From NCBI RefSeq assembly GCF_005405345.1, contig NZ_BJDW01000013.1, forward strand, positions 1-59,432: 59,432 bases of DNA. Reading direction: 5' to 3'. The notes under the pieces were generated by a model, which was not told the origin of the DNA, made no database searches, and worked only from the letters and a program-made list of their open reading frames with translations. The stretch comes from Enterococcus viikkiensis. Its GTDB lineage: Bacteria; Bacillota; Bacilli; Lactobacillales; Enterococcaceae. Shown piece by piece: positions 1 through 59,432 of the stretch; the first letter of the stretch is position 1; every line of letters starts with the position of its first letter. A program made the translations under genes and the position numbers.

Positions 1-60
1 TTCTTTGGTCAGAACTATTTTGAGTGTAGCACAAATGGCTTTTTTAGTTGTCTAGCTTAA

Positions 61-372
61 TTTTACAATCGGCGTATTAAAAAAGCAGAGCGAAAGAATC
101 GGACAAAAGCCGAGGTTGATGAAATTATTTATTGGCTAACGGGGTATGATGAAACGTCGCTACAAAAACAAATTCAACAGGAAGTCGATATGACAACCTT
201 TTTTGCAGAGGCCCCGCGGATGAATGAAAAAGTCACCCTGATTAAGGGAATGATCTGTGGCTATCGAGTGGAGGACATCGAAGATCCTTTGATGCAGAAA
301 ATTCGCTATCTTGATAAATTAGTCGATGAGTTGGCTAAAGGGAAAAAAATGGAGAAGATATTACGGAAGTAA
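61..372 (+). pseudogene. 5'-truncated DUF2200-family gene
   Basis: The open frame after the stop codon at 58-60 reads [20 protein letters not shown] and runs to a TAA at 370-372. The part from ATG 190 ends [19 protein letters not shown]. This matches, from memory, the body of small DUF2200 proteins (about 110 residues, unknown function), whose usual start lies about 15-20 residues earlier. Here an in-frame TAA stands where that N-terminus should continue, and no start codon or ribosome site precedes it. I infer a gene whose 5' end was lost or replaced. Translation from ATG 190 would give only 60 residues. Confidence 0.6.
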
Positions 373-379
373 ATGAGAG

Positions 380-410
380 CAGCGAGTCGTTTTGGCTCGC
401 TGTTTATTTA
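380..410 (+). terminator. Rho-independent terminator after the DUF2200 remnant
   Basis: A perfect 7-bp stem (CAGCGAG at 380-386, CTCGCTG at 396-402) is followed by TTTATTTA. It sits directly behind the stop codon at 372. Confidence 0.6.
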
Positions 411-606
411 TAATAGTTGGCATGTTCTTGTCTTATTGTGGCTATTCAAATGGGCAGATGAATCAAGCGTTCATTGCCAGTGATAAAGGGTGCTCATTAA
501 CGGGCCATATTGATCTGGGGTCCAAACAATCCGCTTTCCCGAAAATAGCGAGGGTGTTGCGATGAGTGGAGTTGATCCCAAAGAAATGCTACAAATCAGT
601 AATTGA
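411..606 (+). pseudogene. decayed lipoprotein-like gene remnant
   Basis: Three overlapping short frames together look like a frameshifted secreted protein. One frame (from 417) gives a lipobox-like LACSC and stops after 14 residues. A second (422-562) begins MFLSYCGYSNGQMNQ. A third gives TIRFPENSEGVAMSGVDPK and stops at 604-606. None has a clear ribosome site. I cannot name the family. The lipoprotein reading is inference from the lipobox and the C-terminal composition. Confidence 0.35.
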
Positions 607-669
607 TCCTATGAAGTTTGAAAGGCATTCTCTTCCAAAAGTAATTCCTTAGTTTACACGTTCCAATTC

Positions 670-698
670 TTAAAAGCCCACTACTTTTGTGGTATACT
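670..698 (+). promoter_or_regulatory. metG promoter
   Basis: TTAAAA (670-675), a 17-bp spacer and TATACT (693-698) lie 32 bp before the metG start. The -35 box matches 4 of 6 consensus bases and the -10 matches 5 of 6. Confidence 0.5.
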
Positions 699-718
699 AC
701 GTAGGAATCTATTTTTAA

Positions 719-2740
<2,022 letters not shown>

Positions 2741-2746
2741 TGCTCA

Positions 2747-2785
2747 AGCTCTCGAAGTTAAAACACTTCGAGAGCTTTTTCTTTG
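2747..2785 (+). terminator. metG terminator
   Basis: An 11-bp perfect stem (2747-2757 with 2766-2776) is followed by TTTTTCTTTG, starting 7 bp after the metG stop. Confidence 0.9.
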
Positions 2786-2833
2786 TTAATTCGCTATACT
2801 GCTTAATAAAAAGTAAACTAAGGAGTGAAGCGG

Positions 2834-3139
2834 ATGCCGCTAATTGCGATTTTAATCGATGCATTGACATTAGGCGGGTATTTTTTTCAATTAAATAATG
2901 GTGGGCCAGGTGTGTATTTACTTGGTCTGATTTTTCAATTCATCATGACACTCGTTTTGTTGGTTATTTTGGTTGGCTACCACGGGAAAAAATATTCTGG
3001 CTTTCGACCAGAAGGGTATTCTTATTTGACGATTCGATATGGGATTATCGTAGTCTCGCTTATTATAAATGGTCTCGTGCTATTCTTATATGGTTTAAAT
3101 TATTTTGGGATCAACGATGTTGTCTTTTCAAATTTTTAA
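2834..3139 (+). CDS. small integral membrane protein, unknown function
   Basis: I do not recognise this 101-residue protein. It has three hydrophobic segments: the N-terminus (PLIAILIDALTLGGYFF), residues about 27-48, and about 68-90. A short polar loop GYHGKKYSGFRPEGYSY lies between the second and third. I chose ATG 2834 over the in-frame GTG 2825 because AAGGAG at 2819-2824 is 9 bp from the ATG and touches the GTG. It stands alone between two terminators. Confidence 0.65.
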   Translation: MPLIAILIDALTLGGYFFQLNNGGPGVYLLGLIFQFIMTLVLLVILVGYHGKKYSGFRPEGYSYLTIRYGIIVVSLIINGLVLFLYGLNYFGINDVVFSNF

Positions 3140-3375
3140 GAAGTAACCAAGTCCTTTAGCGTAAAGTCTGAAAATATGTTATAGTGAGAGAACACGAAAG
3201 ATATTTTTATGCGACACTTTAACTCATTTTGATGAAATTTAATCAAACTGGCGTAACTAAAGGGTTACAAGGATGTATTAGAAGGATTTGGGAATACATC
3301 GTTTAAACGAGAAATAGTTAATTTTTAGTAATAGTCAACACCCTCAACTTTAGAATAACAAATATTGATTAGTTA

Positions 3376-3415
3376 GATAGCCCCCTCAAGCATGAGGGGG
3401 CTATCGTTCATTTTA
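3376..3415 (+). terminator. Rho-independent terminator
   Basis: A 12-bp perfect stem (3376-3387 with 3394-3405, loop AAGCAT) is followed by GTTCATTTT. It lies 236 bp after the small membrane protein gene. The bases between hold no convincing gene; a short transcript ending here is possible. Confidence 0.75.
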
Positions 3416-3475
3416 GGCTAGTTCTCCCAGTAGATGAATGAGAATCGATTTTCATTTATAGTTTAGACATAGAAG

Positions 3476-3512
3476 AGAAAGAGACCGATCAATAATGAAT
3501 CGGTCTCTTTCT
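3476..3512 (-). terminator. terminator of the PfpI-family gene
   Basis: A 14-bp stem (3476-3489 with 3499-3512) has a 9-base loop. Read on the minus strand it follows the stop codon at 3534 and ends in a T-rich flank. Confidence 0.75.
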
Positions 3513-3533
3513 GTATCTATCAATTGAAGTTGA

Positions 3534-4046
3534 TTAGGCATGGAGTACTGCGACAATTTTTTCATTAAAAGCAGGCAAATCGTCAGGTGTCCGACTAGTA
3601 ACTAATTTGTTATCCACTACAACCGCTTCGTCTTTCACGATTGCACCAGCGTAGCCAATATCTGGCCGCACTGTTGTGTAAGCGGTCATTGTCCGGCCTT
3701 TGGTTAAACCTGTCTGGATAAACAGTTGCGGACCATGGCAAATGGCAAAGAGTGGTTGATCTTTATCTAAGAAATAACTGACAAATGAAACAAAGCGGGG
3801 ATCAGCACGTAATTGATCAGGAGAAAAGCCACCTGGGATCAATAAAGCATCGAAATCCTCTGGCTTCACCTCATCAATGCTTGTATCACTAATAAATTTT
3901 GTACCCTTTTTACCGGTAATCTCTTGATTGGCTTCGAAGCTGATCAAAGTTACTTCGTTTCCATCTTTTTCTAAGGCTTCTTTGGGAGAGGACAATTCAA
4001 CATCCTCAACTAAATCAGTAACAAGTACAGCAATTTTCTTGGTCAT
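3534..4046 (-). CDS. DJ-1/PfpI-family protein (YfkM-like)
   Basis: This 170-residue protein is of the type 1 glutamine amidotransferase-like DJ-1/PfpI fold. The family includes deglycases, proteases and general stress proteins such as Bacillus YfkM. The nucleophile elbow is AICHGPQ with the reactive Cys at about 102, and an acidic residue in the N-terminal LVEDVEL segment would complete the site. There is no signal peptide, so it is cytoplasmic. AAGGAAGG precedes the ATG. It is monocistronic, with its own terminator. The substrate cannot be told from sequence. Confidence 0.88.
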   Translation of the reverse strand: MTKKIAVLVTDLVEDVELSSPKEALEKDGNEVTLISFEANQEITGKKGTKFISDTSIDEVKPEDFDALLIPGGFSPDQLRADPRFVSFVSYFLDKDQPLFAICHGPQLFIQTGLTKGRTMTAYTTVRPDIGYAGAIVKDEAVVVDNKLVTSRTPDDLPAFNEKIVAVLHA

Positions 4047-4453
4047 TGATATTCCTTCCTTTCGGCTTGTTTAGTTTTACCCTAAAGGATTATAGTAATT
4101 AATTCAATTAATTTGTTCGTGATTTTTAATTAAAATAAAATGAAAATTCATGAAAAAACGAGTTGAATAATCTCTTTTTAGTGTTTAGCCGGCATTAATT
4201 AGATGTTTCATAGTGACTAGCGGCTCTGTGTTTTAAGCGCTAGTTAAGCTTTGTAAATGATAAACTGCCAACAATAATCTTTCGTCTTTTCGCTGGTCGC
4301 GTATTAATACGAATTTTTATAGTAAAAAAGTTATTTCAAGTAAATTCTTCCATGATAAATTCTATAGTATGTCTAAGCTAATAAAAGATATCCTCTGGAG
4401 ACAATCACGATTTACATAAAAAAAATTTTTGATAACTATTTTTGTAAAACTCA
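4047..4453. other. intergenic, no gene seen
   Basis: This AT-rich spacer lies between the divergent PfpI and licT units. The only structure I noted is the perfect 12-base palindrome CGTATTAATACG at 4300-4311, which could be an operator but has no other support. A TATAAT on the minus strand near 4085-4095 may belong to the PfpI promoter. Confidence 0.5.
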
Positions 4454-4482
4454 TTGACAGCGTTTTCTTAATTTGTTAAGAT
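4454..4482 (+). promoter_or_regulatory. bgl operon promoter with overlapping cre-like site
   Basis: TTGACA (4454-4459), a 17-bp spacer and TAAGAT (4477-4482) form a strong sigma-A promoter. The bases TGACAGCGTTTTCT (4455-4468) fit the CcpA cre consensus at about 12 of 14 positions and cover the -35 box, as expected for catabolite repression. Transcription would start near 4490, just before the RNA antiterminator target. Confidence 0.75.
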
Positions 4483-4509
4483 TATTTTGAATTAAATAGA
4501 CCAAATGAT

Positions 4510-4592
4510 GGATAGTGATTGTTTTATTACAAGCTAAACCTGATGACGTGTACGAGTTATTTGTCGTACCTTCATTGGGTTTTTTTGTTGCC
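4510..4592 (+). promoter_or_regulatory. ribonucleic antiterminator (RAT) and overlapping terminator
   Basis: The bases 4510-4540 (GGATAGTGATTG... ...AAGCTAAACC) match the LicT/BglG-type RAT hairpin, from its GGAT start to its AAACC end. The 3' part of this hairpin (AAACCTGATG) is also the 5' arm of an imperfect terminator. Its other arm is CGTACCTTCATTGGG and it ends in TTTTTTT near 4582-4588. The two folds exclude each other. Binding of the antiterminator encoded just downstream would therefore allow read-through into licT and bglP. Confidence 0.85.
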
Positions 4593-4729
4593 CTAAAACA
4601 GGAGGTGACTTTATAAAAAAGAACAAACTTGGGTTTGACAACAGTCACGAACGTATCTATTATTTTAAGTGAACGAAGTCCATGGAAAAGATTTCAAGTA
4701 GCGAATGTCGCAGAACGGAGGAGCGTTGA

Positions 4730-5572
4730 ATGCAAATTCGAAAGATTTTAAACAACAATGTGGTTATCACAACGAATCAAAAAAATAACGAAGTCGTTGT
4801 GATGGGGCGTGGTCTAGCCTTTCAGAAAAAAGTCGGGGATGAGATAGCAGAAGAGGCGATCGATAAGACCTATCATCTTGCCAATAGTGATTTGCTGCAT
4901 AAATTTCAAGAGTTGTTAGAAGATATGCCAATTAGCTATGTGGAGATTGCCAACGACATTATTGATGAAGCCAAAGTAGCTCTCAAGAATCCATTAAACG
5001 ACTCACTCTACATTTCTATTACTGATCATTTATACGCATCGATTCAACAGGTGAAGGAAGGCGTTCGTGTTCGCAATTTATTATTATGGGACATTAAACG
5101 ATTTTTTCCAGATGAATTTTCCGTTGGAGTAAATGCAGTAGAGAAAATCAAACTTAAATTCGGTATCGATCTTGGCGAAGATGAGGCCGGCAACATTGCG
5201 TTGCATCTAGTAAATGCGCAAACGGAAAACGATAATGACGACGCTTTTATGATGACAGAGATGATGCAGGAGATCATCCAAATAACCAGCTATTATTTTA
5301 AAGTTCAACTTGATGAAGACTCTGTATATTTCTATCGTTTTACGACGCATCTGCGTTTCTTCGCTTCTCGAATTATGAATCAACGGCAAGTTACTGACGA
5401 GACAGATGATGAACTGCTGTTGATTATCCAAAAAAAATATCAAAATGCTTATCAATGCGTCGAGCGAATCGCCGAGTTTATCCAGCAAACCTATCATTAC
5501 ACGATGTCAAATGATGAAAAATTATATTTAACGATTCATATTGCACGCTTGGTTCAAAAAGTTAGTCAGTAA
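4730..5572 (+). CDS. licT: BglG/LicT-family transcriptional antiterminator
   Basis: The product is a 280-residue RNA-binding antiterminator. Residues 1-55 are the CAT RNA-binding domain (MQIRKILNNNVVI... ...GRGLAFQKK), residues about 65-170 are PRD1 and 172-280 PRD2. Candidate phosphorylated histidines are visible as ITDHLY and ALHLVN in PRD1 and TTHLRF and TIHIAR in PRD2. In the family, PTS-dependent phosphorylation sets dimer activity according to sugar supply and HPr status. It is cotranscribed with the enzyme II gene 100 bp downstream and acts on the RAT upstream of itself. It may also be named bglG. Confidence 0.93.
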   Translation: MQIRKILNNNVVITTNQKNNEVVVMGRGLAFQKKVGDEIAEEAIDKTYHLANSDLLHKFQELLEDMPISYVEIANDIIDEAKVALKNPLNDSLYISITDHLYASIQQVKEGVRVRNLLLWDIKRFFPDEFSVGVNAVEKIKLKFGIDLGEDEAGNIALHLVNAQTENDNDDAFMMTEMMQEIIQITSYYFKVQLDEDSVYFYRFTTHLRFFASRIMNQRQVTDETDDELLLIIQKKYQNAYQCVERIAEFIQQTYHYTMSNDEKLYLTIHIARLVQKVSQ

Positions 5573-5627
5573 AAGCCAACAACCTCGTGAGAACTGTTTA
5601 GCGCTGAATAATCTCAGCGTTGATTAG

Positions 5628-7580
<1,953 letters not shown>

Positions 7581-7595
7581 TATTCTTTTCCTTAA

Positions 7596-7629
7596 AAAGT
7601 TCGGGACCTAGACAAAGGTCCCGAACTTT
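7596..7629. terminator. bidirectional terminator between bglP and the RpiR gene
   Basis: A 14-bp perfect stem (7596-7609 with 7616-7629, loop AGACAA) with A-rich and T-rich flanks serves both convergent genes. It overlaps the last two bases of the minus-strand stop codon. Confidence 0.9.
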
Positions 7630-8545
7630 AATTTGGTAAAAACGATTCTGTTATTTGAATCATCGACTCAGGAGATTCAGCCATAATAGCAGAGCTGGTT
7701 TTTCGCTTATCAACTAATTCGCTGATCGTGATCAGATGATTCAGATTTTTTTGATAATCTTCAGCGAAAACACAGCTGTAAAGAACATCTAGCAAATAGC
7801 AGATGGATGAATTGATAGTAAAATTGGCAATCTTTGTATAAAGTCGTTCGCGAGTCGTCATTCGTAGGACGGCCTGACTAAGGGAAGCCAGTGTATTATC
7901 GCCAATACTGGTCAAGGCAATGATTGGAATAGTTTGTTTTTGTAAAATCTTCGCGATTTGTAAAATATGATTATTCTCGCCCGTATAAGAAATCAAAATA
8001 GCACACGTATCTTCTTGACTATTGAAGGCTTCATAAGCATCTTCTCCCATCGTTTGGTTCGTCACAACGTTTTTCTGGATGCGCCGCATCTTCAAAGCAA
8101 AGTCTTGGGAGATCAATAAATTGGCGTTGCTGCCGAATATCTTGATTTGTTTCGCGTTTAGCAGCAGCTGTTTCGCTTTTTGCAGATCGTCATGATTTAG
8201 CAGACTCAAAGTGTCGTCGATCGTTGTTCGTTCCAAAGAAGCGATTTTATTGGCGATCGTCATTAAGCCGTCATTGTTTTGAAAAGGGAAATTAGCATCA
8301 ACATCTTCAAAATAGGTTTGCAAGTAGGTTTGTTCGGCTAAGAATTCGTTTCGCAGTTCAAGCCAGCCGTTGTAACCTAGTTTTTTTGCGACTCGAATCA
8401 GCGTTGAAGGATGCACGTAATTGGCTTCTGCGATTTCTTTGATGGTCATGGATTCGATCGTGGTCCCTTTGTCTAAAATATAGCCGACTAGGGCTGTTTC
8501 GGCATTAGAAAAATCTGTTTGTTTCATTTTTTCAGTTAAAAGCAT
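7628..8545 (-). CDS. RpiR/MurR-family transcriptional regulator
   Basis: This 305-residue regulator starts MLLTEKMKQTDFSNAE. The N-terminal HTH_6 domain (residues about 1-80, with IKEIAEANYVHPSTLIRVAK) binds DNA, and a SIS domain (about 115-250, KIFGSNANLL, ILISYTGEN) binds a phosphosugar. An upstream extension of the frame to 8689 is rejected because it runs through the operator region and lacks a ribosome site. ATG 8545 has GGTGG upstream. It is divergent from the GH4-GH1 operon, so its likely role is to control phospho-beta-glucoside use. Confidence 0.88.
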   Translation of the reverse strand: MLLTEKMKQTDFSNAETALVGYILDKGTTIESMTIKEIAEANYVHPSTLIRVAKKLGYNGWLELRNEFLAEQTYLQTYFEDVDANFPFQNNDGLMTIANKIASLERTTIDDTLSLLNHDDLQKAKQLLLNAKQIKIFGSNANLLISQDFALKMRRIQKNVVTNQTMGEDAYEAFNSQEDTCAILISYTGENNHILQIAKILQKQTIPIIALTSIGDNTLASLSQAVLRMTTRERLYTKIANFTINSSICYLLDVLYSCVFAEDYQKNLNHLITISELVDKRKTSSAIMAESPESMIQITESFLPN

Positions 8546-8569
8546 AGTGGCACCACCATTTTTAAGAAT

Positions 8570-8686
8570 GTTTACATTTATTATAAATGATTTGTAAACA
8601 GTTTTGTGAGCTATTAGAAAGAAATGCGTAAATAATCCATCGATATTTACAAAATTAAGCGTTTTCTTCCTTTTGTTTGTAAATAT
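8570..8686. promoter_or_regulatory. paired inverted-repeat operators of the RpiR regulator
   Basis: Two long dyads lie in the divergent spacer. The first pairs TGTTTACA (from 8570) with TGTAAACA (ending near 8601). The second pairs GATATTTACAAA (8642-8653) with its exact complement TTTGTAAATATC (near 8675-8686). The 10 bp AAGCGTTTTC at 8657-8666, inside the second dyad, resemble a cre core. All share a TTTGTAAA half-site. This is the expected place and form for an RpiR operator. Confidence 0.7.
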
Positions 8687-8709
8687 CAATGGAATAACTG
8701 GTGATTGAA

Positions 8710-8738
8710 TTGAAAAAGCGGTTTACGAATTAGATAAT
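8710..8738 (+). promoter_or_regulatory. promoter of the phospho-beta-glucosidase operon
   Basis: TTGAAA (8710-8715), a 17-bp spacer and GATAAT (8733-8738) lie just downstream of the operator dyads and 35 bp before the GH4 start. A further TTTAC half-site lies in the spacer. Confidence 0.6.
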
Positions 8739-8772
8739 TAAATTGTAAATAAAATCAGAAGGAGTCGATCGA

Positions 8773-10164
8773 ATGACAGCAGGAGTAAAAATCGCCACAA
8801 TTGGCGGAGGTAGCAGCTACACCCCCGAATTAATGGAAGGCTTTATTAAACGTTACGATGAATTGCCAGTTCGCGAAATCTGGTTAGTAGATATTGAGGC
8901 AGGACGTGAAAAAGTTGAAATCGTCGGTGCGATGGCTCAACGTATGTGGGATGCTTCTCCTTATGACGTGAAAGTCCATATTACTTTAGACCGTGAAGAA
9001 GCGTTGAAAGATGCAGATTTCGTTACAACTCAATTCCGAGTTGGCTTATTAGAAGCACGGATCAAAGACGAGCGTATTCCAGCTTACTATGGCATGTTAG
9101 GACAAGAAACTAATGGTGCTGGGGGCATGTTCAAAGCTTTCCGGACGGTGCCGATTATTTTAGACATCGTAGAAGACATGAAGCGGTTATGTCCAGATGC
9201 TTGGTTGATTAACTTCGCCAACCCAAGCGGTATGGTGACTGAGGCTGTCGTTCGTTATGGTAAATGGGACAAAGTCATCGGTTTATGTAATGTCCCAGTT
9301 ATGGCACAAATGATCGAACCTGAATTATTAGGCACACAACCAGAGGAGCTGATTTATAAATTTGCCGGCTTGAATCATTTCCACTGGCATAAAGTAACTG
9401 ACGCTCATGGGAAAAATGTCACACTAGACATTATCAAAAAAATGTACGAAGGCGATGAAACGGGAATGCCTAAGAACATTCATGATATTCCGTTCCCAAG
9501 AGAAATTTTAGAACAAATGCAGATGATTCCTTGCGGCTACCACCATTATTACTATCAAGAAGAAGAAACACTGAGTCATGCGTTAGAAGAATACAAAACA
9601 GTTGGTACACGTGCGCAGCAAGTCAAACAAACGGAAACGGAATTGTTTGAACTGTACAAAGATCCAAACTTGGATTACAAGCCAGAACAATTAAGTAAAC
9701 GTGGTGGTGCGTATTATTCTGATGCAGCCTGTGAATCGATTGCTTCCATTTATGCCAACAAAAATACACAATTAGTTGTTTCAACGAAAAATGACGGTGC
9801 TGTTCCAGATCTTCCAGCAGACTGCGTCGTAGAAGTTTCTGCCTACATCGGCGGACAAGGGGCCCGTAATGTAGCCTTTGGCGAATTGCCGGTAGCGGAA
9901 CGCGGCTGGTTGCAAGTTATGAAAGCAATGGAATTATTGACGATTGAAGCAGCTGTGACGGGTGACTACGATACTGCTTTGCAAGCATTCACCATTAACC
10001 CATTGGTTCGTTCAGGCAAAACAGCGCAACGGATCATGGATGAATTATTTATCGCTCATAAAGAATTCTTGCCAAACTTCAAAGAAACCATTGAACGCTT
10101 AGAAAAAGAAGGCATCGAAGTTCAAGATGAAGTGGCACGTGAATTAGACTTAGTAAAAGTATAG
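8773..10164 (+). CDS. GH4 6-phospho-beta-glucosidase
   Basis: This 463-residue enzyme belongs to glycoside hydrolase family 4, which uses NAD+ and a divalent metal to cleave 6-phospho-glucosides in the cytoplasm. The N-terminal nucleotide loop is ATIGGGSSYTPEL. The QTNGAGGMF... segment, LCNVP and GLNHFHW carry family-conserved substrate and metal residues (Cys in the CNVP motif, His after GLN). The best match from memory is the LicH/CelF branch. GGAG precedes ATG 8773. The next gene follows after 18 bp, so they form an operon with a second, mechanistically different phospho-glucosidase. Confidence 0.92.
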   Translation: MTAGVKIATIGGGSSYTPELMEGFIKRYDELPVREIWLVDIEAGREKVEIVGAMAQRMWDASPYDVKVHITLDREEALKDADFVTTQFRVGLLEARIKDERIPAYYGMLGQETNGAGGMFKAFRTVPIILDIVEDMKRLCPDAWLINFANPSGMVTEAVVRYGKWDKVIGLCNVPVMAQMIEPELLGTQPEELIYKFAGLNHFHWHKVTDAHGKNVTLDIIKKMYEGDETGMPKNIHDIPFPREILEQMQMIPCGYHHYYYQEEETLSHALEEYKTVGTRAQQVKQTETELFELYKDPNLDYKPEQLSKRGGAYYSDAACESIASIYANKNTQLVVSTKNDGAVPDLPADCVVEVSAYIGGQGARNVAFGELPVAERGWLQVMKAMELLTIEAAVTGDYDTALQAFTINPLVRSGKTAQRIMDELFIAHKEFLPNFKETIERLEKEGIEVQDEVARELDLVKV

Positions 10165-10182
10165 AAAGCAGGGAAAGAATAG

Positions 10183-11613
<1,431 letters not shown>

Positions 11614-11622
11614 TGTAACTGT

Positions 11623-11657
11623 CGAGACTTGGAGCATTCCAGTCTCGGCTTTTTTTA
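11623..11657 (+). terminator. terminator of the glucosidase operon
   Basis: CGAGACT (11623-11629) pairs with AGTCTCG (11641-11647), the stem extends inward with a bulge (TGGA/TCC), and GCTTTTTTTAG follows. Confidence 0.85.
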
Positions 11658-11999
11658 GTTTAGTTCGTTTTAACAGGTGGGGCTTCTTTTCTATGTTTTC
11701 AATGCGTTTAAAATTGTCTTTAAAAAAGAATACTATTTTGTTTAACAGTCAAAAAGAAATATGAGAATGAATAACGCTTTTGCTTGAGTTCGTCTTTTAA
11801 CATCGGGAATTATTCAAAATTCAATAACTTAGACATTCATTTTAACTGAAAATGAATAGAAAATAATATCTGCTATGCTGTTATTATTCATAGATGATTC
11901 AAGAAATTACTCAGATAAAGTAGCTTTTTATTATTTTTCAGTTTCTTTAATCATTTATTACACCACTAAGTCGAATTGAATAGTAAGGAGGCCCATGCA
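11658..11999. promoter_or_regulatory. upstream region of pilus gene A1
   Basis: This AT-rich spacer holds no gene. It contains AATAACGCTTTT (11770-11781) and AATAACTT (11823-11830), members of a motif that recurs in the other pilus spacers. I see no convincing -35/-10 pair, which fits a promoter needing an activator. Confidence 0.4.
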
Positions 12000-14900
12000 A
12001 TGCGTAAAAATAGTTTGTTGTTGTTTTTAATATTCGTTTTTTCATTCTTCACAGAATTAGCTCTGCCAACAATGAGCGCGCAAGCAACAACGTTAGAAAA
12101 AGAAATTATCAATGAACAATTTTTAACTTTATCCTATACTTGTGAATCTAAAAAAGAGTTCAATCGCTGGGAAATAAAAATCGACCGACAAAGCGAAGAC
12201 AAGCGTATGACGCAACGATTGAAGTTAAAAATAGTAGATGAAAAAAACGAACCGATTGCCTATCCTATAAGTAAAAAAATGATCGAGCAGGATAGTTGGT
12301 TAATTGAAAAAGAGTATTCTGATGGGCTGCAAACTCAGCTTTTATTTGAGTTGCCTCAATCAGTTAAACAGCTGCGGCTATTTTTACAGGTCGATCAGCA
12401 AAACTCCTTGGATACTGAAGCAAGGATTCAGAAAACTATTTTAAAAAATGAACAGCCCTATCTCCTTACAGCGAATTTGGAAGATGCGGCAGAAACTAGT
12501 ATAGCCTCTACCGAAGAATCGAACGCTTCCGTTACCGCTGAGTCAAAAGAAGTTGTCGGTCCTAAGCAACTGCTTCAGTTAGATGAATCTGTCCCACGTG
12601 CGAAGACTACAAAAGAAAGTTCAATTTATCATTCACTGTATGAGAACAAAGAAACACAATATACAACTGACGCGACAGGAACGTATCCGACAGCTGCTTG
12701 GCAGCCGGAAGGTCAGACTAATGTTATCAATCATCAAGGTGGATTTGAAACACAAGCTGGTTGGGACAATCAAACGAGCTGGGACGTAGAAAGAGATACT
12801 TATCAGAATTCCTATATAAACTATGGGGATGAATCTGCCAATCCGAATATCCAATTAAGAAAATATGTCCAACAAACTTCAAAAACAGATGAATTCAAGA
12901 TTAAGTTGAACGTGCGGGGAAGTCGCCGGCAGAAGCCGGGAATCGATATTCTTTTATTATTAGATAATTCAGGATCGATGTCTCATTCAGTCAATAATAC
13001 TGGAAAAAGTAAAAAGAAAAGTGCATCCGACGCAATCGAAAGTTTGATTGCAGAACTAAAGGAAAAGCAAGTAGGCAACACTATTCGGATTGGCGCGCAT
13101 ATTTTCAGTAGTTATCAAAAGAAGAATTTCTATGATGGTGGTCAATGGCCTGAGAATAAGGTAACCAAACAATTAACTAGTGATACCTCTGTTTGGGATC
13201 AAATTACATCAGATTATGATTCGCTCCCTCCAGAAGGAGAAACTTTCACGCAGCGAGCTTTGATGGAAGCGGATAACATGTTTGACTCAGCAGAGAGTGG
13301 CGAACGAGAAAAATTTTTATTTATTTTAACCGATGGGTCGCCGAATTTAAGCTATTTGCCAACCAATCCGGCAGAAGCCAAGAAGTCTAGTAATATCTAT
13401 ATCGATAATGTCTATGTAAAAAATTGGAATGCTACTGATGCGGATAACAATTTTAAAAAAGGTGATAGCATTCGTGCGAGTGGATCAAAAACTAATTTTA
13501 TCGGTCCCTGGCAAATTCCTGGAACGAGCTATTATTTAAACAGTCATCTAACACCGGCTAATTCGACTGCATATGATTTAAAAAATAAAGGAGTAGAGAT
13601 TCATACATTGGCTTTAGATATCAAGCCGATGGTATCAGGAAATTATAGCGACCATACCAAAGCTGAGTTAACAAGAGGGTTAGCCAAGATGTCTAGCAAA
13701 AAGGTCAATGGTTCCTCTGATGAAAATAGCAACTATTTTTTCTATCATGCTGATAATGTAGACGAGCTAGCTACTGAGATGCAAGTTTGGTATGAGACAA
13801 TTACTTTGGCCGTAGAAAAAGGGAAAATAACCGATCCTTTAGGGGATATGGTTGAGTTAGTCAAGGACTTGCCACCCACGGTTCGAGTACTTGAAAACGG
13901 TGCTCCGGCCATTTCAGAGAAGCATCAACCCACTATTTCAGTGGCGAACAATCAGCGTGAAATTGGAGTAAACAATATCAATTTGACGGATAACCAAGAA
14001 ATCGAAGTAGAATATACGGTTCGATTAAAAACGACGGATAAATCATTTGTTTCAGGTCAGTGGTATCCAGCGAACAAAACTACAACCTTGACACCGACCC
14101 CTGAGCGAACAACGGATCTACTTGAGTTCGGTATTCCTTCAGTAAGATGGTCAAAAGCAGATTTCGTCATCCCAGTCAAAAAAATCTGGGAAGATACTTT
14201 CGCTGAAATAGAAGATTATTGGAAACTACGGCCGAGCGACCTTACTGTAGTCTTGCAAAAACAGACGAATGGCAAATGGCAGACACTTGAAAAAAAAGTA
14301 TTGAATGAAGCGAATGATTGGACTGAAAAATTTTCAGCAGTTGAAGGTGGACCGGATAACCATTATCGCGTGATTGAACCAAACCGGACGGCTGGCTACA
14401 AAGCGCCGAAAATTAATCAAACAGACATTACTTCTGAGACACTTACTAAAAACGGCATCGAAATTACCAATACGTTGCTGCGAGGAGACCACTCCTTCTG
14501 GAAATTCAAAGAGGATGGTCAGACTGTCTTTTCCGATGATCTGCCGAAATTCCAAGTGAAACGCAAGGATGGTACGATTTTGGCAAAGGATCTTACGCCG
14601 GATAAATTTGGCAAGGTTGTCATTAATGATTTCTCCATTGGTGATTACCTTGTGGAAGAGACCTACGTTCCAATGGGGTATTTGCCGATAACAGATTTTG
14701 AGATCAGTGTCAGAGAGAATGATGCGTTAGATGCGCTCGTCTTTAAAATAAATGACAGCAGCGAGGATTTTTATGCATTAAATAAGTTAAAGGATTTTAC
14801 ACTGAGAGTTGAAAAAGTGGGACCAGACGGTAAGCAGCTTTCAGGCGCGGCTTTCCGCTTAATAGGTTCTGAATATGATGTAACTAAAAAGGATGGACCG

Positions 14901-15245
14901 ATATTTGACTTTGCCGCTCTGCGTCCGGGTGTATATACTTTGACTGAGGTAAAGAATCCAGAAGGTTATGAAAGACTCCAAGAGCCGATCCAATTTCGGA
15001 TCACTGTTAGTGGTCAAGTTGAGGTTTCACCTCATGCTCACGTTACTGACTCCGGTGGGATCAGCGAAAATGGCAATACCATTGAACTGATGGTTACGAA
15101 TCACAAAATGCGAACAGGAACTCTGCCACATACTGGCGAAGGCGGAGTGGGTAAATTTTTCATAGCCGCTAGTGTTATGATGTTTCTAGGGATGATGTTG
15201 AGTCTTGTTTATCAATACGTAAATAAAAGACAGCCGAATAATTAA
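12000..15245 (+). CDS. pilus tip adhesin A1 with von Willebrand A domain, LPHTG-anchored
   Basis: This 1081-residue surface protein resembles EbpA-type pilus tip subunits. A signal peptide (MRKNSLLLFLIFVFSFF... cleaved near AQA/TT) is followed by an extended N-terminal domain. The vWA domain spans residues about 316-560, with the metal-binding MIDAS triad DNSGS at 322-326. Next come a Cna-B-like domain (IPVKKIWED..., from about 725) and a collagen-adhesin/SpaA-type domain near the C-terminus. The sorting signal LPHTG is at 1042-1046, followed by a membrane span and KRQPNN. ATG 12000 has AAGGAGG 9 bp upstream; an in-frame TTG at 11976 lacks one. Confidence 0.9.
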   Translation: MRKNSLLLFLIFVFSFFTELALPTMSAQATTLEKEIINEQFLTLSYTCESKKEFNRWEIKIDRQSEDKRMTQRLKLKIVDEKNEPIAYPISKKMIEQDSWLIEKEYSDGLQTQLLFELPQSVKQLRLFLQVDQQNSLDTEARIQKTILKNEQPYLLTANLEDAAETSIASTEESNASVTAESKEVVGPKQLLQLDESVPRAKTTKESSIYHSLYENKETQYTTDATGTYPTAAWQPEGQTNVINHQGGFETQAGWDNQTSWDVERDTYQNSYINYGDESANPNIQLRKYVQQTSKTDEFKIKLNVRGSRRQKPGIDILLLLDNSGSMSHSVNNTGKSKKKSASDAIESLIAELKEKQVGNTIRIGAHIFSSYQKKNFYDGGQWPENKVTKQLTSDTSVWDQITSDYDSLPPEGETFTQRALMEADNMFDSAESGEREKFLFILTDGSPNLSYLPTNPAEAKKSSNIYIDNVYVKNWNATDADNNFKKGDSIRASGSKTNFIGPWQIPGTSYYLNSHLTPANSTAYDLKNKGVEIHTLALDIKPMVSGNYSDHTKAELTRGLAKMSSKKVNGSSDENSNYFFYHADNVDELATEMQVWYETITLAVEKGKITDPLGDMVELVKDLPPTVRVLENGAPAISEKHQPTISVANNQREIGVNNINLTDNQEIEVEYTVRLKTTDKSFVSGQWYPANKTTTLTPTPERTTDLLEFGIPSVRWSKADFVIPVKKIWEDTFAEIEDYWKLRPSDLTVVLQKQTNGKWQTLEKKVLNEANDWTEKFSAVEGGPDNHYRVIEPNRTAGYKAPKINQTDITSETLTKNGIEITNTLLRGDHSFWKFKEDGQTVFSDDLPKFQVKRKDGTILAKDLTPDKFGKVVINDFSIGDYLVEETYVPMGYLPITDFEISVRENDALDALVFKINDSSEDFYALNKLKDFTLRVEKVGPDGKQLSGAAFRLIGSEYDVTKKDGPIFDFAALRPGVYTLTEVKNPEGYERLQEPIQFRITVSGQVEVSPHAHVTDSGGISENGNTIELMVTNHKMRTGTLPHTGEGGVGKFFIAASVMMFLGMMLSLVYQYVNKRQPNN

Positions 15246-15252
15246 AAAGAAC

Positions 15253-15315
15253 AAGCCAAAAAATAATATGAGAATTTGAAAAGAGCGAAGAGTGAAAACT
15301 TTTGGCTTTTTTTTA
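15253..15315 (+). terminator. terminator of A1
   Basis: AAGCCAAAA (15253-15261) pairs with TTTTGGCTT (15300-15308) across a 38-base loop, and a run of T follows. It isolates A1 from R1. Confidence 0.65.
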
Positions 15316-15940
15316 TTTGTAAAAACCAAATGATTTATTCCGTTTTCTCAAAATGGATATTAATAATGTTTACACGCTATAAAAAAAACGAATTGAATAA
15401 CTTTATACAAGCCTTGAATGCCTTGATATTAATATTTTTATGTGGACTTAAATAACCTTATATAAGGGAATTACAAAAATAAAAATAAAAATCAGTTTCG
15501 ATATCATATATATATAAGAAAAATAGTAAAAATAAAGAGTTAAAGTTTTCTTAAACTTATTATTAGCTTTTATTTTTATTAGCTTTTATTCATAGTTTTT
15601 TGAACAGCATACACTTTAATAAAAAACCATAAAAATGGAAATGCGATTTAATAATACATGAATAAAAACCATTTAGCTTAATGAAACAAAAATATTTAAG
15701 AAGTGAAGGACACGACTGGAATAATTCAGCAGCTGTATTTTTCTTTTGGTTGAGGATTTTTTTGAATCGCCCGTTATAAAGAATAGACTACAGAACAGCT
15801 TTCCTGTAGTAAGCGTTTTTTGAGAGGCAAACGATTGCGTACAGGTAGTTTGTTGGGAATTTTATCAAGGGAGTTTTTGTTTATTGGTATAAAAATTTTC
15901 GTATCGTTTAACAGAAGGAGTCAAAAAAGGGGATGATAAA
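15316..15940. promoter_or_regulatory. long AT-rich spacer before regulator R1
   Basis: There is no gene in 625 bp. The spacer carries AATAACTTTATA (15396-15407) and AATAACCTTATA (15451-15462), related to the motifs before the other pilus genes. A hairpin, ACTACAG... CTGTAGT, at about 15787-15811 is followed by GCGTTTTTTG, possibly an attenuator. Confidence 0.4.
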
Positions 15941-17434
15941 ATGGATTTTAGAGAGGTTTTGGGGACGAGCAGTTTGCGGCGGTTACGTTTTGTTGAGCTA
16001 CTTTATGCTAGTCAGGTTGGGCTACCAAGCGATCAACTATTAGAAGAGCTGGAGTGTTCATTGCCGATCTTATTGAAGGACGTCAAGCTGATCAACGATG
16101 AGCAGGATGCCTTCCATATTGAGAAATTTAAAGGGCTTTACCAAATTCAAGTCAAACCGCATGTTAGCATCAATCGTTTATATGCTGAGGTTCTTCAGCA
16201 AGCGCCTGAGTTTCAAATCATTGAAGAACTACTTTATGAAAAATGTTCTAGCATCAGTGATTTGGCAGAAAAGCTTTATTTGAGCGCATCTAATACGCAG
16301 CGCTATTTAAAGAAAATCGAAAATGCCTTAAAGAAAGTTGGAATCAAGTTAGATTACCGCCCATTACGGATTGAGGGAAAGGAAAGCGTGGTACGTCATT
16401 TTTACTATCGCTACTTTATTGAAAAGTCCGACAGCTTAGAGACGCTATTTGATGAGCTAAAGGAATACCAGATAAGAGCAATCTCCGACTTAGTGAATCA
16501 ATTCATTCAAGTCAATCATTTGGAAAATCGCCATATTTTCAGGAAGCGTGTGAGTTACAATATTTTTATCAGTCTATGGCGAATTAAAAATGGGCGTTTT
16601 TATCCGCAAAATGAATTGATTAGTCCATTAAGTATGCCAGACAAAGAAACGGTGGATTCTTTTGAACGGATGGCATTAGAAGTTTTTCGGGTACGCCTAA
16701 CAAAAGAACAAGTTAAGGATTGTTTGTGGTTATCTTATGCAGATATGTTGGTCTTTAGTGAGGATCAATGGAAATCGGCGATGAAACAAAGTCGTACTTA
16801 TCGGGATCTTTATCAGAAGCATTATGAGTTAGTAGAAGAATTCAATCGCTTAATCGGTCGTTCGTTAAGTGAAGATGAGAAACATGAATTAACGATTGTC
16901 TTAGTTAACGATCAGCGAATGTACTCACCGAAGGGGCGTTTCATTGATATCTTGTATCGCCAACGGAGTATTTTTCTTGAAAAAATGATGGAGACTCACT
17001 ACCAAGCGGTTAAGAAGGTCTTGCAGATTGCGGAGCTTTTTGTGAAGCGGTATCGCATCTATCAAGAGAATGATTTTGTTTGGAATTACGCCTATCTTTT
17101 AATCACAATGGTGCCGCAAAGCTTGAATTTATTGGCTAGCAATGACAAACCATTGAAGCTTTTATTGCTGTCGGAATTGTCACCGACGGAAGAAATTTTT
17201 TTAGCAGAACAGATTGAAGAACGAATTTATGGAAACTTTGAAGTTAATTTTGTGGAGGAGCGATCGCGGGATGCTCATATTGACCAATATAATTTGGAAA
17301 AATACGATGCCTTGATTACTTCAAGCAGTGTTGAGGAAGTTCCATACGATTACCCCACCGTAATTATTGATCCCTTCTTGACCAACCAAAATATTGTTCA
17401 ACTACAGCAGTTAATTAGTGATCTGGCTGGTTGA
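15941..17434 (+). CDS. Mga/EbpR-family regulator R1
   Basis: This 497-residue regulator has an N-terminal Mga-type double helix-turn-helix region (residues about 1-165, including SISDLAEKLYLSASNTQRYL). A central PRD-like region follows, then a C-terminal EIIB-like domain (about 395-490, KPLKLLLLSELSPTEEIFL... YDALITSSSVEEVP). This is the architecture of Mga, AtxA and enterococcal EbpR, which activate pilus and virulence genes. It sits between A1 and B1/C1 on the same strand. GGGGATG gives a weak ribosome site. R2 (29303) is a same-length paralogue. Confidence 0.88.
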   Translation: MDFREVLGTSSLRRLRFVELLYASQVGLPSDQLLEELECSLPILLKDVKLINDEQDAFHIEKFKGLYQIQVKPHVSINRLYAEVLQQAPEFQIIEELLYEKCSSISDLAEKLYLSASNTQRYLKKIENALKKVGIKLDYRPLRIEGKESVVRHFYYRYFIEKSDSLETLFDELKEYQIRAISDLVNQFIQVNHLENRHIFRKRVSYNIFISLWRIKNGRFYPQNELISPLSMPDKETVDSFERMALEVFRVRLTKEQVKDCLWLSYADMLVFSEDQWKSAMKQSRTYRDLYQKHYELVEEFNRLIGRSLSEDEKHELTIVLVNDQRMYSPKGRFIDILYRQRSIFLEKMMETHYQAVKKVLQIAELFVKRYRIYQENDFVWNYAYLLITMVPQSLNLLASNDKPLKLLLLSELSPTEEIFLAEQIEERIYGNFEVNFVEERSRDAHIDQYNLEKYDALITSSSVEEVPYDYPTVIIDPFLTNQNIVQLQQLISDLAG

Positions 17435-17461
17435 GGAACTAAATTGAAACTGGAATGAATT

Positions 17462-17490
17462 ACCCCCAGCTTAGCTGAGGGTTTTTTTTA
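17462..17490 (+). terminator. terminator of R1
   Basis: ACCCCCAGCT and AGCTGAGGGT form a stem with one bulge, and TTTTTTTT follows. Confidence 0.8.
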
Positions 17491-17929
17491 TTACTGAGGA
17501 AGCATGCTTGAGTCTATTGATGAACGTGTGAATACCCAAAAGGTTTTTTTAAATACAAACGAATAATTTTTTATTATTTGAAAAGAAAATAAAGTAAATG
17601 AGTAAAATAACTTTATATATAGAATATAAGCTCAAAATAACGCTTTTAAAGGGAAATATAATAACGCTAAAAGAGGATTCCGTGAGAAAAACGCAGAAAA
17701 ATAATATCAGTTAAGATGATGGTGACAATAACTAGTATCAATTAAAAATAAAGGGAGTGGTTTGTTAGAAAATCATATTTGTTTAGTCATTCATTTAAGG
17801 TGACGTTATTTTTGGTTCAGAGTATTTTGGAAGGCTTAGTCGAATGGCAGGATACACTTCTTTATTCTGTCTATTACGAATACTTTTGACTAAGAATGAG
17901 ATGATTTTTAGTGTAAGGAGGTCTAAAAA
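17491..17929. promoter_or_regulatory. upstream region of the B1-C1 operon
   Basis: There is no gene. The spacer holds three copies of the recurring element: AATAACTTTATA (17606-17617), AATAACGCTTTT (17636-17647) and AATAACGCTAAA (17660-17671). They are spaced 30 and 24 bp apart, close to whole helical turns for the first pair. I infer activator binding sites about 260-320 bp before B1. Confidence 0.45.
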
Positions 17930-18622
17930 ATGAGAAAGCAGCTTTTTTTTATTGTAAGTCTGCTTCTAGTGGTTAGTTTTTCCGGAACTAAGGCATCCGC
18001 GGCGGAGAAGCAAGTCGAGGTTTGGCTACATACATGGGGAGAAAATGGAAAAGTCGAGGGGACGGATCAGCTGATGTTTGAAGTCTATGATCTGACAGAT
18101 TGGCGGACACAACACCCTGAGGAGGCTAAGAAGGCGAAGGAATATTTGTTAAATACCTATGCTACGAAGGAAAAAATGGTGACTTTTGTTAAACAAGAGC
18201 AGCTAAGGAAGGTCAATACCGAGGTGCTAATCGTGGATGGCAGCGGGAATCTTTCCTTCGAGCTTCCTCGCTTTCAGAAAGGCAAAGATGCGGCGTATTT
18301 GGTTTTAGCCAGCGGAGAGACTGGGGCCCATCATTTGCTGCCAATCATTCTCTATTTACCGCAAAAACATCCAGAGACGCAAGAAGAGGCGGAGCGATTA
18401 TTGATTTATGGAAAATATCAAGTTGATACGCGAATACCGTCACAGGAATCTTCCAATAAAGGGGAGAAGCCCAACCTACAAAAAAATTCGGAGGTTTCTC
18501 CTGTTCTTAAGGGAACGGCTTTTCCGGCAACAAGTGATCTCATTCGTGATTATACAATTATCGGTCTGCTATTAATGATGGTTGGTTTCATTGGTTTCAA
18601 ACTAAATAAAAAGGGAAAATAG
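17930..18622 (+). CDS. small pilin-like surface protein B1 with FPATS sorting signal
   Basis: This 230-residue secreted protein has a signal peptide (MRKQLFFIVSLLLVVSF... ASA/AE) and a beta-rich pilin-type domain (VEVWLHTWGENGKVEG, LMFEVYDLTDWR, YLVLASGETGAHHLLPIILY). Its cell-wall sorting region starts FPATS and runs into a hydrophobic segment and NKKGK. FPATS differs from LPXTG at positions 1 and 5, yet the FPxT core, membrane span and basic tail are in place. Its small size and position before the backbone gene suggest a minor or basal subunit. AAGGAGG precedes the ATG, and C1 follows after 11 bp. Confidence 0.78.
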   Translation: MRKQLFFIVSLLLVVSFSGTKASAAEKQVEVWLHTWGENGKVEGTDQLMFEVYDLTDWRTQHPEEAKKAKEYLLNTYATKEKMVTFVKQEQLRKVNTEVLIVDGSGNLSFELPRFQKGKDAAYLVLASGETGAHHLLPIILYLPQKHPETQEEAERLLIYGKYQVDTRIPSQESSNKGEKPNLQKNSEVSPVLKGTAFPATSDLIRDYTIIGLLLMMVGFIGFKLNKKGK

Positions 18623-18633
18623 GGGGAAGAATT

Positions 18634-20289
18634 ATGAAAACGAGGGGTAAATTAATTAAGGCATTGACGGCGTTACTTTGCGTATTGCCAATAATGCTTG
18701 GCGTGCTTGGAATTTCCGAAAGTGCTTCGGCAGCGGGTGCGACAGTCGATGTCACCTTACACAAAAAGAAAATGGATGAATTTCCAACAAAAGAAATTCA
18801 AAATACCGGGGAAGAAATGTCCGAGTTTGATCACTATAAAGGCTTACCGGGTGTAGAATTTACAGCATGGGATATTACGACAGATTTCTATAAAAAACTG
18901 GATATTGAGCTAGCTAAACTACCAGGAAATTATTCAGATGAGGCCTACGATGCGGCCGTAAAGAAGGTCAAACAGGAATTCAAATTAGTAGATGCCAAGG
19001 ATGCTGTGTCCAAGGGGACTCAAACCACGGATACGGAGGGACTTGCGACGTTTATGGACCTAGAAGAGCGCGATGCTGGTGGAATTTATAAGGTCTATTT
19101 ATTTGATGAAGCGGAAAAAGAGGGTGTGACGGCTGGTGCTTATCCGTTAATTTTGATTTTACCTGCGTTAAAAGAAGACGGAACCCCGATCAGAGACATC
19201 CATCTTTATCCTAAAAATAAAGTGAAGCCTGATGATATTGATAAAGAGATTGTTGACGAGAATGGCAAACCAATCACAACCCCAACAGAAGGCAGATACG
19301 ATTATGAAGTGGGAAAGAAAATCTATTATCGAGCGACCTTCACCATTCCGAGTCAAATTGGAGATGAACTGATCGGAGAAGATGGCAGCAAGCAGACACG
19401 GTATAGCAAATTGAATTTCACCGATGCAGTGGACAAAACGGGTGTCAAATTTGAAGGTATCAGCAAAATCACCGCAGACGATCAGGAGATTGATCTGACG
19501 GAGTTCCAAAAACATGGAACGATTACTTTAAAAAATACCGACTCAAATTACGACAAAGATCAATTCGCTGGATTTGAGATCGAGATGAACTTGAATAATG
19601 CGACGAATAAAAAGGATGATCCAAACTATCAAATATCACGGGCAACGGCCGATTACTTGAAAGACTATGCTGGCCAAAAATTAGCCATCTACTATGTGGT
19701 CTCTTTGACGGATGACACACCAGTTGATGAATCAGTGGAAAATAGCTTTACCGTTGATTTGAACCATGATAACAGTCAAGAAGATGAGGTCCAAACAGTC
19801 GTTGACCCTCCGGTAGTTACTACTGGCGGAAGAAAATTCATCAAGGTAGATTCCAAAGAGCCGGATCAAGGGTTAGCCGGTGCTGGATTCGTCGTTATCA
19901 AAACAGAAGGCTCAGAGGAATATTTCTTGAAAGTTGAAGCCAATACACGGACTTGGGTAAAAGTGGTGGGGGATGATTACACCGACGCGAAGATCTTTAC
20001 TTCTGAGGATGATGGAACGTTCGAAGTAACGGGACTAGCCTATGGCGATTATTCCCTGCGCGAGATCAACGCTCCGAATGGCTATAGCAAATTGGAAGAT
20101 GATTTTGATTTTACGATCTCAAAGGATTCTTATACTGATGATGCAGCCCAATTAAAAATTGCCAACGTTACTAAAGGCGGCTTCTTGCCATCAACTGGCG
20201 GAACCGGGATCATCGCCTTTTTAATTGTAGGCATAGGCTTGATGACGTACGCGTATATCCGTTATCGCAAGCTGAACCAGGGTGTCTAA
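18634..20289 (+). CDS. major (backbone) pilin C1, LPSTG-anchored
   Basis: This 551-residue protein looks like a Gram-positive pilus shaft subunit. It has a signal peptide (cleaved near SASA/AG) and an N-terminal D1-like domain starting VDVTLHKKKMDEFP. A YPKN pilin motif (IHLYPKNKV, Lys at about 194) would supply the polymerising lysine. The E-box is YSLREINAPNGY near residue 472. The sorting signal LPSTG is at 518-522, followed by a membrane span and a basic tail. Known class C sortases link the motif lysine to the Thr of LPXTG, but none is encoded nearby. Confidence 0.92.
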   Translation: MKTRGKLIKALTALLCVLPIMLGVLGISESASAAGATVDVTLHKKKMDEFPTKEIQNTGEEMSEFDHYKGLPGVEFTAWDITTDFYKKLDIELAKLPGNYSDEAYDAAVKKVKQEFKLVDAKDAVSKGTQTTDTEGLATFMDLEERDAGGIYKVYLFDEAEKEGVTAGAYPLILILPALKEDGTPIRDIHLYPKNKVKPDDIDKEIVDENGKPITTPTEGRYDYEVGKKIYYRATFTIPSQIGDELIGEDGSKQTRYSKLNFTDAVDKTGVKFEGISKITADDQEIDLTEFQKHGTITLKNTDSNYDKDQFAGFEIEMNLNNATNKKDDPNYQISRATADYLKDYAGQKLAIYYVVSLTDDTPVDESVENSFTVDLNHDNSQEDEVQTVVDPPVVTTGGRKFIKVDSKEPDQGLAGAGFVVIKTEGSEEYFLKVEANTRTWVKVVGDDYTDAKIFTSEDDGTFEVTGLAYGDYSLREINAPNGYSKLEDDFDFTISKDSYTDDAAQLKIANVTKGGFLPSTGGTGIIAFLIVGIGLMTYAYIRYRKLNQGV

Positions 20290-20318
20290 GTTAGGGGTAA
20301 ATTAAATAAATAGATAGC

Positions 20319-20358
20319 AAGACGAAGAGTTGAAAAGCTCTTTGTCTTTTTTATTTCG
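20319..20358 (+). terminator. terminator of the B1-C1 operon
   Basis: AAGACGAAGAG pairs with CTCTTTGTCTT (one G-U pair, loop TTGAAAAG), and TTTTTATTT follows. Confidence 0.85.
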
Positions 20359-20759
20359 CTTTTTTGGCAGCTATTGACAGGAATGGAAGAAAAAAATAGA
20401 CAATAATAAATTGATTTCACTACTATCAAGGCGTTAGATGTCTTATTTGTTCACTAATTGTATTGACGGAATTTCCAGAAAAAGAGTATTTTTCAAAGTT
20501 TCTTCATAGATAGGTGACGGAAAATTCAAATGAAAAATTTTTTTTGCGACATTCAAACTTTATTATTCTTTATCAAAAATAAAGTATCTGAGTTCGATAA
20601 CGCTTATGATGATTTTTTTAGCTAAATGAACGTAAAATATTATATTTAAATAACTGAAAATTGACGAAAATGACTGTAAGCGCAATAAAATTACATAAGA
20701 TATCATATTGGTACGTGGAAGGACAGTGGGTGAAAAAAGCGAAGGGAGGAATGTATGGA
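20359..20759. promoter_or_regulatory. upstream region of the A2-B2-C2 operon
   Basis: There is no gene. It contains GATAACGCTTAT (20596-20607), about 160 bp before A2, and AATAACTG (20649-20656), related to elements before A1, B1 and R1. It is strongly AT-rich with poly-T tracts. No clear sigma-A promoter was found. Confidence 0.4.
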
Positions 20760-23700
20760 ATGAAGAAAAAGCACTTGCTCATGTTAGTTGTTCTGCTTTT
20801 TTCTTTTATCGTTGAGTCCGTTCCGTCACTGACAAAAGTATATGCCGAAACAACAAACACAGAACTAATCAATGAGAACTATCTGCAATTATCCTATGAT
20901 GTGAAATCGCAGGATGATGCAATCCACTGGCGTATCTCCTTCAAGAGGCAAAGCGAAGACAGTGATACACAACAAAGGCTCAAGCTGAAAGTAACTAACG
21001 AGAAAGGGGAAGTGATAAATTATCCGAAATTTGAGCAAATGACGAGTGAAAAAGAGTGGTTGGTAGAAAACGCGTATTCGTCATCTATGGAAGGACAATT
21101 CGTATTTAAGTTGCCTAAATCCGTGCAAATGCTCAATTTGGAAGTACAAATGGATCAACAAACTGCATTAAAAGATGGAAAAAAAGCGACAGAAGAAGAT
21201 ATTTTATCCATCAAAAAGCCTTTTGAATTAAGGGTGAAAGAAACAAAAGAAAAGACAAAAACTTCAAGTAAGACAGAAAAATCGGTGAGTAAAAAAGGGG
21301 AAGCAACGATTGATTCTGAAGAATTTATTGGTCCGAAAGTCGAAGAGGTATTACCAGCGACTGCCGTGCCATATAACGGATTACTCAGAATGGACCCGCC
21401 AAAGTATACCAACAAAGCGCCACTCTACACAACATCGCCGAGTGAAGGGATCTATCCTACCTGTAATTGGACACCGACAGGGCAGTCGAATGTACTCAAC
21501 CATCAAGGTGGATATGAACGAGAAAATGGTTGGGACGGCGTCACTAGCTGGAATCTGTCACAAGATGATTACACAAAATCCTATATTAAATATGGGGTCG
21601 AAAAAACCAAACCGAATATTGCTTTACGAAAACTTGCTAGTGAGACGAACAAAGAAGATGCGTTTGATGTTCAACTAAATGTTCGCGGAAGCACCATCGC
21701 GAAACCGGGGGTGGATGTCTGTTTTGTGTTGGATAATTCCAATTCGATGGTGTTATCAAGTGGATATATTGGGGGGAAACCTAGAAAAACGCTAGCAGTC
21801 GATTCATTGCAAAAATTGATAGATAAATTTAAGGCAGCTCAACCAGAAACGGATAGTTTAAGACTTGGTGGAATTATTTATTCATCAGCAAGTTACGCTA
21901 ATTCAAATAGAACGGTACCAATGACTAGCAATGAATCTGGATGGCAAAATTTGGTAAATACGTATAAGAATACGCCATCGAATGGAGATACGTATACTCA
22001 AAAGGCATTGATGGATGCTCAGGCAATGTTGAACAACACCCCTGGAACCAATCGCCGAAAAGTTATTTTTCTTTTAACGGATGGCGCGCCCAATATAAGT
22101 GTAAAACCCTTAGATGCTGTGTCTGATTCCAATGTTTATTATGACGGATTACGCATCATAAATTATGACAAAAACAGCGTTGATAGCGGATCTATGCTTG
22201 GAAATTCGAACATAGGTAGTCCTGCTGAAACGAAGATTTTAAGAGGATTTTCTATGCGAGATGGACACTGCTTATATAGCCATCTGACTCCGGCAAATTC
22301 TACTGCATTAGACATTAAAGAACAAGGTATGGAGATTTTTTCAATCGCTATCAATATCAAGAGCACACTTTATCAAGATCATACGACTTCAGAGTTAATC
22401 AGAGGTCTTTATAAGATGGCTTCGAAAAAATCTAACGCTACCGGTGATGCAGAAAAAGACTATCAATTCTTCCATGCCAATACGCAAGGAGACTTTGATA
22501 TTTCCTTCGAAGACTGGTTTACCTCGGTCATTCAGACGGTGGACAAAGGAAAAATTGAAGATCCAATTGGGGATATGTATGAGTTGATTGGAACACCGAA
22601 AGTTAAAGAATTGAAGAAATCAGGCATACCCGCAATCGAATCGAATAAATTACCGAATCATCCCGTTGTTGCCAACAACAAGATTACTGTTGACAACATC
22701 AATTTATACGGCAATCAAGAGATTCAACTGGATTACACGTTGCGTTTAAAAACAGAACATCCGAATTATGAGGGCGGCAAGTGGTATCAGACGAATGGCA
22801 AGACCACGCTGGAACCAACGCCTGAACGGACGAAAGACAAGCTAGAATTTGGTGTGCCATCTGCACGTGGAAAAGCAGAAGAAATTAAGATTCCGGTTGA
22901 GAAAAAATGGTCGGATATACACCTTAATACGGAAAATTATTGGGGATTACGAGCAAATAGTGTCAAAGTCGTTTTACAAAGAAAAAGTGGAAATTCATGG
23001 GTAGATGTTGAAACGAAAACACTAAGTGCAGCAAACGGATGGAAAGATTTTTTCACAGCGGAAGGTGGCAGTAAGACTACGTACAGGGTAGTTGAACCTG
23101 CACGAACGACAGGCTATGAAAAGCCAATATCTAATGTGGATGAATTTACCGCCAAAACGTTACCGAGCGAAGGAGTTCAAATCACGAATAAATTGCTGAA
23201 GGGTAAGGCAGTTATTTGTAAGTACAAAGAAGATGGCAAGACGCCATTTACGAAAGAGTTGCCAAGATTTACGGTGAGGCGCAAGTCGGATGGCAAGTTG
23301 TTGGCAGCTGATTTAGAACCAGATGCGAATGGCCAAGTCACGATTTCCGACATTCCACTAGGTGACTTTCTTGTGGAAGAGTCCTATGTGCCTGATGGTT
23401 ACACTAAGATGGAGAACATAGACCTTAAAGCAGTGGAGAACGGAGCTGGAACAGATCTGATTCTTACGATGAATGGGAAAAGTTCACCCTATAAAGTTAC
23501 GAATAATTTATCCAAAGACTTAAAGATTCCGGTAGAAAAAATCTGGGCGGATGAGTTCAAGGAAACGGAAAATTATTGGGGATTACGTCAGATGTATGTG
23601 CGTGTAAATCTGCAAAGAAAAAATGGCAACAGCTGGGAGACCATTGAACAAAAAATCTTGACACCTACAACAAATTGGAAAGATACCTTCGCGGGTGTAG

Positions 23701-24611
23701 AAGGTGAAAACCATGTTTATCGGGTAGTCGAGGAAACACGTGTGACTGGTTATGCCAAGCCAACGTACAATTATTCGGCTGAATTTACCGCTGCAAATGT
23801 ACCAACAGGCGGTGTGACGCTAACGAATAAGCTTCTAAAGGATAAAATCGTTTTTTACAAGTATAAGCAAGATGGTAAGACACCATTTGATTCAAATGAC
23901 TTACCGAAATTTTCGGTAAGACGCAAATCAGACAACAAGCTATTAGCGGAAGAGTTGACACCAAATGCCAATGGGGTGGTAACGATTTCAGATATTCCAC
24001 TAGGCGAATTTATCTTGGAAGAAACGTATGTACCAAAAGGCTATAAGAAGACGGCGAATGTTGAGATCAGAGCCGTTGAAAATAGTAGCGGGACGGGATT
24101 AGTTATCTATTTTGATGGGAAGACCGGCTCTACTAATAAAATCAAGAATGAATTGGCGGATTTTGCGCTAGTGATCAAAAAAGTTGATCAAGATGGAAAT
24201 GAACTCAGGGGAGCCAGCTTCCGATTGGTTGGAACAAATAATGATCAGACTCAATCCGGAGGGCCATTGTTTGTTTTTGATGGATTACGTCCTGGCGAGT
24301 ATCAATTAACGGAGACAGTCATTCCTAATGGCTACACCGGCTTGACTAGTTCTGTCAGAATCAGTATTTCACAAGAGGGTGTTGTGACGATTCAAAACAA
24401 TCCGAATGTCAGCGGGTCTGGCGGTATCGGAAATGATATAAATCAAATTGATCTGACTATCACGAATAAGAAGAAAAGACCAGGAGCATTACCAAGCACT
24501 GGCGGATCAGGAACAGCGACGATTTTTAAGATTGCAATTGGTGTAACAACAACAGCAGGAGGACTGCTTGGCAGCCTATTCTGGCTTCATACTAAAAGGA
24601 GGGGATCGTAA
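20760..24611 (+). CDS. pilus tip adhesin A2 with von Willebrand A domain, LPSTG-anchored
   Basis: This 1283-residue paralogue of A1 has a signal peptide (MKKKHLLMLVVLLFSF... VYA/ET), a vWA domain with MIDAS DNSNS at 325-329, and two tandem copies of a 212-residue block, each a Cna-B-like part plus a KYK(E/Q)DGKTPF... part. The copies start at 22890 and 23526. A SpaA-type domain follows, and LPSTG is at 1244-1248. A1 has one copy of the block, which explains most of the length difference. ATG 20760 is chosen because GGGAGG lies 10 bp upstream; ATG 20751 is too close. Its stop overlaps the B2 start (TAATG). Confidence 0.9.
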   Translation: MKKKHLLMLVVLLFSFIVESVPSLTKVYAETTNTELINENYLQLSYDVKSQDDAIHWRISFKRQSEDSDTQQRLKLKVTNEKGEVINYPKFEQMTSEKEWLVENAYSSSMEGQFVFKLPKSVQMLNLEVQMDQQTALKDGKKATEEDILSIKKPFELRVKETKEKTKTSSKTEKSVSKKGEATIDSEEFIGPKVEEVLPATAVPYNGLLRMDPPKYTNKAPLYTTSPSEGIYPTCNWTPTGQSNVLNHQGGYERENGWDGVTSWNLSQDDYTKSYIKYGVEKTKPNIALRKLASETNKEDAFDVQLNVRGSTIAKPGVDVCFVLDNSNSMVLSSGYIGGKPRKTLAVDSLQKLIDKFKAAQPETDSLRLGGIIYSSASYANSNRTVPMTSNESGWQNLVNTYKNTPSNGDTYTQKALMDAQAMLNNTPGTNRRKVIFLLTDGAPNISVKPLDAVSDSNVYYDGLRIINYDKNSVDSGSMLGNSNIGSPAETKILRGFSMRDGHCLYSHLTPANSTALDIKEQGMEIFSIAINIKSTLYQDHTTSELIRGLYKMASKKSNATGDAEKDYQFFHANTQGDFDISFEDWFTSVIQTVDKGKIEDPIGDMYELIGTPKVKELKKSGIPAIESNKLPNHPVVANNKITVDNINLYGNQEIQLDYTLRLKTEHPNYEGGKWYQTNGKTTLEPTPERTKDKLEFGVPSARGKAEEIKIPVEKKWSDIHLNTENYWGLRANSVKVVLQRKSGNSWVDVETKTLSAANGWKDFFTAEGGSKTTYRVVEPARTTGYEKPISNVDEFTAKTLPSEGVQITNKLLKGKAVICKYKEDGKTPFTKELPRFTVRRKSDGKLLAADLEPDANGQVTISDIPLGDFLVEESYVPDGYTKMENIDLKAVENGAGTDLILTMNGKSSPYKVTNNLSKDLKIPVEKIWADEFKETENYWGLRQMYVRVNLQRKNGNSWETIEQKILTPTTNWKDTFAGVEGENHVYRVVEETRVTGYAKPTYNYSAEFTAANVPTGGVTLTNKLLKDKIVFYKYKQDGKTPFDSNDLPKFSVRRKSDNKLLAEELTPNANGVVTISDIPLGEFILEETYVPKGYKKTANVEIRAVENSSGTGLVIYFDGKTGSTNKIKNELADFALVIKKVDQDGNELRGASFRLVGTNNDQTQSGGPLFVFDGLRPGEYQLTETVIPNGYTGLTSSVRISISQEGVVTIQNNPNVSGSGGIGNDINQIDLTITNKKKRPGALPSTGGSGTATIFKIAIGVTTTAGGLLGSLFWLHTKRRGS
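22890..24150 (+). repeat. tandem 636-bp coding duplication within A2
   Basis: Two units, 22890-23525 and 23526 to about 24150, encode similar blocks. Both open with IPVEK(K/I)W, share ENYWGLR, VVE and TGY(E/A)KP positions, then KYK(E/Q)DGKTPF, RRKSD, TISDIPLG and a Y-VP-GY segment. The protein copies differ at many positions, so the duplication is not recent. Confidence 0.85.
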
Positions 24612-25369
24612 TGAAAAAAATGATTCTTCTCTTGGGACTTATTCTGGGCATTTGTAACTGGGGGGTTACTGCTTTTGCAGAGGAAAGTCAGGTGGACGTT
24701 CAGATTGATACACGTCCGAACGGAAAACTCCACGAAGGAATGGAGTCCTTAATACTGGAGGTATACGATTTGACAGAATGGCGGGTTACGCGGGCTAGTG
24801 ATGAAAAGAGTGACAAAGAATACATTTTGAATACTTATCCAACGAAAGAAAAACGCTTGGCTTTTGTTCAGCAAGACCAGTTGCCAAAAGTCACAGCAGC
24901 ACCGCTTTTGTTGGATGGTGAGGGCAAGGTATCCTTTAGCATTCCGCGTTATCAAAACGCACGCGATGCCGCTTATCTAGTGCTTTCAACGGGCGAAACA
25001 GGAAAGTACCAAATGTTGCCAATCGTGATTTATTTGCCACAAATAGACAGGGGGACAAATCAAGAAGGACAACGTTTACTCATCAACTGTAAGTACGATG
25101 AACTTACACCAACAGAACCAACTAAGCCAACAACACCAAGCGAGCCCGAACCACCAATCACAGACAGCTCTGAACCAAAGAAACAGTGGCCTGTGACACC
25201 TGGGACTCCAAATGATGGAGGTCCGGATGACTATATTTCAGGAAAAGAGTTTCCTTCAACAAATGAGTTGATTCGTAATTATTGTATTTTAGGGTTGTTG
25301 CTTATGTTCGTCAGCTTTATTGGGCTAAACAGAAAACAAGGGGGAAAAAATTATGAAGAACAAGGGTAA
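24611..25369 (+). CDS. small pilin-like surface protein B2 with FPSTN sorting signal
   Basis: This 252-residue paralogue of B1 has a signal peptide (MKKMILLLGLILGICN... AFA/EE) and a matching pilin-like domain (VDVQIDTRPNGKLHEG, LILEVYDLTEWR, YLVLSTGETGKYQMLPIVIY). A Pro/Thr/Glu-rich linker follows (residues about 165-205), then FPSTN, a hydrophobic segment and a basic tail. The fifth sorting residue is Asn instead of Gly, as Ser is in B1. It overlaps A2 by 1 bp and C2 by 17 bp, so the three genes are translationally coupled. Confidence 0.78.
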   Translation: MKKMILLLGLILGICNWGVTAFAEESQVDVQIDTRPNGKLHEGMESLILEVYDLTEWRVTRASDEKSDKEYILNTYPTKEKRLAFVQQDQLPKVTAAPLLLDGEGKVSFSIPRYQNARDAAYLVLSTGETGKYQMLPIVIYLPQIDRGTNQEGQRLLINCKYDELTPTEPTKPTTPSEPEPPITDSSEPKKQWPVTPGTPNDGGPDDYISGKEFPSTNELIRNYCILGLLLMFVSFIGLNRKQGGKNYEEQG

Positions 25370-26939
25370 AGTGCTTTCGTTATTAATGGCGTTACTATTT
25401 ATGGCGCCATTAGTAACAGGATTGTTTGGGTTTGGTAGTGACGCACATGCGGTGGATTCAGTGAACGTGACATTGCATAAGAAAAAAATGGATGAATTCC
25501 CTAATAGCAGTCTTGAAAATACCGGTAAGGAAATGACTGAATTTGATCGGTATGAAGGATTACAAGGGATTACTTTCACGGCATGGGATATCACAGAGGA
25601 TTTCTATGCGGCCTTAGATGCAGTCCTAACTGGGAATGAAACAGGTGCAGAGTATAATGCCAAAGCAAAACAAGTTATGGATGCATTTGAATTAAGTGCT
25701 GCTCCAAACGCCGTTGATGCAGGGGACCAAACAACAGATGTAAATGGCGAAGCAAATTTTGCCAATTTGCCTGCTAAAAATGCAGATGGTTCTTACAAAG
25801 TCTACTTCTTTGAAGAGCATGCGGCGACCGGCGTTACTATCGGTCAATACAAATTAATCTTAATGTTACCATTAAAAGAGGGCGACACAGAACTTTCTAC
25901 TATTCATTTATACCCTAAGAACAAAGTTGAAGGCGAAGATCCTGAGAAAGAATTAGTTGACGAAAATGGCGATCCGTTGCCAGCACCTAATCCTGACGGG
26001 TATGATTTCGAGGTTGGACAGCAAATCCACTACCGCGCAAGTTTTGTAATTCCAAGCCAAATCGGTGGACTTGATAATGGAGTGCCGCGTTACAGCAAAT
26101 TGGAATTTAAGGATGCGGTTACTGAAACGGGTGTGAAATTCGAAGGAATCGATCGAATCGTGGTAAATGGAACACAAGTGAATTCTGCTGACTTCTTGGC
26201 GACTCACGGAACGTATACTCCACAAAATGTGGCTTCACCATGGGCAGGCTATGCTGGCTTTAATTTAGCCATGAATCTAACCGGTGCCGCTGGTCCTGCA
26301 ACTGCGAATTATTTGAGTCAATACGCAGGTCAAACAATTGAATTCTTCTATACTGTATCATTCACAGAAAAAACGCCTGTTGATAAAGACATCAACAATG
26401 AATTCACTGTAACTATGAATCATGATGGCAAACAAGACGAAAGCAAGACGAACCCACCAATTCCGCCAATCAAAACAGGGGGTAAAAAATTCTTCAAATA
26501 TTCTGGGGCAGCTAAAGAAGCTTTGGCTGGCGCTGAGTTTGTTGTAATCAAAAAAGTCAGCGGCGTGGATCTCTACTTAACGGCTGGTGCAGATACAATG
26601 ACTTGGACTCCCGTTGCAGCAAACGAAGACTATGCAACTGCAACAAAATATACTTCTGATGCGAATGGTCTTTTTGAAGTAACGGGCTTAGAGTACGGTG
26701 AGTACTACTTACGTGAAACAAAAGCCCCTCACGGCTACCAAAAATTATCAAGTGACGTACAGTTCACCGTAGCTAAAGGAACTTACGAAGGCGCTACTCC
26801 ACAAGAAATCGAAAATACGACTAAAGGCGGCACATTACCATCAACAGGTGGTATGGGTATCATCGCCTTCATCGTAATCGGTCTTGGCTTGATGACAGCA
26901 GCAATCCTTCGCTACCGTCGCGTACAGTTTGAAGTATAA
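25353..26939 (+). CDS. major (backbone) pilin C2, LPSTG-anchored
   Basis: This 528-residue paralogue of C1 has a signal peptide (... AHA/VD), VNVTLHKKKMDEFP at the mature start, a YPKN pilin motif (IHLYPKNKV, Lys about 189), an E-box YYLRETKAPHGY near 453, and LPSTG at 495-499 with a membrane span and basic tail. It begins inside the end of B2 (AAGGGGG upstream of ATG 25353). C1 and C2 diverge most in the central domains, so the two pili are probably antigenically different. Confidence 0.92.
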   Translation: MKNKGKVLSLLMALLFMAPLVTGLFGFGSDAHAVDSVNVTLHKKKMDEFPNSSLENTGKEMTEFDRYEGLQGITFTAWDITEDFYAALDAVLTGNETGAEYNAKAKQVMDAFELSAAPNAVDAGDQTTDVNGEANFANLPAKNADGSYKVYFFEEHAATGVTIGQYKLILMLPLKEGDTELSTIHLYPKNKVEGEDPEKELVDENGDPLPAPNPDGYDFEVGQQIHYRASFVIPSQIGGLDNGVPRYSKLEFKDAVTETGVKFEGIDRIVVNGTQVNSADFLATHGTYTPQNVASPWAGYAGFNLAMNLTGAAGPATANYLSQYAGQTIEFFYTVSFTEKTPVDKDINNEFTVTMNHDGKQDESKTNPPIPPIKTGGKKFFKYSGAAKEALAGAEFVVIKKVSGVDLYLTAGADTMTWTPVAANEDYATATKYTSDANGLFEVTGLEYGEYYLRETKAPHGYQKLSSDVQFTVAKGTYEGATPQEIENTTKGGTLPSTGGMGIIAFIVIGLGLMTAAILRYRRVQFEV

Positions 26940-26953
26940 GAAACGAAGTTGAT

Positions 26954-26991
26954 GAATAAGCCTGAAAGCTCAGCTTTAAGGCTTATTTTTT
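26954..26991 (+). terminator. terminator of the A2-B2-C2 operon
   Basis: AATAAGCCT... AGGCTTATT with inner AAAGCT/AGCTTT pairing is followed by TTTTTTAT. Confidence 0.9.
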
Positions 26992-27214
26992 TATAGGTTC
27001 AGGTTCCATCGTGATAGGAATCAATAGGAGTAACGTATTAGATGGAAAAATGTTCTTTTTAAAGAATCGAGGATGGACAGGTCGAGGTTCGGTTACTTTT
27101 ATGCATTATTTTTCATTTTAATCAAAAAAATTATAGGAATAAGCTGATTTTTTGAGCTTTGTAGTCCTTCGTGTTACGTTTTCCTTATACCAAGAAATGG
27201 AGGAAATTAGACAC

Positions 27215-28672
27215 ATGGCAAAAGAACAGTTACCAGAAGTCGAAACACGTCTCTATATCAATGGAAAATGGCTGGATGGCTCGGAAGAACCGATTGCCAT
27301 CATTAATCCTGCCACTGGTGAAACCTTAACGAAGGTTCAAGCAGGCGGTGAAGTAGAGATTAAGTCAGCGATTAAAGCGGCGAATGATGCACTTTCTGAA
27401 TGGTCAGAAAAATCACCGGCTGAACGGGCAACATTAATGAATAAGATGGCTGATTTGGTGGAAGAGGACTCAGAACGATTAGCTAAGATTATGACGATGG
27501 AACAAGGAAAACCCTTGACTCAAGCGAAGGGTGAGATCCAAACAAATGTTGAAAATCTTCGCTGGAACGCGGCAGAAGGGCAGCGTTTGCTAGGGGAGAT
27601 CGTACCTTCACCTGCGACGAATCAGTGGCAAGTACGCAAACAAGCAGTTGGAGTAGTAGGGGCGATCACACCGTGGAATTTCCCATCGAATATGATTATT
27701 CGAAAGATTTCACCAGCGATTGCGGCAGGTTGCACCGTGATTTTGAAACCGTCGAAGGAAACACCGTTGTCTGCTTTGGCATTGATGGAATTGTTTGATA
27801 AAGCAGGTTTTCCAGCAGGTGTAGTGAATATCGTTTTAGGCGATTCATCTACAATCGGAACGATTTTATCTGAATCTGATGATGTGCAAAAAATCACTTT
27901 TACAGGTTCCACCGAAGTCGGTCAAACCTTAAATGAACAAGCGGCCCCTACCCTGAAAAATGTTTCGATGGAATTAGGTGGACATGCACCGTACATTATT
28001 TTTCCAGATGCGGATATTGAACGGGCAGTGGAAGCCTTGATCCAAACGAAATTTATCAATAATGGTCAAGTCTGCACATCGCCAAATCGAATCTTCGTCC
28101 ATAAAGATATCAAGCAGAAAGTAACGGATCGCATAGTAGAGGCAATCAAAGACGTGACCGTTGGCAATGGCTTAGATGATCCGACCACGGGTCCATTAAT
28201 CAATCAAGCTGGCATCGAAAAGGTAGTTGATCAGCTAAAGGATGCCACGGATAAGGGGGCGAAAATCCTAGCAGGTGGCCATAAACTAACAGACGGCGAA
28301 TATGCTGATGGCTTTTTCTTTGAGCCAACTGTCTTAGATGGCGTGACAAAAGAGATGGATATTTTCTATCAGGAAACGTTTGGTCCAGTCATTCCATTGA
28401 TTGTCTTTGATGATGAGGAAGCAGTTATCAAGGATGCCAATGATACAGAATTCGGTTTGGCTTCCTACTTTTTTGCAACCAACATCCATACGATCGACAA
28501 TGTCAGCAATAAGTTGCAATATGGGATGGTAGGCGTCAATGATACGAATATCTCTAACTCAGCGACACCATTTGGCGGCGTAAAACATTCCGGTTTTGGT
28601 CGCGAGAATGGGACTTATGGGGTAGAAGAGTATGTCGAAGTAAAATTCGTCAATATTCGTACCGCCAAATAA
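27215..28672 (+). CDS. gabD: succinate-semialdehyde dehydrogenase-like aldehyde dehydrogenase
   Basis: This 485-residue NAD(P)+-dependent aldehyde dehydrogenase has the full family length. The Rossmann region includes PWNFPSNMI and FTGSTEVGQ. The general-base Glu is in MELGGHAPYI, and the catalytic Cys is in NNGQVCTSPNR. This branch usually oxidises succinate semialdehyde or similar small aldehydes, but the substrate is inferred. GGAGG precedes ATG 27215; the upstream frame to 27152 lacks a site. It lies alone between the C2 terminator and R2, with no visible link to pilus function. Confidence 0.82.
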   Translation: MAKEQLPEVETRLYINGKWLDGSEEPIAIINPATGETLTKVQAGGEVEIKSAIKAANDALSEWSEKSPAERATLMNKMADLVEEDSERLAKIMTMEQGKPLTQAKGEIQTNVENLRWNAAEGQRLLGEIVPSPATNQWQVRKQAVGVVGAITPWNFPSNMIIRKISPAIAAGCTVILKPSKETPLSALALMELFDKAGFPAGVVNIVLGDSSTIGTILSESDDVQKITFTGSTEVGQTLNEQAAPTLKNVSMELGGHAPYIIFPDADIERAVEALIQTKFINNGQVCTSPNRIFVHKDIKQKVTDRIVEAIKDVTVGNGLDDPTTGPLINQAGIEKVVDQLKDATDKGAKILAGGHKLTDGEYADGFFFEPTVLDGVTKEMDIFYQETFGPVIPLIVFDDEEAVIKDANDTEFGLASYFFATNIHTIDNVSNKLQYGMVGVNDTNISNSATPFGGVKHSGFGRENGTYGVEEYVEVKFVNIRTAK

Positions 28673-28701
28673 AAGTCACTCCATTTGAATAGTCCAAATG
28701 A

Positions 28702-28733
28702 CCTTTTTCCTTCGTGGAGAAAGGCCTTTTTTT
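28702..28733 (+). terminator. terminator of the aldehyde dehydrogenase gene
   Basis: CCTTTTTCC pairs with GGAGAAAGG across TTCGT, and CCTTTTTTTG follows. A smaller CATTTG/CAAATG hairpin lies just upstream. Confidence 0.85.
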
Positions 28734-29302
28734 GCTAAATAGCCCGATCGATAAGTAGAACAAGAGGGGAAAATTTTTTAGAACGGAATATATATTTTTT
28801 TGTTTTTATGCCTGGATAAGTAACAATCAAAGTTATCGGAAAGATTGATAATTCAAACGCTCAAAAAATAATTCAGCAATTAGTTTCTAAAAAAATTTAT
28901 TTTTATTTTAGAAAGTGAATTAAATAACTGACTTTATCTAAATAAGATTATAATGGTAGCATAATCATTACGCTGGATAACAATGGATAATTAAAGAAGG
29001 AGTGGAGCAAGGAAGCTGGATTTCAGTTACCATTATTAATAGATAGACGGTGGATTCAATCAGAATAGAGTGGGGACTGTTGATTCTTTTGTTATCATCA
29101 AAAAAATTGTTTAACAGTGAAGGGGGAAAGCTGGCTTTTAACCAAAAGAACTTGAACCATTAAGAACCGGAAAGAAAAGAGCTTGAAACCATACTGAATC
29201 AAAAACTAGGGGATTTTTGATCGGTCTTTTTCGTGGTTAGGCTCTCGACGTCAAATGTTGGGTAGAGAGGTTTTACCGGGGTTAGTGAAAAAGGGTGGTT
29301 AT
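28734..29302. promoter_or_regulatory. long leader region of regulator R2
   Basis: There is no gene in about 570 bp. AATAACTG (28923-28930) lies 20 bp upstream of a perfect TATAAT (28949-28954) that has no good -35 box, suggesting activator-dependent transcription. The 5' leader would be about 340 bases. Confidence 0.45.
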
Positions 29303-30796
29303 ATGGATTTTAGAAATATTTTAGGGGTCAGTAATTTAAGACATTTGCGAGTAGTAGAGTTGTTGTATGCTTGTCGTACCGGGTTATCTAGTGACCAGTT
29401 ACTAGAAGAATTGGAATGTTCATTATCGGTGCTGTTAAAGGATGTGAAGCTGATCAATAGCCAGCAGGATGCGTTTATGATCGTGAAGTTCAAAGGCTTG
29501 TATCAGCTGAATATCAAATCTCACATTAGCATCAATCGGCTGTATGCGGATACGATCCAGCAGTCGCCTGAGTTTCAGATCATCGAAGAACTGTTATATG
29601 AAAAGTATGAAAACATCATCGACTTGTCGAAAAAATTGTTCTTAAGTCCGTCAAAGACACAACGGAACTTAAAAAAAATCGAGAGTATTTTACTAGAAAC
29701 GGGAGTCACTTTGCATTATCGCCCCTTGCGGCTAGAAGGCAAGGAGAGTGTGATTCGCCATATGTATTACCGCTATTTCATTGAAAAGTCAGATCGTTTG
29801 GAATCCTTGTATCGGGAATTGAAGGAATTTCAGATCAAGGCGATTACGGATCTAGTGAATCAATTCATTCAGGTCAATCAATTGGAAGATACCTATATTT
29901 CACGGAAGCGGCTGGGCTACAATATTTATATTAGTTTGTGGCGGATCAAAAATGGACATTATTATCCCAAAGAAGAACTTGGGAGCCATTTGATGTTGCC
30001 GGAGAGGAATATTTTGGATGCTTTCAGACGAATGTCGATGGAAGTCTTTCGTTTGAACTTGTCCACTGAGGAAATCAAGGATTGCCTCTGGTTGTCTTAT
30101 TCTGATACTGTGGTGTCCAGCAAGATCCAGCTGCACAGTGCTTTGAAAAAAGAAGGAGACTATGTGGATTATTATTATCGTCATTTGGAATTAGTTGAAG
30201 AATTTGATAACTTGTTGAATTTCTCCCTCGGTCATGAAAAGAAACAGGAAGTGACGATCAACTTGCTGAATGAACATTTAATTTATTCGCCAAGTGGTAA
30301 ACGGATCGATATTTTGTTCCGACAAAGAAAGATTTTTCTTGAAAAATTGTCGGAAACACATGATCAGGCCGTAAAAAAGGTGGCCAAAATTGTGGAAGTT
30401 TTTGTTCAGCGTCATCAAATGTATCAGGATAACGATTTTATCTGGAATTACGTGTATCTGCTGATCACGATGGTTCCCCAAAGTTTGACGCTCTTAGCCA
30501 GCTGTGACCGTCCGTTAAAATTATTATTATTATCGGAGCTGTCACCAACAGAGGAGTTTTTCTTAGGAAGTCAGATTGAAAGCCAGATTTACGGAAATTT
30601 TGAAGTCCATTATGTGGAGAAACATTTAAGTAGCGTCAATATTAACCGCTCAGAGCTGGAAAAATATGATGCGCTGATTACTTCCAGCAGTGTGGAAGAA
30701 GTGCCGGACGAATACCCGACGGTGGTGATTGATCCGTTTTTGACCAATCAAGATGTGTTCCAATTGCAACAGCTAGTGAGTGAGCTAGCTGGTTGA
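29303..30796 (+). CDS. Mga/EbpR-family regulator R2
   Basis: This 497-residue paralogue of R1 is exactly the same length and clearly similar from end to end (both begin MDFR and end with a DLAG/ELAG tail). It has the N-terminal HTH region (IIDLSKKLFLSPSKTQRNL), PRD-like middle and C-terminal EIIB-like domain (KLLLLSELSPTEEFFL). ATG 29303 has GGGTGG upstream; the earlier in-frame ATG 29255 does not. It probably activates one or both pilus operons. The recognition helices of R1 and R2 differ, so they may see different sites. Confidence 0.88.
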   Translation: MDFRNILGVSNLRHLRVVELLYACRTGLSSDQLLEELECSLSVLLKDVKLINSQQDAFMIVKFKGLYQLNIKSHISINRLYADTIQQSPEFQIIEELLYEKYENIIDLSKKLFLSPSKTQRNLKKIESILLETGVTLHYRPLRLEGKESVIRHMYYRYFIEKSDRLESLYRELKEFQIKAITDLVNQFIQVNQLEDTYISRKRLGYNIYISLWRIKNGHYYPKEELGSHLMLPERNILDAFRRMSMEVFRLNLSTEEIKDCLWLSYSDTVVSSKIQLHSALKKEGDYVDYYYRHLELVEEFDNLLNFSLGHEKKQEVTINLLNEHLIYSPSGKRIDILFRQRKIFLEKLSETHDQAVKKVAKIVEVFVQRHQMYQDNDFIWNYVYLLITMVPQSLTLLASCDRPLKLLLLSELSPTEEFFLGSQIESQIYGNFEVHYVEKHLSSVNINRSELEKYDALITSSSVEEVPDEYPTVVIDPFLTNQDVFQLQQLVSELAG

Positions 30797-30847
30797 AAAG
30801 AAAGGACGTATCCTAAAAATAGAAGTGGAGGGACGCGATCTCCCTAA

Positions 30848-30895
30848 GAAAAAAGGCAGCTAGAAGATGCATGCATCTTCTAGCTGTCTTTTTCG
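30848..30895. terminator. bidirectional terminator, near-perfect palindrome
   Basis: AAAAGGCAGCTAGAAGATGC and its complement meet at 30870/30871, giving an inverted repeat of about 17 bp per arm with A-run and T-run flanks. It serves R2 and the convergent small gene. Confidence 0.92.
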
Positions 30896-30906
30896 GTCTT
30901 ATTCAA

Positions 30907-31095
30907 TCAGTCATTGTTCTTAATGGGCACTTTGGTGGATGATATGCTTTTTATTTCGAGCAGAGGCTGACTTAGTAGCTGATCGTCTGGGGTGAAGTTA
31001 TTGACGGGTACTTTATCAAAGAACAGTCGGCCTAATGTTTTGAATGCTTGGTCAAATAGCTGCTCGTTATCTGGAAGTTCATACGTTGAAATCAT
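30907..31095 (-). CDS. small conserved-looking protein, unknown function
   Basis: I do not recognise this 62-residue protein (MISTYELPDNEQLFDQAFKT...). It has no signal peptide or membrane span and mixed charge. The start at 31095 is chosen because GAAGG lies 6 bp upstream; a longer frame to 31143 lacks a site. It is followed by the shared terminator at 30848-30895. Its LFDQAF and RLFFDKVPV segments suggest a helical fold. Confidence 0.55.
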   Translation of the reverse strand: MISTYELPDNEQLFDQAFKTLGRLFFDKVPVNNFTPDDQLLSQPLLEIKSISSTKVPIKNND

Positions 31096-31166
31096 TTGAG
31101 TCCTTCTTTTCAAAGAAAAGCGAGGGTCTATATATTTTAACATGGGAAAAGCTTGAGAATAAATAA

Positions 31167-31203
31167 AAAACCGCGAAGTAATAGGGACTTTCGCGGTTCT
31201 TTA
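31167..31203 (-). terminator. terminator of the membrane protein gene
   Basis: AACCGCGAA (31169-31178 region) pairs with TTCGCGGTT (31190-31198). On the minus strand it ends in TTTTTTATTT. Confidence 0.8.
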
Positions 31204-31204
31204 T

Positions 31205-31804
31205 TTAGCGTTTTATTCTAGTGACTTGCTGGGCCGAGCGGAAAGGTCGTTTCAGACGTTTAGGCAAGATCAAAGAGAGCAATTCAAAAGGGGTTGCTAG
31301 AACGGTCCAAGCGACTTGCCGCACGCTAGGATGGAAATAGTAGACTTGAATTAAGACAACATGCAGTAGTAACAGACCTGGCAATAATTGCAGTCCGATT
31401 TGCCAGAAGGCCTCCCAATGAGTAAAGTAGCGCAGTAGGCTCAAACCTAGCGGATACAAATAAAAAAGTGAGGTTACGAGATTTACGCGCCAGCTTTTGG
31501 TTAACAACCGCAGATTCAATAAAAAGAAAAGAGCAGAGAGCAAGATACCAATCGGCGGAAACAAGCTGACTAAAAAGGAATACAGTGCACCAAACAGTAA
31601 GAGCCCCGGCCCTTTTATTAGAGCGGCTAGAATCATTAAAAGACCGATCGTCAACAATTGCTGCTTGATCGTTGCGATACATAATAGACTAAAAAGAATC
31701 AAGATCCCCCAATGCCAAACGCTTTTTAAAGGATCTCTTTTGTCGGGATAACGACGCGTTAAATAGCTGGCGAAGTTGGGATACTCTTTTTGAAAATTCG
31801 GCAT
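31205..31804 (-). CDS. multi-pass membrane protein, unknown function
   Basis: This 199-residue protein has about five hydrophobic segments between residues 28 and 175 and a basic C-terminal tail (LPKRLKRPFRSAQQVTRIKR). The N-terminal 27 residues are polar (MPNFQKEYPNFASYL). I do not recognise the family. AGGAGG precedes its ATG. It is divergent from tatD and has its own terminator. Confidence 0.7.
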   Translation of the reverse strand: MPNFQKEYPNFASYLTRRYPDKRDPLKSVWHWGILILFSLLCIATIKQQLLTIGLLMILAALIKGPGLLLFGALYSFLVSLFPPIGILLSALFFLLNLRLLTKSWRVNLVTSLFYLYPLGLSLLRYFTHWEAFWQIGLQLLPGLLLLHVVLIQVYYFHPSVRQVAWTVLATPFELLSLILPKRLKRPFRSAQQVTRIKR

Positions 31805-31998
31805 AAAAAAACCTCCTATCAGTTTTCCACCGAGTAGTAGTTAGTTGTCTTGAAAAAATTTGAGTGGATCACTTTCTTCCTTTTTAATTATAGAGGGCAT
31901 AGACGGTGGCGGCATCCGACCTGCGACGGATTTTCATAGGAAATGAGAAAATCTGGATTTTGTGCTATGGTAGGCGTACGAGGAAAGTAAATTTAAGG

Positions 31999-32024
31999 GA
32001 TACTTCACGCTTAAGCGAAGTATC
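31999..32024 (+). promoter_or_regulatory. hairpin in the tatD leader
   Basis: GATACTTC (31999-32006) pairs with GAAGTATC (32017-32024), with GCTT/AAGC pairing inside. It ends 4 bases before the AGGAGG of tatD and has no T-run, so it may affect mRNA stability or translation. A possible extended -10 (TGCTATGGT) lies near 31961-31971. Confidence 0.4.
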
Positions 32025-32040
32025 AGCAGGAGGAATATCA

Positions 32041-32809
32041 ATGATTTTTGATTCTCATACCCATTTGAATGCGGAGCAATTTGACGCGGAGATTCCAGAA
32101 ACGGTGGAACGTGCCCGGGAATTAGGGGTAACAGAGATGGCAGTCGTAGGGTTTGATACACCGACGATCGAAAAAAGTTTGGCTTTGAATAAAGAATATG
32201 ACGGAATCTATTCGATTATCGGCTGGCACCCCACAGAAGCGGGGAGTTACACGAAGGCAATTGAGGAAGATTTAATCGAAAAATTAACACTGCCTAAAGT
32301 GGTGGCGTTAGGAGAAATCGGCTTGGATTACCATTGGATGGAAGATCCAAAAGAAGTACAAGCCAAAGTCTTTCGTCGTCAGATCGCCATTGCTAAAGAA
32401 ATGAAGCTGCCGATCAGTATCCATACCCGCGAAGCACTGGAGGATACGTATAAAATCTTAAAAGAAGAAGACATTCGCGAGATTGGCGGAATCATGCACA
32501 GCTTCAGCGGCAGCAGTGAATGGGCAGAACGCTTCTTAGATTTAGGGATGCATGTTTCTTTTTCTGGTGTTGTGACCTTTAAAAAAGCTTTAGATGTGCA
32601 AGAAGCGGCGACCGTTGTGCCGATGGATAAATTACTCGTCGAAACCGATGCGCCTTATTTAGCGCCGATGCCTTACCGCGGCAAGCGTAATGAACCGGGC
32701 TATACCCGTTATGTGGTGGAAAAAATCGCCGAGTTACGGAATGTACCGATGGAAGAAGTCGCTCGCCAAACGACTGAGAACGCTCATCGTTTGTTTAGGA
32801 TCAATGCCC

Positions 32810-32817
<8 letters not shown>
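32041..32817 (+). CDS. tatD: TatD-family metal-dependent nuclease
   Basis: This 258-residue cytoplasmic hydrolase has the TIM-barrel metal-binding motifs of TatD: FDSHTHLN at the N-terminus, [10 protein letters not shown] (metal Glu), SIHTREA, MHSFSG and [10 protein letters not shown]. TatD proteins act as 3'-5' DNases in repair and DNA breakdown. AGGAGG is placed ideally for ATG 32041; a longer frame to 31906 is rejected. Its stop overlaps the rnmV start by 8 bp, giving the classic tatD-rnmV-rsmA operon. Confidence 0.95.
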
Positions 32818-34255
<1,438 letters not shown>

Positions 34256-34257
<2 letters not shown>

Positions 34258-34282
34258 AAAGAGCTGCGGCTCTTTTTGTTTT
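34256..34282 (+). terminator. terminator of the tatD-rnmV-rsmA operon
   Basis: AAAAAGAGC (34256-34264), loop TGCG and GCTCTTTTT (34269-34277) are followed by GTTTTTT. Confidence 0.85.
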
Positions 34283-34303
34283 TTCATTAAATCTACACGA
34301 AAT

Positions 34304-34333
34304 TTGTCAAACAAAACCCAACTCCCCTATAAT
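34304..34333 (+). promoter_or_regulatory. promoter of the DUF3089 gene
   Basis: TTGTCA (34304-34309), an 18-bp spacer and a perfect TATAAT (34328-34333) lie 32 bp before ATG 34366. Confidence 0.75.
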
Positions 34334-34365
34334 AGAAGTAGTAAATTTGTTTTTTGGAGGATACG

Positions 34366-35526
34366 ATGGAAAAATTCTTAATTGGATTGTTAGTTGTAGC
34401 AGTATTAGGCGCCGGCGGCTATTACGCTTACACTACCATGAATAAAAATGAGGAACCAAAGCAAGAAACGCGGAAAACCTCAATTAAAGTCAAAGAACCA
34501 GAAAAGTCTGGAGAAACAATTCAAGCCAGCGATTACAGTAAGGCCAATAATTGGTTAGCTGAACCAACAGAGATCACTAGTCAAGCCGATGTTTTCATGC
34601 TTTATACGACGGCTTACGCGCAAAAAAATAAAAATACTTCGCCAATTGCTAAAATTGATAACGACAGTATGCGGGCCGGAGCTCAAGTTTTCTTAGCCAG
34701 TCAAGGGTCTGCCTTTGAAACAAGCGGCAATATTTTTGCTCCCTATTACCGTCAATTAGACGCCAATTGGTTGCTTTCAAAATCGAAAGAAGAACAAAAC
34801 CAATATGTGGATGGTGTGCCAAAAGCCGATGTGATGGCGGCCTTTGATTATTACATCAAACACAAAAACAATAACCGTCCCTTTATTTTAGTCGGTCATT
34901 CTCAAGGGGCGCGACTAATCAAGTCGATCATGTATGACTATTTCAAAAAGAATCCCGGCGTCAGCAACCGGATGATCGCCGCCTACGTGTTAGGCCAATC
35001 CGTTACCCAGCAAGAGATGAATGATAACCCGCAAGTTAAATTCGCGATGGGACCAGATGATACTGGAGTAGTGGTTTCTTACAATACCGTTGCCCCTGAT
35101 TTTACTGGAGAGTTGCCGACCTGGGATCAAGGAGCGTTGGCGATTAACCCAATTAATTGGAGAACAGATGCCACACCAGCAACGGCAGCAGAAAATCTCG
35201 GCTCCTATATCCGCAATGATTCAGGTGATTATACTAAGGTCATGAATTTTGCCGATGCAACCGTGGATCCAGCTAGAGGCTTAGTTATCAGCTCGATCGC
35301 TGATAAAGCCAAATACGAGATGCCTGAAAGTACTCGGAAGCTGTATCCATCAGGCTCATACTTGAACAATGACATCAGTTTTTATTATTACAACTTGCAG
35401 CAAAATGCTGAAAATCGTGAAGCGCAATATTTTGCGACGCACCCACAACCATCAGCACAAACGCCAGATGCAAATCAGCCGGTTCAAGAAGATCAGCAAG
35501 CCACGGATCCAAATCAACAACAATAA
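34366..35526 (+). CDS. DUF3089-family alpha/beta-hydrolase-like surface protein
   Basis: This 386-residue protein has one N-terminal membrane anchor (FLIGLLVVAVLGAGGYYAYTT) and an extracellular domain matching DUF3089, a presumed alpha/beta hydrolase fold. The nucleophile elbow is VGHSQGARL with Ser at about 181. The C-terminal 40 residues are Gln/Pro-rich and disordered. ATG 34366 is preferred because GGAGG precedes it; the upstream TTG 34354 overlaps that site. It is monocistronic. The substrate is unknown: ester, lipid or cell-wall targets are all possible. Confidence 0.82.
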   Translation: MEKFLIGLLVVAVLGAGGYYAYTTMNKNEEPKQETRKTSIKVKEPEKSGETIQASDYSKANNWLAEPTEITSQADVFMLYTTAYAQKNKNTSPIAKIDNDSMRAGAQVFLASQGSAFETSGNIFAPYYRQLDANWLLSKSKEEQNQYVDGVPKADVMAAFDYYIKHKNNNRPFILVGHSQGARLIKSIMYDYFKKNPGVSNRMIAAYVLGQSVTQQEMNDNPQVKFAMGPDDTGVVVSYNTVAPDFTGELPTWDQGALAINPINWRTDATPATAAENLGSYIRNDSGDYTKVMNFADATVDPARGLVISSIADKAKYEMPESTRKLYPSGSYLNNDISFYYYNLQQNAENREAQYFATHPQPSAQTPDANQPVQEDQQATDPNQQQ

Positions 35527-35573
35527 AAACAAGGAACCGTCTATCGAAAGGTAGGCGGTTCCTTGTTTTTTAT
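35525..35573 (+). terminator. terminator of the DUF3089 gene
   Basis: A continuous stem of about 24 bp (with G-U pairs) closes on a GAAA tetraloop and is followed by TTTTTTATT. It begins within the stop codon. Confidence 0.95.
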
Positions 35574-35608
35574 TGAAAAATATAGAGCAGCAATAGAAAT
35601 TTTTAGTG

Positions 35609-35716
35609 CTATGAAAATTCCAGTACTGCCATGTCATCACTTTTACAGATTTCCACGACCAAACCATCGTAGAAAAAGTTAGTTTCCCATCTCCATCTTC
35701 CTGAAGAAAGGCTTCA
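35609..35716 (-). pseudogene. C-terminal gene remnant, unknown
   Basis: On the minus strand an open frame reads EAFLQEDGDGKLTFFYDGL then VVEICKSDDMAVLEFS and a TAG at 35609-35611. It has no start codon or ribosome site and begins at the stop of the neighbouring RpiR gene in another frame. The composition looks like a true protein end. I infer a leftover from an earlier gene, with low certainty. Confidence 0.25.
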
Positions 35717-36532
35717 ATCTAAGCCTTTGTCTAAAATGGAACGCAAAACAGTTTCTCTTAATTCAATGGAATCTACATTGTTTTCTATTTCATAGCTTTG
35801 GATCAGTAAATCACATAGATACAATTGAGAAATTTTTCCTGCCAATGAAGCACCATCTAAAAATTCTTCAATAGCAGTTTGCAAAACAACATCGGCTAGT
35901 TGTGCAATGGGTGAAAGTTGATAATTGGTAATAGCGATGACTTTTGCCTTATTTTTTTTGGCGACATTTAAGGAAGCATAAGTATCTTTAGTTCTTCCTG
36001 AAAGTGAAAAACCGATCACCAGATCTTTTTCAGTTAACAAGGAAGCCACTTGCGCTTGGAAATGGGGGTCGATGATAGAGCGAGACTGAACTCCTACACG
36101 CAAGAACATCGCCTCGAGGTCATTTCCACTGTTGCCGCTTGAACCAACTCCGAAGATATAGATTTGGTGTGCTTCCGTAATGAATTGAACCGCTTGTTTG
36201 AGCTTTTCACTATCTAAAAGTTGATTTGTCGCTTTTAAGGCACTATTGATTGTCTTCGTCCGCTGATCAAATAGATCAGATGGTTGCGACTCCTCCTGGT
36301 GTTTGCTGAAATCCTCTTTAGCAATAGCGATTTTTAAATCAGAAAACCCGGAAAAACCGATTTTTTGGCAAAAACGAATAATCGTACCATCACCAACATT
36401 TGTCGCCTCGCGGATGTCACTCATCGTATTGTAAACAATTTTTTCCCCACTAGAGAGAATATAGTCTGCAATTTTTTTTTCAGATTTTGTTAAAGTTGAG
36501 TATTTTTCTTGGATCGTATAAGTAATGGTCAT
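35714..36532 (-). CDS. RpiR/MurR-family regulator of the nanE-PTS cluster
   Basis: This 272-residue regulator has an N-terminal HTH_6 domain (residues about 1-75, MSDIREATNVGDGTIIRFCQ) and a SIS sugar-phosphate domain (about 105-240, IYIFGVGSSGNSG and VIGFSLSGRT). ATG 36532 has AAAGGAG upstream; the frame extends to 36550 without a better site. It is divergent from nanE. The effector is probably an amino-sugar phosphate such as ManNAc-6-P, by context. Confidence 0.88.
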   Translation of the reverse strand: MTITYTIQEKYSTLTKSEKKIADYILSSGEKIVYNTMSDIREATNVGDGTIIRFCQKIGFSGFSDLKIAIAKEDFSKHQEESQPSDLFDQRTKTINSALKATNQLLDSEKLKQAVQFITEAHQIYIFGVGSSGNSGNDLEAMFLRVGVQSRSIIDPHFQAQVASLLTEKDLVIGFSLSGRTKDTYASLNVAKKNKAKVIAITNYQLSPIAQLADVVLQTAIEEFLDGASLAGKISQLYLCDLLIQSYEIENNVDSIELRETVLRSILDKGLD

Positions 36533-36601
36533 ATTTTCTCCTTTGAACACTAAGTTATCATAATGAATTATACGTCAAAAAAAAATTTTTTTCAGTTTCT
36601 A

Positions 36602-36630
36602 TTTACATTTCTGAAAGCGCATGCTATATT
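36602..36630 (+). promoter_or_regulatory. nanE operon promoter with cre-like site
   Basis: TTTACA (36602-36607), a 17-bp spacer and TATATT (36625-36630) form the promoter. TGAAAGCGCATGCT (36612-36625) fits the cre consensus at about 12 of 14 positions and fills the spacer, predicting CcpA repression. Confidence 0.65.
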
Positions 36631-36677
36631 TTTGGAGTAATAATCCAAAAATATTTAAAAACGGAGTGAAGTGGAGC

Positions 36678-37361
36678 GTGGAGAGAAAAGAATTTTTGAA
36701 CGCTGTGGCAGGTGGGTTAATCGTTTCTTGTCAAGCATTGCCAGGAGAACCGCTATATACAACTGAAGGAGGCATTATGCCTTTGATGGCATTGGCGGCT
36801 GAAGAAGCGGGTGCAGTTGGGATTCGGGCTAATACGGTGAGAGATATTCTACAGATCAAAGAAAAAGTGACCGTGCCAATTATTGGAATTATTAAACAGA
36901 CGTATCCTAATTCCGAGGTATTTATTACGCCAACGATGAAAGAAGTTGATGCATTAGTTGCTGCTAATGTGGAAGTCATTGCACTTGATTGTACGTTGCG
37001 TCAAAGACCAGATAACCAAACGATTAATCAATTTATTGAACAAGTTAAGAAAAAGTATCCGAAACAATTATTGATGGCGGACATTGCGACGTACGAAGAA
37101 GGAATTAATGCTTGGGAAGCAGGGATAGATTTCATTGGCACAACACTAGTAGGGTATACCGAGGAATCAACTTTATCGACCATCGAGCTGGTGAAAGCAC
37201 TCGTTCAAGCAGACGTCTCAGTGATCGCAGAAGGACGTATCCATACTCCGGAAGAAGCGAAAAAAATGCAAGAACTAGGGGCTGCGGGGATTGTTGTTGG
37301 CGGTGCTATAACACGACCAAAGGAGATCGCGACACGCTTTATCCAATCATTGACAAAATAA
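36678..37361 (+). CDS. nanE: N-acetylmannosamine-6-phosphate 2-epimerase
   Basis: This 227-residue TIM-barrel enzyme converts ManNAc-6-P to GlcNAc-6-P. Family marks include [15 protein letters not shown] near the N-terminus, the catalytic-Lys region [27 protein letters not shown] and [11 protein letters not shown]. The start is GTG 36678 with GGAG 11 bp upstream; an in-frame upstream extension through the promoter is rejected. No sialate lyase or ManNAc kinase is next to it. PTS uptake of ManNAc would make a kinase unnecessary. Confidence 0.93.
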
Positions 37362-37374
37362 GGAGGAGAAGAAG

Positions 37375-38877
37375 ATGTTTAAAAAGTTTTCACAGTTAGG
37401 GCGAGCATTTATGTTGCCGATTGCTATCTTGCCGGCAGCCGGGTTATTACTGGGGCTTGGAGGTGCGCTGACGAATGAAAGTGCAGTTGCAGCCTATCCA
37501 TTCTTGAATCAACCGTGGTTGCAAACGATTTTAAGTGTCATGAGTTTTGCAGGTAATGCAGTTTTCGCTAATCTGGCATTAATTTTTGCGATCGGGATTG
37601 CCGTAGGGCTAGCAAAAGGCGACAAGGGGACTGCTGGTTTAGCTGGGGGCGTAGCATTTTTGGTTTATACAGCCACCATCAGTGGACTACTGGAATTATT
37701 TTCTGCTAAAGATGCTAGTATTGACACCGGAGTTGTTGGGTCAATCGTTGTTGGTGGGACTGTGGCTTTCTTGCATAATCGCTATCGAAAAATTGAGCTG
37801 CCACAATTTCTAGGTTTCTTTGGTGGATCGCGTTTTATTCCAATCGTTTCATCCTTTAGCGCGATTGCGATTGGTTGTGTGTTCTATCTAATTTGGCCAC
37901 CAATCCAAAATGGGTTAGTTGTTGTGGGACACCAAGTGGCACAAATGGGGAGTATTGGGACATTCTTTTATGGATTTTTACTGCGTCTAACGGGCGCGGT
38001 TGGGTTGCACCATACGATTTATCCGATGTTTTGGTATACCTCTTTGGGTGGCGTAGAAACGGTTGCAGGAAACTCGATCTCAGGAGCACAAAATATTTTC
38101 TTTGCCCAGTTAGCGGATTCTAGTCACACTGGATTGTTTACTTATGGCACACGCTTCTTTGCTGGTCGTTTTGCTACGATGATGTTTGGATTACCAGCTG
38201 CTTGTTTTGCGATGTATCGTGCAATTCCAAAAGAAAATCGCAAAAAAAATGGTGGTTTATACTTTAGTGGAGCATTGACTTCTTTCCTAACAGGAATCAC
38301 GGAACCAATTGAGTATATGTTCTTATTCGTCGCTCCTTGGTTATATGTAATCCATGCTTTCTTAGATGGTTTGTCTTTCTACTTTGCAGATATCCTAAAT
38401 ATTCGGATCGGAAATTCTTTTTCTGGTGGTTTGATTGATTTCTTATTGTTTGGGGTTTTACAAGGGAATGATAAAACCAACTGGTTAAAAGTTCTTCCTT
38501 TTGGAATTGCTTGGGCCATTATTTATTTCTTCGTCTTCAGTTTCTTTATTAAGAAATTTCGGGTGGCTATTCCGGGAATGGAAAACGAGGAGGATATCTC
38601 AGTCGAAGCAGATAATTCAGGTTCCAAAACGTTACAAGAAGAAGCGTGGCAAATCATTGAAGCCTTGGGTGGTGATCAAAATATTGAGACCGTTACAGCC
38701 TGTGCAACACGTCTGAGAGTAGCTGTAAAACAGGGGGATCAAGTTCAAAAAGCAGAGTTTAAACGACTTGGCGCAACTGCTGTTTTTGAAGTCCAAGGTG
38801 GTATTCAGGCTGTCTTTGGAGGAAAAGCGGATTTGTTTAGTCAAGAAATTAATCAGTTACTGGGTCACGATGATTAG
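37375..38877 (+). CDS. PTS enzyme IICB, glucose/N-acetyl-hexosamine family
   Basis: This 500-residue transporter has a IIC domain (residues about 1-400: RAFMLPIAILPAAGLLLG at the start, LHHTIYPMFWYT and the substrate-loop signature TGITEPIEYMF). A IIB domain (about 420-498) follows, with the phospho-Cys in VTACATRLRV. It has no IIA; that is the next gene. It starts 13 bp after nanE with AGGAGG. By context it probably carries ManNAc or a related amino sugar; the sequence family alone allows glucose, GlcNAc or MurNAc. Confidence 0.88.
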   Translation: MFKKFSQLGRAFMLPIAILPAAGLLLGLGGALTNESAVAAYPFLNQPWLQTILSVMSFAGNAVFANLALIFAIGIAVGLAKGDKGTAGLAGGVAFLVYTATISGLLELFSAKDASIDTGVVGSIVVGGTVAFLHNRYRKIELPQFLGFFGGSRFIPIVSSFSAIAIGCVFYLIWPPIQNGLVVVGHQVAQMGSIGTFFYGFLLRLTGAVGLHHTIYPMFWYTSLGGVETVAGNSISGAQNIFFAQLADSSHTGLFTYGTRFFAGRFATMMFGLPAACFAMYRAIPKENRKKNGGLYFSGALTSFLTGITEPIEYMFLFVAPWLYVIHAFLDGLSFYFADILNIRIGNSFSGGLIDFLLFGVLQGNDKTNWLKVLPFGIAWAIIYFFVFSFFIKKFRVAIPGMENEEDISVEADNSGSKTLQEEAWQIIEALGGDQNIETVTACATRLRVAVKQGDQVQKAEFKRLGATAVFEVQGGIQAVFGGKADLFSQEINQLLGHDD

Positions 38878-38894
38878 TAAGGGGAGGTGTAGTC

Positions 38895-39362
38895 GTGTTT
38901 GATTTTCTTAAAAAGAAAAAGTATGGGAACGTTTTTGCTCCTGTGGATGGAAACTACATTCCATTAAAAGAGGTGAATGATCCTGTGTTTTCTCAAAAAA
39001 TGATGGGGGAAGGTTTTGGGATACAGCCTACTTCGTCAGAAATATATGCACCGATCAAAGGAACCATTACTACCATTTTTCAAACCAAACATGCGATTGG
39101 ACTAACTGGCGCATCAGGAGAAGAAGTCTTGCTTCATATAGGTATAGACACAGTTGAATTAGCAGGAAAGCCTTTCGAGGTCTTTGTTAAAATAGGACAA
39201 ACGGTAGACGAAAACACCGTATTAGTTCGAGTAAATTTCGCAGAAATTCGAGATGCGGGTAAATCAGAGATCGTTCTAACCTTATTTACTAATGGTACTA
39301 AAAGTTACGATGGATTAGAAAAAAGTCAGGTCAAACATGGAGAAGTATTAAATGAAAGATGA
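38895..39362 (+). CDS. PTS enzyme IIA, glucose family
   Basis: This 155-residue soluble phosphocarrier (Crr/IIA-Glc type) passes phosphate from HPr to the IICB encoded 17 bp upstream. The active His is in VLLHIGIDTVEL, and the other conserved His is in FQTKHAIGL. The start is GTG 38895 with GGGGAGG upstream. It closes the nanE operon. Confidence 0.93.
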   Translation: MFDFLKKKKYGNVFAPVDGNYIPLKEVNDPVFSQKMMGEGFGIQPTSSEIYAPIKGTITTIFQTKHAIGLTGASGEEVLLHIGIDTVELAGKPFEVFVKIGQTVDENTVLVRVNFAEIRDAGKSEIVLTLFTNGTKSYDGLEKSQVKHGEVLNER

Positions 39363-39406
39363 AAATGGCTTTTGAGTGGATCTTTTTTCTAATTAAGAAG
39401 ATCCAG

Positions 39407-39528
39407 GATCAACCGAGCTGCCCATTTTGGGGTGCTTGTCAAGGCAGTAGATCGTGAGGTCACTGCAAAATAAGGTGGTAATGTATCACTATGCCTTAGA
39501 CGTCTTGTCGGATGTCTAAGGTTTTTTT
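39407..39528 (+). promoter_or_regulatory. T-box-like leader RNA with terminator
   Basis: TAAGGTGGTAATG (39471-39483) resembles the T-box sequence (AGGGTGGNACCGCG) and can pair TAAGG with CCTTA (39494-39498) as an antiterminator. The same CCTTA opens an 11-bp terminator (39494-39504 with 39511-39521) followed by seven T. Upstream, CTGCC/GGCAG and GTGA/TCAC helices fit a shortened 5' domain. The bulge ends AAT instead of ACC and stem I looks too short, so it may be decayed. No intact gene follows. Confidence 0.5.
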
Positions 39529-39586
39529 ATTCATGTAGTTATCAATTAGAATTGTCCAGGAAAATATAAATAAAGGAGCGGATTTC

Positions 39587-39880
39587 ATGAGTAAGATTCC
39601 ATTGCTGGTTTGAATGAAGTCACCGTGTTTGATTTTCAAACGATAGCTTTTTAGATTACTACCGAGGCGCAAGGGACTTCGTTAGTGGCGAATTATCGTT
39701 CCATTCGCAGCATCCTTTTTAGAGCATGTCAAATTTCCCAACAAGTAAGTCGCAGAAGCGTGGGCGAAGTAGATGATCTCGGGGATCCAACAGGGGGTCT
39801 TAGATTCATTAAGTCATCAGCACGGCATTTTTTTCACCCATGAAGGCAATAAAACTATCGAAAAAGAGCGCAATGAGTAA
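39587..39880 (+). pseudogene. wrecked gene after the T-box-like leader
   Basis: AAAGGAG and ATG 39587 start a frame to TAA 39880 that is broken by six internal stops. Coherent pieces are GLNEVTVFDFQTIAF in one frame, and ASFLEHVKFPNK, VAEAWAK and HGIFFTHEGNKTIEKERNE in another. So both a frameshift and stop codons have accumulated. I could not identify the parent family. The coherent pieces and the ribosome site argue that this was once a real gene. Confidence 0.5.
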
Positions 39881-39992
39881 AACTAAAATTAGTTGTAGAG
39901 ACGGTTAAGTAAGCTTAGTCTGATTAAAACTTTTCTCCCACTTAATAATTGGTGGAAATTTTTTCTTGTAAATAATTCCACAAGCATCTAGC

Positions 39993-40021
39993 TCGAAAAA
40001 ACGATTCCCTTCTCCTATAGT
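39993..40021 (+). promoter_or_regulatory. trhO promoter
   Basis: TCGAAA (39993-39998), a 17-bp spacer and TATAGT (40016-40021) lie 32 bp before ATG 40054. Confidence 0.5.
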
Positions 40022-40053
40022 AGTAATGAATGAAAGAAGCAGGAGGAACTATC

Positions 40054-40998
40054 ATGGATTACCGTGTTTTACTTTATTATAACTATACAACGATTGCAGA
40101 TCCTGAAGCATTTGCGAAGGAACATTTGGCTTTTTGTCAGAAACTTGGAATTAAAGGTCGGATTTTAGTCGCTCCAGAAGGCATCAATGGAACTTTATCT
40201 GGTACGAAAGCAGCGACCGATCAGTATATGGCTGTGATGCTAGCGGATGAACGTTTTAAAGATACTTATTTTAAAATTGACGAGAGTGACGGACATGCTT
40301 TTAAAAAATTATTCGTCCGCCCACGTAACGAATTAGTCGCCTTAAACTTAGAGGAAGACGTCGATCCTAGACAACTGACAGGAAACTATTTAGAGCCGCA
40401 AGCATTTAAACAAGCATTACTGGATGAGGAGACTGTAGTAATCGATGCTCGGAATGATTATGAATATGATCTGGGGCATTTTCGCGGAGCGATTCGTCCA
40501 GAGATTCATAATTTTCGAGAGTTGCCAGCTTGGATTCGTGAAAACAAAGAGCAACTGATGGATAAAAAAATTGTTACCTATTGTACAGGTGGGATTCGTT
40601 GCGAGAAATTTTCCGGCTGGTTATTGCGCGAAGGGTATGAAGATGTCGCGCAACTCCATGGCGGAATCGCAGCCTATGGTAAAAATGCGGAAACTAAGGG
40701 CGAGTTGTGGGATGGCAAAATGTATGTTTTTGATGAACGAATTAGTGTCGAAATCAATCAAGTGGATAAGACGATCGTCGGCAAGGAATGGTTCGACCAA
40801 TCGCCGTGCGAGCGATATATCAATTGCAGCAATCCTGAATGCAATCGTCAAATGTTAGTTTCTGAGGAAAATGAGGCTAAATATTTAGGTGCTTGCTCAT
40901 TAGCCTGTGCCAAACACGTAAAAAATCGTTACGTAAAAAAACATTCGCTAACTGAAGAAGAACGTTTGGAACGATTGTCAATAATTGAAAAACAATAG
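40054..40998 (+). CDS. trhO: TrhO-type rhodanese (tRNA uridine 5-hydroxylase family)
   Basis: This 314-residue protein has a UPF0176/YceA layout: an N-terminal acylphosphatase-like domain (residues 1-95, [16 protein letters not shown]), a rhodanese domain (about 125-225, active Cys in [13 protein letters not shown]) and a C-terminal Cys-rich segment ([19 protein letters not shown]). Characterised relatives make 5-hydroxyuridine at the wobble position of tRNA. AGGAGG precedes ATG 40054. It is monocistronic. Confidence 0.93.
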
Positions 40999-41024
40999 GA
41001 AATTTTCGAAAAAGTTCCATCCTT

Positions 41025-41083
41025 GTGTCTTGACACTTACTGTGATATGCACTAAACTAAAACACGAATAAAGTGTCTTGACA
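41025..41083 (+). promoter_or_regulatory. promoter with two palindromic operator copies before the niaX-like gene
   Basis: TTGACA (41030-41035), a 17-bp spacer and TAAACT (41053-41058) form a strong promoter. The 11-mer GTGTCTTGACA occurs at 41025-41035, covering the -35 box, and again at 41073-41083, between the start point and the ribosome site. Each contains the dyad TGTC-TT-GACA; the first extends to GTGTC-TT-GACAC. This is the form of a repressor site pair, likely for a NiaR-type niacin repressor. Confidence 0.75.
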
Positions 41084-41099
41084 GTTCGAGGGGGATAAA

Positions 41100-41711
41100 A
41101 TGAAAAATAATTCAGTTAGAAATTTAACGATTTCAGCGATGTTGATTGGTCTAGGAATCTTGATTCCAATGGTTATGCCGAAGATCATGATTCCACCAGC
41201 TTCATTTACATTGGCGAGTCATGTTCCTGTTTTTATTGCGATGTTCTTTTCGCCATTAGTTGCTGTTGCTGTGGTATTAGGGACTACCTTAGGATTTTTT
41301 ATCTCAACGACCCCGATTATCGCTTTACGGGCATTCTCTCACATTATCTTTGCAGTGATTGGTGCAAAATATCTGCAAGCTCATCCTGAGATTGTATTGA
41401 AGAATGGAAAATTCACCTTAGCAAATGGTCGCTTCCAAGTCTTCAACCTAGTGATTGGTATTATTCATGCGGTGGCCGAAATGCTAGTTGTCTCAGCCTT
41501 TTATTTTATGGGCAATATGCCGGATACGTTCTATTCACAAGGCTATCTATATACCATTTTCGTATTGATGGGTGTCGGTGGATTGATCCATAGTTTGGTT
41601 GATTTTAACATCGCTTACTTTGTGGCAGGTGCGTTATACAAACAATTTAACTTGCCAATTTTTGAAAAAGCAGTGAAGCAAACAAAAGAATTGAATAAGA
41701 TTACAGCTTAA
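41100..41711 (+). CDS. niaX: ECF transporter substrate-binding subunit, NiaX-like
   Basis: This 203-residue membrane protein has five or six hydrophobic segments. Its N-terminal region (ISAMLIGLGILIPMVMPKIM, PPASFTLASHVPVF) matches ECF-type vitamin S components, closest from memory to the niacin-specific NiaX. It would work with the shared EcfA/A'/T module encoded elsewhere. GAGGGGG precedes the ATG. The doubled palindromic operator upstream fits vitamin-responsive repression. Niacin specificity is inference. Confidence 0.75.
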   Translation: MKNNSVRNLTISAMLIGLGILIPMVMPKIMIPPASFTLASHVPVFIAMFFSPLVAVAVVLGTTLGFFISTTPIIALRAFSHIIFAVIGAKYLQAHPEIVLKNGKFTLANGRFQVFNLVIGIIHAVAEMLVVSAFYFMGNMPDTFYSQGYLYTIFVLMGVGGLIHSLVDFNIAYFVAGALYKQFNLPIFEKAVKQTKELNKITA

Positions 41712-41740
41712 ACCGTGATAATAAATCACGGTTTTTCTTT
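41710..41740 (+). terminator. terminator of the niaX-like gene
   Basis: AAACCGTGA (41710-41718) pairs with TCACGGTTT (41726-41734), followed by TTCTTT. Confidence 0.9.
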
Positions 41741-41880
41741 ATTCTAAAAATAAAAAAACGAAATAGTTAGGAATGTTCATAATTTTATTTAATATACTTT
41801 AAAAAAAGACCTTTTTTCCGCTTAAATTTAAGTTATATTTTATTCATAAGTATTATTGAGTAGAAAATGAGGGCGGATAG

Positions 41881-42576
41881 ATGGTTCGAGTTTTAGTTTT
41901 GACCAAAAATATATTGGCGGAAGAAGGAATTACTAAGAAATTACAGCATCTAAACTATGAGGTTTTTTGTTCCACTAGTATTCTGGATGAATTGCAATCA
42001 AACGGACATATGCCTGAGTTAGTCAATTATTTTCCAATCATTATTATTGGTGAAACAATCTCCAGCTATGAAATGGAAATACTGTTGCCAAAGCTAAAAA
42101 AACATGGGCAACAGATTTTTCGTGAAATCGATCACCCGCTTAGCGAAGACGAAAAGAGCCAATTATTGAATCACGGACTAAGTGGTTATGTGCAAAGTAG
42201 CGATTCTATTGAATTATTACGGGAAAATCTAGCGGAGGTTATGGCCGGTTATCAAAATTATGAGCCAATTGAAGCTGAGGCCTGTTTTAAAAAAGAATCG
42301 AGAGGGCTTTCAGCGATGACCTTGATTAATTTATCTACGTTAGAACTGCAAGTGTTAGAGAAATTACGTAGTAAGCCAGGAGAGATTATTTCTCGTGACG
42401 AGTTATGCATGACGCTGTGGGGAAATGTTTCTCAATCTCGTTTAGCACAGCTTTCCTCGTTAGTGAAAAATATCAAATTAAAATTAGAAATTCTTGAAAT
42501 AGACCAAGAATTAATACAGACAATTTGGGGCAAAGGCTATCGAGTGATGTCGGATCCAATTGTACAGAATAAATAG
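41881..42576 (+). CDS. OmpR-type winged-helix regulator with degenerate receiver
   Basis: This 231-residue protein has an N-terminal receiver-like domain (residues 1-120) and a C-terminal OmpR/PhoB DNA-binding domain (about 145-228, LSTLELQVLEKLRSKPGEII... WGKGYRVM). The receiver begins MVRVLVLTKNILAEEG without the acidic pair, and the strand-3 position for the phospho-Asp reads FPIIIIGET, so phosphorylation is unlikely. No histidine kinase is adjacent. It may sense a ligand or act constitutively. GGGCGG precedes the ATG weakly. Confidence 0.8.
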   Translation: MVRVLVLTKNILAEEGITKKLQHLNYEVFCSTSILDELQSNGHMPELVNYFPIIIIGETISSYEMEILLPKLKKHGQQIFREIDHPLSEDEKSQLLNHGLSGYVQSSDSIELLRENLAEVMAGYQNYEPIEAEACFKKESRGLSAMTLINLSTLELQVLEKLRSKPGEIISRDELCMTLWGNVSQSRLAQLSSLVKNIKLKLEILEIDQELIQTIWGKGYRVMSDPIVQNK

Positions 42577-42578
42577 TG

Positions 42579-42624
42579 AGGTGTTGAAAAAGAAGCGTCC
42601 GCTTCTTTCTCAACACCTTTTGCA
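42579..42624 (+). terminator. terminator of the winged-helix regulator gene
   Basis: An 18-bp stem with one mismatch (42579-42596 with 42601-42618, loop GTCC) is followed by TTTTGCATTTTT. Confidence 0.9.
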
Positions 42625-42686
42625 TTTTTAGGAAATGAAACTATGCTAAAATGAACATTAGATACTTTATTAAGGAGCGGAAAATC

Positions 42687-43853
42687 GTGAAAAAAAGAAT
42701 TTTTATGAGTGTACTACTGTTGTCAGCGATAGTTGCATTAGCTGCTTGCGGCAGTTCGGATACGAAAAAACCTACGGGAAGTGACTCTAAAGAAACAACT
42801 GAGACGTCTTCAAAAAAAGAGCAGACAAATGCTGCGGACAAAAAAAGTTCAGTGGAAGCGAAGGTCGATAAGCTGATGGAAAAAATGACATTAGAAGAAA
42901 AGGTTGGGCAGTTATTTTTGGCTCGCGTTCCTGAGCAAAATCAAATCGCGGATATTGAAAATTATCATTTAGGCGGTTATTTATTATTTGATCGGGATAT
43001 GGAAGGCAAAGGTCAGAGTGAATTAAAGCAAACGATCGCAAGCTATCAAGCTGCCAGTAAGACCCCAATGTTTATCGCTTCAGATGAAGAAGGCGGGACG
43101 GTCAGCCGTTTGAGCCGTAACCAAATTGTGACACCAGCTTTTGCTAGTCCCCAGGCGATCTATCAGAAGGAAGGCTGGGATGGGATCACTAAAGATATTG
43201 AGCATAAAGCTCAAATCTTTAAAGAGCTAGGTATTCAATTAGGCATGTTCCCCGACGCAGATGTGTCCACGGATCCTCAATCGTTTATTTATGATCGGAC
43301 GATCGGAATGGATGCGGAAGGGACAAGCAAATATGTAAGCCTGAGTGTCGCAGAAATGAAGAAACAAAAAATTGGTTCTACCTTGAAACATTTCCCGGGA
43401 TACGGCAATAATCGTGATTCTCATGTAGAAATCGTGACGGATGATCGTCCAATCGATGAACTACGGAAAAATGACTTTGTCCCTTTTGAAGCAGGAATCA
43501 AAGCAGGAGCCGACAGTATCATGGTTTCGCATAATATTATCCAGGCCATCGATGGTAATCGGCCAGCGTCTATTTCAAAGTCTGTTCATGATACGATCCG
43601 GAACGAGCTGGGGTTTAAAGGCGTCATTATGACGGACGATATGGACATGGCTGGTCTGGCGAATTTCATTTCTCAGGATGAAGCAGGCTTGCAGGCATTG
43701 CAGGCGGGGAATGACTTGGTGTTATCTTCTAGTTACAGTACGCAAATTCCTTATATTTTAGAGGCCATTAAAAAAGGGGAATACAGTGAACAGCAGCTGG
43801 ATCAATCATTAGAACGCTTATTAACGTGGAAAGCTGAACTTGGTGTCATTTAA
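42687..43853 (+). CDS. GH3 beta-N-acetylhexosaminidase lipoprotein (NagZ-like)
   Basis: This 388-residue lipoprotein has the lipobox ALAACG (Cys about 21) and a Ser/Thr/Lys linker. The GH3 barrel includes SDEEGGTVSRL, KHFPGYGNNRDSH (the His/Asp acid-base dyad of NagZ-type enzymes) and MTDDMDM (nucleophile Asp). It probably removes GlcNAc from peptidoglycan fragments outside the membrane. The start is GTG 42687 with AAGGAG 9 bp upstream; ATG 42651 lacks a site. Released amino sugars could feed the nanE-PTS system, by inference. Confidence 0.9.
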   Translation: MKKRIFMSVLLLSAIVALAACGSSDTKKPTGSDSKETTETSSKKEQTNAADKKSSVEAKVDKLMEKMTLEEKVGQLFLARVPEQNQIADIENYHLGGYLLFDRDMEGKGQSELKQTIASYQAASKTPMFIASDEEGGTVSRLSRNQIVTPAFASPQAIYQKEGWDGITKDIEHKAQIFKELGIQLGMFPDADVSTDPQSFIYDRTIGMDAEGTSKYVSLSVAEMKKQKIGSTLKHFPGYGNNRDSHVEIVTDDRPIDELRKNDFVPFEAGIKAGADSIMVSHNIIQAIDGNRPASISKSVHDTIRNELGFKGVIMTDDMDMAGLANFISQDEAGLQALQAGNDLVLSSSYSTQIPYILEAIKKGEYSEQQLDQSLERLLTWKAELGVI

Positions 43854-43893
43854 CCATCAATTTTTTCAAAAAAATTTTTCAGGAGGTTTTTCT

Positions 43894-43938
43894 ATGTGTG
43901 CATCCATGCGGTTGAAATCATTCGCGTTAACGAACTAA
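43894..43938 (+). CDS. putative macrolide-sensing leader peptide MCASMRLKSFALTN
   Basis: A 14-codon frame starts at ATG 43894 behind a consensus AGGAGG (43881-43886, 7-base spacing) and ends TAA 43938, 53 bp before a Mef-like exporter. Its MCASMRLK start closely matches known macrolide-arrest peptides: ErmDL begins MTHSMRLR and the mef(A) leader is MTASMRLR. The Arg-Leu-Lys triplet is the +x+ arrest motif. The strong ribosome site, start spacing and motif position make chance unlikely. I infer ribosome stalling on this peptide induces the exporter. Confidence 0.75.
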   Translation: MCASMRLKSFALTN

Positions 43939-43991
43939 TCAACGTTTGATGAAGCTGCTTGTTTTGTCAGACGACAAACAAAGGAGAGTTT
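43939..43991 (+). promoter_or_regulatory. leader-exporter spacer with candidate attenuator structure
   Basis: TTGTTTTGTC and GACAAACAA can pair (one bulge), just before the exporter's AAGGAG. An alternative pairing joins CGTT inside the leader codons (near 43925) with AACG downstream (near 43941). A switch between such folds when a ribosome stalls at codons 6-8 would be the expected mechanism. No clear T-run terminator is visible, so translational control is as likely as transcriptional. Confidence 0.4.
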
Positions 43992-45209
43992 ATGGAAAAG
44001 CAACAATGGCTAAAAAAATATTTAACGATCTTATCCGGACAGACAGTCTCTTTGATCGGCAGCTCCGCAGTCCAGTTTTCACTGATTTGGTGGCTGACGA
44101 ATGAATCAAAATCAGCAATCATGTTGTCTTTAGCAGGATTATTTGCTTTTCTGCCGCAAATGTTCTTAGGACCTTTTGTAGGCGTGTGGCTGGATCGTTT
44201 GAAACGTAAGTACGTGGTGATTTGCGCAGATTTATTTATGGGTTTGGTAGCCTTAGTATTATCCTTATGGTTCTTAATCGGCAACCCGGGCTTTGTGGTA
44301 GTGATCGTCGCACTGTTTTTACGCTCATTGGCGAATGTCTTTCATACACCATCGATTCAAGCAATCGTTCCGCTATTAGTGCCGGAAGAGGAGTTAGTCA
44401 AAGCCAATAGTTGGAATCAGTTTTTACAATCCGGAGCCTTTATGCTGGGACCTGTTTTGGGGGCTGCGATGTTTGCGGTACTGCCTCTATGGGTAATTTT
44501 ATTGACGGATTTGATTGGTGCATTGGCGGCCTCTTTTACATTATGGATCGTCGACGTACCGGACATTCCCCGCAGTGAGGAAAGCAAGCAGCATTATTTT
44601 CAAGAATTGAAGGACGGTTTTGCAGTCTTTAAAGCCGATCCGCCGCTACTTGTAGTGATGTTCTTTTCATTCTTTATTATGGCTTTTTATTTACCGCTAG
44701 GAACCTTGTTTCCGTTAATGACCAATGTACATTTTGAATTGTCGGCGTGGTTTGCCAGTGTTGTCGAATTTTCTTATGCGGTGGGTATGATGATCAGCGC
44801 CTTTTTGATCGGCATGAAGAAAACGTGGCGGGAAAAACTGTTCGCTGCTCAGCTTTCAGTTGTGGGGCTAGGCATTACCTTTATCGGTAGCGGCTTAGCC
44901 CCCGCGACAATCACCGGCTATTGGCTTTTTGTTTTTTTCTGTATCTTAATGGGCGGCATGGGGAATTTATATAATATTCCCTTTACTGCTTATTTACAGG
45001 AAACGATCGCTCCGGAAAAACTAGGCAGAGTCTTTTCGCTATTTGGCAGTGTTATGTCTGCGGCGATGCCGGTCGGTTTGATTATCGCAGGACCGATGTC
45101 GGAAAAATTGGGGATTGCGATGTGGTTCTTACTTGCAGGAATCTTCGTTGTGATACTAAGCGGACTAAGTTTGATGTTTTATCAACGAGCAAAAAATCGA
45201 AACCGCTGA
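43992..45209 (+). CDS. Mef-like MFS drug exporter
   Basis: This 405-residue, 12-helix major facilitator resembles Mef-type macrolide exporters: it starts MEKQQWLKKYLTILSGQTVS, has GVWLDRLKRKYV as the loop 2-3 signature and VPLLVPEEELVKANS, both close to Mef(A) positions. It would export a drug by proton antiport. ATG 43992 has AAGGAG; an in-frame ATG 43959 lies upstream without a site. The leader peptide ahead argues for macrolide induction. It could instead be an intrinsic exporter with a different main substrate. Confidence 0.82.
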   Translation: MEKQQWLKKYLTILSGQTVSLIGSSAVQFSLIWWLTNESKSAIMLSLAGLFAFLPQMFLGPFVGVWLDRLKRKYVVICADLFMGLVALVLSLWFLIGNPGFVVVIVALFLRSLANVFHTPSIQAIVPLLVPEEELVKANSWNQFLQSGAFMLGPVLGAAMFAVLPLWVILLTDLIGALAASFTLWIVDVPDIPRSEESKQHYFQELKDGFAVFKADPPLLVVMFFSFFIMAFYLPLGTLFPLMTNVHFELSAWFASVVEFSYAVGMMISAFLIGMKKTWREKLFAAQLSVVGLGITFIGSGLAPATITGYWLFVFFCILMGGMGNLYNIPFTAYLQETIAPEKLGRVFSLFGSVMSAAMPVGLIIAGPMSEKLGIAMWFLLAGIFVVILSGLSLMFYQRAKNRNR

Positions 45210-45256
45210 ATTTGACAATTGTCATGTAGTAAGTAAAAAAAATAATCTAGTAAAGC

Positions 45257-45295
45257 AAAAAAAGCAGCGTACATGAATTGTACGCTGCTTTTTTT
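45257..45295. terminator. bidirectional terminator between the MFS and ABC exporter genes
   Basis: A 16-bp perfect stem (45257-45272 with 45280-45295) with A-run and T-run ends sits between convergent genes. Confidence 0.95.
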
Positions 45296-45297
45296 GC

Positions 45298-47055
45298 TTA
45301 ACTTTTGGAAAATTGTGCGTCATATAGTTGCTTGTAAAAGCCATCTTTTTGCAGTAGTTCTGGATGGTTGCCAATCTCGACGATTTGTCCGTGATCCAAA
45401 ACAAGGATCTGATCGGCGTTTTGGATCGTTGAGAGGCGATGGGCGATCACGAAGCTGGTATGATCCTTCATCATAGCTAAAAAGGCACTTTGAATGTTTC
45501 GTTCTGTCAAAGTATCTACCGAACTAGTCGCCTCATCAAGAATCAACATGGGCGGACGACTAATCATGGTACGAGCAATCGTCAATAGTTGTCGCTGTCC
45601 GTCAGAAAGCTTGACACCGGCTTCACCGACGATGGTATCTAATTTGTCGGGTAGTCGCATGACGAATTCATACATATAAGCATCTTTTAACGCAGCGTAA
45701 ATTTCTTCATCGGTGGCTGATTTGCGACCGTAACGCAAGTTGGCTCGCAAACTACTATCCATTAACCACGTTTCTTGCAATACCATTCCGAATTGCTGCC
45801 GCAAACTATCGCGGGTCAGATGGCGGATGTCAATGCCGTCAATCGTGATCCGGCCATCATCGACTTCGTAAAAGCGCATCAGCAAATTGACTAAGGTTGA
45901 TTTACCGGCGCCGGTCTTACCGACGATAGCAATTGTTTCGCCTGGTTGAACCAACAAATTAAAGTTTTCAATCAAGGGCTGATCTTTTTGATAGCTAAAA
46001 GCCACATGATCAAAAACGACTTTTCCATACGTATCATTCAAAACAACAGCATCTGAATCGTCCGGTTCCTCCACGGGTTCACGCAATAATTCAAACGAAC
46101 GATCTAAGCCGGCAATAGCGGTTTGGAGTTGGATCGTGATGCCGGACAGTTCGATAAACGGTTTGGTAAATTGACTCGAATAAATCGTAAAGCTGGAAAT
46201 GATTCCGATCGTGACCCCGCTATTGGTTCTCAACGCTAATAGTCCGCCAACTAAGCCCACCATTAAGTAAGCCAAGTGGTCAACAAATCGTGAAGAGGGA
46301 TTCGTTAAAGAAGAAGCGAACTGCGCTTTTTGTCCTCGAACATACAGCTCTTGATTCAACGCTTCAAAGTTCTTTTGATTTTGTTCCTCACGTTGAAAGG
46401 CTTTGACGATTTTTTGATTGCCGACCATTTCTGTGATGAAACCGGAAATTGAGCCAACGAGCCTTTGCTGGCTAGTAAAGTATTGTTGTGAAGTCTTGGC
46501 TACAATGTAAGTCAACAGAAAAATGATCGGTGTTGCGACCAAGACGACTAAGGTCAGTAACGGACTCAGATAAAGCATGAAAACTAACGCGACTAAGACG
46601 ACGGTCATGCCGGAGAAGACTTGGTTGAAGACCGCTGAGATCGCTGTCGAAATATTATCCATATCATTGGTGAATCGACTGACGATATCGCCCTTTGAAC
46701 TTTGATCGTAATAGCTTAGTGGCAGTTTGTTTAAATGAGTGAACGTTTCATCCCGCAGTTTTGCCACAGAATCAAAGGCGACTTTATTACCGAGGCGCTG
46801 AATAACGTATTGGCTAATGACAGTGACTAAAAAGATCCCAATAAATAATTGGAGAATTTGGAATAGACGGGAGAACTCTACTGCACCTTGATTCACCATT
46901 TGATCCACTGCGACTCCGATGTAATAAGTCATCATGACCGAAGTAATGCCGCTAGCAATCCCCAAAATCACAGCTGCGATCAATTGTTTAGGGTAAGCGG
47001 CTAGATATGGAACAAACAGTTTTAATGAATGGAAAAAATTCTTTTGTTTAAGCAT
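45298..47055 (-). CDS. efrB: heterodimeric multidrug ABC exporter subunit, EfrB-like
   Basis: This 585-residue half-transporter has six membrane helices (residues about 1-320) and a nucleotide-binding domain with Walker A GKTGAGKST, signature LSDGQRQ, Walker B MLILDEATSSVD with the catalytic Glu, and H-loop IAHR. The signature has Asp in place of the usual second Gly. It pairs with the upstream subunit, which has the complementary defects, as in EfrAB and LmrCD. ATG 47055 follows AGGAGG; it overlaps the upstream gene by 8 bp. Confidence 0.88.
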   Translation of the reverse strand: MLKQKNFFHSLKLFVPYLAAYPKQLIAAVILGIASGITSVMMTYYIGVAVDQMVNQGAVEFSRLFQILQLFIGIFLVTVISQYVIQRLGNKVAFDSVAKLRDETFTHLNKLPLSYYDQSSKGDIVSRFTNDMDNISTAISAVFNQVFSGMTVVLVALVFMLYLSPLLTLVVLVATPIIFLLTYIVAKTSQQYFTSQQRLVGSISGFITEMVGNQKIVKAFQREEQNQKNFEALNQELYVRGQKAQFASSLTNPSSRFVDHLAYLMVGLVGGLLALRTNSGVTIGIISSFTIYSSQFTKPFIELSGITIQLQTAIAGLDRSFELLREPVEEPDDSDAVVLNDTYGKVVFDHVAFSYQKDQPLIENFNLLVQPGETIAIVGKTGAGKSTLVNLLMRFYEVDDGRITIDGIDIRHLTRDSLRQQFGMVLQETWLMDSSLRANLRYGRKSATDEEIYAALKDAYMYEFVMRLPDKLDTIVGEAGVKLSDGQRQLLTIARTMISRPPMLILDEATSSVDTLTERNIQSAFLAMMKDHTSFVIAHRLSTIQNADQILVLDHGQIVEIGNHPELLQKDGFYKQLYDAQFSKS

Positions 47056-48772
47056 GTACTGCACCCTCCTCCTGAGAAGCCACCAGCTCTTGGTAGAGTT
47101 GAGAGTCCTTTAATAAAGTTTCGTGGCTGCCTTTTGCTACTAGCCGGCCATTATCCATTAAAAGGATCGTTTCTGCATCTTGAATCGAGCGCAGCCGTTG
47201 GGAAATAATAATGATTCCACAGTTCAGCTCGCGTTTCATGGCTTGTCGCAACTCTAAATCAGTTTGATAATCGAGGGCGGATAAGGAGTCGTCTAAGATT
47301 AATAATTTTGGTTTTCGGATCAACGCACGGGCAATCGTTAACCGCTGCCGTTGTCCACCTGAAAAGTTTTTACCATTTTCCAAGATTGGCGTGTCCAAAC
47401 CTTTGGAAAGACTTTGAACGAATTCACTAGCTTGCGCAGTCGCTAAGGCTTGCCAGCATTCGTCGTCGGTAGCATCGGCTTTGCCCCATTGAAGGTTTTC
47501 GCGAATCGTTCCGCTGAATAAGACGGCTGTCTGCGGGACTAAGGCAATCTCAGACCGTAATTGTTCCAACGACCACTCGCGTACATCGACACCAAAAAAA
47601 TCCACCGTGCCTGTGGTCACATCATAAAAACGTGGAATCAATTGAATCAGCGTCGATTTTCCGCTGCCAGTTGCCCCCGTGATCCCCAAGACTTGGTTGT
47701 CTGCTAAGCTGAAAGAGATATTTTGTAAAGCTAAACCAGATTTTTCCGTATAACGAAAATCAACCTTTTTAAAATCAACTAGGGGTTCCTGTTGATCCAA
47801 CTTGACCGATTGTTTTCCAGCGTTCAAAGTCGGTTCTGTGGCAAATACTTCATTGATCCGGTTGGCAGAAGCCGCCGCCCGCGTAAAAAGTACCACGAGA
47901 TTGGAAACAACAATTAAGGCCAGTAGCATTTGGTTCATGTAGTTAATCAACGCTAACACTTGGCCTTGTTCTAAACCACCAACATTTACTTTGAAACCGC
48001 CGAAATAGAGCAAAGCGACGATCCCAACATTCATAATCAACGTCGTACTGGGAGACAGCAAGGCGGAAATGTTCGCCACCTTTTGATTCAGCTTTGAAAG
48101 ATCCTCCGTTTGTTCATTAAAATGAGCCGTTTCAGTTTTGGTTCGAGCAAAGGCACGAATCACCCGTACCCCGCTCAAGTTCTGGGTCACTAGCTGGTTC
48201 AATTGATCTAGCTGATGTTGAATCGTTTTATACAATGGAACGGAAAAATGAATGATCAAAAAAAGAATGATACAAAATAAGGGCAAGAGAATCAAAAAGA
48301 TTAAGCCCATCTGCCAATCAATATAAAAGGCCATAATCACTGAACCGATGCTTAAAAATGGCGCGCGAACCACAAGCCGGATCAACATAGCTAAGGCTCC
48401 TTGCATCTGATTAATATCATTGGTCATACGGGTGATTAAGGTATCCGTGCCAAACCGGTTCAATTCCTGATGCGAAAAACGATTAATATGGGCCATCAAG
48501 CGATTTCGTAAAACGGTTCCGAAGCCTTGGGAGGCGATCGAGGCATAATACTGACAGATCAGTGCACAGAGCAAACCAACGATGGAAAGTCCTAGCATCG
48601 CCAAACTCATCTCAATGACTTTGCCTTGATTGTGCTTGGCGATCCCTTCATCGACTAAGCGAGCCATGAACAAAGGCAAAATCAGTTCGAAGACGGCTTC
48701 TAAAAATTTAAAAAATGGGCCTAAGATAATCTGTTTGCGATAATCTTTCGCATAGCGCAATAGTTGAAACAT
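47048..48772 (-). CDS. efrA: heterodimeric multidrug ABC exporter subunit, EfrA-like
   Basis: This 574-residue half-transporter (starts MFQLLRYAKDYRKQ) has Walker A GATGSGKST and a canonical signature FSGGQRQR. However, Walker B reads LLILDDSLSALD, with Asp where the catalytic Glu should be, and the H-loop is ISQR instead of IAHR. It therefore forms the degenerate ATP site of the dimer. Named by likeness to enterococcal EfrA; other LmrC-type pairs remain possible. GGAGGACG precedes the ATG. Confidence 0.87.
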   Translation of the reverse strand: MFQLLRYAKDYRKQIILGPFFKFLEAVFELILPLFMARLVDEGIAKHNQGKVIEMSLAMLGLSIVGLLCALICQYYASIASQGFGTVLRNRLMAHINRFSHQELNRFGTDTLITRMTNDINQMQGALAMLIRLVVRAPFLSIGSVIMAFYIDWQMGLIFLILLPLFCIILFLIIHFSVPLYKTIQHQLDQLNQLVTQNLSGVRVIRAFARTKTETAHFNEQTEDLSKLNQKVANISALLSPSTTLIMNVGIVALLYFGGFKVNVGGLEQGQVLALINYMNQMLLALIVVSNLVVLFTRAAASANRINEVFATEPTLNAGKQSVKLDQQEPLVDFKKVDFRYTEKSGLALQNISFSLADNQVLGITGATGSGKSTLIQLIPRFYDVTTGTVDFFGVDVREWSLEQLRSEIALVPQTAVLFSGTIRENLQWGKADATDDECWQALATAQASEFVQSLSKGLDTPILENGKNFSGGQRQRLTIARALIRKPKLLILDDSLSALDYQTDLELRQAMKRELNCGIIIISQRLRSIQDAETILLMDNGRLVAKGSHETLLKDSQLYQELVASQEEGAVHA

Positions 48773-48963
48773 GCAACGTCCTCCAATATATAAAGTAGAT
48801 AGAATGTAAAATAGTATTGGTTATATTGTACCGTATTTGTCAAAAGTGACAGAGGATTTTCCCCTGAGACTTTTGGTTTAAGGATGGTAGGGCAGATAGA
48901 ACTAGCATTTTATGCCTATACGTGGAATAATAAAACTGAAATTAGTTATTTAGGAGGAAAAAA

Positions 48964-49752
48964 ATGGAACGTATTTTCACATTAGTAGTGCTCTTATTTT
49001 TTTGTTATTCATTTATTGGTTGGGTTTGGGAGACGATTTATTGTTCAATTAAAGCCAAACATTTTGTGTATCGGGGCTTTTTACTGGGACCAATCACGCC
49101 AATCTATGGCTTTGGTGTCGTAGGGGTATTGTATTTAATCGAGCCCTATCAGCAAAATATTGTTTTACTTTTCTTTTTGTCCTTATTTTTAGTCACATTA
49201 TTAGAGTATGTGACAAGTTTTCTTTTAGAAAAGATTTTTCAGTTAACGTTGTGGGATTATAAAGAGGTTCCGTTAAATATTAATGGACGGGTGGCGGTGC
49301 CTGTGTCGATCTTTTGGGGATTGGCTTGTGTCTTTATCGTGCGAGTATTGAATCCTTATTTAATGACAGTAGTGGAAGGCTGGCAACAACGGTTTAGCAT
49401 ATTTTTACCATTAGTCTTGCTAATGTTGATCAGTTTTGATTTAGGCTTTACTTTAGCCAATTTGTCTTCACTACGACGTGCGATGAACGCAATGAGTGCA
49501 ACGATTCAAGAGAAAAAAGAGCAGTTGCAAACCAATTTGGATGAGCTGAAAACAGCCGCAGAAGAACGCTATCAAAGTCGTAGCAGTTGGCTAGCAGAAA
49601 TAAAGGAGCAACCTGAGTGGCGCAAGCAATTACCGAAGTTGAATTTCCAAGAACGCCGCTTCTTAAATAGTTTCCCTAATATGAAATCGAAGGAAATAAA
49701 AAGTCCTTTAACAGAGATTCGCCAGTTATCTAGAGAGTTACGCAAAAAATAA
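48964..49752 (+). CDS. CmpB-family putative ABC-transporter-like membrane protein
   Basis: This 262-residue protein has about five membrane helices in residues 1-170 (FCYSFIGWVWETIYC, YRGFLLGPITPIYGFG), matching the PF06541 ABC_trans_CmpB family of unknown function. A cytoplasmic helical tail (about 175-262, EKKEQLQTNLDELKTAAEER) follows. AGGAGG precedes the ATG. It is divergent from the efrAB-like operon. It has no ATPase partner nearby, so transport activity is unproven. Confidence 0.8.
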   Translation: MERIFTLVVLLFFCYSFIGWVWETIYCSIKAKHFVYRGFLLGPITPIYGFGVVGVLYLIEPYQQNIVLLFFLSLFLVTLLEYVTSFLLEKIFQLTLWDYKEVPLNINGRVAVPVSIFWGLACVFIVRVLNPYLMTVVEGWQQRFSIFLPLVLLMLISFDLGFTLANLSSLRRAMNAMSATIQEKKEQLQTNLDELKTAAEERYQSRSSWLAEIKEQPEWRKQLPKLNFQERRFLNSFPNMKSKEIKSPLTEIRQLSRELRKK

Positions 49753-49775
49753 TGTTACAAAAATATGACAAACTT

Positions 49776-49811
49776 TAGTCCTTTCGATCCTTGAAGGGGC
49801 TATCTTTTTTA
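49776..49811 (+). terminator. terminator of the CmpB-family gene
   Basis: TAGTCCTTTC pairs with GAAGGGGCTA (several G-U pairs), followed by TCTTTTTT. Confidence 0.6.
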
Positions 49812-49947
49812 TGGGAAATGATAAAAATAAACCGAATGTTACCTAGATTCCATTTGTTTTGTAATGAAATGTAATCTCTTTGAAACAAAAAGCCCCTTTT
49901 TTTTTCGTATAATAGCGAAGGGTAAAATAGAAGGGTGGACTTTTTAA

Positions 49948-51159
49948 GTGAAAAAGAAAACGTTTGGGTTTGTTGCCACAGCAATTTTAGGTGTGAACAT
50001 GCTTTTACCAGTCTTTGCACACGCAGAGTCACTGAATGAGTTAGATAAGAAAGAAACGGCGATTACGCGCCAAAGCGATAAAATCAGCGGAGAGTTACAA
50101 CTGGCTTTAAACGATGTCAATGAAAAATATCAAGAGGTCAATGACATTCGGATGAAGATCCGTCAAAATGAGGCGACCTTGGTTAAGACAAAAACCGAGA
50201 TTGTTGAGACAGAACAAAAAATTGATGAACGTAAGACCGCTATCGCTGAACGAATGAAAGAAGTCCAAGTCAACGGCATGACGGAGCGTTCAATCAATGC
50301 ATTACTAGAATCAAAAGACCTGGGGGAATTTCTGAACCGAGCGTTTGCCATGTCAGTCATTCAAAATGCTGAAAAAACCAAAGTCGCAAGTCTTGGCGAA
50401 GCGAAAGATCGCCTAACCGAATTAAAAGCGACGCAAGAAAAAACACAAACTCAATTAAAACAAGATAGCCAAAATCTTGAAGCTGAATCAGCAAAGCTGG
50501 ATACTAAAATGGCGAATTTAAAACAAGAGCTAGCTGAAAATAAAACTAGCTTAGAAAAAATCAGTCAAGCCAAAGAAGTCGAAACGGCTCGTGAAGCGGC
50601 TGAAAAAACGCAAAAGGAACAAGCTGCCAAAGAAGCAAAAGCTGCTCAAGCGGAAGCAGCTAAAAAAGCCGAAAACGAAGCGAAAGCACAAGCTGAAAAA
50701 ACGGCAGCTATGACGAAAGCACAGAATTCGCAAGCTAGTGCGGCATCCTCTGCGGCACAATCAACACAGCCGGCAGAATCTTCGTCAACAACGAGTCAAC
50801 AGGCGACACAGCCAGCTGAACAGCCAAAGCCTGAAACACCCAAGCCAGCTGAACCAAGTACGCCAACAACATCCGGCAAAACCATGCAAATGCAATCAAC
50901 TGCCTACTCATGTGCAGAATCAGTAAATACCTTCTTCACGGCGATGGGAATCGACTTACGTCAGAACCCACAAGTCATTGCTGTTGATCCAAGCGTCATT
51001 CCATTAGGATCGATGGTAGAAGTGTCTGGTTATGGAATTGCGATTGCCGGCGATACGGGCGGCGCAATCAAAGGCAATATCATTGACTGCCATTTTCCAA
51101 CGGTGGACCAATGTATCCAATGGGGTCGTCGATCCGTTACGGTGACAGTCATTAGTTAA
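49948..51159 (+). CDS. secreted coiled-coil protein with C-terminal 3D domain (SalB-like)
   Basis: This 403-residue secreted protein has a signal peptide (... AHA/ES) and a long coiled coil (residues about 27-250) of the SagA/PcsB/CwlO type. An Ala/Lys/Glu-rich stretch and a Ser/Pro/Thr linker (about 255-312) precede a C-terminal 3D domain (about 315-403), with conserved Asp residues in AIAGDTGGAIKG, NIIDCHF and VDQC. The fold is shared with MltA-type lytic transglycosylases. It resembles enterococcal SalB, a cell-wall stress protein. The start is GTG 49948; a TATAAT lies near 49908. Confidence 0.85.
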   Translation: MKKKTFGFVATAILGVNMLLPVFAHAESLNELDKKETAITRQSDKISGELQLALNDVNEKYQEVNDIRMKIRQNEATLVKTKTEIVETEQKIDERKTAIAERMKEVQVNGMTERSINALLESKDLGEFLNRAFAMSVIQNAEKTKVASLGEAKDRLTELKATQEKTQTQLKQDSQNLEAESAKLDTKMANLKQELAENKTSLEKISQAKEVETAREAAEKTQKEQAAKEAKAAQAEAAKKAENEAKAQAEKTAAMTKAQNSQASAASSAAQSTQPAESSSTTSQQATQPAEQPKPETPKPAEPSTPTTSGKTMQMQSTAYSCAESVNTFFTAMGIDLRQNPQVIAVDPSVIPLGSMVEVSGYGIAIAGDTGGAIKGNIIDCHFPTVDQCIQWGRRSVTVTVIS

Positions 51160-51167
51160 CAAAATAG

Positions 51168-51211
51168 AGCATCAATGGAACGTTACGCGTTTGATTGGTG
51201 CTTTTTTTGCT
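51168..51211 (+). terminator. terminator of the 3D-domain protein gene
   Basis: AGCATCAAT pairs with ATTGGTGCT (one G-U pair) and TTTTTTT follows. Confidence 0.8.
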
Positions 51212-51941
51212 GTCTGAATGGGACTATTATTGCTTAGGCAGTTTCTCGAAATAATGATAAAAATGTGCTTTGTTATCATGCAATCCTGGTATCCTTTTTC
51301 AAAGAAAATGTTAGAAGAAATACCGCCAACCAGACATTTAATGAGTTGCGACGTTTATGAGTTATGGTAGGTTAACGGCACATAAGTAAAAATAAATCGC
51401 TGATGACAAAAACCGAACTAAATAGATCGGCTTTCGTAAAGAGACGAAGGACTCTGGAACAAGTGGGCTATAGACTAGCGAGGATAAAAAGAATCTGTTT
51501 TGTAGTATCACCGAGAAAGTAGCGGTTTTGACCGCACTGTTTACCAATTCAGAAGCTGTATGTGTTGAAAACCGCGATGTGTGTCTAGCCAAACAATGAC
51601 CTCGTTCAAAGTGTCGATTTATTTTTTTAATATCATAAGATAAAAGAACTAAAATATTTCTCACCAAAAAATGATTGGTTGAGTAGTAATTTTATAAATT
51701 TTATTAACGGAAAGTAATCTAATTGTTTATGAGAAATAATTTGGCATTTGGATAAAGTACCTGATGAGAAACCCCAAATAACTGTGATTTTTTACAATAT
51801 TGTGAAAACTACTAACAATACATGAAAAACAAGCAGAAAATAATAGATTGAAGGGCTTTCCAAATTAAAGCAACGAGTGTTCTTTTATTTTTTTATGAAA
51901 AGATATTTAGAATATGAAAAGAATGACAATCCAAATTATCA
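51212..51941. other. 730-bp spacer without recognised gene
   Basis: I see no gene with a plausible ribosome site. A minus-strand frame at 51362-51667 gives a composition unlike a real protein. The right half becomes very AT-rich ahead of the polysaccharide promoter. Confidence 0.5.
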
Positions 51942-51970
51942 TTGATATAGCAAGGGATTTCAACTATAAT
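51942..51970 (+). promoter_or_regulatory. promoter of the polysaccharide operon
   Basis: TTGATA (51942-51947), a 17-bp spacer and a perfect TATAAT (51965-51970). A leader of about 300 bases separates it from the first gene. Confidence 0.75.
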
Positions 51971-52103
51971 GATAACGGTAAAATTGTTTTTTTAATAAAT
52001 AATATGATGAAAAATATGGATAATGATTAACCAATATTTTTTAGGGATTGGTGAAAAGATGTAAATGATTTCTAAAGGAAGATTAAGGTGACGATACTAG
52101 GAC

Positions 52104-52207
52104 AAATAAAGCACGTATCGTTTAGAACCGTTCTTTTTCTTTATTTAAAGCATCAAAAAAAGAATACATATTTTTTTACCACTCGTTTGGAGTATGTATT
52201 TTTTTAT
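52104..52207 (+). promoter_or_regulatory. leader attenuator of the polysaccharide operon
   Basis: Two hairpins lie in the leader. The first pairs AAATAAAG with CTTTATTT and contains AGAAC-C-GTTCT, followed by TTTTTC. The second pairs AATACATA (52163-52170) with TATGTATT (52193-52200), with ACTC/GAGT inside, and ends in TTTTTTT: a full Rho-independent terminator 70 bp before the first gene. Read-through control is expected. Confidence 0.6.
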
Positions 52208-52275
52208 ATACTGTTTCTGCTATCGTTAGGGAGGTTGAATCAGATTATTAAAATAAATAGGAAGTTGAGGAGTTT

Positions 52276-53070
52276 ATGGAAGAGACAATTAGTATCAAAC
52301 AATTATTTGAACTGCTGAGAAAACGAATAGGATTGATTGTAGTAGGGGGCCTTGTAGGTGTTTTAATTGCCGGGTTGCTTGCCTTTTTCATTTTGACCCC
52401 TAAATACAGTTCGCAAGCTCAATTGGTTGTGACGCTGCCCCAATCAGAAACAACCAATGCGAATGATGTTAATACCAACTTGCAAATGATTAATACGTAT
52501 AAAGATATTATTACAGGTGACTTGGTAACGAAGGAAGTTTCTGAGAAATTAAATGCTGATTATGGCATGAAGATGAGTGCGGGTGGCCTGAAAGAAGCTA
52601 TCCAAGTTGAGCAAAATCAAAATTCTCAAATGTTTTCGATCATTGCTACAAGTACTAGCCCAAGGGAAGCTGCTAATATCGCAAATGTAACGGCTGAGAT
52701 ATTCAAAGAGAATGCTAAAGATGTATTGAATGTTGACCGTATTTCGATTATTTCTAAAGCTGTCGCAAGCAGTCAACCGGTATTTCCAAATAAAAAACTA
52801 ACACTAGCGGTAGGTCTGCTACTTGGCTTAATGTTAGGGGTGCTTTTAGCGGTATTACTTGAACTATTAGATCGTACTGTCAAAGAAAGCCGTACATTGA
52901 CGGATGAATATGGTCTGACTATTTTAGGAAATATTCCAGCGATGACACAAAAAGAATTGAACGCGAAGATTCGCCGTGAACCACTACCAATAAATAATCA
53001 AAAAGTATCTAATAGAAAGGCGACAGAGTCCTCAAAAACTGTTGAACGCCGTCGTCGTAATCGTATTTAG
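52276..53070 (+). CDS. chain-length regulator / kinase activator (Wzz/CpsC-like)
   Basis: This 264-residue membrane protein has two membrane helices (residues about 19-41 and 173-198) flanking an extracellular Wzz domain. It ends in a basic cytoplasmic tail (ERRRRNRI). In Gram-positive capsule systems this protein activates the tyrosine kinase encoded next and sets chain length. GAGGAG precedes ATG 52276. It is the first gene of the operon. Confidence 0.9.
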   Translation: MEETISIKQLFELLRKRIGLIVVGGLVGVLIAGLLAFFILTPKYSSQAQLVVTLPQSETTNANDVNTNLQMINTYKDIITGDLVTKEVSEKLNADYGMKMSAGGLKEAIQVEQNQNSQMFSIIATSTSPREAANIANVTAEIFKENAKDVLNVDRISIISKAVASSQPVFPNKKLTLAVGLLLGLMLGVLLAVLLELLDRTVKESRTLTDEYGLTILGNIPAMTQKELNAKIRREPLPINNQKVSNRKATESSKTVERRRRNRI

Positions 53071-53079
53071 GAGGCACTT

Positions 53080-53790
53080 ATGAGTAAAAATGCAAGAAAG
53101 AAACGAACAGAAATACCAGAAGCAGTTAGTTTAATAACGCTAATAGATAAAACTTCTCCCGTATCAGAAAGATATCGTACGATTCGAACAAATATCCAAT
53201 TCGCATCCGCTGCTGACCGACAAATTAAAACGTTAGTTATTACTTCTTCTGGTCCTTGCGAAGGGAAATCGACCACATCGGCCAACCTGGCTGTCGTTTT
53301 CGCAAACTCAGGACAAAGTGTCTTATTAGTAGATACGGATATGCGGAAATCTACTGTGCACAAAACGTTCCAACTTGCGAATAATGTGGGTTTGAGTAAT
53401 GTTCTAAGTTCGGATATGGGAGCTAAAGAAGCGATCCAACGAAGTGTGGTACCTAATCTTTATGTGATGACCAGTGGTCCCAAAGCACCAAATCCTTCCG
53501 AGTTACTGGGATCTACCCGCATGGATCAACTGATTACAGAACTAAGAGATTCTTATGACTTTATCATTTTTGATATGCCACCGATTGTAGCAGTGACAGA
53601 CGCGCAGATTATGGCTTCAAAAGCGGATGGAACAATGCTAGTTGTCCGAGAAAATGTGACACGAAAAGATTCCTTGCAAAAAGCCCGTGAGTTGCTTTCA
53701 ATGGTGAACGCCAATGTCTTGGGTGCAGTGTTTAATGGTAGCACGGATGAAAATGATCAAGGGTACTACTATTATGGAACAGATAACTAA
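53080..53790 (+). CDS. capsular tyrosine kinase (CpsD/Wze-like)
   Basis: This 236-residue bacterial tyrosine kinase has Walker A SSGPCEGKSTTS (Cys where Gly is usual), Walker A' LLVDTDMRKS and Walker B FIIFDMPPI. It ends in the tyrosine cluster GYYYYGTDN, which is autophosphorylated in this family. It works with the Wzz-like partner at the membrane to control polymer export. It starts 9 bp after that gene with AGGAGG. Confidence 0.92.
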   Translation: MSKNARKKRTEIPEAVSLITLIDKTSPVSERYRTIRTNIQFASAADRQIKTLVITSSGPCEGKSTTSANLAVVFANSGQSVLLVDTDMRKSTVHKTFQLANNVGLSNVLSSDMGAKEAIQRSVVPNLYVMTSGPKAPNPSELLGSTRMDQLITELRDSYDFIIFDMPPIVAVTDAQIMASKADGTMLVVRENVTRKDSLQKARELLSMVNANVLGAVFNGSTDENDQGYYYYGTDN

Positions 53791-53821
53791 GAACGATAAA
53801 AAATAATAAGAAGGTGAGAAC

Positions 53822-54589
53822 ATGCTTGATTTACATTGTCATATTTTACCAGGAATTGATGACGGAGCTAGTACTTTAGAGGATAGCATTGGGATGGCTG
53901 AAAAAGCCATTAGCCAAGGAATTACTCATCTCATGTGTACCCCGCATCATAACAATGGAAAGTATTCCAATCCAGCGAATCAAGTCATTGACCAAGTTGC
54001 GCGACTACAACAAGAGTTGGATCAGCGCAACTTGGAGCTTACCTTATTAGAAGGTCAAGAGGTTCGTATTACGGGAACCCTTTTAGAAGATATTGCTAAA
54101 GGCGACATCTTGTTTACGGATCTTGATGACACGTACATACTAATTGAATTTCCCACGGGTGAAGTACCTGCTTATACAGAACAACTTTTTTTCCAGTTGC
54201 TAAGTCAAGGACACACACCGGTGATCGTTCATCCTGAACGAAATGCTATTTTTAGAAGGAATCCTAATGAATTGATCCCTTTTTTAGAAATGGGTGTTCT
54301 GACCCAGTTGACCGCACCAAGTATCGTGGGAGTCTTTGGAAAAGAGATCCAAAAAACAGCGAAACAAATGTTAAAACATAATATGTTGTACATGGTTGCT
54401 TCAGATGCCCACAATCTCCGACAGCGGAGTTTTTATTTGAAAGAAGCGTATGAAGAGATTCAAAAAGAATGTGGGCAAGAAGTTGTTGTAGCAATGCAAC
54501 AAATGGCTAAAGATTTGGTTAATGGGGATACAGTAAAACGACCGCGGTTTACTGAGATACGGGAGCGGAAATTTAAATTTTTTAATTAG
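53822..54589 (+). CDS. PHP-domain protein tyrosine phosphatase (CpsB/Wzb-like)
   Basis: This 255-residue manganese-dependent phosphatase dephosphorylates the tyrosine kinase. PHP metal motifs are MLDLHCHILPGIDDG, CTPHHN, EGQEVR, VIVHPERN and ASDAHN. AAGGTGAG precedes the ATG. The order wzz-kinase-phosphatase is usual for lactic acid bacteria. Confidence 0.92.
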   Translation: MLDLHCHILPGIDDGASTLEDSIGMAEKAISQGITHLMCTPHHNNGKYSNPANQVIDQVARLQQELDQRNLELTLLEGQEVRITGTLLEDIAKGDILFTDLDDTYILIEFPTGEVPAYTEQLFFQLLSQGHTPVIVHPERNAIFRRNPNELIPFLEMGVLTQLTAPSIVGVFGKEIQKTAKQMLKHNMLYMVASDAHNLRQRSFYLKEAYEEIQKECGQEVVVAMQQMAKDLVNGDTVKRPRFTEIRERKFKFFN

Positions 54590-54704
54590 AAAGAAGGAGA
54601 AATTACCTGATAGTTTATTGAAGTAAAAGGGTAAGGGGCTTGACTAACTTTTCCTCGGTCTAAAGAAGTTATGAAAAATGTGTATTGTTTAGGGGGAGCC
54701 ATTG

Positions 54705-56528
54705 TTGTTTGCATTAACAAGGAAAAGAAAAATTATTATCATAATTATAATAGATATTGCCTTAATCACATTGGCTTGTTTAACGGCATATCTTTTTATG
54801 CAACCATATGTAGGGGTTGCACCAAATTTTGTTTTTACAACAGCGCTAATGTCGATTGCGCTTTACTTACTATTCGGGCGCATCTTCAATGTTTTTACTC
54901 GGATTAATCGTTACACCAACCTAAGAGAGATGTCTGCGATATTTTTTGCTATAACCAGTCAGTTCATAGTGAGTTTGATAATCGTTTCTTTTTTTTGGGA
55001 AGGTAGTTATAGTCGGCGCTTTGAATTGTTAGCCTATGTTTTAAGCTTGTGTTTAATTATTGCTAGTCGGTTGATCTGGCGCCTATTGATTGAGCGACGG
55101 AATAATTATCAAAAAGATTGTTCTGGGGTAATTCATCGCACGTTGATTATTGGTGCTGGTGAAGGTGGACGAATTTTATTCAATAGTTTGGTTGGCTCAC
55201 CGACATCGGGTGAAATCGATGTTGTTGGCTTTATTGATGATGATCCAAACAAGCAAAAGACATATTTATCGGGTAAAAAAGTTTTAGGCCCTGTTGAATA
55301 GTTAACGAAACTTATTGACGATTATCAGATTGATATGGTAACGATTGCTATACCTTCTTTGCCAAGTAAAAGACTGCAAGGCATCATTCATCAGTTAGCC
55401 GATACAAAGGTTAAGGTCAATACAATGCCTTCGATGGAAGAACTAGCTTCGGGGAAAATCAGTATTAATCGGTTAAAAGAGATTGATGTTGTGGACCTTT
55501 TAGGACGAGAAGAGGTTAAATTGGATATTGACTCAATCAAGGATCAATTGACCGGGAGAGTGATCCTAGTAACTGGCGCCGGAGGATCAATCGGTTCTGA
55601 AATTTGTAGACAGATATCAAAATTCAATCCAAAGCAGTTATTATTGCTGGGCCATGGAGAAAATTCAATTTATCAAATTCATCGTGAATTACAAAATACT
55701 TATGACGGCGAAATTACGGAATTCATTCCTATAATTGCCGATATTCAAGACCGAGATAAAATTTTTGAACTGATGGATCATTATCATCCTGATATTGTCT
55801 ATCATGCTGCGGCGCATAAACATGTACCTTTAATGGAATACAATCCTCGAGAAGCCGTTAAAAACAATGTTTTCGGTACTAAGAATGTCGCTGAAGCCGC
55901 TAAGGCAAATAGTGTGAAAAATTTCGTGATGATTTCAACTGACAAAGCGAATAATCCGCCGAATGTGATGGGATCCACGAAACGAATTGCGGAAATGATT
56001 GTTACGAGCCTTAATGAAGAGGGGAAAACAAAATTTTCTGCCGTTCGGTTCGGAAATGTATTGGGTTCCCGGGGGAGTGTCATTCCTGTTTTTCGCGAAC
56101 AAATTGCCAATGGTGGACCTATTACAGTCACGGATTTTCGAATGACTCGCTACTTTATGACGATCCCAGAAGCGAGTCGCTTAGTTATTCAATCGGGAGC
56201 TTTGGCCAAAGGTGGCGAAATCTTTGTGTTGGATATGAGTGAACCAGTCAAAATAGTCGATCTTGCAAAGAACATGATTCGATTGAGCGGCTATGCAGAA
56301 GATGAGATTGAAATCGTAGAGACAGGGATTCGACCGGGTGAGAAACTATACGAAGAGTTATTACTAGATAAAGAACGAAACGACGAAGAAGTCTACGAGA
56401 AAATCTTTGTAGGGAATATTCATGGATTTTCTTTTAAAGAGGTAATGAATTTTGTAGAGTATTTGCCAAAAGACGATAAAATATTGGCAAAAGATGTGGT
56501 GAGATTTGCGAATGCGTCGAATAAGTAG
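54705..56528 (+). pseudogene. CapD/EpsC-like nucleotide-sugar dehydratase gene interrupted by one in-frame TAG
   Basis: The frame from TTG 54705 and the frame 55335-56528 are the same frame, separated only by TAG 55299-55301. Together they form a normal full-length WbpM/CapD-type protein (about 607 residues). It has four N-terminal membrane helices, a nucleotide-binding domain (LIIGAGEGGR), then an SDR domain with VTGAGGSIGSEI and FVMISTDKANNP. Residues around the stop (LGPVE-stop-LTKLIDDYQID) continue the family pattern, so CAG to TAG is likely. AGGGGGAG precedes the start. ATG 55335 has no ribosome site. The stop could also be a sequencing error or be suppressed. Confidence 0.8.
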
Positions 56529-56538
56529 GAGGAATTAT

Positions 56539-57156
56539 ATGTACCAGAATTATTTGAAAAGAGTAATAGATTTCGTTATTTCTTTGATGGGTATCATTAT
56601 CCTATCACCACTACTATTGTTTCTATGTGTAGCAATCAAAATTGATTCGAAGGGGCCTATTATTTTTCAACAAAAGCGTATTGGAAAAAACAAGTCGCAT
56701 TTTAATATCTATAAATTTCGTACAATGCGAACTGATACGCCTAAAGAGATGCCGACTCATTTATTAGAGAATCCGGATTATTTTATTACTAGAATTGGAA
56801 GGTTTTTGAGAAAGACGAGTCTAGATGAGTTACCACAACTATTTAATATTATAAAAGGTGATATGGCGGTTATTGGTCCAAGACCAGCACTTTGGAATCA
56901 GTATGACTTGATTGAAGAACGAGATCAATATTCTGCCAATAATATTCGTCCCGGTTTAACAGGATTCGCACAAATTAGCGGGCGCGATGAATTACAAATA
57001 GATTTGAAAGCAAAGCTCGATGGAGAATATGTCAAAAATCTTTCAATTATATTAGACTTAAAGTGCTTCTTTGGCACCATTGTTTCAGTATTTAGAAGTG
57101 AGGGTGTAATCGAAGGTGGTACAGGAACCATTGAAAGTAAAGGAGAAAATCAATGA
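56539..57156 (+). CDS. initiating sugar-phosphate transferase
   Basis: This 205-residue member of the bacterial sugar transferase family (PF02397) moves the first sugar-1-phosphate to undecaprenyl phosphate. It has an N-terminal hydrophobic segment (FVISLMGIIILSPLLLFLCV), KFRTMR, TSLDELPQ and GPRPALWNQYDL. ATG 56539 is preferred because AGGAGG precedes it. Its stop overlaps the next start by 4 bp. Confidence 0.93.
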   Translation: MYQNYLKRVIDFVISLMGIIILSPLLLFLCVAIKIDSKGPIIFQQKRIGKNKSHFNIYKFRTMRTDTPKEMPTHLLENPDYFITRIGRFLRKTSLDELPQLFNIIKGDMAVIGPRPALWNQYDLIEERDQYSANNIRPGLTGFAQISGRDELQIDLKAKLDGEYVKNLSIILDLKCFFGTIVSVFRSEGVIEGGTGTIESKGENQ

Positions 57157-57995
57157 AGCGAATATTGATTACAGGTGCTAACAGCTATATTGGAACCTCT
57201 TTTGAAAAATATATGAAACATTTTGAAGATGAGTATCAAATTGACACAATAGATATGCATGGCAATTTATGGGAAAGTAAAGATTTTTCAGTATATGATA
57301 CATTATTTCATGTTGCAGGTATTGCACATGCGGATACTTCAAAGGTGAATGAAGAAACAAAGAGTCTTTACTATAAAGTAAACACCGATCTTGCTATAAA
57401 GACTGCAAAAAAATATAAAGAAGACTTAGATGGAAAATTTGGGCAATTTATTTATATGAGTTCAATCATTATTTATGGAGAAGAGACAAATATTAATAAG
57501 AAACGGGTAATTACTTCAGCGACTACTCCAACCCCTTCTAATTTTTATGGAGATAGTAAATTACAGGCTGAAATTGGGCTACAGCCGCTAAGTACGAGTA
57601 GTTTTTATATAGCAATTCTTAGACCACCAATGATTTATGGACATGGAAGTAAAGGTAACTATCAGCAACTAGTAAAAATTGCTAATAAGTTGCCGGTGTT
57701 TCCAGATGTTAAGAATGAGCGGTCCATGTTACACATCAATAATCTTTCTAAATTTGTAAAGGAACGAATTGACATTCAAGATAGTGGAATCTTTTTCCCT
57801 CAGGATGATAATTATGTTCGAACAAGCCATATGGTAAAAGCTATTGCTGAGAAAAATGGGAAAAAGATCTATTTATTTTCTTGGATGAATTGGTTGGTAC
57901 GATTATTAGGGTATATTCCTGGTAAAGTTGGACGCCTTACTAATAAAGCTTTCGGTAATTTGGTGTATGAAAAAAGAAATCGGGAGAATTTGTGA
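57153..57995 (+). CDS. NAD-dependent nucleotide-sugar epimerase/dehydratase-like SDR
   Basis: This 280-residue extended short-chain dehydrogenase has ITGANSYIGTSF as the nucleotide loop, FHVAGIAHAD, YMSSIIIYG and YGDSKLQAE, where the usual catalytic YxxxK reads YGDSK. It likely modifies a UDP-sugar for the polymer; the exact substrate is unknown. Base composition becomes more AT-rich from here on, a sign of horizontally acquired polymer-specific genes. Confidence 0.85.
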   Translation: MKRILITGANSYIGTSFEKYMKHFEDEYQIDTIDMHGNLWESKDFSVYDTLFHVAGIAHADTSKVNEETKSLYYKVNTDLAIKTAKKYKEDLDGKFGQFIYMSSIIIYGEETNINKKRVITSATTPTPSNFYGDSKLQAEIGLQPLSTSSFYIAILRPPMIYGHGSKGNYQQLVKIANKLPVFPDVKNERSMLHINNLSKFVKERIDIQDSGIFFPQDDNYVRTSHMVKAIAEKNGKKIYLFSWMNWLVRLLGYIPGKVGRLTNKAFGNLVYEKRNRENL

Positions 57996-59125
57996 TGAAA
58001 AAGGCTTTAATTGTAACCTCGGTAGCTTCAATGATTCAGCAGTTTAATATGATTAATATAAAGTTACTACAAAATTTGGGATTTGATGTTGATGTGGCGT
58101 GTAATTTTGAAATAGGTAATACAATATCTAACAAAAAAATAGACGAACTCAAAGCGGAGTTACAAAAACTAGGAGTAAATTTTTTTCAAGTTGATTTTTC
58201 TAGGAATATTACAGATGTCATTAAACATGTGAGATCATACAACCAATTACAAAAAATAGTAGAGGCTGATAATTATAGTTTTGTACATTGTCAAGCTCCA
58301 ATTGCAGGAATAATTACTAGATTAATAAAATATCCGAGTTCCAAAGTAATTTATACCGCTCATGGATTTCATTTTTATAAAGGTGCTCCAAAAATAAATT
58401 GGCTCATGCTGTATCCGTTAGAAAGACTTTTTTCAAGAAAAACTAATCATTTAATTACAATTAATAAAGAAGATTACCATTTTGCTAAAAAAAAATTTTA
58501 TGCACAAAATTTACATTATGTACATGGTGTGGGGCTTGCAACAAAAAAATTTGAAAACATAAAACCATTTAATTTAGACAATTTAAAGAATTTTGATGAT
58601 GACTTAGTATTTATGTCTATAGGTGAATTAAATGATAATAAAAATCAGCAACAAGTAATAAATGATTTGGAAAAAATTAGAGATAGGCATTTTATTTATA
58701 TCATCTGCGGTGTAGGCAAAAAGAGAGAATACTTGGAACAGCTTATAAAAGAAAAGGGATTAGAAAACAAAATATTTTTGTTGGGCTATAGAGAAGATAT
58801 ACCAAATTTGCTAGCTGCTACAAACGTTTATATCCATCCCTCAAAAAGGGAAGGATTACCTGTTTCAGTTATGGAGGCTATGTACACTGGTGTTCCTATT
58901 TGTTGTTCTAATATTAGAGGCAATGTAGATCTAGTTCGACATGAAGTTAATGGATATCTTGTTGATTTGAACAATTCGGATGAAGGTTTTGATTTTTATT
59001 TGTCTAATTTTTTTGGAAATGAGAGAATGCTAACAGAAATGGGAGAAAAAAGTATTAAACTTATTAATCCGTTTCTGGAAAAAAATGTAATTCAAGAATT
59101 AGAGGATATTTATAGTAGCTATTAG
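57995..59125 (+). CDS. glycosyltransferase, GT-B fold (family 4-like)
   Basis: This 376-residue glycosyltransferase adds a sugar to the lipid-linked repeat unit. YTAHGFHFYKGAP lies in the acceptor domain. The C-terminal donor domain shows FMSIGELNDNKNQ, FLLGYREDIPNLL and HPSKREGLPVSVMEAM (the E-x7-E motif). ATG 57995 overlaps the previous stop (TGATG); the in-frame GTG 57992 is the alternative. Confidence 0.9.
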   Translation: MKKALIVTSVASMIQQFNMINIKLLQNLGFDVDVACNFEIGNTISNKKIDELKAELQKLGVNFFQVDFSRNITDVIKHVRSYNQLQKIVEADNYSFVHCQAPIAGIITRLIKYPSSKVIYTAHGFHFYKGAPKINWLMLYPLERLFSRKTNHLITINKEDYHFAKKKFYAQNLHYVHGVGLATKKFENIKPFNLDNLKNFDDDLVFMSIGELNDNKNQQQVINDLEKIRDRHFIYIICGVGKKREYLEQLIKEKGLENKIFLLGYREDIPNLLAATNVYIHPSKREGLPVSVMEAMYTGVPICCSNIRGNVDLVRHEVNGYLVDLNNSDEGFDFYLSNFFGNERMLTEMGEKSIKLINPFLEKNVIQELEDIYSSY

Positions 59126-59136
59126 GGAGTAGATTT

Positions 59137-59361
59137 ATGAAAAAAATACGTGTTTTACATGTCGTTGGAAAGATGGATGTTGGCGGAACCGAGACTTTGA
59201 TTATGAATATTTTAAGAAGTTTTGATCGTTCATTATTTGATATGGAAATATTGAGTCATAATTTGGAAGAAAGCTATTTTGATGAGGAAATCGAAAAATT
59301 AGGAGTAACAGTTCATAGAATAAAAAAATTTAATGGAAAAAATATAATTTCATATTCTTAA
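59137..59361 (+). pseudogene. glycosyltransferase gene cut off after 74 codons
   Basis: MKKIRVLHVVGKMDVGGTET is the typical N-terminus of a family 4 glycosyltransferase (EpsF-like, usually about 360 residues). The frame ends at 59359-59361, after KFNGKNIISYS, and the sequence then turns into the end of an IS30-family transposase on the other strand. An insertion probably split the gene; its remainder would lie beyond the window. AGGGAG precedes the ATG. Confidence 0.75.
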
Positions 59362-59364
59362 TTG

Positions 59365-59432
59365 TCAAATTAAGTTAGACAAATCATCAATACTTACGTA
59401 ACTCAAAAATACTTCCAAAGGTGTTCGATAAT
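59365..59432 (-). mobile_element. IS30-family insertion sequence, transposase C-terminus (partial)
   Basis: On the minus strand the frame reads YRTPLEVFLSYVSIDDLSNLI and stops at 59365-59367. YRTP-EVF near the C-terminus is the typical ending of IS30-family transposases. The element's end lies near 59350-59365, inside the glycosyltransferase gene. The rest of the element is outside the window. Confidence 0.7.

Follow-up and report, generated by a model that had tools for sequence, protein, structure and literature searches.

Background

In Enterococcus viikkiensis a gene for a Mef-like MFS exporter is preceded by a 14-codon ORF with an SD of its own. The question raised by this locus is whether the ORF encodes a drug-sensing leader peptide and, if so, by what means the RNA between peptide and gene would pass the signal on. 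Sensors of this class are already known, and an enterococcal leader of the same type is listed for msr(C) (PMC4335068). New here are the host gene, its intrinsic status over most of the genus, and the read-out; among open-licence papers, no title or abstract was found that describes this leader. The locus was examined in a contig of 59,432 nt (NZ_BJDW01000013.1), which in its full length is referred to below as the window, and was compared with genomes of the genus, the family and the order and with plasmid and phage records. We consider it likely that the ORF is an arrest peptide of the ErmDL/MefAL type that senses the drug and controls translation of an intrinsic Mef-like exporter.

Results

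The leader ORF, the exporter gene and their surroundings

A first-pass annotation of the window had reported a 14-codon frame with an AGGAGG site 53 bp before a Mef-like MFS gene, and these coordinates were reproduced (Table 1), the gap of 53 nt being counted from the leader stop to the exporter ATG at 43992. In the window's leader Ser4 is encoded by TCC. A strict leader pattern (GGAGG-N4-11-ATG-N6-WSN-ATG-MGN-YTN-MR), with the reversed pattern as control, matched once in the window's own 2.55-Mb genome, and the control gave 0 matches. A chance ORF was ruled out by the rarity of the pattern, the absence of control matches and the codon-position bias described below. Nor is the leader or spacer a known Rfam element, as no match was found up to E = 1 in 43700-44150, and promoter scans at the locus found sites no commoner than in shuffled sequence.

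Table 1. Features of the leader-exporter locus in the window
Feature	Coordinates	Strand	Basis or remark
Glycoside hydrolase family 3 (NagZ-like) gene, possible co-transcription partner, 40 nt upstream	42651-43853	+	domain match, synteny
Leader SD, AGGAGG	43881-43886	+	sequence inspection
Leader ORF, MCASMRLKSFALTN and stop, 14 codons (ATG 43894, TAA 43936-43938)	43894-43938	+	sequence and codon-position test
Leader codons 4-8, Ser-Met-Arg-Leu-Lys, predicted macrolide arrest motif	43903-43917	+	conservation and ErmDL functional map
Hairpin H1, 13 bp, arms 43943-43955 and 43961-43973	43943-43973	+	spacer fold, -15.2 kcal/mol
Core of alternative hairpin H3, sharing the 3' arm of H1	43959-43981	+	fold prediction
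Exporter SD, AAGGAG	43981-43986	+	sequence inspection
Mef-like MFS exporter, 405 aa	43992-45209	+	NCBIfam, Pfam MFS_1
Terminator-like hairpin 3' of the exporter	45254-45298	+	1 found vs shuffle mean of 2.2 in the region; not evidence alone

The best NCBIfam matches of the exporter are Mef(B) (330 bits, cut-off 800) and Mef(A) (283 bits, cut-off 675). Since both cut-offs are missed, the protein is Mef-like, as first annotated, rather than a named Mef, and macrolide export by it would follow from homology.

A NagZ-like gene lies 5' of the exporter in 13 of the 14 flanking regions examined. The exception is G093, from a different genus of the family: its contig stops about 1.5 kb upstream, and that stretch gave no NagZ-like match. 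A convergent pair of ABC transporter genes follows the exporter in 8 of the 14 regions, and the other 6 gave no match to it within the stretch examined. The locus looks chromosomal and, in the main, vertically inherited. In most species the stop codon of the NagZ-like gene is some tens of nt 5' of the leader, a gap so short that read-through transcription is plausible. Further upstream in the window, a long hairpin of 18 pairs (42579-42618) is present between a winged-helix regulator gene and the NagZ-like gene. The protein encoded at 41881-42576 carries an OmpR-type DNA-binding domain, with no receiver domain among its Pfam matches, and varies among relatives (66-87%, and 43% in G006).

Conservation of the peptide across the genus

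The exporter is present in 14 of 20 genomes of the genus, the window's own counted, with 71-98% identity in the other 13; in the six genomes without it, the best matches reach 33% at most or there are none. One of these six (G004, lacking exporter and leader) is only 74% complete. All 14 exporter-bearing genomes have the leader, in the forms MCASMRL(K/R) (11 genomes), MSASMRLK (one) and MYSIRLR (two). The strict pattern matched once each in 12 of the 20 genomes, always at the exporter locus (reversed control 0/20); the eight genomes without a match are the two MYSIRLR species and the six that lack the exporter, in which the pattern gave 0 matches. With a mostly syntenic chromosomal locus in 14 of 20 genomes, the exporter deserves the term intrinsic that it had been given. 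A fifteenth locus was found in G093, where the exporter is 70% identical and the leader reads MCASMRLKTEVVSAR; the upstream sequence of this genome is identical to that of Enterococcus sp. PF1-24 (L056). By leader and exporter identity, G003 corresponds to E. devriesei DSM 22802, G002 to E. avium ATCC 14025 and G012 to Enterococcus sp. MJM16. The nearest relative found of the window is E. devriesei (exporter 97.5%). In G010 (L014/L238) the exporter is in two pieces, in different frames or places, and the leader is intact.

An AGGAGG or GGAGG site also stands 5' of the leader at the 14 other loci (L002-L014, L031). Ser4, Arg6, Leu7 and Lys/Arg8 are invariant at all 15 loci and Met5 is found at 13; the two others have Ile at residue 5 and are also one residue short before Ser. 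At L031 Ser4 is retained despite its codon being AGT rather than TCN. Fitch changes counted on the exporter tree at codon positions 1/2/3 were 2/5/20 in codons 2-8 vs 19/16/19 in codons 9-13, and 2/4/18 vs 17/13/17 when the two MYSIRLR rows were removed. The third-position share differs between the two segments (Fisher p 0.0019, with related rows), most of the 15 loci being related and the counts therefore non-independent. Compared with the window, exporter dS is 0.29 to G003 (dN 0.010), 2.2 to G009 and past estimation for the three others compared. Because silent divergence of the exporters is this high, common descent alone is insufficient to explain the peptide. Selection acts on leader codons 2-8 at the peptide level, a conclusion that is well supported. 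The first annotation had proposed an alignment to test whether the motif is conserved while flanking bases drift, and such a picture is seen at the 15 loci.

The spacer RNA

The spacer at 43939-43991 has no T run longer than 4, and a terminator scan, which likewise called none in the mef(A) leader, called none here. In the window H1 begins 4 nt 3' of the leader stop and leaves the exporter SD free, while H3 reaches through the GGAG of the exporter SD in many relatives and in the window touches only the edge of the SD. Twelve loci (G000, G003, G009, G012, G016, G002, G014, G017, G019, G015, G007 and G010) have spacers of this class, with H1 of 12-13 bp starting 4-5 nt after the leader stop and a 3' arm shared with H3. 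In G006 H1 is altered, 12 bp fully paired and placed directly after the stop. The spacer of G093 is unrelated in sequence; its H1 also follows directly after the stop and an overlapping alternative closes the SD. In G001, codons 11-13 of the leader form 9 bp with the region of the exporter SD (-8.2 kcal/mol as a local fold, not the minimum fold). Three RNA architectures of the spacer are thus found in the window's clade under a constant peptide, and the distance from leader to exporter is similar at the 13 aligned loci.

On the alignment of 13 rows (A1), H1 is paired in 95.5% of cells vs 34-47% when slid. For H3 the figures are 92.3% vs 50-66%. Covariation was not above shuffles for H1 (142/500) or for H3 (score 240/500, paired cells 500/500), because the hairpin arms vary little.

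The cost of opening the exporter SD was calculated with a ribosome placed either at the leader stop or at Leu7, the footprint covering the P-site codon plus 16 nt, and was compared with 60 spacer shuffles a locus. Opening costs more with the ribosome at the stop in 14 of 15 loci, and in 13 of 14 when all RNA 5' of the footprint is blocked. In 13 of 14 loci no more than 4 of 60 shuffles matched the difference between the two states (window, 2/60). For the window the predicted costs are 0.64 kcal/mol (stalled) vs 1.93 kcal/mol (terminating), which is weak closing. Its sister G003 gives 0.31 and 0.24 kcal/mol, i.e. no closing, and 33 of 60 shuffles equal the difference. Taken alone, the closed level was equalled by 27 of 60 shuffles in the window, 27 of 60 in G093 and 55 of 60 in G003; for each of the 11 remaining loci the number was 2-15 of 60. 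The footprint calculation comes out reversed for G001, which stands against the switch model.

Proposed mechanism and rival explanations

From the short spacer, the lack of a U-tract and the pair of overlapping hairpins, of which one frees the SD and the other closes it, we infer that the read-out is probably translational attenuation, to which the fold model of the window's own spacer points weakly. By analogy with ErmDL, drug-dependent stalling and induction would be expected at the window's leader. In the model, the leader would be translated constantly from its consensus SD. When no drug is present, the ribosome would reach the leader stop, where its footprint would cover the 5' arm of H1 (0-5 nt past the stop), so that H3 would form and close the exporter SD. 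A macrolide or ketolide occupying the exit tunnel would halt the ribosome with Leu7 in its P site, leaving about 14 nt between it and H1. The hairpin H1 would then form, H3 would be impossible and the exporter SD would be free, and the exporter made would pump the drug out. H1 is the stable fold of the spacer when no ribosome is on the leader, so the model predicts leaky expression if the leader is untranslated. The peptide would be the constant sensor, and the RNA between peptide and gene a replaceable read-out.

The same sensor might instead act through another read-out, i.e. attenuation of transcription, the route taken by mef(A)/mef(E), or protection of the mRNA from decay. Transcription attenuation is used by mef(E) and msr(D), and leader-dependent mRNA stability is on record for mef(E) (PMC4335068, PMC10314930); moreover, the predicted SD closing is weak for the window and lacking in G003, and the window's closed state alone does not rise above shuffles. 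Against such a read-out are the 53-nt spacer free of T runs longer than 4 and of a called terminator (by a scan that also called none in the mef(A) leader) and the hairpins overlapping at the exporter SD, which suit translation control in most relatives, and we regard it as quite unlikely. It is far less probable still that the ORF is a short uORF serving translational coupling or mRNA loading with no drug sensing. The strong SD, tight spacing and similar exporter distance at 13 aligned loci would fit this role, but coupling would not preserve Ser4, Arg6, Leu7 and Lys/Arg8 through silent changes while later codons drift, nor would it yield the peptide of known inducible leaders.

What the leader senses may also differ from the clinical drugs: sensor and exporter could be devoted to some natural product that binds in the tunnel and is not a clinical macrolide. 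The chromosomal, mostly syntenic locus in 14 of 20 genomes of the genus makes selection probably older than clinical drugs, and the exporter scores below the Mef cut-offs. The motif, however, matches one that is arrested by erythromycin and telithromycin (PMC8298421), and we hold the natural-product reading to be rather doubtful.

Wider occurrence of the leader motif

The pattern scan of genome contigs gave at least 117 stretches. Among the 80 matches listed, 4 belong to the window's clade and 58 lie ahead of further proteins that BLAST matched to the exporter, most of them mef(A)-like (35-38%) and some truncated; of the 18 without such a match, 8 are of ABC-F type (L047, L109, L114 and L062 checked by profile, the others called by N-terminal sequence), 7 are chance-like and 3 have no ORF within the stretch examined. 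A looser pattern matched in 43 of 395 genomes of the order, and its control in 2 genomes. Thirty of the 43 order loci were examined: 3 fall in the window's clade, 14 are mef(A)-like (in one of these the leader is altered and the gene short), 8 are of ABC-F type (L173 checked by profile, the others by N-terminal sequence), 1 (G154) is an MFS gene that follows an apparently shortened ABC-F, judged by eye, and 4 are chance matches. With the NCBIfam Msr-family model, L047, L109, L114 and L173 scored 594-690 bits (cut-off 680).

In genus g13 of the family, six Mef-like exporters with 33-34% identity to that of the window are preceded by longer leaders of 16-20 codons (L033, L035, L036, L037, L038 and L040) with the core I(D/H)SIR(L/M)(R/K). 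An SD-like stretch is present in each of the five checked for one; the sixth, L037, has its ORF about 500 nt upstream, at the limit of the scanned region. No leader with this core was found at g13 loci L039, L041, L043, L241, L245 and L246 or at the other distant loci scanned. By their sequence, the longer leaders are possibly a second family of +x+ leaders.

A broader reading, which we offer tentatively and as less than an even bet, is that Ser-(Met/Ile)-Arg-(Leu/Met)-(Arg/Lys) has long served enterococci and related bacteria as a portable macrolide sensor for intrinsic exporters and ABC-F genes. The peptide would be fixed or repeatedly recruited and the RNA read-out rebuilt freely. It would include the longer family (MLFIRKAMIDSIRLRRG, MIYLMKATIDSIRLKKR), which belongs to a different Mef-like clade in another genus, and the mobile mef, msr and erm leaders would be escapees.

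Mobile relatives and the exporter tree

Outside the window's clade, the nearest relative found is the MFS protein of an ABC-F + MFS operon (51-53% identity) carried on E. faecium and Vagococcus plasmids (L194, L195), with relatives in G361, G154 and G126. The leader of this operon, unlike that of the window, precedes the ABC-F gene; it reads MTASIRLWFNLLK in L194, L195 and G361 (L224), and MTASMRLRFNLLK in G154. G154 (L198/L168) also has a terminator-like hairpin, seen by eye and missed by the scan, and an apparently shortened ABC-F gene before the MFS gene. L260 (NZ_CP131796) carries a short annotated MFS gene of 603 bp beside aminoglycoside resistance genes. On the E. coli plasmid CP044299.1 (L196), a mini-ORF MYLIFM, which is the sequence of the MsrD leader MsrDL, was seen by eye about 200 nt before mef(B).

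In an exporter tree of 63 rows, built by a quick method with SH-aLRT support only, the window's clade of 15 rows (support 84) is joined to the MFS proteins of the ABC-F operon (support 100; 4 rows, three of them identical). Mef(B) joins next (92), and Mef(A), with 18 rows, stands apart; the tree program gives a long-branch warning for the Mef(B) and ABC-F-operon joins. Mef(A) was accordingly dismissed as the closest relative of the window's exporter, the two falling in separate clades. A near copy of the window's gene was not found on plasmids, where no DNA match covered 80% of the query and 6 matches were partial, nor in phages, where all 28 records were below 60%. Among the 40 plasmid matches listed, the best protein match over most of the gene is 52%; 2 plasmid records outside this list have 60-80% identity and may correspond to the short matches H55/H56. 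Of the mobile relatives found, the plasmid ABC-F + MFS operon (52%) is the closest, not mef(A) (~37%).

Discussion

If the arrest-peptide reading is right, the locus would be a chromosomal, mostly syntenic case of a sensor known from mobile macrolide resistance. Its natural variants (Lys or Arg at residue 8, Ile at 5, Cys, Ser or Tyr at 2, and three RNA architectures) make the split between sensing and read-out testable. The locus bears on the origin of mobile resistance leaders, and likewise on macrolide tolerance of a silent, inducible kind among the relatives of E. avium and E. devriesei. That the window's system is part of the pool from which mobile leaders spread, as the first-pass annotation proposed, is possible. 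The same annotation saw in the sensor the logic of mobile resistance genes; this stands for the peptide, which is of the ErmDL/MefAL type, but the read-out, judged from the spacer, is probably unlike that of mef(A).

Comparison with known leaders

In ErmDL the stalled ribosome holds Leu7 in the P site. When the drug is erythromycin, Ser4 can be replaced only by Ala or Gly, position 5 is sensitive and Arg6 and Arg8 are largely dispensable; with telithromycin Arg6 and Arg8 dominate (PMC8298421). Compared by sequence, the residues conserved at the 15 loci include those that either drug needs in ErmDL. The window's leader resembles ErmDL (MTHSMRLRFPTLNQ) in Ser4-Met5-Arg6-Leu7 followed by a basic residue 8, and in its length of 14 residues, on which the first annotation was right. 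That annotation had the two peptides differ after residue 8, which they do at residues 9-14, but they also differ at residues 2, 3 and 8, and ErmDL controls an rRNA methylase.

MefAL and ErmDL are both classed as +x+ leaders (PMC10314930). With MefAL (MTASMRLR) the window's leader shares the AGGAGG site, the sequence Met-x-Ala-Ser-Met-Arg-Leu-(Arg/Lys) and a Mef-type MFS gene downstream. MefAL has 8 codons and a spacer of mostly ~267 nt, belongs to mobile mef/msr elements and has published transcription attenuation, the mef(E) leader being required for induction by this route (PMC4335068). The window's leader, in contrast, has 14 codons and a 53-nt spacer with no U-tract and is chromosomal, and its exporter is ~37% identical to Mef(A) and in a separate clade.

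Lysine at residue 8 has a precedent in the msr(A) leader, listed as MTASMRLK, and the enterococcal msr(C) leader is listed as MTASMKLRFELLNNN (PMC4335068, Table 3). The leaders of msr(C) and of Msr-type ABC-F genes in lactic acid bacteria (MTASMRLRFLLLNK, MIASMRLRFALLNQ) are of the same type as the window's, and differ from it in the ABC-F gene downstream and in a spacer of mostly ~160-180 nt.
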